A stretch of 35,338 nucleotides of DNA from Methanomassiliicoccaceae archaeon (lineage in GTDB: Archaea; Thermoplasmatota; Thermoplasmata; Methanomassiliicoccales; Methanomethylophilaceae): the NCBI GenBank assembly GCA_003555025.1, contig PWHV01000009.1, positions 1 through 35,338 of the forward strand, in the 5' to 3' direction. A program made the translations under genes and the position numbers. Below the pieces are notes generated by a model. The model had not been told where the DNA came from, searched no databases, and saw only the letters and a list, made by a program, of their open reading frames with translations. This document shows, piece after piece, positions 1-35,338 of this stretch (within the stretch, counting starts at the first letter, position 1; each line of letters begins with the position of its first letter).

Positions 1-476
1 AAGATGTCAGGGTGCTTGCGCACCATGTCGTCGCCCTCGGTCACGGATATCAGGACCAATCGCTTGTCGGCGCCCAGAGGGAAGTCCGACGGGCAGACGA
101 GGTTGCCCACGTTCTCGATGAACAGCACGTCCACGTTGTCTAGGTCGAGCTTCTCCAGCGCATGGTCGACCAGATGGGCGTCCAGGTGGCACTCGGAGCC
201 GGTGTTGCAGTTCACCGCCTCAACGCCGGCGTTGCGCAGGCGGATGAAGTCGTCCTCTCCGGTCACGTCGCCAGCGACCGCGGCGACCTTGAGGCCGCGG
301 TCGCGTAGGGCCTCGGCCATCCTGATGATCAATGCGGTCTTGCCGGCGCCGATGGAGCCCATCATGTCGACCGACCTCACTCCCTTGGAGCGCAGAAGCT
401 CGCGGTTCCCCTCGGCGAGGCGGCGGTTCTCCCCGAGCACGTCCAACTCCATACCGATCTCGGTGATCTTGTGCAC
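1..476 (-). CDS. hypB: Hydrogenase nickel incorporation GTPase HypB (3' end outside window)
   Basis: SIMIBI-class GTPase that helps insert nickel into [NiFe] hydrogenase with HypA. The minus-strand translation begins MHKITEIGMELDVLGENRRLAE and has the Walker A segment GSIGAGKT at about residues 40-47. It continues with AGDVTGEDDF, the cysteine-containing NCNTGSECHLDAH segment and ENVGNLVCPSDF, all typical of HypB. There is no His-rich N-terminal stretch. The GTG at 476 is chosen because an in-frame TGA lies four codons upstream and a minus-strand TATTAA (499-504) sits about 26 nt upstream, fitting a leaderless mRNA; the alternative start is the ATG at 452. The gene runs off the left edge, so the C-terminus is not seen. 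hypE lies 14 kb away, so the maturation genes are dispersed. Confidence 0.93.
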   Translation of the reverse strand, partial: MHKITEIGMELDVLGENRRLAEGNRELLRSKGVRSVDMMGSIGAGKTALIIRMAEALRDRGLKVAAVAGDVTGEDDFIRLRNAGVEAVNCNTGSECHLDAHLVDHALEKLDLDNVDVLFIENVGNLVCPSDFPLGADKRLVLISVTEGDDMVRKHPDI

Positions 477-498
477 GTCCTTGAATCAGGGAACGGTC

Positions 499-504
499 TA
501 TTAA
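499..504 (-). promoter_or_regulatory. TATA box for hypB
   Basis: TATTAA (read on + strand), centred about 26 nt upstream of the hypB GTG. This matches the archaeal TATA-to-start distance for a leaderless transcript. Confidence 0.45.
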
Positions 505-571
505 CTGTTGCCGCTCCGCTGATGTTGTAAAAAACAAAATAAGGACCTAGCGCTTTGGGTGGCTTGTTGGC

Positions 572-1858
572 ATGAGCTATTCACCTGAGCTTTCAAGCGT
601 ATTGGAATCATTGCAGGCGTCGAACGGCGACCTGCTCCGCGTAATCTCCTCGGGGAGGGAGCATGTGGGCACCCTCATGCCCCATCACGACTTCAGCGAC
701 CCGGACGTGCTGGTCCTTAAGCTGAAGAGCGGCTACAACATCGGCATCAAAGTCTCCGTTGATGACGACGTCTCCGTGCTGGAGAGGGCGGCGCGGCGGG
801 AGCCGCCGCGGCGCGAGAAGCCTGCCGTCGAAGGCAGGAAGCGGGTGGCCATCATCGGCACCGGCGGCACCATCGCGTCCTACGCCGACTACCGCACCGG
901 CGCGGTGCACCCCGCCCTCTCCGCCGAGGATCTTGCAGCATCGGTGCCGGAGATGGCCGACCTCGCCTACCTGGACCCGAAGGTGCTGTTCTCCATATTC
1001 AGCGAGAACATGGAGCCGCGGCACTGGCAGGAGCTGGCCGTCGCCGTATCCAAGGAGCTGAACGACGGCGCCGAGGCGGTCATCATCCCCCACGGGACGG
1101 ACACCATGGGTTACACCGCCGCCGCCCTCTCCTTCATGCTCGGCGAGATTCCCCGGCCGGTCATCCTCGTCGGGTCGCAGCGCTCCTCCGACCGCCCGTC
1201 GTCGGACGCGTACAGCAACCTCATGGCCGCCCTGCGCTTCGCGTTGGAGCAGGACGTGGCCGAGGTCTGCGTGCTCATGCACTCCGGCCCGTCGGACGAT
1301 GAGTTCGCGGTGCATTTCGGCACGCGGGTGCGGAAGATGCACAGCTCGCGGCGGGACGCGTTCAGAAGCATGAACGTCCCGCCCCTGGCGCAGATGAAGG
1401 ACTGCGAGGTCGAATTCAACGCCCCATGCCGAAGAAAGAGCGATGTCAAGGTCACTCCGTCCATTGAGCTGCAGAAGGACGTGCTGCTGCTGCAGTACTA
1501 TCCCGGTATGCATGCGTCGCAGTTCTCAAACCTCATCGTCTCCGCCCGCGGCGTGGTGATGTCCGGCACCGGCCTCGGGCACGTGAACCGTGACATGGTG
1601 GGGCTCATATCCCGCGCCGTCTACGGGGGCACGGAGGTGGTCATGACCACCCAATGCCTGAGCGGGGCCACCAACCTGGGGGTGTACGACACCGGCCGGG
1701 ACCTTATCAACGCGGGCGTGATAACGGTGATGGACATGCTACCGGAGACCGCCTACGTGAAGCTGATGTGGGCGATGGCCAACTCCGATGACGTGAGGAG
1801 GACGATGACCACGCCGCTGCAGAACGAAATGGGCGAGAGGAGGGAGATGCATGTCTGA
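572..1858 (+). CDS. gatD: Glutamyl-tRNA(Gln) amidotransferase subunit D
   Basis: Asparaginase-like subunit of the archaeal GatDE complex, which releases ammonia from glutamine so that GatE can convert Glu-tRNA(Gln) to Gln-tRNA(Gln). The protein is 428 aa, the usual size. Residues 1-85 form the small N-terminal GatD domain and an L-asparaginase I-type fold follows. The first catalytic Thr lies in IIGTGGTIAS (about 94-103) and the second Thr-Asp pair in HGTDTMGYTA (about 174-183). It overlaps gatE by 8 nt, indicating a co-transcribed pair. It is divergent from hypB with 95 nt between starts. GatDE is restricted to archaea, which helps place the organism. Confidence 0.97.
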   Translation: MSYSPELSSVLESLQASNGDLLRVISSGREHVGTLMPHHDFSDPDVLVLKLKSGYNIGIKVSVDDDVSVLERAARREPPRREKPAVEGRKRVAIIGTGGTIASYADYRTGAVHPALSAEDLAASVPEMADLAYLDPKVLFSIFSENMEPRHWQELAVAVSKELNDGAEAVIIPHGTDTMGYTAAALSFMLGEIPRPVILVGSQRSSDRPSSDAYSNLMAALRFALEQDVAEVCVLMHSGPSDDEFAVHFGTRVRKMHSSRRDAFRSMNVPPLAQMKDCEVEFNAPCRRKSDVKVTPSIELQKDVLLLQYYPGMHASQFSNLIVSARGVVMSGTGLGHVNRDMVGLISRAVYGGTEVVMTTQCLSGATNLGVYDTGRDLINAGVITVMDMLPETAYVKLMWAMANSDDVRRTMTTPLQNEMGERREMHV

Positions 1859-3713
1859 GCACGAGCTCACCTGCGGCATCGAGATACACCAGCAGCTGGA
1901 CACCACCAAGCTCTTCTGCTCCTGCCGCAGCGGCCTGGTGGAGAGCGATGAGGGGACCTTCCTCCGCCGCCTCAGGCCGACCGCGAGTGAGATGGGGGAG
2001 ATGGACCGCGCCGCCCTGCTGGAGTCGCAGAAGGGCATGACCTTCCGCTACCAGGCGCCCCAGGGGGTGAGCTGCCTGGTGGACGCGGACGAGGAGCCTC
2101 CGCACGTTGCCGACGAGGAAGCGACCGACACCGTGCTCACCTTCGCGACGATGATGGACGCCCGCATCGTCGACGAGATACACTTCATGCGCAAGCTGGT
2201 CATCGACGGCAGCAACACCGCCGGGTTCCAGAGGTCCGCGCTCATCGCCATGGACGGTAGGCTGGAAATGAACGGCAAGACCGTGGGGATACAGTCCATA
2301 TGCCTGGAGGAGGACGCCGCCCGCAAGGTGGACGCCGGCGACGGCGAGATAACCTACCGCCTCGACCGCTTGGGCATCCCGCTGATCGAGATCGCCACCG
2401 GCCCCGATATGCACTCGCCGGAGGATGTTAAGGAGGTCGCCCTGCGCATCGGCACCCTCCTGCGCGCCACCAAACGGGTGAAGAGAGGCATCGGCTCCAT
2501 ACGCGAGGACCTGAACATCTCCATACCCCAAGGGGCGAGGATCGAGATCAAGGGAGTGCAGGAGCTGCGCCTCCTTCCGCTTTACGTGGAGAACGAGGTG
2601 AAGAGGCAGAGGATGCTGCTGCGCGTGCGCAGCATGCTGCAGGAGCGCGGCGCCCTTCCCGTGGCGACAGAGCCGGTGGACGTGACCGAGAGCCTGAAGG
2701 GATCGGGCTCGAAGGTCATCAGGTCGGCCCTGAAGTCCGGAGGCAGGGCATTCGCGGTAAGGCTTCCGGGGTTCGCCGGCGTGCTGAACGGCGAGGACGG
2801 CGCCCTGCGCCTCGGCGCGGAACTCGCTGGCCGGGCCCGCACCCGCGGCGTCAAGGGGATATTCCATTCCGACGAGCTTCCCGGCCACGGTATCACTGAG
2901 GACGAGGTCTCTTCGCTGCGTCAGTCCCTTTCCTTGGAGGACGGTGACGCCTTCGCGATCTGCGCCGCCGACGAGGACAAAGCGGTCGCGGCATTGCGCA
3001 TGGCGGCGGAGCGCGCCAACGAGGCGCTGCAAGGCGTGCCGGAGGAGACCCGCGACCCGCTGCCCGACGGCGGCACCCGCTACTCGCGACCGTTGCCGGG
3101 GGCGGCGAGGATGTACCCGGAGACGGACGTGCCTCCCGTCACGGTGACGCAAGAGAGGCTGCGGCTCATACGCGATAACCTCCCCGAGCTCCCTGACGAG
3201 ACCATCAGGAGGCTGGTCGTCGAGTACGGCGTGAACGAGCAGCAGGCCTCGCAGATCGTCCGCGGAGGGAACGATGCAGCCTTCGAAAGGATCGCCCGCA
3301 CACTTGAGCTCCCGGCGGCGGCCGCCACGGTGTTCGCCAACACCTTCCCTGAGATCGAGCGCGAGGGGCTGGATGTCAACGCCGTTCCCGACGATGACGT
3401 CCTACGGCTGTTCCAGATGCTGAGTGAAGGCCGCTTCGCCAAGGAGGCCCTCCCCTCGCTGCTGCGGGAGATGGCCTCCGGCAAGGCCGCCGAGGACGCC
3501 GTATCATCGTTGGGGCTGAGCTCGCTCAACGAAGACGAGGCCGAGGCCATCGTCCGCAAACTGGTGCAAGAGCGGGCCGACTTCGTGAAGGAGAAGGGCA
3601 TGGCGGCGGCGGGCCCGCTCATGGGCCCGCTCATGGCCGAGATGCGCGGCAAGGTGGACGGCAAGGCGGCCAGCGAGCTGCTGCAGAAGGCGATAAAGGA
3701 GCTGCTGACATGA
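1851..3713 (+). CDS. gatE: Glutamyl-tRNA(Gln) amidotransferase subunit E
   Basis: tRNA-binding and kinase/transamidase subunit of GatDE, related to bacterial GatB. It is 620 aa, a normal length. The N-terminus CGIEIHQQLDT and the GIPLIEIATGPDM segment are GatB/E signatures. An AspRS-like insert typical of GatE and a C-terminal GatB/YqeY-like helical tail (about residues 480-620, ending ASELLQKAIKELLT) follow. The ATG at 1851 is preceded by a purine-rich Shine-Dalgarno stretch (GAGGAGGG, about 1837-1844) inside the end of gatD. The gatD stop lies within the gatE start region, so translational coupling is likely. Confidence 0.97.
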   Translation: MSEHELTCGIEIHQQLDTTKLFCSCRSGLVESDEGTFLRRLRPTASEMGEMDRAALLESQKGMTFRYQAPQGVSCLVDADEEPPHVADEEATDTVLTFATMMDARIVDEIHFMRKLVIDGSNTAGFQRSALIAMDGRLEMNGKTVGIQSICLEEDAARKVDAGDGEITYRLDRLGIPLIEIATGPDMHSPEDVKEVALRIGTLLRATKRVKRGIGSIREDLNISIPQGARIEIKGVQELRLLPLYVENEVKRQRMLLRVRSMLQERGALPVATEPVDVTESLKGSGSKVIRSALKSGGRAFAVRLPGFAGVLNGEDGALRLGAELAGRARTRGVKGIFHSDELPGHGITEDEVSSLRQSLSLEDGDAFAICAADEDKAVAALRMAAERANEALQGVPEETRDPLPDGGTRYSRPLPGAARMYPETDVPPVTVTQERLRLIRDNLPELPDETIRRLVVEYGVNEQQASQIVRGGNDAAFERIARTLELPAAAATVFANTFPEIEREGLDVNAVPDDDVLRLFQMLSEGRFAKEALPSLLREMASGKAAEDAVSSLGLSSLNEDEAEAIVRKLVQERADFVKEKGMAAAGPLMGPLMAEMRGKVDGKAASELLQKAIKELLT

Positions 3714-4069
3714 TGGGGATGAGCGGCAAGCCCGTGACGACCATCGGCGCCTGCATCCTGTCCGGCCTGCTGATAATCGTCAACGTATGGTGGTTCCAGT
3801 CGCAGGGGCTGATGCTCTTCGACCTCGGCATCGACCCGTGGGTCTTCTACACGGCGATGTCCACCATGGGCCTGGCGGTGGCCCTGCTGGGAGGTCTTAT
3901 CTTCCTCGCTCCCGCCTACACCGAGGGCCTGGCAAAGCTGGCGATGGTCGTATCCCTGTTCACATTCCCCGCCGGCGGGGGCTTCGCCCTCGGCATGCTC
4001 GCCGGCGTGGCCGCCGGATTCACCGGCATAATGTGGGAGCCTTCAGGGACGGATCTCAAGGACGTCTAA
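3710..4069 (+). CDS. Small three-helix membrane protein, function unknown
   Basis: 119 aa with three hydrophobic segments at roughly residues 9-27, 42-66 and 75-100, and a short acidic tail. Its ATG overlaps the gatE stop in an ATGA arrangement, so it is probably the third gene of the gatDE transcript. No family is recognised. The 3' end overlaps the end of the convergent methyltransferase gene by 27 nt, and both reading frames are open there. Start alternatives are the second and third Met codons (MMGM). Confidence 0.75.
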   Translation: MMGMSGKPVTTIGACILSGLLIIVNVWWFQSQGLMLFDLGIDPWVFYTAMSTMGLAVALLGGLIFLAPAYTEGLAKLAMVVSLFTFPAGGGFALGMLAGVAAGFTGIMWEPSGTDLKDV

Positions 4070-4609
4070 GCGCTCGAAGAACAGGGGCTTGGAGCCGAGC
4101 TTCCTCACCTCGTAGCTCTCCAGCATCTCCTCCATCTTGCCATGGGCCATCAGGGAGCAGGTGACCACCACCAGGCGGCCGTCGGCGGTCAGGTGGCCGT
4201 CCACGCCGTCCAGCAGCTTGCGCAGCGGTTCAAGGCCATCCTCACCTCCGGACCATGCCGCCTCGGCTGCGCCCTCCTCCTCCACGGGGATGTAGGGGAG
4301 GTTGAAGACGATGAGGTCGAAGGCCCCGTGGACGTTCTCGTACACATCGCTGACGCGGACGATGAGCTCAACACCGTTGTCCTCGGCGTTGACGATGGTG
4401 TTCTCCACCGCCATGGGGTTGATGTCCACCGCCGTCACGTTCGCACCCGCCTTGGCGCAGTGTATGGCCACTATTCCCGATCCGCAACCGATCTCCAGGA
4501 CGTTGTCACCCGGGTTGACCTCCAGGGACTCGATGAGGAGGATGGAGTCCTCGTCCGGCTCGTACACGCCGGGGAACACCTTTATGCTGATTTCCGGATC
4601 GAAAAACAT
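4043..4609 (-). CDS. HemK2/Mtq2-type N5-glutamine (release factor) methyltransferase
   Basis: Class I SAM methyltransferase of the archaeal/eukaryotic HemK2 (Mtq2) group, which methylates the GGQ glutamine of release factor aRF1. It shows the N-terminal VYEPDEDSILLIE segment, SAM-binding motif I VLEIGCGSGIVAI, the acidic motif AVDINPMAVENT and the substrate loop FDLIVFNLPYIP. The family consensus in this loop is NPPY; here it reads NLPY. At under 195 aa it is the expected short form without the bacterial PrmC helical domain. I chose the ATG at 4609 because an AT-rich box (4631-4640) lies about 26 nt upstream; ATGs at 4612 and 4621 are also in frame. Confidence 0.88.
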   Translation of the reverse strand: MFFDPEISIKVFPGVYEPDEDSILLIESLEVNPGDNVLEIGCGSGIVAIHCAKAGANVTAVDINPMAVENTIVNAEDNGVELIVRVSDVYENVHGAFDLIVFNLPYIPVEEEGAAEAAWSGGEDGLEPLRKLLDGVDGHLTADGRLVVVTCSLMAHGKMEEMLESYEVRKLGSKPLFFERLDVLEIRP

Positions 4610-4630
4610 CATGTGATACATGGATTTCTC

Positions 4631-4643
4631 AAATATTTATATG
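4631..4643. promoter_or_regulatory. Divergent TATA region, methyltransferase / rhomboid
   Basis: AAATATTTATATG lies between the two divergent genes. The ATAAATATTT on the minus strand is centred about 26 nt from the methyltransferase ATG (4609). TTTATATG on the plus strand is centred about 27 nt from the rhomboid TTG (4666). Both transcripts could therefore be leaderless. Confidence 0.45.
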
Positions 4644-4665
4644 GAGAGTCCGTTCATGACCTGCC

Positions 4666-5574
4666 TTGCACATCCTCAGCATATTGGCCGTGGCGGTGGT
4701 GGCGGCCACTCTGGCCCTGCTGCTCAGCCGCCGCTACATGGCCACCTATGTGCTCATTATGAGCAACCTGCTGATATTCTTCATCAGCATACTCTCCGTG
4801 CCCGACCTGGGGCAGAGCATGTTCGGCTGGGTGCAGTTCGAGCTGGGGTTCCGTGCCGTTTATCTTGAGACCGGGGAGAACCTTTGGACCATCGTGACGC
4901 ACATGTTCGTGCATGCGTCGCTGCTGCACGTGGTCATGAACATGCTCTTCCTCTTCCTCATCGGCACACAGCTGGAGCAGCGCATCGGCCGCGGCAGGAT
5001 GCTCGCCGTGTACTTCCTCGGCGGGCTGGTGGCGGTGTTCACGGAGACGTTCCTGCAATGGTCGCCGGCCGCGGGCCATTCCACCACGCTGCTGGTGGGC
5101 GCCTCCGGCGCCATCTCCGCCCTGATGGGGGCGATGCTCCTCCTCTATCCCCACGACGAGATACCGTTCTTCCTGGGGCCGATATTCATGCAGCGCGTCA
5201 AGGTCTGGCTGTCAGTGGGCACCTGGTTCCTGATACAGGCGTTCCTGCTCGTCGCCGGCGCCGAGATGGGCGTGGCCTACGGGGCGCACGTGGGCGGCTT
5301 CCTCGGCGGGGCGCTGGTGGCGAGGGCGGTGGCGCATGCCCCCTCTGCAAGCAAGGACGAGGCGCTGGACATCTCCGAGCTCTCCGCCTGCGCGTCCACG
5401 CCACAGGCGGAGAGGGCGCTGCGCGAGGCGGCCGAGGCCGACGAGGAGGACGTCAGGCTGGCATGGCTGGAGGAGTTCGCCGAGAACGCCAGATGCCCCG
5501 CCTGTGGCCAAAGGCCGGTGCTGAAGGGGAATAAACTTAAGTGCGGCTGCGGTCTTGAACTAAGATGGAGATGA
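4666..5574 (+). CDS. Rhomboid-family intramembrane serine protease with C-terminal zinc ribbon
   Basis: About 302 aa integral membrane protease. The rhomboid core is clear: HMFVHASLLHVVMNMLF (HxxxN-type helix), the catalytic Ser in VGASGAISALMGA and the catalytic His in GAHVGGFLGG. After the last helix a soluble tail of about 80 residues ends in a zinc ribbon (CPACG...KCGCG). A GxSG serine and the late His make it likely active. The first possible start is TTG at 4666, because an in-frame TGA ends at 4659; the next plausible start is ATG at 4738 (MATYVLIM). The 3' end overlaps the next gene by 10 nt, so the genes at 4666-6752 look like one transcript. Confidence 0.9.
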   Translation: MHILSILAVAVVAATLALLLSRRYMATYVLIMSNLLIFFISILSVPDLGQSMFGWVQFELGFRAVYLETGENLWTIVTHMFVHASLLHVVMNMLFLFLIGTQLEQRIGRGRMLAVYFLGGLVAVFTETFLQWSPAAGHSTTLLVGASGAISALMGAMLLLYPHDEIPFFLGPIFMQRVKVWLSVGTWFLIQAFLLVAGAEMGVAYGAHVGGFLGGALVARAVAHAPSASKDEALDISELSACASTPQAERALREAAEADEEDVRLAWLEEFAENARCPACGQRPVLKGNKLKCGCGLELRWR

Positions 5575-6143
5575 CACCTCCCACCTTGGACATGCTGACC
5601 GTCGGCCTTCTCGTCAAGGACGGCGACGTTATCAAAGAGGCGCACTCCTCCTCCACGCTGCTGCGCAGCGACGGCGTCACCGTGGTGGTTGACACCAGCT
5701 CCCGCGAGCGCCGCGACAGCATCGTCGATTCGCTCCGCGGGCTGGATGTACGGCCTGAGGAGGTGGACTTCGTGGTCACCACTCACGCGCACCACGACCA
5801 CATGGGCAACGACGACCTGTTCAGCGCGGCGGAGTTCATAATGCACCGCGGCGAGGCCCCCTCCGAGGGAAGGACGGTGATGGAGGACGACATGATGCAG
5901 ATCGCGCCCAACGTGGTGCTCGTCCATACCCCCGGCCACAGCCGCGGGTCGATAAGCGTCTTCGTGGAGGGCGACCAGCGCTACGCGGTGACCGGCGACG
6001 CCGTCCCCTTGGAGGACAACTTCCGACGCATGCAGCCCCCGGGGATACACTACGACCGCGAGGTAGCATTGCAAAGCATTAAGAGGGTGGGGGAGTTCGC
6101 CGACATCATAGTGCCGGGGCACGGCTTCCCGTTCCCGGCCTGA
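5565..6143 (+). CDS. Metallo-beta-lactamase-fold hydrolase
   Basis: 192 aa MBL-fold metal hydrolase. The metal-binding HxHxDH motif is THAHHDHMGN (His74, His76, Asp78, His79). Later ligands lie in HTPGHSRGS, VTGDAVP and IVPGHGFPF. The short length and single domain resemble MBLAC1 or glyoxalase II-like stand-alone hydrolases; the substrate cannot be read from the sequence. The start overlaps the rhomboid end by 10 nt and a second ATG is at 5571. It is probably co-expressed with the rhomboid gene and the zinc-finger gene that follows after a few bases. Confidence 0.9.
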   Translation: MEMTPPTLDMLTVGLLVKDGDVIKEAHSSSTLLRSDGVTVVVDTSSRERRDSIVDSLRGLDVRPEEVDFVVTTHAHHDHMGNDDLFSAAEFIMHRGEAPSEGRTVMEDDMMQIAPNVVLVHTPGHSRGSISVFVEGDQRYAVTGDAVPLEDNFRRMQPPGIHYDREVALQSIKRVGEFADIIVPGHGFPFPA

Positions 6144-6155
6144 GCGGTGATGGCC

Positions 6156-6752
6156 ATGTACGAGTCCGACGTCATTTATGTGGAATGCCCTGATTGCGGG
6201 GAGGTCACCCTGCACGAGGTGCTCAAGGGCAAAGTGGGCAAGGCATCCTTGGAGGCCACGCTGCGCTGCCAGGAGTGCCAGCGGGTGCACGCGGAGACGG
6301 TGAGGCAGCCGGAGACCCTGCTGGCGCCGGTCATCGTCAGCGACGGCAACGACTCCATCCGCCTCAGCACCGAGCTGGAGTCCGATGACCTTCTGGTCCT
6401 GGGGGACGAGTTCTTCGTTGACGATGTGTACGTGAAGATAACCTCCCTCGAGCTCAAGGACGGCCGCCGCGTGAAGAAGGCGCCCGCCACCGAGCTGGAG
6501 ACCATATGGGCCAAGCGCTTCGACCGCCTTTCGCTCAAGGTGTCGATAAACAACGTGCATAAGACATTGTCCCGCAGCGTGGACGCCGCCCCGGACGAGG
6601 AGTTCGCCGTCGGCGACATCCTCCGTTTCGGGAAGGACGACGCTGTGATACACGGCATAAAGGCCAGGAGGCGCATGGTGCGCCGCGGCGCCGTCGAGGC
6701 GCGCGACATCGTGCGCATCTACTGCAAGTTCATGCGCACTACCTACGCCTAG
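6156..6752 (+). CDS. Archaeal C2C2 zinc-finger protein (HVO_0476/COG1326 type)
   Basis: About 198 aa. The N-terminus carries two CxxC pairs (CPDC at about 11-14 and CQEC at about 38-41) forming a zinc finger, followed by a beta-rich region that resembles the conserved archaeal HVO_0476/COG1326 family. Function is unknown; nucleic-acid binding is only a guess. I chose the ATG at 6156 because GGTGA (6146-6150) precedes it by 5 nt; ATG 6150 and GTG 6147 are also in frame. The gene ends in TAG and overlaps the convergent HAD phosphatase by 14 nt. Confidence 0.85.
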   Translation: MYESDVIYVECPDCGEVTLHEVLKGKVGKASLEATLRCQECQRVHAETVRQPETLLAPVIVSDGNDSIRLSTELESDDLLVLGDEFFVDDVYVKITSLELKDGRRVKKAPATELETIWAKRFDRLSLKVSINNVHKTLSRSVDAAPDEEFAVGDILRFGKDDAVIHGIKARRRMVRRGAVEARDIVRIYCKFMRTTYA

Positions 6753-7398
6753 GGAGGATGTGCTCCAGCACGGCGGAGATGTTCCGCGACTCTATCACCG
6801 CGTCGGCGGCCTCCACCACCTCGTCGTCGAGAGGGTTGAAGGCGATGGAGAGGCCGGCGTTCTCGAACATCTTCACGTCCACGAAGGAGTTGCCGATGGC
6901 CACGGTATCCTCCTTGTCCGCGCCGTACTTGCGCATGAACTCCCGCATCTTCACCCCTTTGTCGGAGAGGTCCACGTTGAGTATGCCCTCGCCGGCGAGG
7001 GTGCCATCGCCGTTGGTGATCAGGGTGTTGGCCGCATAGTCATCGAAGCCGTAGCCGACCCCGATCCTCTCCGCCGCCAGGTCTATGCCCCCTGACACTA
7101 TCACCGAGCGTATGCCGTTGTAGCGCAGCGAGTCCACCGTCTCCTGCAGCCCGTCGATCACCGGCATGTTTTGGAACGCGTTGCTGACGTCCTCTATGCC
7201 CATGTCCGGCCTCACCGTCTTCCACAGGGCGACGTCCCTGCGGATGAACTCCGCCTCGTCGATCTCCCTGTTCTTGAACAGGCTGAGGTTGTGGCTGTTG
7301 TCCACGCCCATGACGTCATGCACCCATTTCCATGATGACACGTGATCGAAAAGGACGCCGTCCATGTCGAAGACCACGAGGCTGCAGCTTCCCTTCAC
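6739..7398 (-). CDS. HAD-superfamily phosphatase, phosphoserine-phosphatase-like
   Basis: 219 aa HAD hydrolase. Motif I is VVFDMDGVLFD (nucleophile Asp11, acid Asp13), motif II is VIVSGG, motif III includes the Lys in LSDKGVKM, and motif IV is AIGNSFVDVKMF. In motif IV the usual GD is GN, while the following Asp is kept. The layout matches SerB-type (HAD-IB) enzymes, so phosphoserine or another small phosphomonoester is plausible but unproven. The ATG at 7398 lies about 24 nt from the AT-rich element it shares with the divergent TraB gene. The stop codon is TAG. Confidence 0.87.
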   Translation of the reverse strand: MKGSCSLVVFDMDGVLFDHVSSWKWVHDVMGVDNSHNLSLFKNREIDEAEFIRRDVALWKTVRPDMGIEDVSNAFQNMPVIDGLQETVDSLRYNGIRSVIVSGGIDLAAERIGVGYGFDDYAANTLITNGDGTLAGEGILNVDLSDKGVKMREFMRKYGADKEDTVAIGNSFVDVKMFENAGLSIAFNPLDDEVVEAADAVIESRNISAVLEHILPRRR

Positions 7399-7413
7399 GA
7401 AGGCCCATATGAA

Positions 7414-7428
7414 AGGTTAATTAAAAAA
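7414..7428. promoter_or_regulatory. Shared AT-rich core of a divergent promoter, HAD phosphatase / TraB protein
   Basis: AGGTTAATTAAAAAA lies midway in the 49-nt gap between the two ATGs. TTAATTAA is a perfect palindrome and sits about 25 nt from both start codons. One TATA element could therefore serve two leaderless transcripts. Confidence 0.45.
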
Positions 7429-7447
7429 GTTGAGATATCTACGGCCG

Positions 7448-8149
7448 ATGATAACCATCCTGGGCACCGGCCACGTATTCCGCATCCACGAGCAGGTGTC
7501 CTTCATCGTGAAGAACAGCTGGCCCGAGGCGGTGCTGGTGGAGCTGGACCCGCAGCGCCTGCGATCGATGCGCTCGCCGCCGGGGAAGGAGGAGGCCAAG
7601 GCCCCCTGGTTCTACCGCATGATGGCGCAGCAGCAGCTGCGCCTCGCCGACGAGTTCGGCAGCGAGGTGGGCAGCGACATGCTCGCCGCCGTGGAGGCCG
7701 CCGAGAAGGCGGGGGCGGAGCTGGTCCTCATAGACGAGTACGCATCCCTGGCGGTGAAGAAGCTGCTGGAGAGGATGTCGGGAAGGGAGAAGGTCCGGCT
7801 GCTGCTGTCCTCCATGCGCGGCATGCTGTCCTCCAAGAAGACGGTGGAGAAGGAGTTGGGGCGCTTCAGCGAGGCGGAGGAGGATTACATTCAAGACATG
7901 AGGAGGCAATTCCCCTCGCTGATGTCCATGCTCATCGACGAGAGGAACGAGCGCATGGCCGCGAAGATCGGGTCGGCCGCGGCGAGGTACAAGGACATCG
8001 TCGTCGTCGTCGGGGATGCCCACGTGGAAGGCCTGGCGGAATCGCTCAAGGACCACGAGGTGAGGAAGATACGCCTGCGGGACCTTCTGGACCCGGTGAA
8101 GATGGAAGGTATCCGCCGCGAGCTGTGGCACGGGGAGGCGAGGACATGA
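7448..8149 (+). CDS. TraB/PrgY-family protein
   Basis: About 233 aa, TraB-domain family (named after the enterococcal pheromone-shutdown protein; related to GumN/TIKI folds). Characteristic blocks are MITILGTGHVF at the N-terminus, VLVELDPQRL, a long helical middle with EAEEDYIQDMRRQFPSLMSMLIDERNERMA-type residues, and VVVVGDAHVEGL near the C-terminus. TIKI relatives are metalloproteases, but activity here is not established. No clear C-terminal membrane helices are seen, unlike longer archaeal homologues. The ATG at 7448 is preferred over the upstream TTG at 7430. It overlaps thyX by ATGA. Confidence 0.85.
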   Translation: MITILGTGHVFRIHEQVSFIVKNSWPEAVLVELDPQRLRSMRSPPGKEEAKAPWFYRMMAQQQLRLADEFGSEVGSDMLAAVEAAEKAGAELVLIDEYASLAVKKLLERMSGREKVRLLLSSMRGMLSSKKTVEKELGRFSEAEEDYIQDMRRQFPSLMSMLIDERNERMAAKIGSAAARYKDIVVVVGDAHVEGLAESLKDHEVRKIRLRDLLDPVKMEGIRRELWHGEART

Positions 8150-8805
8150 GGGTCAGCCTTCTGGCTTACACCGAGGACGCCGACCGCATCTGCGCCGCGG
8201 CGGGGAAGTCCTGCTATTCCGCCAACAGCGCCACCTCCCTGCTGGAGGGCACCGATGACGAGCAGGCGGAGAGGATCCTCGGCAAGATAGTGGGCATGGG
8301 CCACCACTCGGTGATAGAGCACGCGTCGTTCACCTTCTCCGTGGAAGGGGCCTCACGGGCGCTGACGCATCAGCTGGTGCGTCATCGTATCGCGTCCTAC
8401 TCGCAGCAGAGCCAGCGTTACGTGTCGCTCAACGAGCCCAGCTTCGTCACGCCGCCCAGCATCGCCGCCGAGCCCGCCCTCAAGGCCAAGTACAAGGACC
8501 TGATGGAAGGGTTGTGGAAGGCCTACCGGGAGATGGCCGAGTCGGTCCCCAAGGAGGACGCCCGTTACCTTCTGCCCAACGGCAGCACCACCAACATCAC
8601 CATGACGATGAACGCCCGCGAGCTGCGCCACTTCTTCTCGCTGCGCTGCTGCAACCGCGCCCAGTGGGAGATAAGGGAGATGGCCGACCGCATGCTCGAG
8701 CTGTGCAAGGACGCCTCGCCAGTGATATTCAAGGACGCCGGCGCCCCCTGCGTGAGCGGCCCCTGTCCCGAGGGGGAGCTGAGCTGCGGCGAGCCGCGGG
8801 GATAG
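8146..8805 (+). CDS. thyX: Flavin-dependent thymidylate synthase ThyX
   Basis: FAD/NADPH-dependent enzyme that methylates dUMP to dTMP using methylenetetrahydrofolate. The 219 aa protein contains the ThyX motif RHR-x7-S at residues 79-89 (RHRIASYSQQSQRY), the MGHHSVIEHASFTF segment and the C-terminal FFSLRCCNRAQWEIRE block. The ATG overlaps the TraB-gene stop, so the two are translationally coupled. The stop is TAG. Its presence suggests thymidylate synthesis independent of dihydrofolate reductase. Confidence 0.97.
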   Translation: MRVSLLAYTEDADRICAAAGKSCYSANSATSLLEGTDDEQAERILGKIVGMGHHSVIEHASFTFSVEGASRALTHQLVRHRIASYSQQSQRYVSLNEPSFVTPPSIAAEPALKAKYKDLMEGLWKAYREMAESVPKEDARYLLPNGSTTNITMTMNARELRHFFSLRCCNRAQWEIREMADRMLELCKDASPVIFKDAGAPCVSGPCPEGELSCGEPRG

Positions 8806-8851
8806 CCAGCATTCGCGGCGGAGAGGACCAGAGGCCGGGATTGCGATAACG

Positions 8852-8890
8852 TTTAAATACGGAATTAACTTAACCTGCTTCACCCGGTGA
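8852..8890 (+). promoter_or_regulatory. Promoter and ribosome binding site of rps17e
   Basis: TTTAAATAC (8852-8860) is a TATA box that would place the transcript start near 8881. GGTGA (8886-8890) then sits 5 nt before the ATG at 8896. The mRNA would have a leader of about 15 nt with a Shine-Dalgarno site. Confidence 0.55.
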
Positions 8891-8895
8891 ATGAT

Positions 8896-9087
8896 ATGGG
8901 AAAGATCAGACCCACTTATATCAAGAGAGTGTCCATCGAGCTGCTCGAGAGGTACCCCGAGGCCTTCAGCGAAGACTTCGAGGCCAACAAGAAGACGGTA
9001 AACGCCCTTTGCGACGTCAACTCGGTGGCGATGCGCAACCGCATCGCCGGCTACATAGTCAACTACCGCAAGCAGATCGAGCTGTGA
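8896..9087 (+). CDS. rps17e: 30S ribosomal protein S17e
   Basis: 63 aa small-subunit protein shared by archaea and eukaryotes. The start MGKIRPTYIKRVS and the block FEANKKTVNALCDVNSVAMRNRIAGYI are diagnostic. An in-frame GTG at 8887 lies inside the Shine-Dalgarno GGTGA and is not the start; the ATG at 8896 is the conserved N-terminus. tRNA-Arg follows 31 nt downstream and may be co-transcribed. Confidence 0.97.
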   Translation: MGKIRPTYIKRVSIELLERYPEAFSEDFEANKKTVNALCDVNSVAMRNRIAGYIVNYRKQIEL

Positions 9088-9118
9088 ACCTCACTCTCCC
9101 GTTCACCGCGATAAAAAA

Positions 9119-9195
9119 GCCCGAGTGGGGTAGCTAGGATATCCTGTGAGATTGCGGATCTCTTGACCCGGATTCGAATTCCGGCTCGGGCACCA
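9119..9195 (+). tRNA. tRNA-Arg(GCG)
   Basis: Cloverleaf folds by hand. The acceptor GCCCGAG (9119-9125) pairs with CTCGGGC (9185-9191). The D-arm is GGGTAGCTAGGATATCCT. The anticodon loop is TTGCGGA with anticodon GCG (9154-9156), and the T-arm is CCGGA-TTCGAAT-TCCGG (9168-9184). The discriminator is A and CCA is encoded (9193-9195). The outermost anticodon-stem pair is a U-U mismatch. The gene ends 1 nt before the stop of the convergent RqcH gene. Identity rests on the anticodon alone. Confidence 0.85.
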
Positions 9196-9196
9196 C

Positions 9197-11122
9197 TCAC
9201 TCCTCTTTGAAGCCCTTTCTCTCCACGATATCGAAGCTTCCCGGGGGCAGCGTCCTCGCCAGCTCCTCCTCGGGGACATGGAACTCCTTGGCGAGCTTGG
9301 AGACCTGCTTGCCCTTCTTCTCTTTGCTCGGGCGTAGCACCACGAGGCGCTGCGCCCTCTTCTTCACCACGGGGGCGGGGCCGCACATCACCTTGCGCGC
9401 GCCCTCGTACTCAACCTCGCCCACGGCCAGCTCCACCAGCAAGTGGTAGAGGTAGTTCCTTCTGCCCCGGACGATGAACGCCCCGCGGGGGACGAACTCG
9501 CCGGGCTGCGGCGTCTTGCTCACCTGGTCCGGACGCACCCAGTAGGCGGCCCCCTCGGCGAAGCAGGAGGTCCAGGCCTTGGACTGCGCCAGGGCGAAGG
9601 TGGCCGCCTCGCGCAGGTCGTCCTCCGACGCGTCGGCCCCCTCCTTGACGACGATCGACGGCGCTCCGTGCACGTCCGCGTGCACGTAGATGTCGTTATC
9701 CTTCAGGTGCTTCTTGACCAGCTGGTCGTTGTTGCGTGCGTCCCTGCCGCTCAGCACCAGGTGCCCGTTGCTGGACACGAACCACTTGTACCTATCGAAC
9801 CAGAACTGCCTGGTCGGCTTGGCGTCCGAGCGTTCCGCCTGCTTCTTCATCAGGCCCTTGAGGCGCTTGGCCTTCTGCTCCTCGGTCTCCTTGAGTGCGG
9901 CCTCGGCGCGCTTGGCCCTCTCGCCGATCTCCTTCCCTTTGTCGTAGAGCAGTGAGGCGTTGGCGTCCAGGCTCTCGCGGTAATCGAGGGGGACGTCCAT
10001 TCCGTTAAGGTCAGCGACTACCGTGCTCTTGGAAGGCTCGATGGAGCGCACGAAGGGGATTTTCATCGCCCCCTCCCTCAGCTTCTCCCAGCCCAGCTTC
10101 TGCGATTGCTCCTGCAGCACCTGAAGCAGCTCGTCCGCCCTCTGATAGTCGGTGTAGATGGAGTCGGCCTTGAGGCGGCAGGCCTCCGCCTCCTCCTGAT
10201 AGTTGTGGATGGTCTCCCGCTGGTTCTCTATCCTGCGGTCCAGCTTCTCCAGCATCGGGTCGACGATGGCCTCGTCCTCCTCTTCCTGCAGCTGGGAGAG
10301 GAACTCGTCCATAGCCGCCGAGAAGCTGTCCCTGTCCTCCCTTTGGAGGTGTGAGTTGCTCTTCAGCACCAGCGGCGAAACGTCGACATAATGCTCGCCA
10401 TCGCTGTAAATGGAGGGGGAGCGGGAGTTGAGCAGCTCCTCGATCATGGCGGTCATCACCGCGTGCACCTCGCGGAGCTCCGGCTCCGCGAGCGAGGACA
10501 GCATGCTGTTCTTGTAGATGCCGCTGCGGACGCAGACCTCCTCGGCGTACTGCCCTCCCAGATTGGCGGCGGTGGCCAGGGTCCTCACCAGGTCGGAGTC
10601 CGAGTCCTTGACCGCGTCGATGAACTCCTCAGCGCTCGCTGTCACGGGGTCGAAGCGTTGCCCAGGCATCTGATGCTCGGCGCCGGGGCGCACCTGGCGG
10701 TGCCTCCAGCTCTTCTGCACCACGCAGTTCATTATCCTGCCTTCGGAGACAAGGAGGACGTTCCCTCCTCCGAATATCTCGTACACCAGATGGATCGGCG
10801 CCTCCTTGTTGGAGAGCTCCACCCTGACGATGCGGTCGAATCCTATCTGCTCGACCGCGTTCACCCTCGAATTGGAGATGTGCTTGCGCACGAAGGAGGC
10901 GAAGTTGGAAGGCATCTTCGGAGTCTCTGGCTTCTTTTGGGCCAAGTGGAGGAACTTCCTTCTCTTGAAGAAGAGCTCCCTCTTCCCCGCCCCTTGGACG
11001 TTGAAACGGACGAGGACGTTCCCCTCGCCCCAGTGGAAGACCTTGTCCACATGGGAGCCCACAAGCTCCTGCATCTCCTCCACCATCGCCCGCACGTCGA
11101 AGGCGCTCATCTCCTTCTTCAT
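9197..11122 (-). CDS. rqcH: Ribosome quality-control factor, RqcH/NEMF (NFACT) family
   Basis: 641 aa homologue of archaeal RqcH, yeast Rqc2 and human NEMF, which binds obstructed large ribosomal subunits and directs C-terminal tailing. The NFACT-N domain contains the conserved Asp-Arg pair in GFDRIVRVEL (residues 96-97), needed for tailing in characterised members. A helix-hairpin-helix region and a long coiled coil (about 275-330 and 385-430) follow. The NFACT-R domain holds WFVSSNGHLVLSGRDARNND, HADVHGAPS and the RGAFIVRGRRNYL segment. The ATG at 11122 gives MKKEMSAF; the Met at 11110 is an alternative. Confidence 0.93.
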   Translation of the reverse strand: MKKEMSAFDVRAMVEEMQELVGSHVDKVFHWGEGNVLVRFNVQGAGKRELFFKRRKFLHLAQKKPETPKMPSNFASFVRKHISNSRVNAVEQIGFDRIVRVELSNKEAPIHLVYEIFGGGNVLLVSEGRIMNCVVQKSWRHRQVRPGAEHQMPGQRFDPVTASAEEFIDAVKDSDSDLVRTLATAANLGGQYAEEVCVRSGIYKNSMLSSLAEPELREVHAVMTAMIEELLNSRSPSIYSDGEHYVDVSPLVLKSNSHLQREDRDSFSAAMDEFLSQLQEEEDEAIVDPMLEKLDRRIENQRETIHNYQEEAEACRLKADSIYTDYQRADELLQVLQEQSQKLGWEKLREGAMKIPFVRSIEPSKSTVVADLNGMDVPLDYRESLDANASLLYDKGKEIGERAKRAEAALKETEEQKAKRLKGLMKKQAERSDAKPTRQFWFDRYKWFVSSNGHLVLSGRDARNNDQLVKKHLKDNDIYVHADVHGAPSIVVKEGADASEDDLREAATFALAQSKAWTSCFAEGAAYWVRPDQVSKTPQPGEFVPRGAFIVRGRRNYLYHLLVELAVGEVEYEGARKVMCGPAPVVKKRAQRLVVLRPSKEKKGKQVSKLAKEFHVPEEELARTLPPGSFDIVERKGFKEE

Positions 11123-11210
11123 CGCCTTGGGTTAGTGGCGTTGGCATCATAAACTTTCCCACCCACATTCAGAAACTCTTATTAACGAGGGGCGGATTAG
11201 GGCTGGATAG

Positions 11211-11285
11211 GCCGCTGTGGCTAAGAGGTATAGCGACGCCTTGGTAAGGCGTAGGTCGCGGGTTCAATTCCCGTCAGCGGCTCCA
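11211..11285 (+). tRNA. tRNA-Thr(GGT)
   Basis: The acceptor GCCGCTG pairs perfectly with CAGCGGC (11275-11281). The D-stem is GCTA/TAGC. The anticodon arm is ACGCC-TTGGTAA-GGCGT with anticodon GGT (11243-11245). The T-arm is GCGGG-TTCAATT-CCCGT. The discriminator is T and CCA is encoded at 11283-11285. It is intronless. Confidence 0.95.
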
Positions 11286-11329
11286 CATTTCTTCTCTGGT
11301 CCCGCAGCGGGCATCGTTCTCACGATGAC

Positions 11330-12520
11330 TCAATCCATGCGGTAGTAGACGAAGCCGGACCATATCTTGGGGAAGAAGTAGGTGCTCTTCTTGGGCATCC
11401 TCTTCCCCGCGTTCGATATCTCCCAGATCTTATCGATCGAGGGAGCCTTGAACACGATGGCCAGGTCGTGGTCCTCGCGCTTCATGCGGTCCTTGGCCAC
11501 TTCCGCCCTCGCCTCGAAGCTCACCTCCACCTTGCTCTGCTCGTAACCGAGCAGCCCCTTCAGTATCCTCTCTTGGGCGATGAAGGTGTCCAACGACAGC
11601 AGCGGGTCGTCCTCTTCGGGGGTGAACAGCGCCAAGGCCTCGCCGGAGCGCAGTATGATGCCCATGTCGGCGCCTTGGCCCAGGTGGTAGTCCATGTCGT
11701 CGGTGTCCGGGCAATCGATCACCTCGAACTCATTCCTGAGCGCTTTGACGAAATCCTCCTCCAGATGATCCTGGCAGCGGAGGAGGCGGTGGGTGGGCCA
11801 GACAACGAGCCCCGGGTCGTTGGAGGCCACCAGGGTGGCGAGCACGTACTGCTTGCTCTCCGTGCCGGGGTTCTCCTGACCGTAGCTGCAGGCCACCTCG
11901 AAGCGGTGGTGGCCGTCGGCGATGAGTATCCTTTGGCCCTCGAGGGCGGAGGCGATGGCTTCCACCGTGCTCTTGTCATTTAGGACGGAGAAGCGGTGCC
12001 TCACCCCATCGCCGTCGACGTTCTCGAACAAAGGCCGGGCCTCCTTGGCCATCCTCTCCTGCAGCTCCTCGTCCAACCCTTCGGATATGCCGAAGATCGA
12101 CTCGCAATGGGTCTCGGTGTCGCGGAGGAGGTTCAAACGGTCCTCCTTCACCTTGGGGAAGGTCTCCTCGTGCGGTATGACCTTGCCGGAAGAGTATGGC
12201 TCAGTACCTAGCACACCCACTAGTCCGGAGCGCACATGCTCCCTTCCCCCGTCGGAGAACACCTGTTCATAGAGGTAGAAGCACTCGTCGTCGCGCGCCA
12301 AGGCGCCGCCTCCCATCCAGGAGTCCAGCTCCTCCCTGGCGGCATGATAACGACCGTCAACCTGGCCGAGGGTGATGCGAGTGACGTTGTATGGCCGCGA
12401 CTGGAGCCTGCGAAGCTCGTCGTCGGATATGACGTCATAGGGAGGGGAGATACGTTCATCGATGCTCTCTCCGTCATTGAGGACGGGCCTGTGTCCGGAA
12501 AATGGGCGGAACCTTACCAT
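11330..12520 (-). CDS. DUF1015-family protein
   Basis: 396 aa. The N-terminus VRFRPFSGHRPV, the segment ISPPYDVISDDE and the block ILIADGHHRFEVA (around residues 188-200) are signatures of DUF1015, a conserved family of unknown biochemical role. The DGHHR block looks like a metal or phosphate site, but no reaction is established. The ATG at 12520 has a TATA-like TATAGCTTA (minus strand, about 12542-12550) about 26 nt upstream. It stands alone between tRNA-Thr and the divergent KamA-like gene. Confidence 0.9.
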   Translation of the reverse strand: MVRFRPFSGHRPVLNDGESIDERISPPYDVISDDELRRLQSRPYNVTRITLGQVDGRYHAAREELDSWMGGGALARDDECFYLYEQVFSDGGREHVRSGLVGVLGTEPYSSGKVIPHEETFPKVKEDRLNLLRDTETHCESIFGISEGLDEELQERMAKEARPLFENVDGDGVRHRFSVLNDKSTVEAIASALEGQRILIADGHHRFEVACSYGQENPGTESKQYVLATLVASNDPGLVVWPTHRLLRCQDHLEEDFVKALRNEFEVIDCPDTDDMDYHLGQGADMGIILRSGEALALFTPEEDDPLLSLDTFIAQERILKGLLGYEQSKVEVSFEARAEVAKDRMKREDHDLAIVFKAPSIDKIWEISNAGKRMPKKSTYFFPKIWSGFVYYRMD

Positions 12521-12658
12521 GACGACTCTCCAAGGCGTAGCCTAAGCTATACGGAAATCAATTAAATAGATTGCCGAAACGCCGGGCGTTCTGCAGCCTT
12601 ATGGTCATCGCGCCGAGAGGGCGGAGGTATCATCTTTTTTATCGGAAGAAGTCTTACC

Positions 12659-13840
12659 ATGGGCTACGTTCCGACAATAGTGCGTCGTCATCACGGAAGC
12701 CACGCTTCCGTTCCGATTAAATACGGCCGCGTCTCATGCTACGATATTGGAACAGGAGGGATTTCAATCTACGTCAAGGACATCAACTCGATAAACGGCC
12801 TGAACGATGATGAGAAGGAGCAGCTCTCCAAGGTCGTAGAGAGATTCCCGTTCCGCACCACGGAATATTATCTGTCCCTCATCGATTGGGACGACCCGTT
12901 GGACCCTCTGCGGATGATCGCCGTGCCAACGCTTTCAGAGCTGGACGAGTGGGGGAGCCTCGACCCGTCCGGGGAGAGCGAATACACCGTCTCGCCCCGG
13001 GTGGAGCACAAGTACGAGCAGACTGCCGTCCTGCTGCTGAGTGGCTCCTGCGCCAGCCTCTGCCGCTACTGCTTCCGCAAGCGTCTCTTCATGCAGGATT
13101 ACGTGGAGGGCCCCTTGGACATCGATTCCGCCATCGACTACATCTCCCGCAGGCCGGAGGTGAGCAACGTCCTCATCACCGGCGGGGACCCGCTGATGCT
13201 GGGCACCCGCAAGCTGGAGAAGGTGCTGGACCGCGTGTCGGAGATCGACCACGTGAGGCTAATCCGCATCGGCTCGAAGATCCCCGCGGTGAACCCGTAC
13301 CGCATAACCGAGGACCCGGATCTGCTGGAGCTCCTCGACAACCACATCACGCCTTATCGCAGCCTCTACATGATGACGCAGTTCAACCATCCCCGCGAGC
13401 TGACGGCTGTGGCCGCGGAGTCGCTGCACCTTCTGAAGAAGACCGGCGCCCTCCTCAACAACCAGACGCCGTTGTTGCACAAGGTGAACTCCAACCCCCA
13501 CACCCTGGCGGAGCTGATGAACGAGCTTTCCTATATGGGGGTCGCGCCGTACTACGTGTTCCAGTGCCGTCCCACCGTGGGCAACAGGCACTTCGCCGTG
13601 CCCATCGAGGAGTCCTTCCGCATCTGCGAGGAGGCCAAGAACATGTGCTCCGGCCTGGGAAAGCGTTTCAAGTACGCCATGTCGCACCGCACCGGCAAGA
13701 TAGAAGTGATAGATATGGACGACGAGAACGTCTACATGAAGTACCACCAGGCGGCCCTGCCGGAGAACCTGGGGAGGACCATGGCGCTGAAGAGGAACCC
13801 CGACGCCCTTTGGCTCGAGGACTACACCGACGCGGAGTGA
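12659..13840 (+). CDS. KamA-family radical SAM enzyme (lysine 2,3-aminomutase-like)
   Basis: 393 aa radical SAM protein. The [4Fe-4S] motif CxxxCxxC is CASLCRYC (Cys131, 135, 138), followed by FRKRLFM. ITGGDPLM is the typical GGE-like SAM contact in this family, and LLNNQTPLLHKVN is a KamA block. The C-terminal RTGKIEVI keeps a Lys where lysine 2,3-aminomutase binds PLP. Lysine or another amino acid may be the substrate. No AblB-type acetyltransferase, which would indicate N-acetyl-beta-lysine synthesis, is next to it. It may belong to the EpmB-like or an uncharacterised branch. The gene is monocistronic. Confidence 0.88.
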   Translation: MGYVPTIVRRHHGSHASVPIKYGRVSCYDIGTGGISIYVKDINSINGLNDDEKEQLSKVVERFPFRTTEYYLSLIDWDDPLDPLRMIAVPTLSELDEWGSLDPSGESEYTVSPRVEHKYEQTAVLLLSGSCASLCRYCFRKRLFMQDYVEGPLDIDSAIDYISRRPEVSNVLITGGDPLMLGTRKLEKVLDRVSEIDHVRLIRIGSKIPAVNPYRITEDPDLLELLDNHITPYRSLYMMTQFNHPRELTAVAAESLHLLKKTGALLNNQTPLLHKVNSNPHTLAELMNELSYMGVAPYYVFQCRPTVGNRHFAVPIEESFRICEEAKNMCSGLGKRFKYAMSHRTGKIEVIDMDDENVYMKYHQAALPENLGRTMALKRNPDALWLEDYTDAE

Positions 13841-13964
13841 ACCGCGCCCGTCCAGCGGACGGAGGGAAAGCCCCCTCTCCAGACCATATCGAAAGTTATA
13901 CTTACGGAGAGGCGCATTCGGAGGTCAGAGGTCCTTGTTCCTGGCCTCGGAGAGCCGTATTGAG

Positions 13965-14600
13965 ATGTCGAACGGGCTGAATGAAACGAGAAGTGCCGAG
14001 GTGATGAGACGGATATTGGGGGCACCCCGGTACGAGTCAATCGTGCGCGCCCTGAGGATGCCGGAGACATTCCCCGCGATGCGGCGTTACTTCATCAACA
14101 CCGTCTTCGACTCCACTTTCGTTGTCCTCGGCGTCATAATCGGCACCGCCCTGGTGGCGGAGCCGGTGCAGCGCATGGTCGTCCTGACGATAATCACCAG
14201 CTGCATGGCGCTGATGATGTCCACCGCCGTCGCCGTCTACGAGGCGGAGAAGATGGAGCAGAGGATCAGGATCATGGAGATCGAGAGGGCGATGCTCCGC
14301 AGGCTGGACCGCAGCAGCATCGAGCACACCTCGAGGATCAGCGTGATGCTCATCGCCGGCGTGAACGCCTTCGCGCCGTGGCTGGCGGCCACGGCGACGC
14401 TGGTGCCCATCGTGCTCATCACGGATATGGCCACTGCCGCCTGGGTGGCGATCGGCTCCGCCATCGCCCTGCTCTTCTTCACCGGCCTGATAATGGGCCG
14501 CATCGGCAACAAAAAGAGGCCGGTGCTCAACGGGTTCCGCATGGCCGCCATCGGCGTGGTGGTTTTCCTGCTGGGGATGCTGATAGAGCGCTCCATCTGA
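13965..14600 (+). CDS. VIT1/CCC1-like five-helix membrane protein
   Basis: About 211 aa with five predicted membrane helices near residues 45-65, 70-95, 125-153, 158-180 and 190-210. The first helix (NTVFDSTFVVLGVIIGTAL) resembles the metal-binding first helix of vacuolar iron transporter (VIT1/CCC1) proteins, and the charged segment between helices 2 and 3 matches their cytosolic metal-binding loop. Iron or manganese transport is therefore possible but unproven. I chose the ATG at 13965; a TTG at 13935 preceded by GGAGGT (13920-13925) would add ten residues. The gene ends 2 nt before the convergent hypE. Confidence 0.75.
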   Translation: MSNGLNETRSAEVMRRILGAPRYESIVRALRMPETFPAMRRYFINTVFDSTFVVLGVIIGTALVAEPVQRMVVLTIITSCMALMMSTAVAVYEAEKMEQRIRIMEIERAMLRRLDRSSIEHTSRISVMLIAGVNAFAPWLAATATLVPIVLITDMATAAWVAIGSAIALLFFTGLIMGRIGNKKRPVLNGFRMAAIGVVVFLLGMLIERSI

Positions 14601-14602
14601 GC

Positions 14603-15649
14603 TCAGCAGATCCGCGGCACCGGGTCTCCGACGGGCGGCTCCAGCACCCGGCGCCCGCCCATCTCCGTCCTGATGACCACGCGGTCGTACTCGGCGGTGG
14701 CGTACCCTATCAGCGCCGCGTCCTCGCCCTCGGGGTGGGAGCGAAGCGCCGCGAGCACGTCCTCGGCCGCCTCCGGCACACAGGCTATGACCGCCTTGCC
14801 CTCGTTGCCGATGCTCAACGGGTCTATGCCCAGGAGCTCGCAGGCGTTGTTCACCGTCTCGCTGACCGGTATCGCCGGACCGTCCAGCTCGATGCCGACG
14901 GCGGATTTGGAGGACCACTCGTTGAGGCAGTTGGCCAAACCGCCGCGGGTGGGGTCCTTTATGGTCACGATTCCTCCCGCCTGCAGCGCCGAGGCGATCA
15001 TCCTGTTCAAGGGGGCCACATCGCTCTTCACATCGGTGTCGAATCCGTAGCCCTCGCGGAAGGACAGCAGCGCCACTCCATGGTCCCCCAGGCGGCCGCT
15101 GACGATCAGGGCGTCCCCGGGGGCGACGTTGTCATCGGTCAGCCAAGCGCTCTTCACCTCGCGGCTTCGACGCGCCCTTTCCAAATTGGAGTCCATATGA
15201 GGCGACCTCCGGCCGATGCCCGAGGTCACTATCACCATCCCGTCTATGCCTCCGGACTCGATGACCTTGGTGTCCCCGGTGACCACCGGGACGCCGCAGG
15301 CGCGGCTGGCTTCTGCGAGGCCGGCCATAACGCGGTCAACGGTCTCCATGTCCAAGCCCTCCTCCATTATGACGGCGCTGGACAGGGCGACGGGCTCGGC
15401 GCCCATCACTGACAAGTCGTTGACAGTCCCCGCCACGGACAGCGAGCCGATGTCCCCGCCGGGGAAAATGAGGGGCTTGACGGTGTGCCCGTCGGTGGTG
15501 AACACGATGCCGTCCACCACCGCGGAGTCGTCCAGGGCCTCCAAGGGCACCTCGGACGCCGTTCCCTCCAGGTGGGACAGCACGTGCCGGGAGACGAACT
15601 CCTGCATGAGCTCCCCGCCGGCACCGTGGTTCATTATCACCTTCTTCAT
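14603..15649 (-). CDS. hypE: Hydrogenase maturation protein HypE
   Basis: AIR-synthase-fold protein that dehydrates the carbamoyl group on its C-terminal cysteine to make the cyanide ligand of [NiFe] hydrogenase. The N-terminus MKKVIMNHGAGGELM, the GDIGSLSVAGTVNDLSVMGA block, DPTRGGLAN and the terminal PRIC with the acceptor cysteine are all present. The protein is 348 aa, the normal length, so it looks functional. The frame is open further upstream, but the conserved N-terminus starts at ATG 15649, with a TTATCTT box about 26 nt upstream on the minus strand. It is divergent from endA. Confidence 0.96.
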   Translation of the reverse strand: MKKVIMNHGAGGELMQEFVSRHVLSHLEGTASEVPLEALDDSAVVDGIVFTTDGHTVKPLIFPGGDIGSLSVAGTVNDLSVMGAEPVALSSAVIMEEGLDMETVDRVMAGLAEASRACGVPVVTGDTKVIESGGIDGMVIVTSGIGRRSPHMDSNLERARRSREVKSAWLTDDNVAPGDALIVSGRLGDHGVALLSFREGYGFDTDVKSDVAPLNRMIASALQAGGIVTIKDPTRGGLANCLNEWSSKSAVGIELDGPAIPVSETVNNACELLGIDPLSIGNEGKAVIACVPEAAEDVLAALRSHPEGEDAALIGYATAEYDRVVIRTEMGGRRVLEPPVGDPVPRIC

Positions 15650-15670
15650 GCCCCTGCAACGAGGACGTTG

Positions 15671-15679
15671 AAGATAACC
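15671..15679 (-). promoter_or_regulatory. TATA-like box for hypE
   Basis: AAGATAACC on the plus strand (GGTTATCTT on the minus) is centred about 26 nt upstream of the hypE ATG and supports the shorter hypE start. Confidence 0.4.
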
Positions 15680-15774
15680 CTTGCCTACAACCGCGCCTTT
15701 AACGATGACGGTCGAAGGCATGGTCGAGGACCCCTCGACCAAGGGCTCCAGCGCCACGGCGCAGGAACAAGCAA

Positions 15775-15780
15775 TTTATA
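15775..15780 (+). promoter_or_regulatory. TATA box for endA
   Basis: TTTATA is centred 26-27 nt before the ATG at 15804, the archaeal spacing for a leaderless transcript. This decides the start of endA against the longer open frame from 15681. Confidence 0.55.
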
Positions 15781-15803
15781 CGTACTCGCTGTACAGAACC
15801 ACG

Positions 15804-16853
15804 ATGCCAGGCGTTCTCGTCGACGACACCGTGGTGATCAAGGACCAGAAGGAGGGCAGCCAGCTCCACAACCGCGGTAGCTTCGGCTATCCGCGCAGCG
15901 GCGGCGGCCTCGACCTCGACCTGGTGGAGGCGACGTTCCTGGCGCAATCGGGGAAGATCGCCGTGGAGTCGGACGGAAAGGGGATAGGCTTCCCCGAGCT
16001 GTTCCGCCACTCCGCCTCGGTGATAGAGGAGTTCGACATCAAGTACCTGGTGTATTCCGAGCTCCGCTCCCGCGGCTTCATCGTCAAGCCCAACGAGGGC
16101 GACTACGATCTTAGGGTCTACGCCCGGGGGGACAACCCCGCCCGCTCCCGGGAGAGGTATTGGGTCAAGGCGGTCTCGGAGCGGTCGAAGTTCGACATCA
16201 ACGAGTTCTTAACCCTGCTGGAGATCAAGGACGATGAGCGCGAGCTCGTCTACGGCGTCGTTGACGAGGAGGGGGACATCACCTATTACGCGGTGTCCTA
16301 CGGCGTGCCGAAGGCCAGGTGCCACATGTCCATACCCACGGAGCTGTGCCAGGGCCACCTGGTGCAGGACAGGGTGATAGTCTTTCACGAGCATCAGGCG
16401 GACGCCCTCATGGACGCGGGGATGTTCGGCAAGAAGATGGGCGACGTCCTGCAGCTCTCCATCATCGAGAGCGCCTACCTAACCGCCAATGATGCTCTGC
16501 AGGTCCTCTCCTCCGAGGGAGGGACGATGGGGCTCGCCGAACTGCTGCGCTTCGGCGAAGAGCACCAGGACGAGTTCGGGGTGAGGAAGGACGCCTACTT
16601 CCATCTCCGCGACCAAGGCCTGATAGTGAAGACCGGTTTCAAGTACGGGACGCACTTCCGCATGTACGAGGAGGACCCCGACAAATGCCACGCCCGCTAT
16701 CTGGTGCATGCGACGTCGGCGGAGAAAGGCACATCCTGGCCGGAGATATCCCGCGCCGTGCGCCTGGCGCACGGCGTGAAGAAGGAGATACTGTTCTCCA
16801 TGGTGGGGGCCAAAGGCGTGGAGCTACTCGGCTTCCGCCGCATTAGACCATAG
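15804..16853 (+). CDS. endA: tRNA-splicing endonuclease, two-repeat homodimeric form
   Basis: 349 aa enzyme that cuts bulge-helix-bulge introns out of pre-tRNAs. The length and two tandem repeats show the alpha2 type. The N-terminal repeat (LRSRGFIVKPNEGDYDLRVY) has lost its catalytic residues. The C-terminal repeat has LRDQGLIVKTGFKYGTHFR with Tyr281, KCHARYLVH with His296 and HGVKKEIL with the catalytic Lys (326 or 327). The start follows from the TATA box at 15775. Intronless tRNA-Arg(TCG) follows about 90 nt downstream. The stop is TAG. Confidence 0.95.
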   Translation: MPGVLVDDTVVIKDQKEGSQLHNRGSFGYPRSGGGLDLDLVEATFLAQSGKIAVESDGKGIGFPELFRHSASVIEEFDIKYLVYSELRSRGFIVKPNEGDYDLRVYARGDNPARSRERYWVKAVSERSKFDINEFLTLLEIKDDERELVYGVVDEEGDITYYAVSYGVPKARCHMSIPTELCQGHLVQDRVIVFHEHQADALMDAGMFGKKMGDVLQLSIIESAYLTANDALQVLSSEGGTMGLAELLRFGEEHQDEFGVRKDAYFHLRDQGLIVKTGFKYGTHFRMYEEDPDKCHARYLVHATSAEKGTSWPEISRAVRLAHGVKKEILFSMVGAKGVELLGFRRIRP

Positions 16854-16939
16854 GCCTGAAGAAAGGGGCCCAGAACCATATCTTTTTCTCCTTCGTGTAG
16901 GGAAGACTTATGAACACCATTCCCATTAGAGGATTCCCC

Positions 16940-17017
16940 GGGCCCGTAGGGTAGCTAGGATTATCCTTTCGGCCTTCGGAGCCGAAAACCGGGGTTCGAA
17001 TCCCCGCGGGCTCGCCA
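16940..17017 (+). tRNA. tRNA-Arg(TCG), integration target of the adjacent element
   Basis: The acceptor GGGCCCG (16940-16946) pairs with CGGGCTC (17007-17013) with one G-U pair. The D-arm is GGGTAGCTAGGATTATCCT. The anticodon arm is TCGGC-CTTCGGA-GCCGA with anticodon TCG (16976-16978). The T-arm is CGGGG-TTCGAAT-CCCCG. The discriminator is G and CCA is encoded. The last 17 nt including the CCA recur at 22160-22176, so the 3' end serves as the attachment site while the gene remains complete. Confidence 0.95.
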
Positions 17018-17018
17018 T
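17002..17018. repeat. attL, 17-bp direct repeat in the tRNA 3' end
   Basis: CCCCGCGGGCTCGCCAT covers the 3' half of the T-stem, the acceptor 3' strand and the CCA. It is identical to 22160-22176. Homology extends leftward over GGTTC-N4 (16993-17001), so 22 of 26 positions match. Confidence 0.9.
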
Positions 17019-17067
17019 ATTCCTTAGCCAGACAATGGAGAAAAATTTCTATTGAACCTTCACCGTA

Positions 17068-18045
17068 TCAGACGCCCTCCTTTCCCTTGGTCTTTTCCGA
17101 CCAGAACGATCTCATTTCCTCTACGGCGGACTTCTGCTCCTTGTCGCAGTAGTTCCTTTGCGTGGTGGCCAAGGATGTGTGACCCATAGCAAGGGAAACG
17201 TTATGGAAGTCTTGACCTTCGTTCACTGCACGTTGACCGAAAGTTCGTCTACATTTCCGGAGGTCAAATCTTTCACCAATATCCGTTTCCACATGGGTCT
17301 TGAAAATTCGTATGCTCTTGTACGAGAGGAAACCGCCGTCATTGAATATCGGCGGGAATAACGCATCCTCGTCCTTTCCACACGAATTAAGTTTGATTCT
17401 TCTTGCTACAAGGTATCTACTGAGTATTTCCACACCGTCAATATGGACAGGCACCCAACGGGCTTGCCCGTAACTACCTTCTCCCTTGACACGTTCAGCG
17501 AATATCTTCGCCCCATTCTCATCAATTATGACGTTATGGACGGAAAGCAACCGGAGTTCCTTAGCACGCAGTCCGGTGCAGATGGCGACAGTTACAAGCC
17601 CATATGCCTCCATAAGCTTCCAATCTTCAACATCGATTATGGAGGCGCGTTCGATTATCATCTCAACGATTTCATCTTCCATCGGTGGAAGGCGAATGTG
17701 ATTTGTTTTTGGAACATGAGAGGGATATCTCACTTTGAAACGATTTACAGAGTCATTGTCAAAATAGACAAACAGCTTGCTGAGATATGAGAGGTCTTTC
17801 TGGATCGTTGTGTTCTTTACACCGCTCTTCTTACGGTATCCGACGAAAATATCAATATCCTTCTCCGATATCTTGCGGGGATTGTCAGAGGATACTTTTC
17901 CGTCACCTTTCAGTTGATGAAATATCTTTCCAATCTGCCTAAGTCTTCTCTTTGTGGTGGCTAATGTCTCATCCGATAGGTGACCGTCTTCCGCAGGAAG
18001 ATATTCGTTCAAACAATCAGTAAAAGGATATCGCCCCATCACCAT
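17068..18045 (-). CDS. Tyrosine recombinase (integrase)
   Basis: 325 aa site-specific recombinase. An N-terminal SAM-like core-binding domain (about 8-110) precedes the catalytic domain. Catalytic residues visible are Arg160 in CTGLRAKEL, Lys187 in RVKGEG, Arg266 in RKCRRTFGQ, His289 in MGHTSLATT and the nucleophile Tyr299 in QRNYC. The usual first His of the HxxR box is Arg263. The gene ends 50 nt inside attL and reads toward the tRNA. It is complete, not split by integration as in SSV-type elements. Its start overlaps the upstream gene by 7 nt (ATGGTGA), so the two are coupled. It is presumed to catalyse integration at the 17-bp site. Confidence 0.93.
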   Translation of the reverse strand: MVMGRYPFTDCLNEYLPAEDGHLSDETLATTKRRLRQIGKIFHQLKGDGKVSSDNPRKISEKDIDIFVGYRKKSGVKNTTIQKDLSYLSKLFVYFDNDSVNRFKVRYPSHVPKTNHIRLPPMEDEIVEMIIERASIIDVEDWKLMEAYGLVTVAICTGLRAKELRLLSVHNVIIDENGAKIFAERVKGEGSYGQARWVPVHIDGVEILSRYLVARRIKLNSCGKDEDALFPPIFNDGGFLSYKSIRIFKTHVETDIGERFDLRKCRRTFGQRAVNEGQDFHNVSLAMGHTSLATTQRNYCDKEQKSAVEEMRSFWSEKTKGKEGV

Positions 18046-18401
18046 ATCTCCAAATCTGAAAACTCTCGATTCTCAAGGTTAACAACGAACTTTTCAAACT
18101 CGAGTATTATGTCGCGTTCTTCATTGGTAAGATTGGACAATGGGAAATCGCGGATGAAAGAGGCCAAACGGCTAATATCAATCAAACGAGACAATTTCCG
18201 GTAAATCAATACGCCTTCTTCATAATCAAATTCTTCATATGTTTCAAATGAAATGTATCCAGACGATCGATTTTTCAATTTGCATTCGGTTTCCGATTGG
18301 CCACCGGCTTCACTACGGCATTGATTGTTGTATCGTATCTGTTCGATACTGTTTAACTTACTAATGTTACTAATATTATTACTAATTACCATCATTACCA
18401 T
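18039..18401 (-). CDS. Small charged protein coupled to the integrase, function unknown
   Basis: Up to 120 aa with no recognised domain. The C-terminal half is acidic and predicted helical (SRLASFIRDF, ERDIILEFEKFVVNLE). It overlaps the integrase start by 7 nt, so a role in controlling recombination, such as a directionality factor, is possible but a guess. ATGs at 18401, 18395 and 18392 are all in frame. A minus-strand ATAAATAG (about 18416-18423) would give a transcript starting near 18392-18397. The N-terminal codons coincide with the TTACTAA repeat cluster, so residues 1-15 are low-complexity. Confidence 0.6.
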   Translation of the reverse strand: MVMMVISNNISNISKLNSIEQIRYNNQCRSEAGGQSETECKLKNRSSGYISFETYEEFDYEEGVLIYRKLSRLIDISRLASFIRDFPLSNLTNEERDIILEFEKFVVNLENREFSDLEIW

Positions 18402-18443
18402 TATTACTAACCAAACTATTTATGTCTTTTCCATAATTAGTAA
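18358..18443. promoter_or_regulatory. TTACTAA repeat cluster between divergent genes (operator or iteron candidate)
   Basis: TTACTAA occurs at 18358, 18367, 18379 and 18404, with related TTACC at 18386 and 18395. The reverse complement TTAGTAA is at 18437-18443. Most spacings are 7-12 nt. The cluster lies between the integrase operon and the AbrB-like gene, overlapping the start of the former. It could be an operator for the AbrB-like protein or iterons for Rep. Confidence 0.5.
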
Positions 18444-18455
18444 CATTGGGATTAT

Positions 18456-18776
18456 ATGGTGTTCGTTGGGAAAACAAAAATCGATGGAACAAGAAGAATC
18501 AGTTTCATCAAAGAACTGGCGGATCTTCTGGAACTCGAGGCAGGGGATGAATTACAATATCATGTGGAGAATGGGAAAATTGTGGTCTATAAAGATACCA
18601 AAATATATCCGGGAGGGTTCGAATTCGAATCGAAGGAGATTGAGCAACGTCTTAAGGAATATGAAAATGAGCGTATAGACGATTTCGTTGACGAAGCAAC
18701 AATGGATCATGATGAATTAGAAAGGAGAGCTTATAAACAATATCTTAAAGATAAGGAAAAAAATAAAAATTTATAA
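18456..18776 (+). CDS. AbrB/SpoVT/MazE-like DNA-binding regulator
   Basis: 106 aa. Residues 1-48 (KTKIDGTRRISFIKELADLLELEAGDELQYHVENGKIVVYK) fit the swapped-hairpin AbrB fold. The C-terminal half is very charged and helical (EIEQRLKEYENERIDDFVDEATMDHDELERRAYKQYL). Such proteins are either transcription regulators or antitoxins; no recognisable toxin is adjacent, so a regulator of the element is more likely. The ATG at 18456 is divergent from the integrase operon across the TTACTAA cluster. Base use is clearly AT-rich. Confidence 0.78.
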   Translation: MVFVGKTKIDGTRRISFIKELADLLELEAGDELQYHVENGKIVVYKDTKIYPGGFEFESKEIEQRLKEYENERIDDFVDEATMDHDELERRAYKQYLKDKEKNKNL

Positions 18777-18797
18777 ACGACCCAAATAGTATCTTAA

Positions 18798-20528
18798 TTA
18801 TTTGCAAGTTGTTTCTAATAAAGAAGCATCATCGTTTAGAACCCCATTCATCTTTACTACGATATACATTCTAAAGGCTAAGACATTCCAATCAACATTC
18901 ATACGCGAAGTACCAACAAACCAACTTTTAATCCGTTTTGGGGCAATTCTAATCGCAAATTTAAAAACTGAAGGTTTTTCTCGCTTGCTATTAGAAAACT
19001 CTTGCGTTTTAACATTTTTTAATACGTATTTAACAAACTCGGGTGGGAGGACAGTCTTAGTGTTCATTGATGACAATTCCGATTCCATCAAATCTACAAT
19101 CGCATCATTTTTCAATATATCTCCCCGAGATTTATTTGCACCATATTTAGCAAATCCAATCTTAGGCATTGACTTTGTAACAATATCTTTATAAAGTCTT
19201 TTATCAGTTCTAAGGCGGTCTGGAGTTCTCCTAATTTCTTCTATTATTTTTCTTGATAATAATGGGTTCAGCACTTCAATATATGGCGTTTTTAAATCGG
19301 TTAATGAAGAGAGTATTGTTGGTATACGATATTCATGATACAGTCTATCTCTGTATGCGGCCAGAGTTTCATCATCTCCTTTATCTAGTATTTCTGGTAT
19401 CGTTTGTTTATGAAAACCGTATTTTTCATAATCTTTTAAATTTTCAAAGTCAGAACAAACTCCTAAACCGGTACTTATCCTTGCTTGTATAGATGAATTG
19501 ACGGGTACCCAACCAAATCCCTCATCGCCTCTAATAATGCCCTCAACACCATCTTCAAATAATTTTTTAAAAATATTGAAACCATCCATATATCCCGATA
19601 TATGGTCTATTCGCCCCTCACCGTTAATTATGAATCTTTCAACTATTTTTTCAATTGGCTCTTCCCCAACATCCGTAAAATAATAATTATGCGGTAATTG
19701 CACGTATTCAGCCAATTTCTTTGCCACATAAGCATCATTGCCTTTTTGATCCAAAGAATGCTCTAACCCCCATGTTATGGTGATCAGTTTTTGATTATCA
19801 GCATCCTCACGATTAATAAAATATAAAATTCCCCTACTATCGTAGCCTCCGGAAAGAGGTAAAACCCATTTCGAATAATCCAATCTTGTCTCTTTTAATG
19901 TTTTTTTAAGAATCTCAATTAACCGAGTCTCAGACGATTGACCATCCTTCTGGTCGTTAATGAATTCCACTCTGTTCTTTTGTTTGCTTATTGTCCACTT
20001 ATGCCTATCTAGAACAATCGTGGTGTCGGGCGGTACAATTTTAAATCGTTTATCCCAAGAATTTGAGAGCCCCATGGATCCGGTTGACATAAACCATGGA
20101 ATGACTTCTTGATTGAATTCAAAACTACAAATTAGCATTGTTATTGCTCTCTGTGAGGTAGATGCTATAAAAACTTCATCATCTTTATAATACCATATTG
20201 TTCTCGAGCCAACAATATCACTAATCAAATTAATGGAATCATTGCCTGCCTGAATTATCACATAGGAGCCGTCCAAATCTTCCTTTTTGGCCTCCCACCA
20301 AGGATATTTTTCACTCAACAAACACCCTAGTAAAACACTATTTTCATGTTCTAAAACCGAATCAACCGGATTTACAATTCCATAAGCAATCCCCTCACTT
20401 CTCGATATTTTTGGAGGATTGGGGGCAATGTTGTCAGGAGATATTTCATTACAAACACATCTCATAGATTCTTCTATATTTGGAGGGTTTAATCGGTTTT
20501 TATAACAAACATAAATGATTTTAGACAT
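18798..20528 (-). CDS. Asparagine-synthetase-like protein without N-terminal catalytic Cys
   Basis: 576 aa, AsnB-related. The N-terminal part (to about 190) resembles the class II glutamine amidotransferase fold (DLDGSYVI, SDIVGSRTIWYY, FIASTSQRAI), but residue 2 is Ser and no Cys follows the initiator, so it should not hydrolyse glutamine. The ATP-pyrophosphatase domain is intact with LPLSGGYDSRG (SGGxDS, 226-231) and a later RGDEGFGW. Known Cys-less relatives catalyse amide or lactam formation, for instance lasso-peptide cyclases, but no precursor or McjB-like partner is present. The gene is the most AT-rich in the window. GGTGA sits 4 nt before the ATG. It appears to be cargo; its substrate is unknown. 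Confidence 0.82.
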   Translation of the reverse strand: MSKIIYVCYKNRLNPPNIEESMRCVCNEISPDNIAPNPPKISRSEGIAYGIVNPVDSVLEHENSVLLGCLLSEKYPWWEAKKEDLDGSYVIIQAGNDSINLISDIVGSRTIWYYKDDEVFIASTSQRAITMLICSFEFNQEVIPWFMSTGSMGLSNSWDKRFKIVPPDTTIVLDRHKWTISKQKNRVEFINDQKDGQSSETRLIEILKKTLKETRLDYSKWVLPLSGGYDSRGILYFINREDADNQKLITITWGLEHSLDQKGNDAYVAKKLAEYVQLPHNYYFTDVGEEPIEKIVERFIINGEGRIDHISGYMDGFNIFKKLFEDGVEGIIRGDEGFGWVPVNSSIQARISTGLGVCSDFENLKDYEKYGFHKQTIPEILDKGDDETLAAYRDRLYHEYRIPTILSSLTDLKTPYIEVLNPLLSRKIIEEIRRTPDRLRTDKRLYKDIVTKSMPKIGFAKYGANKSRGDILKNDAIVDLMESELSSMNTKTVLPPEFVKYVLKNVKTQEFSNSKREKPSVFKFAIRIAPKRIKSWFVGTSRMNVDWNVLAFRMYIVVKMNGVLNDDASLLETTCK

Positions 20529-20764
20529 ATTTTCACCATTATCATTATTTTTAGGAATTATATATTGTTATTACCAGTCATATATCAATCGTCTCTTAAC
20601 AATTTAATAAATATATAAATTAATCCGTTAATAAAATATGGTTCCTATTTGCTGTATTAGAGATATGAATATAATTAGAAACATTACAGTTGTTTTAATT
20701 CAGGCATATACTAATCAAGTCGTACGGTCTCGCTACCGCTTCGACCCCGGACGAGGATTTCGTT

Positions 20765-20788
20765 CGCCCCGCGGATAACCTCGGGGCG
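20765..20788. repeat. Hairpin A
   Basis: CGCCCCG (20765-20771) pairs with CGGGGCG (20782-20788) around a 10-nt loop. It is 16 nt from hairpin B. Confidence 0.6.
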
Positions 20789-20804
20789 CACTCAATCCCC
20801 CCGC

Positions 20805-20827
20805 GGGCAGCGGCGCAACCGCTGCCC
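20805..20827. repeat. Hairpin B, perfect 9-bp stem
   Basis: GGGCAGCGG (20805-20813) pairs perfectly with CCGCTGCCC (20819-20827) around the loop CGCAA. A short T run follows on the plus strand, so it could also end transcription. Stable stem-loops of this kind are common at rolling-circle origins. Confidence 0.65.
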
Positions 20828-20910
20828 TTTATGAGGATAGCCTATGGTGCCTGGAGTAAGGGATGGGAAAAAAAGCCGTAGCTGAAATACAGGAATCAGT
20901 CAAGAACCTA

Positions 20911-20926
20911 GTTACTCTTGAGTAAC
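20911..20926. repeat. Palindrome at the 3' end of the Rep-like gene
   Basis: GTTACTCTTGAGTAAC has perfect 7-bp arms around TT and lies 5 nt beyond the Rep-like stop codon. It may be a terminator for Rep or part of the origin. Confidence 0.55.
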
Positions 20927-20930
20927 GGCG

Positions 20931-22055
20931 TCAAGAGTGCGGAGGATCGGAACCTACGGACAACGTTTTCTCTTCCTTCTTTGCGCGGATGATGTCGCCT
21001 ACCCAAGACGGTATCGTTCTGAGACGGATCCACGGCGATGGCCCCTCAGGAGACGTTTCAGGAAGAAGTCCTATCTTATCCTTGAAGGCCTTGCCGATGT
21101 TGAGGTCCCTGGTGCGGAAACACTTGTTGCAGAAATGCGTCCATAAGGCGGTCCTTAAGGAAGGATTGGAAATCTCATCAATCGAACCGGCCTCCATGAG
21201 TTCGGGAGATCTCTTCAGATCGATGGATTTGACCATATACTTGTAGATATACGACAGCTCGTTCCTGGAGCCCATGAAACGTTCACCGCGGACTATGCCC
21301 TTGATGTCCATTATACCGTGGCTCCAGATGGGATTGTCCTTGAAAGAATCAGGATCGGTGAACGCCCTCCTCCTGTCCTTATCGGTCTTGCCGACGCGAG
21401 CCTGATCCCGACGATTGGCCAAGCGCCAAGATTGTTTTCCGTCCCTGCTGCTGTGCCTCTTTACCAGTATGGACCGGTCAAGTATGATAAGCAGATGCGC
21501 GGCAGGATAGCCCCTGCTCTGCGCCTCCTTGACGACGATCTTCCCATTATGGCCGAATATACTGCTTATGTTCGCTCCGAAATTGTTAAGTTCGCCCCCT
21601 TCTGAGCTTAATAGAAACCAAGCATCCTCCATCTCATAATCCCTCTGTGAGAATGAGAGCGTTATGAACAAATGATTCGTGAACCGATAATTAGATCTCC
21701 ACCCTGGTGCATCGAAATCAAACTCTTTTTTGTCATATAGACGGGCAATCTCCTCAAGTTGTTTCCTTTTACGATAAGCATACTGGCGATTACCTCTCTT
21801 CCGGGTGGTTATGTATTTGATTTCTCCCGTTTCCTTGTTCTTGAAGACATTGTCATTGTCTGTCAAAACCCAATCGAGGAATTCTCGTTGCAATACCTTG
21901 TCACGAAGAGTCGTCGTTCTGGAAATCAACGCATCCTTCAGTTCGCTACCATGCCGCCACTCGCCACCCGAAGAAGATTTGAAACGGTATGGGGCATACC
22001 CTGAGGCCTCCTCGGTACCGTTTGACCCAACGGGTTGTAATGGATTCGATTCCAT
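20931..22055 (-). CDS. Putative rolling-circle (HUH-type) replication initiator
   Basis: 374 aa. The order and spacing of three blocks fit Rep proteins of rolling-circle plasmids: FITLSF at about 130-135 (motif 1), KEAQSRGYPAAHLLIIL at about 176-192 (motif 2, normally PHxH), and SYIYKYMVKSID at about 268-279 (motif 3 with Tyr269, Tyr271, Tyr273 and Lys272). The first metal-binding His of motif 2 is Ala here, so metal binding may be altered. No helicase domain is present. It sits just inside attR, with hairpins at its 3' side. It is less AT-rich than the other element genes. Assignment is from motif pattern, not overall similarity. Confidence 0.68.
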   Translation of the reverse strand: MESNPLQPVGSNGTEEASGYAPYRFKSSSGGEWRHGSELKDALISRTTTLRDKVLQREFLDWVLTDNDNVFKNKETGEIKYITTRKRGNRQYAYRKRKQLEEIARLYDKKEFDFDAPGWRSNYRFTNHLFITLSFSQRDYEMEDAWFLLSSEGGELNNFGANISSIFGHNGKIVVKEAQSRGYPAAHLLIILDRSILVKRHSSRDGKQSWRLANRRDQARVGKTDKDRRRAFTDPDSFKDNPIWSHGIMDIKGIVRGERFMGSRNELSYIYKYMVKSIDLKRSPELMEAGSIDEISNPSLRTALWTHFCNKCFRTRDLNIGKAFKDKIGLLPETSPEGPSPWIRLRTIPSWVGDIIRAKKEEKTLSVGSDPPHS

Positions 22056-22159
22056 CCACGTTAACGTCTACGGTGTCAAAATCACGGCAAATTCTATCGC
22101 CGGAAAATGAGGTTTAATAGAATTATTTCTCAGTTATCTGGCTTAAGCTAGGTTCAGTA

Positions 22160-22176
22160 CCCCGCGGGCTCGCCAT
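22160..22176. repeat. attR, 17-bp copy of the tRNA-Arg 3' end
   Basis: CCCCGCGGGCTCGCCAT is identical to 17002-17018. GGTTC at 22151-22155 also aligns with the tRNA T-arm at the same spacing. No rest of a tRNA is present here. It marks the right end of the element; the Fic gene ends 21 nt further on. Confidence 0.9.
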
Positions 22177-22197
22177 CATCATTCACCAAGATTGTTT

Positions 22198-23310
22198 TCA
22201 GGCTTCCTTGAGATGGCGGAACGGGTCATTGAAACGGAAACGGGTGGCCTTGGTCCTGCCCTCCTTCTCCAGCACGCCCATCTCGACAAGGCGGTTGAGC
22301 CGGTGCCTGATGCGCTGCTCGCCCAGGGACGGCACCCAATCATTGGCGTCATTCACGGTGAACCACGACCGCCCCTTGGCCTTGACGGCGATGGTCTTCG
22401 ACGCCTCGTCGAGCTCGCGGAGCACGTCTTTGCGGCGGAACCCGTCCATGGCTGACACATAGGCGTCATGGAGGGATTCGAGCACATAATCGATGATGGG
22501 CCCGTAATCCTGCGTCTCGTCAGTGTAGGCCAAGAGGTCGTAATAGGTTTCCAAGGCCCCCAATATCTCCTTCTCGATCTTGCACAGCTTGGAATTCTTG
22601 AGGCCCAGCTCCTGCAGCAGGATGTGGAACATCGTCCTGCCAGCGCGTCCGTTGCCGTCTTCGAAGGGATGAATGCTCTCGAACTCATGGAAGAAGAGTG
22701 TGGCCGTGACCACCTCGTCGAACGGCGACGAGTTCAACCATACCAATAATGAGGCCAACTCCTCGGTTATGTGTTCAGGGGGGCAGGTGTGGAAGTATTC
22801 GAAACCGTCCTGGCCGCTTATCGAGGTCCTGTTCTCTCGGAATCCGCCCGCCACGCCTCTGATGCCCGCCTCGCGGGTAAGGAGGCCGTGGACGATTCGG
22901 ACGGTATCGATGCTCCAAGGAAGCGAGAGTTCAACTTCGGTGAAGAATGAGTAAAGATGATTGACTATCTCCTGTCTGGGGCCATCCGTATCTATGCTTC
23001 CTGCTCCGCCCTCCAGGACGGCGGTGGTTATCCTCCTCACCTCCTGCTCGTCGAGGGGGTTCCCCTCGATGGAGACCGACCGGTGGATGTTGGAGGCGTA
23101 CGCGTCCCTGAAGAGCTCCAAATATTCCCGTTCGCCGAAGACCATGCAGTCCAGCTCGGAATCCAGGTTTCTGAGCTCACTCAAAAGCTTGCGGTGCTCC
23201 AATCCGATTCTGATGCGAGGTTCGAACGGTACCTTGCGACGGTGCTTCACCGGATAGCCTTTTGGCTTGTAGATGGAAAAATCCGTACGATTACGGTTGA
23301 CCGTGACCAT
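22198..23310 (-). CDS. Fic-family protein (AMPylator type) with C-terminal winged helix
   Basis: 370 aa. The Fic core HPFEDGNGRAGR (214-225) matches the active HxFxDGNGRxxR consensus, so nucleotidyl transfer to hydroxyl groups of target proteins is expected. An N-terminal inhibitory helix motif SVSIEGN (78-84, S/T-x3-E-G/N) marks an auto-inhibited class II Fic. The C-terminal 80 residues (IRHRLNRLVEMGVLEKEGRTKATRF) form a winged-helix DNA-binding domain, as in the common Fic-wHTH proteins thought to autoregulate. A TATATA (23335-23340) sits about 27 nt upstream of the ATG, indicating a leaderless mRNA. GC-rich like the host, it lies just outside attR. Confidence 0.93.
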   Translation of the reverse strand: MVTVNRNRTDFSIYKPKGYPVKHRRKVPFEPRIRIGLEHRKLLSELRNLDSELDCMVFGEREYLELFRDAYASNIHRSVSIEGNPLDEQEVRRITTAVLEGGAGSIDTDGPRQEIVNHLYSFFTEVELSLPWSIDTVRIVHGLLTREAGIRGVAGGFRENRTSISGQDGFEYFHTCPPEHITEELASLLVWLNSSPFDEVVTATLFFHEFESIHPFEDGNGRAGRTMFHILLQELGLKNSKLCKIEKEILGALETYYDLLAYTDETQDYGPIIDYVLESLHDAYVSAMDGFRRKDVLRELDEASKTIAVKAKGRSWFTVNDANDWVPSLGEQRIRHRLNRLVEMGVLEKEGRTKATRFRFNDPFRHLKEA

Positions 23311-23334
23311 AATGTTTGATACTTACTTGGTCAA

Positions 23335-23340
23335 TATATA
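23335..23340 (-). promoter_or_regulatory. TATA box for the Fic gene
   Basis: TATATA, centred about 27 nt upstream of the Fic ATG at 23310 on the minus strand. Confidence 0.55.
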
Positions 23341-23558
23341 AAACCTTAGTTATTACGATAATCAATTACTTTAATCAACAATGGTAAAATACTTGACAAG
23401 CACAGGACCAGACATAGACGATTCCTCCTCCAGGATTATAACATCAGCATCGATGGGCCACCGTATCATCTTCGAAGGTATGGAAAGAGACATTCCCGAT
23501 GAGATGACGGCGAAACAACCAACCGACAGACCACCGGATCGCCATTGACCGACTTCAG

Positions 23559-23909
23559 TCAAAGATTCCAGACCATGACTCCGAGCAGCATGCCGATGAT
23601 GCCGAACATGATGCCCACCGCGATGGCCGCCATCCCCAGCTGCACGTCGCCGCGGCGGTACCCCATGTATCCGAGCGCAACCGCGACCAGGGCGAAGAGC
23701 GGAGGGAACGCCACCAACGCAAGCACGGCGAACGCGAACGCTGAGACGCTGTAGGTCCTGCCGTCCTGGCGGAGGAGCCCTTTGGACACTGCCTCCTTGC
23801 GGTAATATCCTCCTTCAGGGGACGCCTCGTGGTCCACCGGCCTTCCGCAGGAATCGCAGGCCTCCGCTCCAGGCCCGAGGTCGATGCCGCATTCGGAGCA
23901 ATATCCCAT
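23559..23909 (-). CDS. Zinc-ribbon membrane protein
   Basis: 116 aa. The N-terminus MGYCSECGIDLGPGAEACDSCGRPV is a zinc ribbon with two CxxC pairs. Two hydrophobic segments follow (about 53-80 and 90-114), with a short basic YRRGD turn between them. This layout is common in archaeal proteins of unknown role. GGTGG lies 4 nt before the ATG. It is monocistronic. Confidence 0.8.
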   Translation of the reverse strand: MGYCSECGIDLGPGAEACDSCGRPVDHEASPEGGYYRKEAVSKGLLRQDGRTYSVSAFAFAVLALVAFPPLFALVAVALGYMGYRRGDVQLGMAAIAVGIMFGIIGMLLGVMVWNL

Positions 23910-24012
23910 ATTCCCACCGTTTAACAGTCGGCGCCTCCCTATTTAGGGGTTTCTCAGTCCTCTGAAACAAAGTGCTCCGCAGCTTGAGGGCGGACCTTCT
24001 CCGCGGGCAAGG

Positions 24013-24414
24013 TCAAAGGAGGCGATGGATGAGATACGGTGCGATCAAAGTGGTGGCGGGTATCAGCAGCCACAGCCTGCCCTCGAGTATGTCGTATTCC
24101 GCCAGCAGCGCGTCCCAGCTGTTCCCGAACACGTAGTGTCCGGCGAGGAACTCGAAGGCGACGGTGGTCAGCGTCCACAGCACACCCATGACCACCGCCT
24201 GCTCGGCGCTGAGCTCCATGCCGCTTAACCGCAGCAGGAGGAACGTGAACAGCACAATGATGACCATCAGTGTGACGGTGCTCGCCTGGTGGGCCGCGAG
24301 CTCGTCCATGAATCCGCTGTAGAATCCCTCTCTGATGCCGGCGTTGACGATGGCCAGCACCATAAGGATCAACCAGGAGCCGAACACGAATGCCAGGAAC
24401 TTGGCGCTGAGCAT
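24013..24414 (-). CDS. Four-helix membrane protein, function unknown
   Basis: 133 aa with hydrophobic segments at roughly 5-25, 45-63, 70-92 and 112-130. It contains few charged residues in the helices and a WDALLAEYDI loop. No family is recognised. A minus-strand TTTATA (about 24439-24444) is centred 26-27 nt upstream of the ATG, supporting this start and expression as a leaderless transcript. Confidence 0.72.
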   Translation of the reverse strand: MLSAKFLAFVFGSWLILMVLAIVNAGIREGFYSGFMDELAAHQASTVTLMVIIVLFTFLLLRLSGMELSAEQAVVMGVLWTLTTVAFEFLAGHYVFGNSWDALLAEYDILEGRLWLLIPATTLIAPYLIHRLL

Positions 24415-24513
24415 GAGCGCTTGAAATCTTCTCCGGGTATAAATTTTTCCAGCACGGCAAGGGCATACGTTTAACCATCCGGATACTATGCCTTTCCACT
24501 AGAGGCTCTGAGG

Positions 24514-25140
24514 ATGAGCGGCAAGAGGGACACGACCAAGCTCCGCAGCGACGCCGAGTTGCAGGCCCAGGGCGAGGGGCTGGCGCTCATACGCGACGTC
24601 CTGCGGGAGCACGGTCTGCAGTACATGATATCCGACGGCACGCTGCTGGGGGCGTTGCGAGAGGAGGATTTCATCAACTGGGACTGGGACGCCGAGATGT
24701 TCCTCTTCCATGACGAGGTGAAGCATAGGACCGGCGATCTGCTGAGGGCCCTGCGCTCCCGCGGCTTCAAGATAGTCAAGGTGCAAAGGCGCAGGAAGGC
24801 CTGGAAGATCACTTTAAGGAAGGACGGCGGCTTCGAGTACGAACTGCGGGCATGGAGCGCCGACGGCGAGCACTATGTCCGCGACGGCTTCCGTATCCCC
24901 CGCCGCCTGATGGAAGGCCGACGGGAGGTCTCGCTCAGGGGCGAGACCTATGCCGCGCCGCTCCGCTCCGAGGAGTACCTTGACCACGTTTACGGAGATT
25001 GGAGGACGCCGGTGCGCAGCTCGGAGAAGGACGATTACCTCACCGAGGACTTCCGCCCCCCGGAGACACGGCCGCACAAGATCCTGCATTCCAAGCTCGG
25101 GAAGCTCAGAAGGCGTTTTTTTCCTGATCGGCAGTCCTAA
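24514..25140 (+). CDS. LicD-family (phosphotransferase-like) protein
   Basis: 208 aa. ISDGTLLGALREEDFINWDWDAEMFL (about 39-64) matches the LicD signature (GTLLGAxRxxxFIxWDxD), where the acidic pair binds metal in this nucleotidyltransferase-like fold. EYLDHVYGDWRTPV near 155-170 is the typical C-terminal block. LicD proteins attach phosphorylcholine or similar groups to cell-surface glycans; the substrate here is unknown. No glycan gene is adjacent, though UDP-sugar genes lie 3 kb downstream. Confidence 0.85.
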   Translation: MSGKRDTTKLRSDAELQAQGEGLALIRDVLREHGLQYMISDGTLLGALREEDFINWDWDAEMFLFHDEVKHRTGDLLRALRSRGFKIVKVQRRRKAWKITLRKDGGFEYELRAWSADGEHYVRDGFRIPRRLMEGRREVSLRGETYAAPLRSEEYLDHVYGDWRTPVRSSEKDDYLTEDFRPPETRPHKILHSKLGKLRRRFFPDRQS

Positions 25141-25238
25141 ACAAGGGCGGCGGAAGAGCCCCGCCCCTGTCTGAGATGACCATCAGAGGACCGAGCAAAA
25201 CTTATTCTATTTCAAAACGGTTCCGAAACAGGTTTCCC

Positions 25239-25568
25239 ATGAGCTCCAAGGTGAGAGTGAAGAACAACATCTGCAACAAGACCTCGATGATAGAGGTGAG
25301 CATGAACGAGAACTGCGGCTTCGACGTGCAGATAGAATCGGAATGCCAGAACGTCCGCCGCTTCGCCGATTTCGTCAAGGAGCTCAGCATGGACGACCTC
25401 ACCGACAAGAAGGACAGCCTCGTCATCAGGACCTACCAGGAGCAGGAGATGAGCGCCAACTGCCTGGTGCCGTCGGGCATACTCACCGCCGCCTGGATGG
25501 AGTCGGGCATGATCTCCAAGAACCGGTTCAAGGCGGTGGAGAGGAACTGCGTCGAATTCGTTGAATGA
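25239..25568 (+). CDS. Small cysteine-containing protein, possible DUF6951-like
   Basis: About 109 aa from the ATG at 25239 (an ATG in the upstream open frame at 25176 would add 21 residues that include the probable TATA region). Five Cys occur at spaced positions (NICNKT, NENCGF, SECQNV, SANCLVP, RNCVEF). The segments FDVQIESECQNVRRFADFV and ANCLVPSGILTAAWMESGM resemble the small methanogen proteins grouped as DUF6951. That match is from memory of pattern, not a search. A metal- or cluster-binding role would fit the cysteines but is not shown. Confidence 0.6.
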   Translation: MSSKVRVKNNICNKTSMIEVSMNENCGFDVQIESECQNVRRFADFVKELSMDDLTDKKDSLVIRTYQEQEMSANCLVPSGILTAAWMESGMISKNRFKAVERNCVEFVE

Positions 25569-25768
25569 CGTCCATCGTTCAAGGGAATGACGGGACGGGA
25601 GGGAACGGACGCGACCGTGCGGGAATCCCAGCCATGGTCATATCGATATCATTACTTCAATTTTTTTCAGTATACGAGGGCGGTCTCATGGTCGCGGCAG
25701 CTCGGACGGCACGGGGCCTTATGGACCGGCCTCCTGAGCGCCGATGAATGCGACGTTTGTCTAACCTA

Positions 25769-25803
25769 TTTATAGTCCTCAAGGGCAACACTTTGCAAGG
25801 TGT
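25769..25803 (+). promoter_or_regulatory. Heliorhodopsin promoter and ribosome binding site
   Basis: TTTATA (25769-25774) predicts a transcript start near 25798. GGTGT (25799-25803) then precedes the TTG at 25809 by 5 nt, the same spacing as at rps17e. Alternatively the GTG at 25800 could act as a nearly leaderless start. Confidence 0.45.
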
Positions 25804-25808
25804 TAATC

Positions 25809-26600
25809 TTGAGCGAGAACGCAAGCGTATCACAGGCCTCTGACGAGGCCGAATATCTGAACCTGAGGAAGTGGAACGCCGCCTTGGGCGTGCTGCATCT
25901 GATACAGGGCGTCATCATGGTGCTGGTGAGCGAGAGGTTCGTCGTGGACATCAAGACCTATTTCCTCGGCCCTCTCAATGCTGGGTTCGGGACTACAACG
26001 GAGACGGTTTTCTCCTTGAACCTGGGTCCCGCCATAGCCGCCTTCCTGTTCATGTCGGCGATCGCCCACTTCACCATGGCCGGGCCCCTGTACGGATGGT
26101 ACGTGGCCAAGCTGAAGGAGAGGATCAACTACATCCGCTGGATAGAGTACTCCTTCTCCTCGTCATGGATGCTGGTCATCATCGCCCTGCTCTGCGGCGT
26201 CTTCGACCTCGGCGCGCTGATACTCATCTTCGGCAGCTGCGCGGTCATGAACCTCTGCGGCATGCTGATGGAGATGAGGAACCAGAACCGCGAGGAGGTT
26301 GACTGGATGCCCTTCTGGGTCGGTTGCATAGCCGGCATACTGCCATGGATAGTGCTGTTCCTCTACTTCTTCGGCGCCATCCTCGGCGCCAGCGACGCGG
26401 TGCCCACCTTCGTCTACGGCATAATCATCAGCCTGTTCATCGTGTTCAACGTGTTCCCGCTGAACATGGTGCTGCAGTACAAGAAGGTCGGCAAGTGGGA
26501 GGACTACCTCTACGGCGAGAGGGGATACATGATCATGAGCCTGGTGGCGAAGACATTGCTGGCCTGGCAGGTCTGGAGCGGAACCCTGTCGCCGATGTGA
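25809..26600 (+). CDS. Heliorhodopsin
   Basis: About 263 aa, seven hydrophobic helices. Helix 7 MSLVAKTLLAWQVWSGTL carries the retinal Schiff-base lysine (about Lys248). Helix 3 RWIEYSFSSSWMLVIIA carries the glutamate counterion (about Glu113) and the Ser-rich heliorhodopsin signature. His in HLIQGV (about 30) and AIAHFTMA (about 87) correspond to the conserved histidines in the Schiff-base cavity. Type 1 rhodopsins have a DxxxK/RW-type helix 3 instead. Heliorhodopsins sit inverted in the membrane; their role is unsettled, with proposed signalling, enzyme-regulating or transport functions. The start is TTG 25809 or GTG 25800. It is monocistronic, with no retinal-synthesis gene in the window. 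Confidence 0.93.
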   Translation: MSENASVSQASDEAEYLNLRKWNAALGVLHLIQGVIMVLVSERFVVDIKTYFLGPLNAGFGTTTETVFSLNLGPAIAAFLFMSAIAHFTMAGPLYGWYVAKLKERINYIRWIEYSFSSSWMLVIIALLCGVFDLGALILIFGSCAVMNLCGMLMEMRNQNREEVDWMPFWVGCIAGILPWIVLFLYFFGAILGASDAVPTFVYGIIISLFIVFNVFPLNMVLQYKKVGKWEDYLYGERGYMIMSLVAKTLLAWQVWSGTLSPM

Positions 26601-26765
26601 GGCGCCATATCAAACCTCTTAAACCATTTTCATCTAAGATCACGCGATCTTCGCGGCTCAGCCTCTTCGACCGAGTAGCGGTCCGATCCTTCTACGAACG
26701 CCCATAAGAATGTCCGCCTCTTGCGCAAGGGAACTGATTTTTACGTTCGCGTTGTTCACTGCACT

Positions 26766-27458
26766 ATGACCTCGGACCTGTGCGAAGAGCTCAGAACGAC
26801 GTCGACGGCGATGGGTGTCGAGTTCTTCGGCATCGCCCCCGCCGCCGGCTTCGAGAACGCCGATTACCAAGGGAACCGCCCGCGGGGCATAATGCCGGCG
26901 GCGGACTCGGTCATTGTGCTGGCGGTCAAGGTGCCCCGCGGATGCATCGAGCCGCTGCCGCAGGCGCGGGCGGAGTACACCAACACCCTGCTGGCGGGGA
27001 CGGTCACGTTGCGCTTGGCCGCGTTCCGCCTCGCCCAGGCCCTCGAATCAAAAGGCCACAGGGCCAGCGTCATACCCATCGAGGGGAGCGAGTTCGGCTA
27101 CTGGTACGCCGACAAGGAGACGCTAAAGGCCGACGTGTCGGTGAAGTACGCCGCCTATCTCGCCGGCATGGGGCGCTACGGGGTGAGCAACCTCCTCCTC
27201 CTGCCGGAGATCGGGCCGCGGGTGAGGATGACCGCGGTGGTCACCGACGCCGTACTGGAGAAGGGTGCTCCCCTGCAAGGGTTCAAGGACCCCCGCTGCG
27301 AGGACTGCCTCGCCTGCGTCAAGGTCTGCCCCGCCGGGGCGCTGCATGCCGACGGCTCCATATCCCGGCACGGGTGCAAGGAGTACATGTTCTCCACCCT
27401 CGAGGGCCTGAGGTGCGGCCTCTGCGTCAAGGCCTGCGTGGACGTCTTTGAACGTTAG
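26766..27458 (+). CDS. Epoxyqueuosine-reductase-like 4Fe-4S protein
   Basis: 230 aa, COG1600-like. The C-terminal part has a ferredoxin motif CEDCLACVKVCP (four Cys) and a second set (CKEYMF...CGLCVKAC), enough for two [4Fe-4S] clusters. The N-terminal half (GIAPAAGFENADYQGNRPRGIMPAADSVIVLAV) matches the QueG-like fold that in true QueG holds cobalamin. It is much shorter than bacterial QueG and lacks the HEAT-repeat tail, so it is more likely one of the archaeal short homologues of unknown substrate. The ATG at 26766 lies about 27 nt after a TTTTTA element. It ends in TAG and overlaps the convergent epimerase by 4 nt. Confidence 0.82.
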   Translation: MTSDLCEELRTTSTAMGVEFFGIAPAAGFENADYQGNRPRGIMPAADSVIVLAVKVPRGCIEPLPQARAEYTNTLLAGTVTLRLAAFRLAQALESKGHRASVIPIEGSEFGYWYADKETLKADVSVKYAAYLAGMGRYGVSNLLLLPEIGPRVRMTAVVTDAVLEKGAPLQGFKDPRCEDCLACVKVCPAGALHADGSISRHGCKEYMFSTLEGLRCGLCVKACVDVFER

Positions 27459-28387
27459 TGCTCAAGGCGCTGCGAGAACCAGTCGACGCAGCGTCCGATG
27501 CCCTCGCGGATGTCCAGCTCCGCCTCCCAGCCGAGGAGCTCCTTGGCTTTCGACGTGTCCGCCAGGGTGTGCGCCGCGTCGCCCTTCTCCTTGCCGCTGT
27601 ACTCCACGATGGCGGGCTTGCCCACCGTGTCCGCTATCAGGGAGATGAGGTCGTTGACGGAGATGCTGCTGCCGGCGGCGATGTTGAACACTTCGCCGCT
27701 GACGTCCGATGTGGCGGCCAGGTAGTTGGCGCGCACCACATCGTCCACATAGGTGAAGTCGCGGGTCTGCTCCCCGTCGCCGAATATGGTTATCGTCTCC
27801 CCTTTGAGGATGGCGTTGGTGAAGCGGTTGATGCCCATGTCCGGCCGCTGCCGCGGGCCGTAGACGGTGAAGTAGCGCAAGGACACGGTGGGGAGGCCGT
27901 GGTTCTTCCAGTACAGGTAGCAGAGGTTCTCCGCCGCCAGCTTCGACACCCCGTAGGGGGAGATGGGCCTGACGGGGCGGTCCTCGCGCACCGGCAGCTC
28001 CGCGTCCCCGTACACCGACGAGGTGGAGGAGTAGACGAACTTCTTCAGGTCACGGTCCTTGTAGAACTCCAGCAGACGCTGGGTGGCGAGTATGTTGTCG
28101 CGGATGTAGGTGTCGAAGCTCTTCCCCCAGGAGGCGCGCACGCCCGCCTGCGCCGAGAGGTGGAACACCGCGTCCACGTCGGGGAAATCCTCCATGTCGA
28201 CGATGTCGTCCTCGAGCATGGAGAAGTCTGGGCTCCTCCTGGCCGCGGCGATGTTGCTCTCCTTCAGCTCCCTCGAGTAGTAGCTGGAGAACCTCTCGAT
28301 GCCGATCACCTCGTGCCCCTCGGCGAGGAGGCGGTCGGTGAGGTTGCTCCCGATGAATCCGGCGCAGCCGGTGACCAGTGCTCTCAT
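27455..28387 (-). CDS. NAD-dependent sugar-nucleotide epimerase (UDP-glucuronate/UDP-glucose 4-epimerase type)
   Basis: 310 aa extended SDR. The NAD-binding motif is TGCAGFIGSNL (about 6-16), with SSTSSVYG and the catalytic YGVSK (Tyr-x3-Lys). RYFTVYGPRQRPDM and RDFTYVDDVV are typical of UDP-glucuronate and UDP-glucose 4-epimerases. It is the third gene after ugd and galU and overlaps galU by ATGA, so UDP-glucuronate to UDP-galacturonate is a reasonable guess. The open frame continues upstream through galU, but MRALVTG is the conserved start. Confidence 0.93.
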   Translation of the reverse strand: MRALVTGCAGFIGSNLTDRLLAEGHEVIGIERFSSYYSRELKESNIAAARRSPDFSMLEDDIVDMEDFPDVDAVFHLSAQAGVRASWGKSFDTYIRDNILATQRLLEFYKDRDLKKFVYSSTSSVYGDAELPVREDRPVRPISPYGVSKLAAENLCYLYWKNHGLPTVSLRYFTVYGPRQRPDMGINRFTNAILKGETITIFGDGEQTRDFTYVDDVVRANYLAATSDVSGEVFNIAAGSSISVNDLISLIADTVGKPAIVEYSGKEKGDAAHTLADTSKAKELLGWEAELDIREGIGRCVDWFSQRLEH

Positions 28388-29244
28388 CTTCTCATCACAT
28401 CTCCCATGTATCGTAACAGGTCGTCGCGGAGGCCGTCCTTCTCCAGCGCCGCGTCGATGATCGCCTCCAGGTAGCCGATGGCGCTGCCGGTGTCGTAACG
28501 CCGGCCTTTGAACTTGTAGGCGTACACGGGCTGGCGCCCCATCAGCATGCGGATGGCGTCGGTGAGCTGCACCTCTCCCCCCACGCCCTTGGGGGTCTCC
28601 TTCAAGCAATCGAATATCTCTGGGTTGAACACGTATCGCCCGATGGCGCCGGTGTTCGACGGCGCCTCGCCCACCGGCGGCTTCTCCACGATGTCGTCGA
28701 TGCGGTAGAGCGAGGGGGCCTCCTCGCTGCCGCTGATGATGCCGTAGCTGCTCACCATGTCGGGAGGGACGTCCTCCACCGCTATCACTGACGCGGATTT
28801 CTCCTCGTTTATCCCGATGAGCTGCCGGGTGCAGGGGTTGTCGTTCTTGATGATGTCGTCGCCGAGAAGGACGGCGAAAGGCTCGCCGGAGATGTGCTTC
28901 TCCGCCTGGAGCACCGCATGCCCCAGGCCCTTGGGCTCCTTCTGCCGGATGTAATGGAGGTCGGCCATCGCCGAGATCTCCTGCACCATCTGCAGGTACT
29001 TCTCCTTCCCGTTTGCGGAGAGGTGCATCTCCAGCTCGGGGGCGTCGTCGAAGTAGTCCTCGATCGCCCTCTTGCCCCGGCCGGTGATGATGATTATGTC
29101 CTCCACCCCGGAGGCCAGCGCCTCCGTCACCACGAAGTGGATGACCGGCACGTCGATTATGGGCAGCATCTCCTTGGGCATGGACTTCGTCACCGGCAGG
29201 AACCTCGTCCCCAGGCCGGCGGCGGGTATCACCGCTTTCCTCAC
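28384..29244 (-). CDS. galU: UTP-glucose-1-phosphate uridylyltransferase
   Basis: About 286 aa nucleotidyltransferase making UDP-glucose. The N-terminus RKAVIPAAGLGTRFLPVTKSMPKEMLP is the GalU signature; GLGHAV, LLGDDII and IVEKP are further family blocks. I chose the GTG at 29244 because GGTGA (29250-29254) stands 5 nt before it and the conserved protein begins with MRKAVIPAAG; a GTG at 29259 would add five residues. It is preceded by ugd and followed by the epimerase with start/stop overlap. Confidence 0.95.
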   Translation of the reverse strand: MRKAVIPAAGLGTRFLPVTKSMPKEMLPIIDVPVIHFVVTEALASGVEDIIIITGRGKRAIEDYFDDAPELEMHLSANGKEKYLQMVQEISAMADLHYIRQKEPKGLGHAVLQAEKHISGEPFAVLLGDDIIKNDNPCTRQLIGINEEKSASVIAVEDVPPDMVSSYGIISGSEEAPSLYRIDDIVEKPPVGEAPSNTGAIGRYVFNPEIFDCLKETPKGVGGEVQLTDAIRMLMGRQPVYAYKFKGRRYDTGSAIGYLEAIIDAALEKDGLRDDLLRYMGDVMRR

Positions 29245-29249
29245 ATTGC

Positions 29250-30512
29250 TCACCAGCACACCCCCTCATAGACCGCGGCGCTCTTGGCCTTTTCCACTCT
29301 GCGGCCGTCGATCACCGTCTTGCCGTCGTAGTCCAGGTCCTCGAACTCCTTCCACTCGGTGGCGATTATGACCGCATCGCTGTCCAAGGCCTCGGCGGCG
29401 CTCGCCGCGTAGGCGATCGCGGGGAACAGCGCTTTGAAGTTGTCCGCCGCCAGCGGGTCGTAGGCGATGACCTCCGCGCCTTCCTCCAGAAGGCGCTCGA
29501 TGATGGGGACGGCGCGGCTCTCGCGGATGTCGTCGGTGTCGGGCTTGAACGCCAGACCCAGGATCCCCACCCGCTTGCCCTTGAGATCGGGCAGATGCCC
29601 CTTGAGCAGCTCCACCGCCCGGAGCGGCTGCGCCTCGTTGCCGGCCACCACCGCGTCCAGTATACCTTGGGCAAGGCCGCTCTCATGCATCTGCGACAGC
29701 AGCGCCCGCACGTCCTTGGGGAAGCAGGAGCCGCCGAATCCGATGCCGGAGCGGAAGAACTGGGGGCTGATGCGGTGGTCGAGGCCTACGCCCTCGAAGA
29801 CCTTGGCGGTGTCCAGGCCGCGGTGCTTGCAGAGGTTGCCCACCTCGTTGGCGAAACTTATCTTCGTGGCGAGGAAGGCGTTGCTCACGTACTTGATCAT
29901 CTCGGCGGTGGCGATGTCCGTCACCAGGACGGGGCAGTCGAAGGGGTCGTACAGTTCCTCCAGGACACGGAGCGACATCGCGTCCTCCGTCCCCAGCACT
30001 ACGCGGTCAGGGTGGAACACGTCGTGCACGGCGGAGCCCTCGCGCAGGAACTCGGGGTTGGATGCGAGGCCGAAACCGGCATGCGCCCTTTTGCCCGAGA
30101 CCTCCTCCATGGTCCTGCCGACGACGTTCTCGGTGCTGCCGCTGAGCACGGTGCTCTTCACCACCACCACGTGCCCCTCCTTGTCCTTGAGCGCGTCGCC
30201 GATGTCCCTGCTCACCTGCTCCACGAAGGAAAGGTCTATCGAACCGTCCTCGCGCGATGGCGTGCCGACGCAGATGAAGGTGACGTCAGTGCTCAGCACG
30301 GCGCCGCGGGTGTCCCCGGTGGCGCTTATGCGCTCCAGGTTGCGCTGCAGGACGTCCTCCAGGCCCGGTTCGTAGATGGGGGACCTGCCCTCGCTGATGA
30401 TACTCACCTTGCGCGGGTCGTTGTCCACGAACACCACCTCGTTGCCGAGCTCAGCGAAGCACGCGCCGGTGATGGCCCCCACATAACCTGTTCCCAATAC
30501 CGATATCTTCAA
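29250..30512 (-). CDS. ugd: UDP-glucose 6-dehydrogenase
   Basis: About 420 aa. It oxidises UDP-glucose twice to UDP-glucuronate with NAD. GTGYVGAITGACFAELGN is the Rossmann motif. The catalytic Cys is in GFGGSCFPKDV, and EMIKYVSNAFLATKISFANE is the central helix. AFKPDTDDIRESRAV marks the C-terminal domain. I chose TTG 30512 because the conserved start is MKISVLGTGYVG and GGTGG lies 5 nt upstream; GTG 30521 is the alternative. It heads the ugd-galU-epimerase operon, probably for an extracellular glycan or N-glycan sugar. Confidence 0.95.
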   Translation of the reverse strand: MKISVLGTGYVGAITGACFAELGNEVVFVDNDPRKVSIISEGRSPIYEPGLEDVLQRNLERISATGDTRGAVLSTDVTFICVGTPSREDGSIDLSFVEQVSRDIGDALKDKEGHVVVVKSTVLSGSTENVVGRTMEEVSGKRAHAGFGLASNPEFLREGSAVHDVFHPDRVVLGTEDAMSLRVLEELYDPFDCPVLVTDIATAEMIKYVSNAFLATKISFANEVGNLCKHRGLDTAKVFEGVGLDHRISPQFFRSGIGFGGSCFPKDVRALLSQMHESGLAQGILDAVVAGNEAQPLRAVELLKGHLPDLKGKRVGILGLAFKPDTDDIRESRAVPIIERLLEEGAEVIAYDPLAADNFKALFPAIAYAASAAEALDSDAVIIATEWKEFEDLDYDGKTVIDGRRVEKAKSAAVYEGVCW

Positions 30513-30620
30513 AGCTCCCACCGCGTACTAATCAACATCGAATACTGACCGGCTTATATTACGGTTGTGAATCATGCCGGCGGCCGGCGGGCTCCGCCCA
30601 GCGGCGTCCATCAGCGAGGT

Positions 30621-31250
30621 CTAATCCCATATCTCGCCCATGTTGACCTCCTCCACCGTGGCCCCCGCCGAGAGCGTGGTCAGCATCAGCACCGTCTTGG
30701 CCACGTCCTCGGGGACGAGGATGTCCTCCGGCCTGAGGCCTTCGCGCTCGACGCGGTGGGAGATCATGTCGGTGTACACGTATCCCGGGTTGATGCAGCT
30801 GACCTTTATCCCGTCGTCCTTGAGCTCCATGCCCAGCGTCTTGGAGAAGGCCCGCACCGCGAACTTGCTCATGGTGTATGGGGCGCGTCCGGCGCTGCAG
30901 TGTATCGCCCGCAGCGAGCCGATGTTCACGATCACTCCGCCGCCCCTCCGTTTCATCAGGGGGATGGCCGCTTGGCAGAAATGCACCGTGCCCATCACGT
31001 TCACGTCGTAGACCCGCTGCAAGTCCTCGGGGTCGAGGTCCTCGATGCGGTCGAAGTGGCCGATGCCGGCGCAGTTCACCAGCACGTCCAACTCCCCGAG
31101 CGCGGACATGAAGGCGTCCACCGCCTCCTTGTCGGCCACGTCCAGGACGGCCGTGCTCACCCGGTGCACCCGATACCCTTCGCCCTCAAGGGCGTCCGCC
31201 ACCGCCTTGCCTATCCCTCTGCTGCCCCCGGTGACCACCGCCTGCCTCAT
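30621..31250 (-). CDS. Short-chain dehydrogenase/reductase
   Basis: 209 aa classical SDR. The cofactor motif is TGGSRGIG (7-14), with NCAG, the catalytic Ser in NIGSLRAI, and YTMSK holding Tyr and Lys. Substrate is unknown; small size and order fit ketoacyl-reductase-like enzymes. A minus-strand TTTTTATC (31273-31280) about 26 nt upstream supports a leaderless start at 31250. About 110 nt separate it from ugd. Confidence 0.9.
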   Translation of the reverse strand: MRQAVVTGGSRGIGKAVADALEGEGYRVHRVSTAVLDVADKEAVDAFMSALGELDVLVNCAGIGHFDRIEDLDPEDLQRVYDVNVMGTVHFCQAAIPLMKRRGGGVIVNIGSLRAIHCSAGRAPYTMSKFAVRAFSKTLGMELKDDGIKVSCINPGYVYTDMISHRVEREGLRPEDILVPEDVAKTVLMLTTLSAGATVEEVNMGEIWD

Positions 31251-31293
31251 GCTGACACGATGGTCATGGCATCGATAAAAAGGATGCGCCGGT

Positions 31294-32061
31294 TCATCGC
31301 TGGCAGCCCTCGCAGAAATACGAGGTCCTGCCGCCGACGGTGCCGACGCTCCACGGGATAAGGCAACGGGGGCAGGTGCCGTCCTTGGAGCGCACCCGCA
31401 GCATCATGCCCTCCGGAAGCCGGGAGAGGTCGGTGCCCGCGTCCAGGGAGGCGCGCAGCGCCCTCCCTATCCATTCATGGACGGCCGCCCTTTCCTCCTC
31501 GTGCAGGGAGTCCACCCTCCGCCGCGGCAGCACCGCCGCCTGGAAGAGCACCTCGTCGGCGTAGAGGTTGCCCACCCCGGCGATAAGCGACTGGTCCATC
31601 AGCGCCGCCTTCACCGCCCTTCCCCCTTTGAGGCGGGAGAGGAGCTCCTCCCTGCCCACCGACAGCGCGTCCGGGCCCCGGCGCCGCGGCAGCAGGTAGT
31701 CCTCCGGCGAGTCCAGGACCCCGACGCCGCCGAGGCGGCGCGGGTCCTGTACCGACAGCGAACGGCCTTCGAAATCAAGGCGCAGCCTGGTGTACGGCGG
31801 CTCATCGCCGTCGAAGACCAACGGCCTCCCCGACATGCCGAAATGGATGTAGAGCCACCGCCCCGACGAGAGCTTGAGGAAAAGGGCCTTGCCGTGGCGC
31901 CGGTACCCCTCGATCACCGTCCCGGGAGCGATGTCCTCCACCTCGCACACCGACTCCTTCACGTACCTTAACCCGGATGACGTGGACGAGACCAGGGCCT
32001 CGCCGCCCACGCCGCCGGCGATGCTGCGGGCGAAGGTCTCCACCTCGGGCAGCTCAGGCAT
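31294..32061 (-). CDS. mutM: Formamidopyrimidine-DNA glycosylase
   Basis: 255 aa bifunctional glycosylase/AP lyase that removes oxidised purines such as 8-oxoguanine. The mature N-terminus PELPEVETF gives catalytic Pro and Glu. The Lys in RRHGKALFL (Lys58), the helix-two-turn-helix LIAGVGNLYADEVLF and the zinc finger CPRC...CEGC near the end are complete. Fpg is uncommon in archaea, so horizontal acquisition from bacteria is possible. Codon use looks like the host. It overlaps the upstream membrane-protein gene by 8 nt. Confidence 0.95.
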   Translation of the reverse strand: MPELPEVETFARSIAGGVGGEALVSSTSSGLRYVKESVCEVEDIAPGTVIEGYRRHGKALFLKLSSGRWLYIHFGMSGRPLVFDGDEPPYTRLRLDFEGRSLSVQDPRRLGGVGVLDSPEDYLLPRRRGPDALSVGREELLSRLKGGRAVKAALMDQSLIAGVGNLYADEVLFQAAVLPRRRVDSLHEEERAAVHEWIGRALRASLDAGTDLSRLPEGMMLRVRSKDGTCPRCLIPWSVGTVGGRTSYFCEGCQR

Positions 32062-32926
32062 GCGACGCTCCCGTTGGGTCGCGGGCGCCCTCCCTCTCCC
32101 GCAAAGCCTCGATCAACGACTCCTCGAAAAGCCACTGCTCCTCGAAGTGGCGGTTCATGTCCTTGAGCAGCAACCATATCCAGATGGGGAAGAACAACCC
32201 GTAGGTCATCACCGAGACGACAATGAACACCAGGAAGGAGCGGATGCCGATGGTCTTGCGGGAGGGGTGCCCTATCCTCATGCCCGTGCGCTTGGCCGCG
32301 TCGACCATGTGCTTCTGGAACGCCAGCCACCTCCTCTCGTGGTGGTAGGAGAGGTTGGTGATGTTCCTCACCACGTACACCAGCGCCAGGAACGAGACCA
32401 GGTAGAAGAACAGCCCCAGCGCCACCGCCGCGAAGGACAGCGCCGGCTCCACCATCAGCACGGTGATGAACAGCGGCAGGCCGATCCATATCAGCGCCCT
32501 CCACGTTGAGACGGGTCTCTCCTTCCTCCTGATGGCCTCGTCCGTCTCCACCATCCCACGCAGCGGCCTCTGGATCTCGTGGTCCTCCACCTTGCAGCGG
32601 AAGTACTCCAGCAAAAGGGAGCGCAGCTCATCCTCCCGCTTGCTGTGCTTCTCGTTGCGGCTCATCAGCAGGTAGAAGCCGGCGGTGATGATCAGCAGGT
32701 GCAGCACCATGTAGAGGCCGATGTTGAAGAACAGCTCGGAGACGCCATCGCCGGCGCGCAGCGTGGAGATGAGCAGGCTCACCATGAAGTAGTTGATGAG
32801 CACCATGAACGCGACGATGACCACCAGCACCAGGAAGGGCTCGATGACGAGGTCGGTCTTCTCCCGGCGGTGCACGTTGGCGAGGATGCGGTTGGCGACC
32901 TCTCGGCTGTCGCAGAGGGGCATCAT
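32054..32926 (-). CDS. Membrane protein of unknown function
   Basis: 290 aa with hydrophobic segments at roughly 27-55, 65-90, 145-185 (probably two helices) and 228-255, separated by charged loops (RNEKHSKREDELRSLLLEYF, RNITNLSYHHERRWLAF). No family is recognised. A minus-strand GATATACT box near 32950 lies 26 nt upstream of the ATGs at 32926/32923. It precedes and overlaps mutM, so both are on one transcript, although no functional link is evident. Confidence 0.78.
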   Translation of the reverse strand: MMPLCDSREVANRILANVHRREKTDLVIEPFLVLVVIVAFMVLINYFMVSLLISTLRAGDGVSELFFNIGLYMVLHLLIITAGFYLLMSRNEKHSKREDELRSLLLEYFRCKVEDHEIQRPLRGMVETDEAIRRKERPVSTWRALIWIGLPLFITVLMVEPALSFAAVALGLFFYLVSFLALVYVVRNITNLSYHHERRWLAFQKHMVDAAKRTGMRIGHPSRKTIGIRSFLVFIVVSVMTYGLFFPIWIWLLLKDMNRHFEEQWLFEESLIEALREREGARDPTGASHA

Positions 32927-32972
32927 GACCCCTATCGCCGGGACTAGTATATCAATTGCAATATGCCGCAGG

Positions 32973-33194
32973 TCACAGGCCGGCCGCGAGCGGCAGGTAT
33001 TCCATCAGCGCGTCCAAGATGTCGGTGAAGGCGGCCGACAGCGTCGGCCCCATGTCCCGCAGCGCCTCGGTGATGGCCGGGCCGATGCCGCGCAGCGCCT
33101 CGGTGAGCCCTTCGGTAGCCTGCTGGACCGAATCCGATATGGGATTGTTCATCCCGTTCTGCTCTTCCATGGGGCTCATGTCGGTCCATTCCAT
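32973..33194 (-). CDS. Small amphipathic protein with internal repeat
   Basis: 73 aa. The middle contains a near-repeat, TEALRGIGPAI followed by TEALRDMGPTL, and the end is hydrophobic (ILDALMEYLPLAAGL). This suggests amphipathic helices. The ATG at 33194 lacks a clear TATA box at the usual distance, and no homologue is recognised. It is kept because it fills a gap between expressed genes and shows protein-level repeat structure. Confidence 0.5.
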   Translation of the reverse strand: MEWTDMSPMEEQNGMNNPISDSVQQATEGLTEALRGIGPAITEALRDMGPTLSAAFTDILDALMEYLPLAAGL

Positions 33195-33284
33195 CCATCT
33201 CGATGATTAAAACCTTTTCCTCCTTATACCGAATTATGAAAAGCCCGCCACAGCTTTAATAGAAACGACCCTTTATCCAAGGCG

Positions 33285-33779
33285 ATGAAGTCCGAGGCGA
33301 GGCCCCGCCCGCTGCCGTTCCTCTCCCTGGTGACGCTGCTGTTCGCGGTGCTCTATTTCATCAGCATCCTGCAGTCCATACCGCAAGTGATCGAGGGCAG
33401 CGGCGACCGTCCCGGCCTCCTCTACCTGGTCGCCGTCCTGGGGGTGATGTTCTACCTCTTCACCAATCAATTGGCCACCACCTTGCGCCTCTCCCGCGGC
33501 GACCGCCTCTCCTGGCAGCGCATGGCCCGGCTGTCGATGGCCTACATCGCGATAGGCTCGCTCTCCCTGGTGCTGGGGCAGGACACCGTCTGGCTCGCCC
33601 AGTACCTGGAGGCGAGCTCTGTTCTGGTGATAGCGTGGATGGCCCTGATGCTCGGCTACCTGCACAGCGCCGCGGTGCGGCGCTTCTTCCCCCCGCCGTA
33701 CGCCGAGGAGGCCTCGGCGCTCGGGTGGCTGCTCTACGTGGCGGGAAAGGACCCATTCAAGGGCATGCGCCTCATCTGA
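33285..33779 (+). CDS. Four-helix membrane protein, function unknown
   Basis: 164 aa with hydrophobic segments near 12-32, 43-62, 83-102 and 110-127, and a basic short loop (RLSRGDRLSWQRM). No family is recognised. A TTTAAT (33255-33260) is centred 27 nt before the ATG, indicating a leaderless start at 33285. The 3' end overlaps the convergent GNAT gene by 8 nt. Confidence 0.75.
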   Translation: MKSEARPRPLPFLSLVTLLFAVLYFISILQSIPQVIEGSGDRPGLLYLVAVLGVMFYLFTNQLATTLRLSRGDRLSWQRMARLSMAYIAIGSLSLVLGQDTVWLAQYLEASSVLVIAWMALMLGYLHSAAVRRFFPPPYAEEASALGWLLYVAGKDPFKGMRLI

Positions 33780-34266
33780 ACCTCTTCTCCATGATGGTGG
33801 AGCGCGGAGCGAAGCCCAGGCGGCGGTAGGTCTTCTCCGCCTCGCTGTTGTGCGACCCCACGTTGAGGCAGAGCCGTTCCAGGCCGTTGTCGGCGCACCA
33901 GTCCTCGGCGAAGGACATCAGCCATTTGGCCACGCCCTTGCCGCGCAGCCCCTCGTCCACGTAGATGCCGTAGAGGTAGCCGGCGGGGGCGCAGGTGAAC
34001 TGGTCCGACCCCTGGCCGAGCCAGAGGAAGCCCGCCCTCCTCTCCTCCTGCCAGAGGACGAAGGCCTCGTTACCCTCGCGGCGGTCGTAAATGGAGGACA
34101 CGCTGAGACGCAGCCGGGGAAGCCAATCATCCCTTCTCCTCCTCTCCGCCTCGCTGACCGAGCGCAGCACCGCCTCCTCGATGCATTCCATAGCGTAGGC
34201 GATGTCGCTGTCCGCCATCCTCTTGAGGCGCAGACCTAGCACAGGAAGCTCCCGGACGCACTCCAC
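33772..34266 (-). CDS. GNAT-family N-acetyltransferase
   Basis: 164 aa acetyl-CoA-dependent acetyltransferase. The CoA-binding motif A is YGIYVDEGLRGKGVAKWLM (R-G-K-G-V-A). NVGSHNSEAEKTYRRLGFAPRSTIMEK is motif B. The substrate is unknown. A GTG at 34266 is the first codon; a minus-strand TTTTTATCC near 34287-34295 lies about 25 nt upstream and supports it. Confidence 0.88.
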   Translation of the reverse strand: MECVRELPVLGLRLKRMADSDIAYAMECIEEAVLRSVSEAERRRRDDWLPRLRLSVSSIYDRREGNEAFVLWQEERRAGFLWLGQGSDQFTCAPAGYLYGIYVDEGLRGKGVAKWLMSFAEDWCADNGLERLCLNVGSHNSEAEKTYRRLGFAPRSTIMEKRFR

Positions 34267-34296
34267 GGCCTGCTAGCGGAAGGGACGGATAAAAAG

Positions 34297-35322
34297 ATGA
34301 CCGTATCACCATCGGCGGGGAGATGGTTTAAAACGCTGTCAGGGACATGCTTCGATGATAACGTGAGCTACGCCGTCTCCACCATAACCCTGGACGAGAA
34401 GGACGAGATCCTCGCCTGCATCGAGGGCACGAACTTCCACAGCACCAAGGCCGACCTGCACGGCATCTGCGTGAAGCTGTACACCTGCCGCGAGGGGACG
34501 AAGATCATGTGGGAGGACAACTTCTACGCCATGTCCGACCATGTGCGCTCGCACGCGCGGCTCTTCGTGCTCGAGGACCCGGACCGCGGGGTGGAGGTGC
34601 TGTACGAGCCGCTCACCAGCACCGCCTTCCTCTACAACTTCGACTACTACGGCTGGATAAAGAGCGTCGCCCTGGCGGTGGCCGGCGACATCCTTGAGGA
34701 CACCCACAACATCCACTCGGTGCACGGCGCGGCGCTGGACGTCGACGGCAAGGGCGCCACACTGATCGCGCCCTCGCGCACCGGGAAGACCACGCAGTCT
34801 TGGGGGCTGCTGCGCATGCGCGAGTCGCGGCTGGTGACCGACGACTGGTACTTCGTCCGCCTCTCCGACCGCAGGCCCTTGGCCTTCGGCTCGGAGAAGA
34901 ACTGCTACATCGACTCCGACATCGGCGAGATATGGAACGAGTACCAGCCGCTGGTCGACAAGGCGCGCTTCGACAACCGCCAGCGGGCGATAGTGGACGT
35001 GCGCTGGGTGGCCGGCCGCGGCTCGGTCATACCGATGACGTCCATGCACCACATCATCCTCCTCAAGCGGGACCGCGACGACCCGCAGGCGCTACGCGAG
35101 CTCTCCGCCGATGAGGCTTGGGACTACCTGCGCGAGCATGACCTCTGCAATCCTCATCAGATGTCCCGTGGGCCGCGCAAGCTCCGCACCCGGGAGAGGT
35201 TCTTCCGCAGCTACCTGAGGGAGTGCACGGTGCACATGGTCAACACCATCCGCTCGCCGCAGGAGACGCAGTCGCTGATACGCGGGCTGCTGCTCGCCTG
35301 CGAGGACCCCCGTCAGGACTGA
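34297..35322 (+). CDS. HPr kinase-like P-loop protein
   Basis: 341 aa. VHGAALDVDGKGATLIAPSRTGKTTQ (about 142-167) contains a Walker A loop (APSRTGKTT) of the PEP-carboxykinase/HPr-kinase type, followed by an acidic TDDWYFV segment like the HPrK Asp pair. The N-terminal 130 residues do not resemble bacterial HPrK. No HPr or PTS gene is present in the window, so another substrate such as a small metabolite or protein serine is likely. The start at ATG 34297 is uncertain; GTG 34363 is in frame and lies 33 nt after a TTTAAA element. The gene is complete, ending 16 nt before the window edge. Confidence 0.72.
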   Translation: MTVSPSAGRWFKTLSGTCFDDNVSYAVSTITLDEKDEILACIEGTNFHSTKADLHGICVKLYTCREGTKIMWEDNFYAMSDHVRSHARLFVLEDPDRGVEVLYEPLTSTAFLYNFDYYGWIKSVALAVAGDILEDTHNIHSVHGAALDVDGKGATLIAPSRTGKTTQSWGLLRMRESRLVTDDWYFVRLSDRRPLAFGSEKNCYIDSDIGEIWNEYQPLVDKARFDNRQRAIVDVRWVAGRGSVIPMTSMHHIILLKRDRDDPQALRELSADEAWDYLREHDLCNPHQMSRGPRKLRTRERFFRSYLRECTVHMVNTIRSPQETQSLIRGLLLACEDPRQD

Positions 35323-35338
35323 GGGCCCGAACCGCGCC

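Follow-up and report, generated by a model that had tools for sequence, protein, structure and literature searches.

A probable integrative rolling-circle plasmid in tRNA-Arg(TCG) and its relatives across the Methanomassiliicoccales

The 5.2-kb block at positions 17002-22176 of the window (the whole 35,338-nt stretch of DNA analyzed) is very probably an integrative rolling-circle plasmid, known here from its integrated sequence alone, and one member of a family found across the order Methanomassiliicoccales, methane producers that are common in guts. Judged from sequence, elements of this family appear to excise themselves, replicate by the rolling-circle route and move DNA-defence genes among these archaea. 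The original prediction was of an integrated plasmid in a Thermoplasmatota-like archaeon, and the relatives we found indeed belong to the Methanomethylophilaceae and Methanomassiliicoccales. Its rolling-circle and integrating character is supported by the Rep fold and profiles, a nick-site-like motif and related islands; because searches of PLSDB and the phage set gave no homolog on a free plasmid, however, 'plasmid' is used here to mean an integrative plasmid-like element. The features are listed in Table 1.

Table 1 Features of the element and its integration site, with positions in the window.
Feature	Position	Strand	Evidence
Integration target, tRNA-Arg(TCG)	16940..17017	+	ARAGORN; Rfam RF00005
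attL core, 17 bp, overlapping tRNA 3' end	17002..17018	+	Exact repeat
Left terminal inverted-repeat arm, probable integrase-binding arm	17023..17059	none	Alignment to reverse complement of 22110-22147
Tyrosine integrase, 325 aa, reading toward attL	17068..18045	-	Pfam PF00589 E 3e-12; PHROG integrase E 7e-26
Small ORF overlapping integrase start, true start uncertain	18039..18401	-	Homologs upstream of int in five other elements
Operator-like cluster, five TTACTAAY repeats, between divergent regulator and int operon	18358..18443	none	Repeat count
MazE/AbrB-type regulator, 106 aa	18456..18776	+	PF04014 E 3e-4 (below Pfam cut-off); AbrB E 0.013
Cargo, asparagine-synthetase-like protein	18798..20528	-	PF00733 E 6e-5; NF033561 macrolactam cyclase E 5e-9
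Candidate double-strand origin nick region, GACTTGATTAGTATATGCCTGAATTAAAAC	20692..20721	-	Motif once per element in 16/16, Rep strand
Stem-loop GGTC-GAAGCGGTAGCGA-GACC, just 5' of nick region	20726..20746	-	Arm-pairing test
Rep, 374 aa, two-tyrosine rolling-circle initiator relative	20931..22055	-	Alignment, AF2 model, fold and profile matches
Right terminal inverted-repeat arm	22110..22147	none	Inside 82-bp right end 100% identical in G108
attR core, 17 bp	22160..22176	+	Exact repeat; G108 identity ends just past 22176

Both ends had been predicted to the base from a repeat of the tRNA 3' terminus, and these ends held. The att core (CCCCGCGGGCTCGCCAT) is perfect over 17 bp at the tRNA 3' end and at the far end of the element, and a longer alignment (16993-17018 with 22151-22176) matches at 22/26 bases. 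Chance alone would give about 0.04 exact 17-mer repeats in 35 kb, and across the 1.41-Mb genome the first 16 bases of the core are found at exactly two places (0 occurrences for the reversed 16-mer used as a control). The block is AT-rich as described, with a GC content of 41% vs 62% on either flank. The terminal arms were not noticed in the earlier reading. They are imperfect inverted repeats of 36–38 bp (alignment score 22.5; none of 500 shuffles exceeded 15) whose motif, AGCCAGA..AAAAATTCTAT, recurs in most relatives, and they would flank the crossover in a circularized element.

The prediction survived both of the refuting conditions set for it: related genomes vary at this tRNA-Arg(TCG), and homologs of its genes lie on islands, as described below. 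G108, a second species of the same genus, also has the element inserted at this tRNA, with a left contig that breaks off within the integrase and a right contig that starts 82 bp inside the right end. The left part of its element is 92–93% identical to that of the window and the last 82 bp are 100% identical, vs 76% for the next chromosomal gene. As the element is near-identical while its chromosomal neighbor is this diverged, it has moved recently. The G104 contig stops precisely at the final base of the repeat. In G105, this tRNA keeps an intact core and leads into a 2-oxoacid:ferredoxin oxidoreductase operon, with the element genes absent. As 11 bp of the left arm, possibly a degraded remnant, are still found next to this tRNA, G105 was considered element-free and was not claimed as a clean empty site or a proven virgin one.

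The integrase had been called complete, and its catalytic set (R160, K187, R263/R266, H289, Y299) is unchanged in all 11 relatives compared, as expected of an intact tyrosine recombinase. The small ORF is a conserved int partner and might act as a directionality factor. It matched no known family in Pfam, PHROG or PADLOC, and its structure model is helical and of low confidence (pLDDT 65); for these reasons, assignment as a known excisionase was rejected. The TTACTAAY repeat, also missed in the earlier reading, occurs 5 times in the window (0.28 expected), with all copies inside 86 bp. The predicted regulator is MazE/AbrB-like, and five homologs lie at the corresponding place in other elements. 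The single cargo gene, originally described as AsnB-like, is asparagine-synthase-like by its Pfam match; the PP-loop SGG-D-S motif is present and the N-terminal Cys is absent. No close homolog of the cargo was found among 147 Methanomassiliicoccales genomes, and a PADLOC search of the cargo, Rep and the regulator was negative. We did not adopt a lasso-peptide cyclase identity for it, because the NF033561 score of 35 is below the cut-off of 300 and neither a leader peptidase nor a precursor was seen. A Glutamine-II riboswitch candidate (20758-20807, + strand, E 0.11, below threshold) sits on the strand opposite the AsnB-like gene and was taken as a chance match to the GC-rich origin hairpins.

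The Rep-like protein was confirmed as a relative of rolling-circle initiators. Its motif residues are Y269-IY-K272-Y273, K276 and H187, and the two-tyrosine Y-x-x-K-Y motif is conserved, with Y269, K272, Y273 and K276 invariant in 25 Rep sequences. At the HUH position (His-hydrophobic-His) it reads A185-A186-H187, keeping the second His alone, and one relative (L030) has HIH there. As the first HUH histidine is replaced, catalysis by this Rep is not assured. The AF2 model (pLDDT 86.6) has Halorubrum pleomorphic virus 1 (HRPV-1) protein 1 as its best fold match in BFVD (E 1.9e-5), followed by microvirus initiators, and matches in the PDB were weak. Among the 25 family members, PF23343 was matched by 20 (best 8e-7), RepSA by 4 (8e-4) and Phage_GPA by 3, while the Rep-Arvir domain DUF7845 (PF25227) was matched by none. 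Fold and profiles together fit an HUH superfamily I rolling-circle initiator, and relate Rep to the phiX174/pSAM2-type initiators. No Rep homologs were found in PLSDB free plasmids, the phage set or IMG/VR contigs.

A candidate origin at 20692-20746 had not been noticed in the earlier reading. A CTTGATA-like motif is present as a single copy on the Rep strand in all 16 delimited elements, and each of the 18 genomes that contain it also encodes Rep (Fisher P 4e-15). Nearly all elements read GACTTGAT(A); the window's element has CTTGATT, one base off CTTGATA, the sequence reported to be nicked in pC194-type origins (PMC10378824). Cleavage at CTTG^ATA in the double-strand origin is predicted from sequence, and the candidate Rep nick-site oligonucleotide would be GACTTGATA. 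Across 22 origins, arms from one stem-loop pair better with each other than permuted arms do; for the stem-loop here, the folding z-scores, taken alone, were not significant. The motif was not found in IMG/VR. A conserved nick-site-like motif adjoining Rep supports predicted replication by the rolling-circle route.

The Rep family is present in 31/147 Methanomassiliicoccales genomes and is restricted here to this order, with weak matches elsewhere in Thermoplasmatota. Homologs of the element's genes do lie on islands: 16 att-delimited elements of 5–11 kb, in four different tRNA genes, follow one common plan of integrase, Rep and origin. The circular order Int - attP - Rep - origin, on one strand, is found in 15/16; the exception, L078, lacks the end integrase, and L079 is reversed relative to its tRNA with the circular order unchanged. 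Restriction-modification or candidate defence genes are carried by 10/16. Scanned ORFs of the window's element and its relatives had no Pfam match to FtsK/SpoIIIE-type Tra, and structural (virion) genes were seen in none of the scanned elements. The window's element has five genes, none of which matches PHROG structural families, and VP4-like spike and membrane proteins were not found. In the literature searched, we found no description of this element family or of any small replicon of Methanomassiliicoccales.

The viral fold match to Rep raises the possibility of a decayed or satellite provirus, such as a pleolipovirus-like remnant that has retained an integrase and Rep and spreads only with a helper virus. 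Pleolipovirus-like proviruses are known in Methanomassiliicoccales (PMC10919331), and the element has no transfer genes of its own. We considered this unlikely, given that the scanned elements contain no structural gene despite a constant gene order in 16, that genes and origin are intact and transfer is recent, and that IMG/VR gives no match. It is similarly doubtful that Rep is a mobilization relaxase acting at an oriT, and not an initiator of vegetative replication, in a cargo shuttle moved by the integrase only. Nicking enzymes and relaxases do share a common mechanism, the RepSA of AICEs is distantly related, and the origin motif would equally serve as a nick site. Against this, the closest Rep profiles and folds are replication initiators, and the scanned elements contain no coupling protein or FtsK-like gene.

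Lastly, the block could be a chromosomal island fixed by an old integration and now immobile, with Rep and origin as relics. Degenerate integrases with internal stops are common in the order, Rep lacks the first His of HUH, and only the integrated form is known here. We nevertheless regard this as very improbable, since a second species has near-identical ends while its flanking gene is 76% identical, the catalytic residues are intact and the origin conserved, and contigs of related genomes break at the att site or within the element.

For an integrative rolling-circle plasmid, we propose the following cycle. The integrase would recombine the two cores in the tRNA 3' end to excise a circle, and excision would bring the promoter of the int operon to a position upstream of Rep (int - attP - Rep - origin, one strand); Rep would therefore be expressed mainly from the circle, if, as we infer, it has no promoter in the integrated state. 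Rep would nick the origin at CTTG^A and drive rolling-circle copying. While the element is integrated, the AbrB-like regulator may bind the TTACTAAY cluster and hold the int operon down. Transfer from cell to cell would require outside help, and the cargo (an AsnB-like ligase here, often restriction-modification in relatives) may benefit the host or stabilize the element.

The closest parallel to this cycle is SNJ2, a temperate Natrinema pleolipovirus in which excision assembles an int-rep operon ending at a hairpin origin; it likewise has integrase and Rep at opposite ends and integrates as a provirus (PMC13107129). However, the SNJ2 Rep is a Rep-Arvir protein (DUF7845, Rep_trans-like fold), whereas Rep here matches REP_ORF2-G2P/RepSA/Phage_GPA and not DUF7845, and SNJ2 encodes virion genes while this element has none. 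The fuller reading, which we hold at about even confidence, is of a lineage-specific, defence-carrying integrative family whose initiator lost one HUH histidine, whose replication operon exists only after excision, and in which an SNJ2-like switch arose with an unrelated Rep. The pSAM2/AICE elements of actinomycetes also combine a tyrosine integrase and att sites with a phiX174/pC194-like rolling-circle initiator and are both integrative and replicative (PMC3218068), but the element here has no FtsK-like Tra or conjugation module, an archaeal host and another gene order. Bacterial pCRESS families are small integrative plasmids with a rolling-circle Rep (PMC6668415), though of a CRESS-type lineage with a helicase domain, unlike the 374-aa two-tyrosine Rep here. 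Archaeal plasmids of the pT26-2 family integrate via a tyrosine integrase as well (PMC6972569); the present elements are 5–11 kb in size and have a two-tyrosine rolling-circle Rep. The 32-kb mobile element of ISO4-H5 shares a Methanomassiliicoccales host, an integrase and DNA methyltransferases, but is much larger and has adhesin genes, with no Rep or origin reported (PMC5011839).

As the cargo slot so often holds restriction-modification or candidate defence genes, it is a place to seek new defence genes, the AsnB-like gene included. If true, an int-Rep operon assembled by excision would add an independent second example of the SNJ2 switch. The Methanomassiliicoccales are important gut methanogens, and the components that a shuttle or integration vector requires are all supplied by this family: a mapped attachment site, an integrase, an initiator and an origin.

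The two ends of the element agreed with the original prediction: an exact copy of the 17-bp tRNA 3' end is present at the right end, 22/26 bases match over the longer stretch, and a 16-base att core occurs only twice in the whole 1.41-Mb genome, at the element ends. The proposed AT-rich block with GC-rich flanks was also confirmed (41% GC between the repeats vs 62% on either side), and the predicted integrase, regulator, asparagine-synthetase-like protein and Rep-like protein were all seen, along with a small ORF overlapping the integrase. The imperfect inverted repeats at the termini (alignment score 22.5; highest score among 500 shuffles, 15) recur at the same position in most relatives. Their arms are separated by 5 kb in the integrated element and would border the crossover site only in the circular form, which provides independent support for excision. 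A 14-bp exact repeat (CCAAGATTGTTTTC) was also observed, possibly by chance.

Features of the element and its flanks (window coordinates)
Feature	Position	Strand	Remark
tRNA-Arg(TCG) gene	16940-17017		
att cores	17002-17018; 22160-22176		attL; attR
Imperfect inverted repeats, 36-38 bp	17023-17059; 22110-22147		just inside both att cores
Integrase	17068-18045	-	
TTACTAAY, five copies	18358-18443		between divergent regulator and int operon
Regulator	18456-18776	+	MazE/AbrB-type
Cargo	18798-20528	-	AsnB-like
Rep	20931-22055	-	374 aa
14-bp exact repeat	21426-21439; 22186-22199		inside rep; just outside attR
Fic-domain gene	22198-23310		directly after attR; PADLOC SoFic, E 9e-36

In G108, a second species of the same genus, an integrase 95% identical at the amino acid level is found with the same tRNA and the same adjoining tRNA endonuclease. 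Its left contig ends within the integrase, and the first 99 bases of its right contig, comprising 82 element bases and the core, are identical to the window, with identity ending directly past the att core. Identity is 92–93% over the common left 690 bp of the element and 100% over its final 82 bp, against only 76% for the adjoining EndA gene. In the related genome G104, a contig terminates precisely at the final base of the att core. In G105, another relative, a 2-oxoacid:ferredoxin oxidoreductase operon comes directly after this tRNA and core, and element genes are absent. An 11-bp exact left-arm stretch beside this element-free tRNA-Arg (L178, G105:C10, 105–140) may be the scar of a lost element. 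G108 has a Fic gene at the same position as the window (56% identical), and in G104 the oxidoreductase operon adjoins the gene that follows Fic in the window. Given Fic in two of these genomes and the operon in the other two, the region flanking this tRNA looks like a broader exchange hotspot.

Rep homologues were identified in 31 of 147 Methanomassiliicoccales genomes; matches in the rest of the phylum were only weak, and none were found in plasmid, phage or IMG/VR collections. Named records with homologues belong to Methanomethylophilaceae and Methanomassiliicoccales. No description of this family was found in the openly accessible literature searched, and its novelty is provisional because subscription papers lie outside that search. 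Sixteen elements were delimited by tRNA repeats, most commonly in tRNA-Lys(CTT), with one each in tRNA-Arg, tRNA-Leu and tRNA-Ser. All 16 have Rep immediately inside one end, and 15 have an integrase at the opposite end that is encoded on the same strand as Rep. The exception (L078) lacks an end integrase and has only a second recombinase adjoining Rep. Several tRNA-Lys elements carry such a second, distantly related tyrosine recombinase, which was observed immediately downstream of Rep in L063, L069, L070, L074 and L078 and may serve in resolution or alternative integration. In L079, the orientation to the tRNA is reversed and the circular gene order unchanged. Five tRNA-Lys(CTT) loci (L069, L070, L074, L075 and L078) apparently hold at least two elements in tandem, a new left arm starting after the right core.

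Rep is predicted to act like a superfamily I initiator and itself falls outside strict HUH membership. Y269-x-x-K272-Y273-x-x-K276 and H187 are kept in an alignment of 25 relatives, and the first HUH histidine is alanine in nearly all (HIH in L030). Profile matches among these were to REP_ORF2-G2P (20/25), RepSA of pSAM2 (4/25) and Phage_GPA (3/25). Its AlphaFold model, of good quality (pLDDT 86.6), matches HRPV-1 protein 1 and microvirus initiators in fold, with weak PDB matches to geminivirus Rep and Helitron.

Downstream of Rep, on its strand, relatives share GACTTGATAGAGATAACCTGAGTTAAAAC or near variants as a candidate origin, one copy per element in 16/16. Allowing up to 2 mismatches, the 147 genomes gave 33 matches in 18 genomes, all Rep-positive (Fisher P = 4e-15); the reversed pattern gave none. 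These matches do not include the copy in the window, which has diverged further. In pC194-type origins, CTTGATA is described as the site of nicking (PMC10378824). The motif is often preceded by a GC-rich stem-loop whose loop contains AGCGNAGC and whose arms pair better with their own partners than with permuted ones (3.45 vs 2.66 bp; 0/2000 permutations). As the tested sequences are related and single-sequence folding was not significant, the evidence for this hairpin is suggestive only.

Cargo varies between the regulator and the origin. DNA methyltransferase or restriction genes are found in nine elements (L062, L063, L065–L068, L069, L071, L075), a candidate defence pair in L079, and ABC transporter, BspA-type repeat protein, HNH protein or radical-SAM genes in others. 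The cargo at positions 8365–9825 of L079, the tRNA-Ser element, strongly matches candidate defence family PDC-M46B (E 1e-117). The window's cargo protein has no close relative in the 147 genomes; it keeps the SGG-D-S motif without an N-terminal cysteine, so it would be a ligase without glutaminase activity. A role in defence is suggested only by association.

When the element is integrated, Rep starts ~105 bp from attR, with no element gene upstream. Circularisation would extend the int operon through attP to take in Rep, with the origin as its end point. The TTACTAAY cluster is likely an operator. SNJ2, in which excision was shown to assemble a replication operon, has the same int-attP-Rep-origin arrangement, although its Rep is unrelated (PMC13107129). 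We infer that the present elements likewise use an excision-assembled operon switch.

Follow-up and report, generated by a model that had tools for sequence, protein, structure and literature searches.

The heliorhodopsin gene and its neighbourhood

The window, meaning the whole 35,338-nucleotide stretch analysed here, is a contig (C33) of a 1.41-Mb genome that is 97.4% complete. It carries a heliorhodopsin gene together with the following features.

3-476, minus strand: HypB, cut by the contig end (TIGR00073, 198.7 bits; cut-off 121.2)
14603-15757, minus strand: HypE (TIGR02124, 368.2 bits; cut-off 251.6)
17068-18045, minus strand: tyrosine recombinase, within a 5.2-kb integrated element
18456-18776, plus strand: MazE-like protein, within the element
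18798-20528, minus strand: asparagine-synthase-like protein, within the element
20931-22055, minus strand: rolling-circle Rep (weak match), within the element
22198-23310: Fic-domain protein, just beyond the element's right repeat
25176-25568, plus strand: DUF6951 protein (PF22263, 2.2e-17)
25764-25808, plus strand: TATA-like box near 25770 and GGTG Shine-Dalgarno-like motif (25797-25800), kept in four congeners
25809-26600, plus strand: heliorhodopsin, 263 aa, TTG start (PF18761, 1.3e-93; PDB 6is6, 2.4e-69; model pLDDT 91.5)
26721-27458, plus strand: 4Fe-4S protein, weakly QueG-like

The heliorhodopsin reading frame was confirmed at the coordinates given by the first-pass annotation, and its start at 25809 agrees with an alignment of four congeners, which favours this TTG over an upstream GTG at 25800, rejected as a start. 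In all four, the order of the TATA-like box, GGTG and then TTG or GTG is kept, while the remaining intergenic DNA upstream of the gene has diverged. Since the two motifs persist amid diverged sequence, they are probably the gene's own promoter and ribosome site.

Comparison of neighbouring genes in related genomes, as suggested in the first pass, placed the DUF6951 gene directly upstream in all four congeners examined, and the 4Fe-4S protein downstream in two of the four; the latter is also found beside heliorhodopsin, differently arranged, in one further genus of the family. The comparison revealed no widely conserved partner gene, and a conserved operon partner was rejected, as each recurring neighbour is confined to one or two genera and none spans the order.

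The integrated element occupies positions 16940-22188, at tRNA-Arg(tcg), with direct repeats at 16993-17030 and 22151-22188 that have a 17-bp exact core in common. Its GC content is 0.35-0.49, against about 0.6 in the surrounding DNA. Heliorhodopsin was rejected as cargo of this element, for the gene lies 3.6 kb beyond the right repeat, in backbone common to the congeners.

A tree of 100 rows places the window protein in a clade composed only of Methanomassiliicoccales (support 100/99); at least three subclades of heliorhodopsin are represented in the order. Heliorhodopsin is under purifying selection, with dN/dS of 0.08-0.32 between members of the genus; for other pairs in the order the range is 0.04-0.19. 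Judged from these sequence comparisons, retention by vertical descent within the genus would be the best explanation for the presence of the gene.

Adjacent pairs, with members from two apparently old subclades, also occur among the heliorhodopsins of the order. In each of two genomes (G037 and G051), two copies that belong to different subclades lie side by side, and the paired genes at L064:7784-9488 and L073:7993-9781 adjoin an ArsA-like ATPase and a thioredoxin-like small protein. A degraded heliorhodopsin fragment, with one TGA and two TAG codons in frame, was observed in a further relative (G046; locus L022, contig G046:C48); in Methanomassiliicoccales, TAG may instead encode pyrrolysine.

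Predicted fold and retinal-site residues of the protein

The window protein covers positions 1-242 of 242 of the PF18761 Heliorhodopsin profile, and its nearest PDB chains by sequence are those of TaHeR of Thermoplasmatales archaeon SG8-52-1 (6is6/7u55, E 2.4e-69). Foldseek matched its AlphaFold2 model (mean pLDDT 91.5) best to TaHeR as well (7clj/6is6, TM 0.91/0.95-0.96), with type-1 rhodopsins far lower in the ranking (E about 1e-3). The model predicts seven helices (3-40, 72-91, 108-128, 134-157, 167-193, 200-224 and 233-259), a long A-B beta hairpin (strands 45-71) and a B-C loop helix (95-103), the latter two being family traits. An inverted topology, with the N terminus inside, may go with this TaHeR-like fold, but loop charges alone give no decision. 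Profile, PDB match and model fold thus agree with the original assignment: the gene encodes a full-length, bona fide heliorhodopsin.

The first-pass annotation had also read a Schiff-base lysine in helix 7, a glutamate in helix 3 and two cavity histidines from the sequence. With numbering from the TTG at 25809, all four proved invariant in two alignments, one of 23 sequences from the order Methanomassiliicoccales and the other of 50 that span many phyla.

25896-25898, plus strand: His30 codon, first cavity histidine
26067-26069, plus strand: His87 codon, second cavity histidine
26145-26147, plus strand: Glu113 codon, counterion position, helix 3 (RWIEY)
26550-26552, plus strand: Lys248 codon, Schiff-base lysine, helix 7 (SLVAK), paired with SLVAK of TaHeR

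Asn23, Gln33, Arg110, Tyr114, Glu155 and Ser244 are likewise invariant in both. The SxxxK rule for the retinal-binding lysine of helix 7 (PMC9166423) describes the window protein too (S244-L-V-A-K248). Glu113 pairs with the TaHeR position that is Asp in 7clj, an E108D mutant. At residue 157, at the end of helix 4, the His of most heliorhodopsins is replaced by Arg in the window protein's clade (ELHNQ to EMRNQ).

TaHeR (6is6, 7u55, 7clj) is therefore alike in family, fold and about 46% sequence identity, and in its Schiff-base lysine, counterion glutamate and two cavity histidines. It differs in the His that it, like most others, has in place of Arg157, in lying outside the window protein's Methanomassiliicoccales-only clade, and in its host, the host here being a methanogen with the genes described below. 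A second relative, 48C12 (6su3, 6su4, 6uh3), is alike in family and fold (TM 0.85-0.91) and is 44% identical to the window protein; its source is actinobacterial, unlike the archaeal host considered here.

The methanogen host and the question of its retinal

The host genome encodes McrA (551 aa; TIGR03256, 924 bits) and the large and small subunits of a Vhu-like [NiFe] hydrogenase adjoining an HdrA-like gene. The host is therefore a methanogen of the order Methanomassiliicoccales, and HypB and HypE, both recognised in the first pass and both above their profile cut-offs, have an actual hydrogenase on which to act. The H2 metabolism and anoxic life proposed from those two genes are upheld, and sharpened, by these findings; by kinship, the organism would be an H2-dependent methyl-reducer.

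The nearest named bearers are the metagenome-assembled genomes (MAGs) B1Sed10_99 (95% identical), CSSed10_308 and CSBr16_145, filed as Methanomassiliicoccaceae or Methanomethylophilaceae. B1Sed10 and CSSed10 are datasets from soda-lake surface sediments of the Kulunda Steppe, and rhodopsin-bearing haloarchaea and Bacteroidetes are known from these soda-lake sediments of the congeners; the rhodopsin scan of the soda-lake MAGs used PF01036 only (PMC6146748).

A photoreceptor in such a lineage had raised the question of where its retinal comes from, and a search for Blh/Brp and carotenoid genes had been proposed. Profile searches of the host genome returned neither Blh/Brp (PF15461) nor an RPE65-type cleavage oxygenase (PF03055), and did return a carotenoid cluster of apparently acyclic type. 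Among 61 relatives, Blh was over the cut-off in none. Across 389 Thermoplasmatota genomes, heliorhodopsin was over the cut-off in 46 and Blh in 13 (all of one family), with no genome holding both, and RPE65 was found in none. The Blh search works, since true members were recovered in the same phylum with E-values down to 1e-55. As chance alone would give an overlap of about 1.5 genomes, the zero observed is no evidence of avoidance; the point of the count is that 46 heliorhodopsin genomes do without a known retinal-forming oxygenase.

The retinal puzzle is not new in kind, having been published for other heliorhodopsins. The TaHeR host is also reported to be incapable of retinal synthesis, and a fenestration in TaHeR has been postulated to let in exogenous retinal (PMC9385722). 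Added retinal is rapidly bound by heliorhodopsin (PMC9296517). Heliorhodopsins of Bathyarchaeota, likewise anaerobic archaea but of another phylum, come from hosts in which a carotene dioxygenase was not found, an absence noted in nine MAGs (PMC7110647). Combined with retinal, those of Thermococcus, Mesotoga and Dehalogenimonas, strict anaerobes that are not methanogens, absorb light of 530-539 nm (PMC7807009). The family, the fold, the missing-retinal puzzle and strict-anaerobe bearers (TaHeR, Thermococcus, Mesotoga, Bathyarchaeota) are hence already known. We found no paper joining heliorhodopsin with Methanomassiliicoccales, RumEn M2 included, though survey figures or supplements may mention them; heliorhodopsin and rumen appeared together only in a paper on CPR bacteria.

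A proposed role for heliorhodopsin in methanogens

We consider it likely that the protein is a stand-alone, retinal-scavenging photosensor of a Methanomassiliicoccales methanogen, vertically kept and without ion pumping. The gene would probably be transcribed from its own promoter, and retinal, not made by a known route, may be taken up from neighbours (for example, haloarchaea of soda-lake surface sediment) or from elsewhere in the environment. Absorption of light, at a wavelength probably near 530-555 nm, would set off a slow photocycle without ion pumping, and this may pass a sensory or regulatory signal to a protein partner; the signal could plausibly protect a cell that is sensitive to oxygen from oxidative damage or damage by light. 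A family-wide sensory role against photo-oxidative stress has been proposed (PMC8612252), and other heliorhodopsins are reported to regulate an enzyme or transporter that partners them (PMC9529153, PMC11109279).

The bearers from dark habitats fit badly with a pure light-sensing role. RumEn M2, a cow-rumen enrichment grown on H2 and trimethylamine (PMC10658910), has an intact heliorhodopsin (locus L113), as does locus L066. The sampled RumEn M2 genome (G032) has neither phytoene synthase nor Blh, and the heliorhodopsins of RumEn M2 and of a relative (G011), which also lacks phytoene synthase, show dN/dS of about 0.10. The RumEn M2 protein may serve outside the rumen, or its role may not be centred on light. 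These intact, selected copies speak for a protein that mainly acts as a regulator binding retinal or retinoids, or as a membrane scaffold, light being of secondary importance. We regard this as unlikely, given that the Schiff-base and counterion site residues are all invariant, as expected of a photoactive retinal protein. The corresponding wider proposal, that Methanomassiliicoccales, dark gut species included, keep their heliorhodopsins on scavenged retinal for roles not centred on light, such as retinoid-gated regulators, is held with equally little confidence.

It appears more doubtful still that the host produces retinal itself, with an unrecognised enzyme that needs no O2 and uses a carotenoid as substrate. 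The starting material could come from a cluster on another contig of the genome (G000:C19), where phytoene synthase, a CrtI/D desaturase (NF058655, 658.8 bits; cut-off 640) and a UbiA prenyltransferase lie together, and phytoene synthase is present in five of the six genomes of the genus. However, from what is known of these families, the CrtB-CrtI-UbiA cluster is read as an acyclic, bacterioruberin-type route, and such a route yields no beta-ionone ring. Nothing in the host genome exceeded the cut-off for lycopene cyclase PF18916. Moreover, heliorhodopsin occurs in 22 of the 61 relatives and phytoene synthase in seven, with 16 of the 22 heliorhodopsin bearers lacking phytoene synthase.

A light-driven ion transporter would be very improbable, as the closest solved relatives of the protein are TaHeR and 48C12, neither of which is known to pump ions. 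Such a function does exist in the family, the viral heliorhodopsin V2HeR3 being able to transport protons (PMC9448325). Finally, a relic or mis-binned gene of no present function, conceivable for a contig of a binned assembly with a broken copy in the relative G046, was rejected as scarcely credible: the same neighbours recur in four congeners from separate assemblies, the clade is exclusive to the order, and purifying selection and the conserved probable promoter argue against a relic.

The gene extends heliorhodopsins to the methanogens, and the retinal question has here been put to whole genomes. Because RumEn M2, one of the bearers, has been described in enrichment culture, a methanogen's uptake of retinal and its response to light are open to direct testing.
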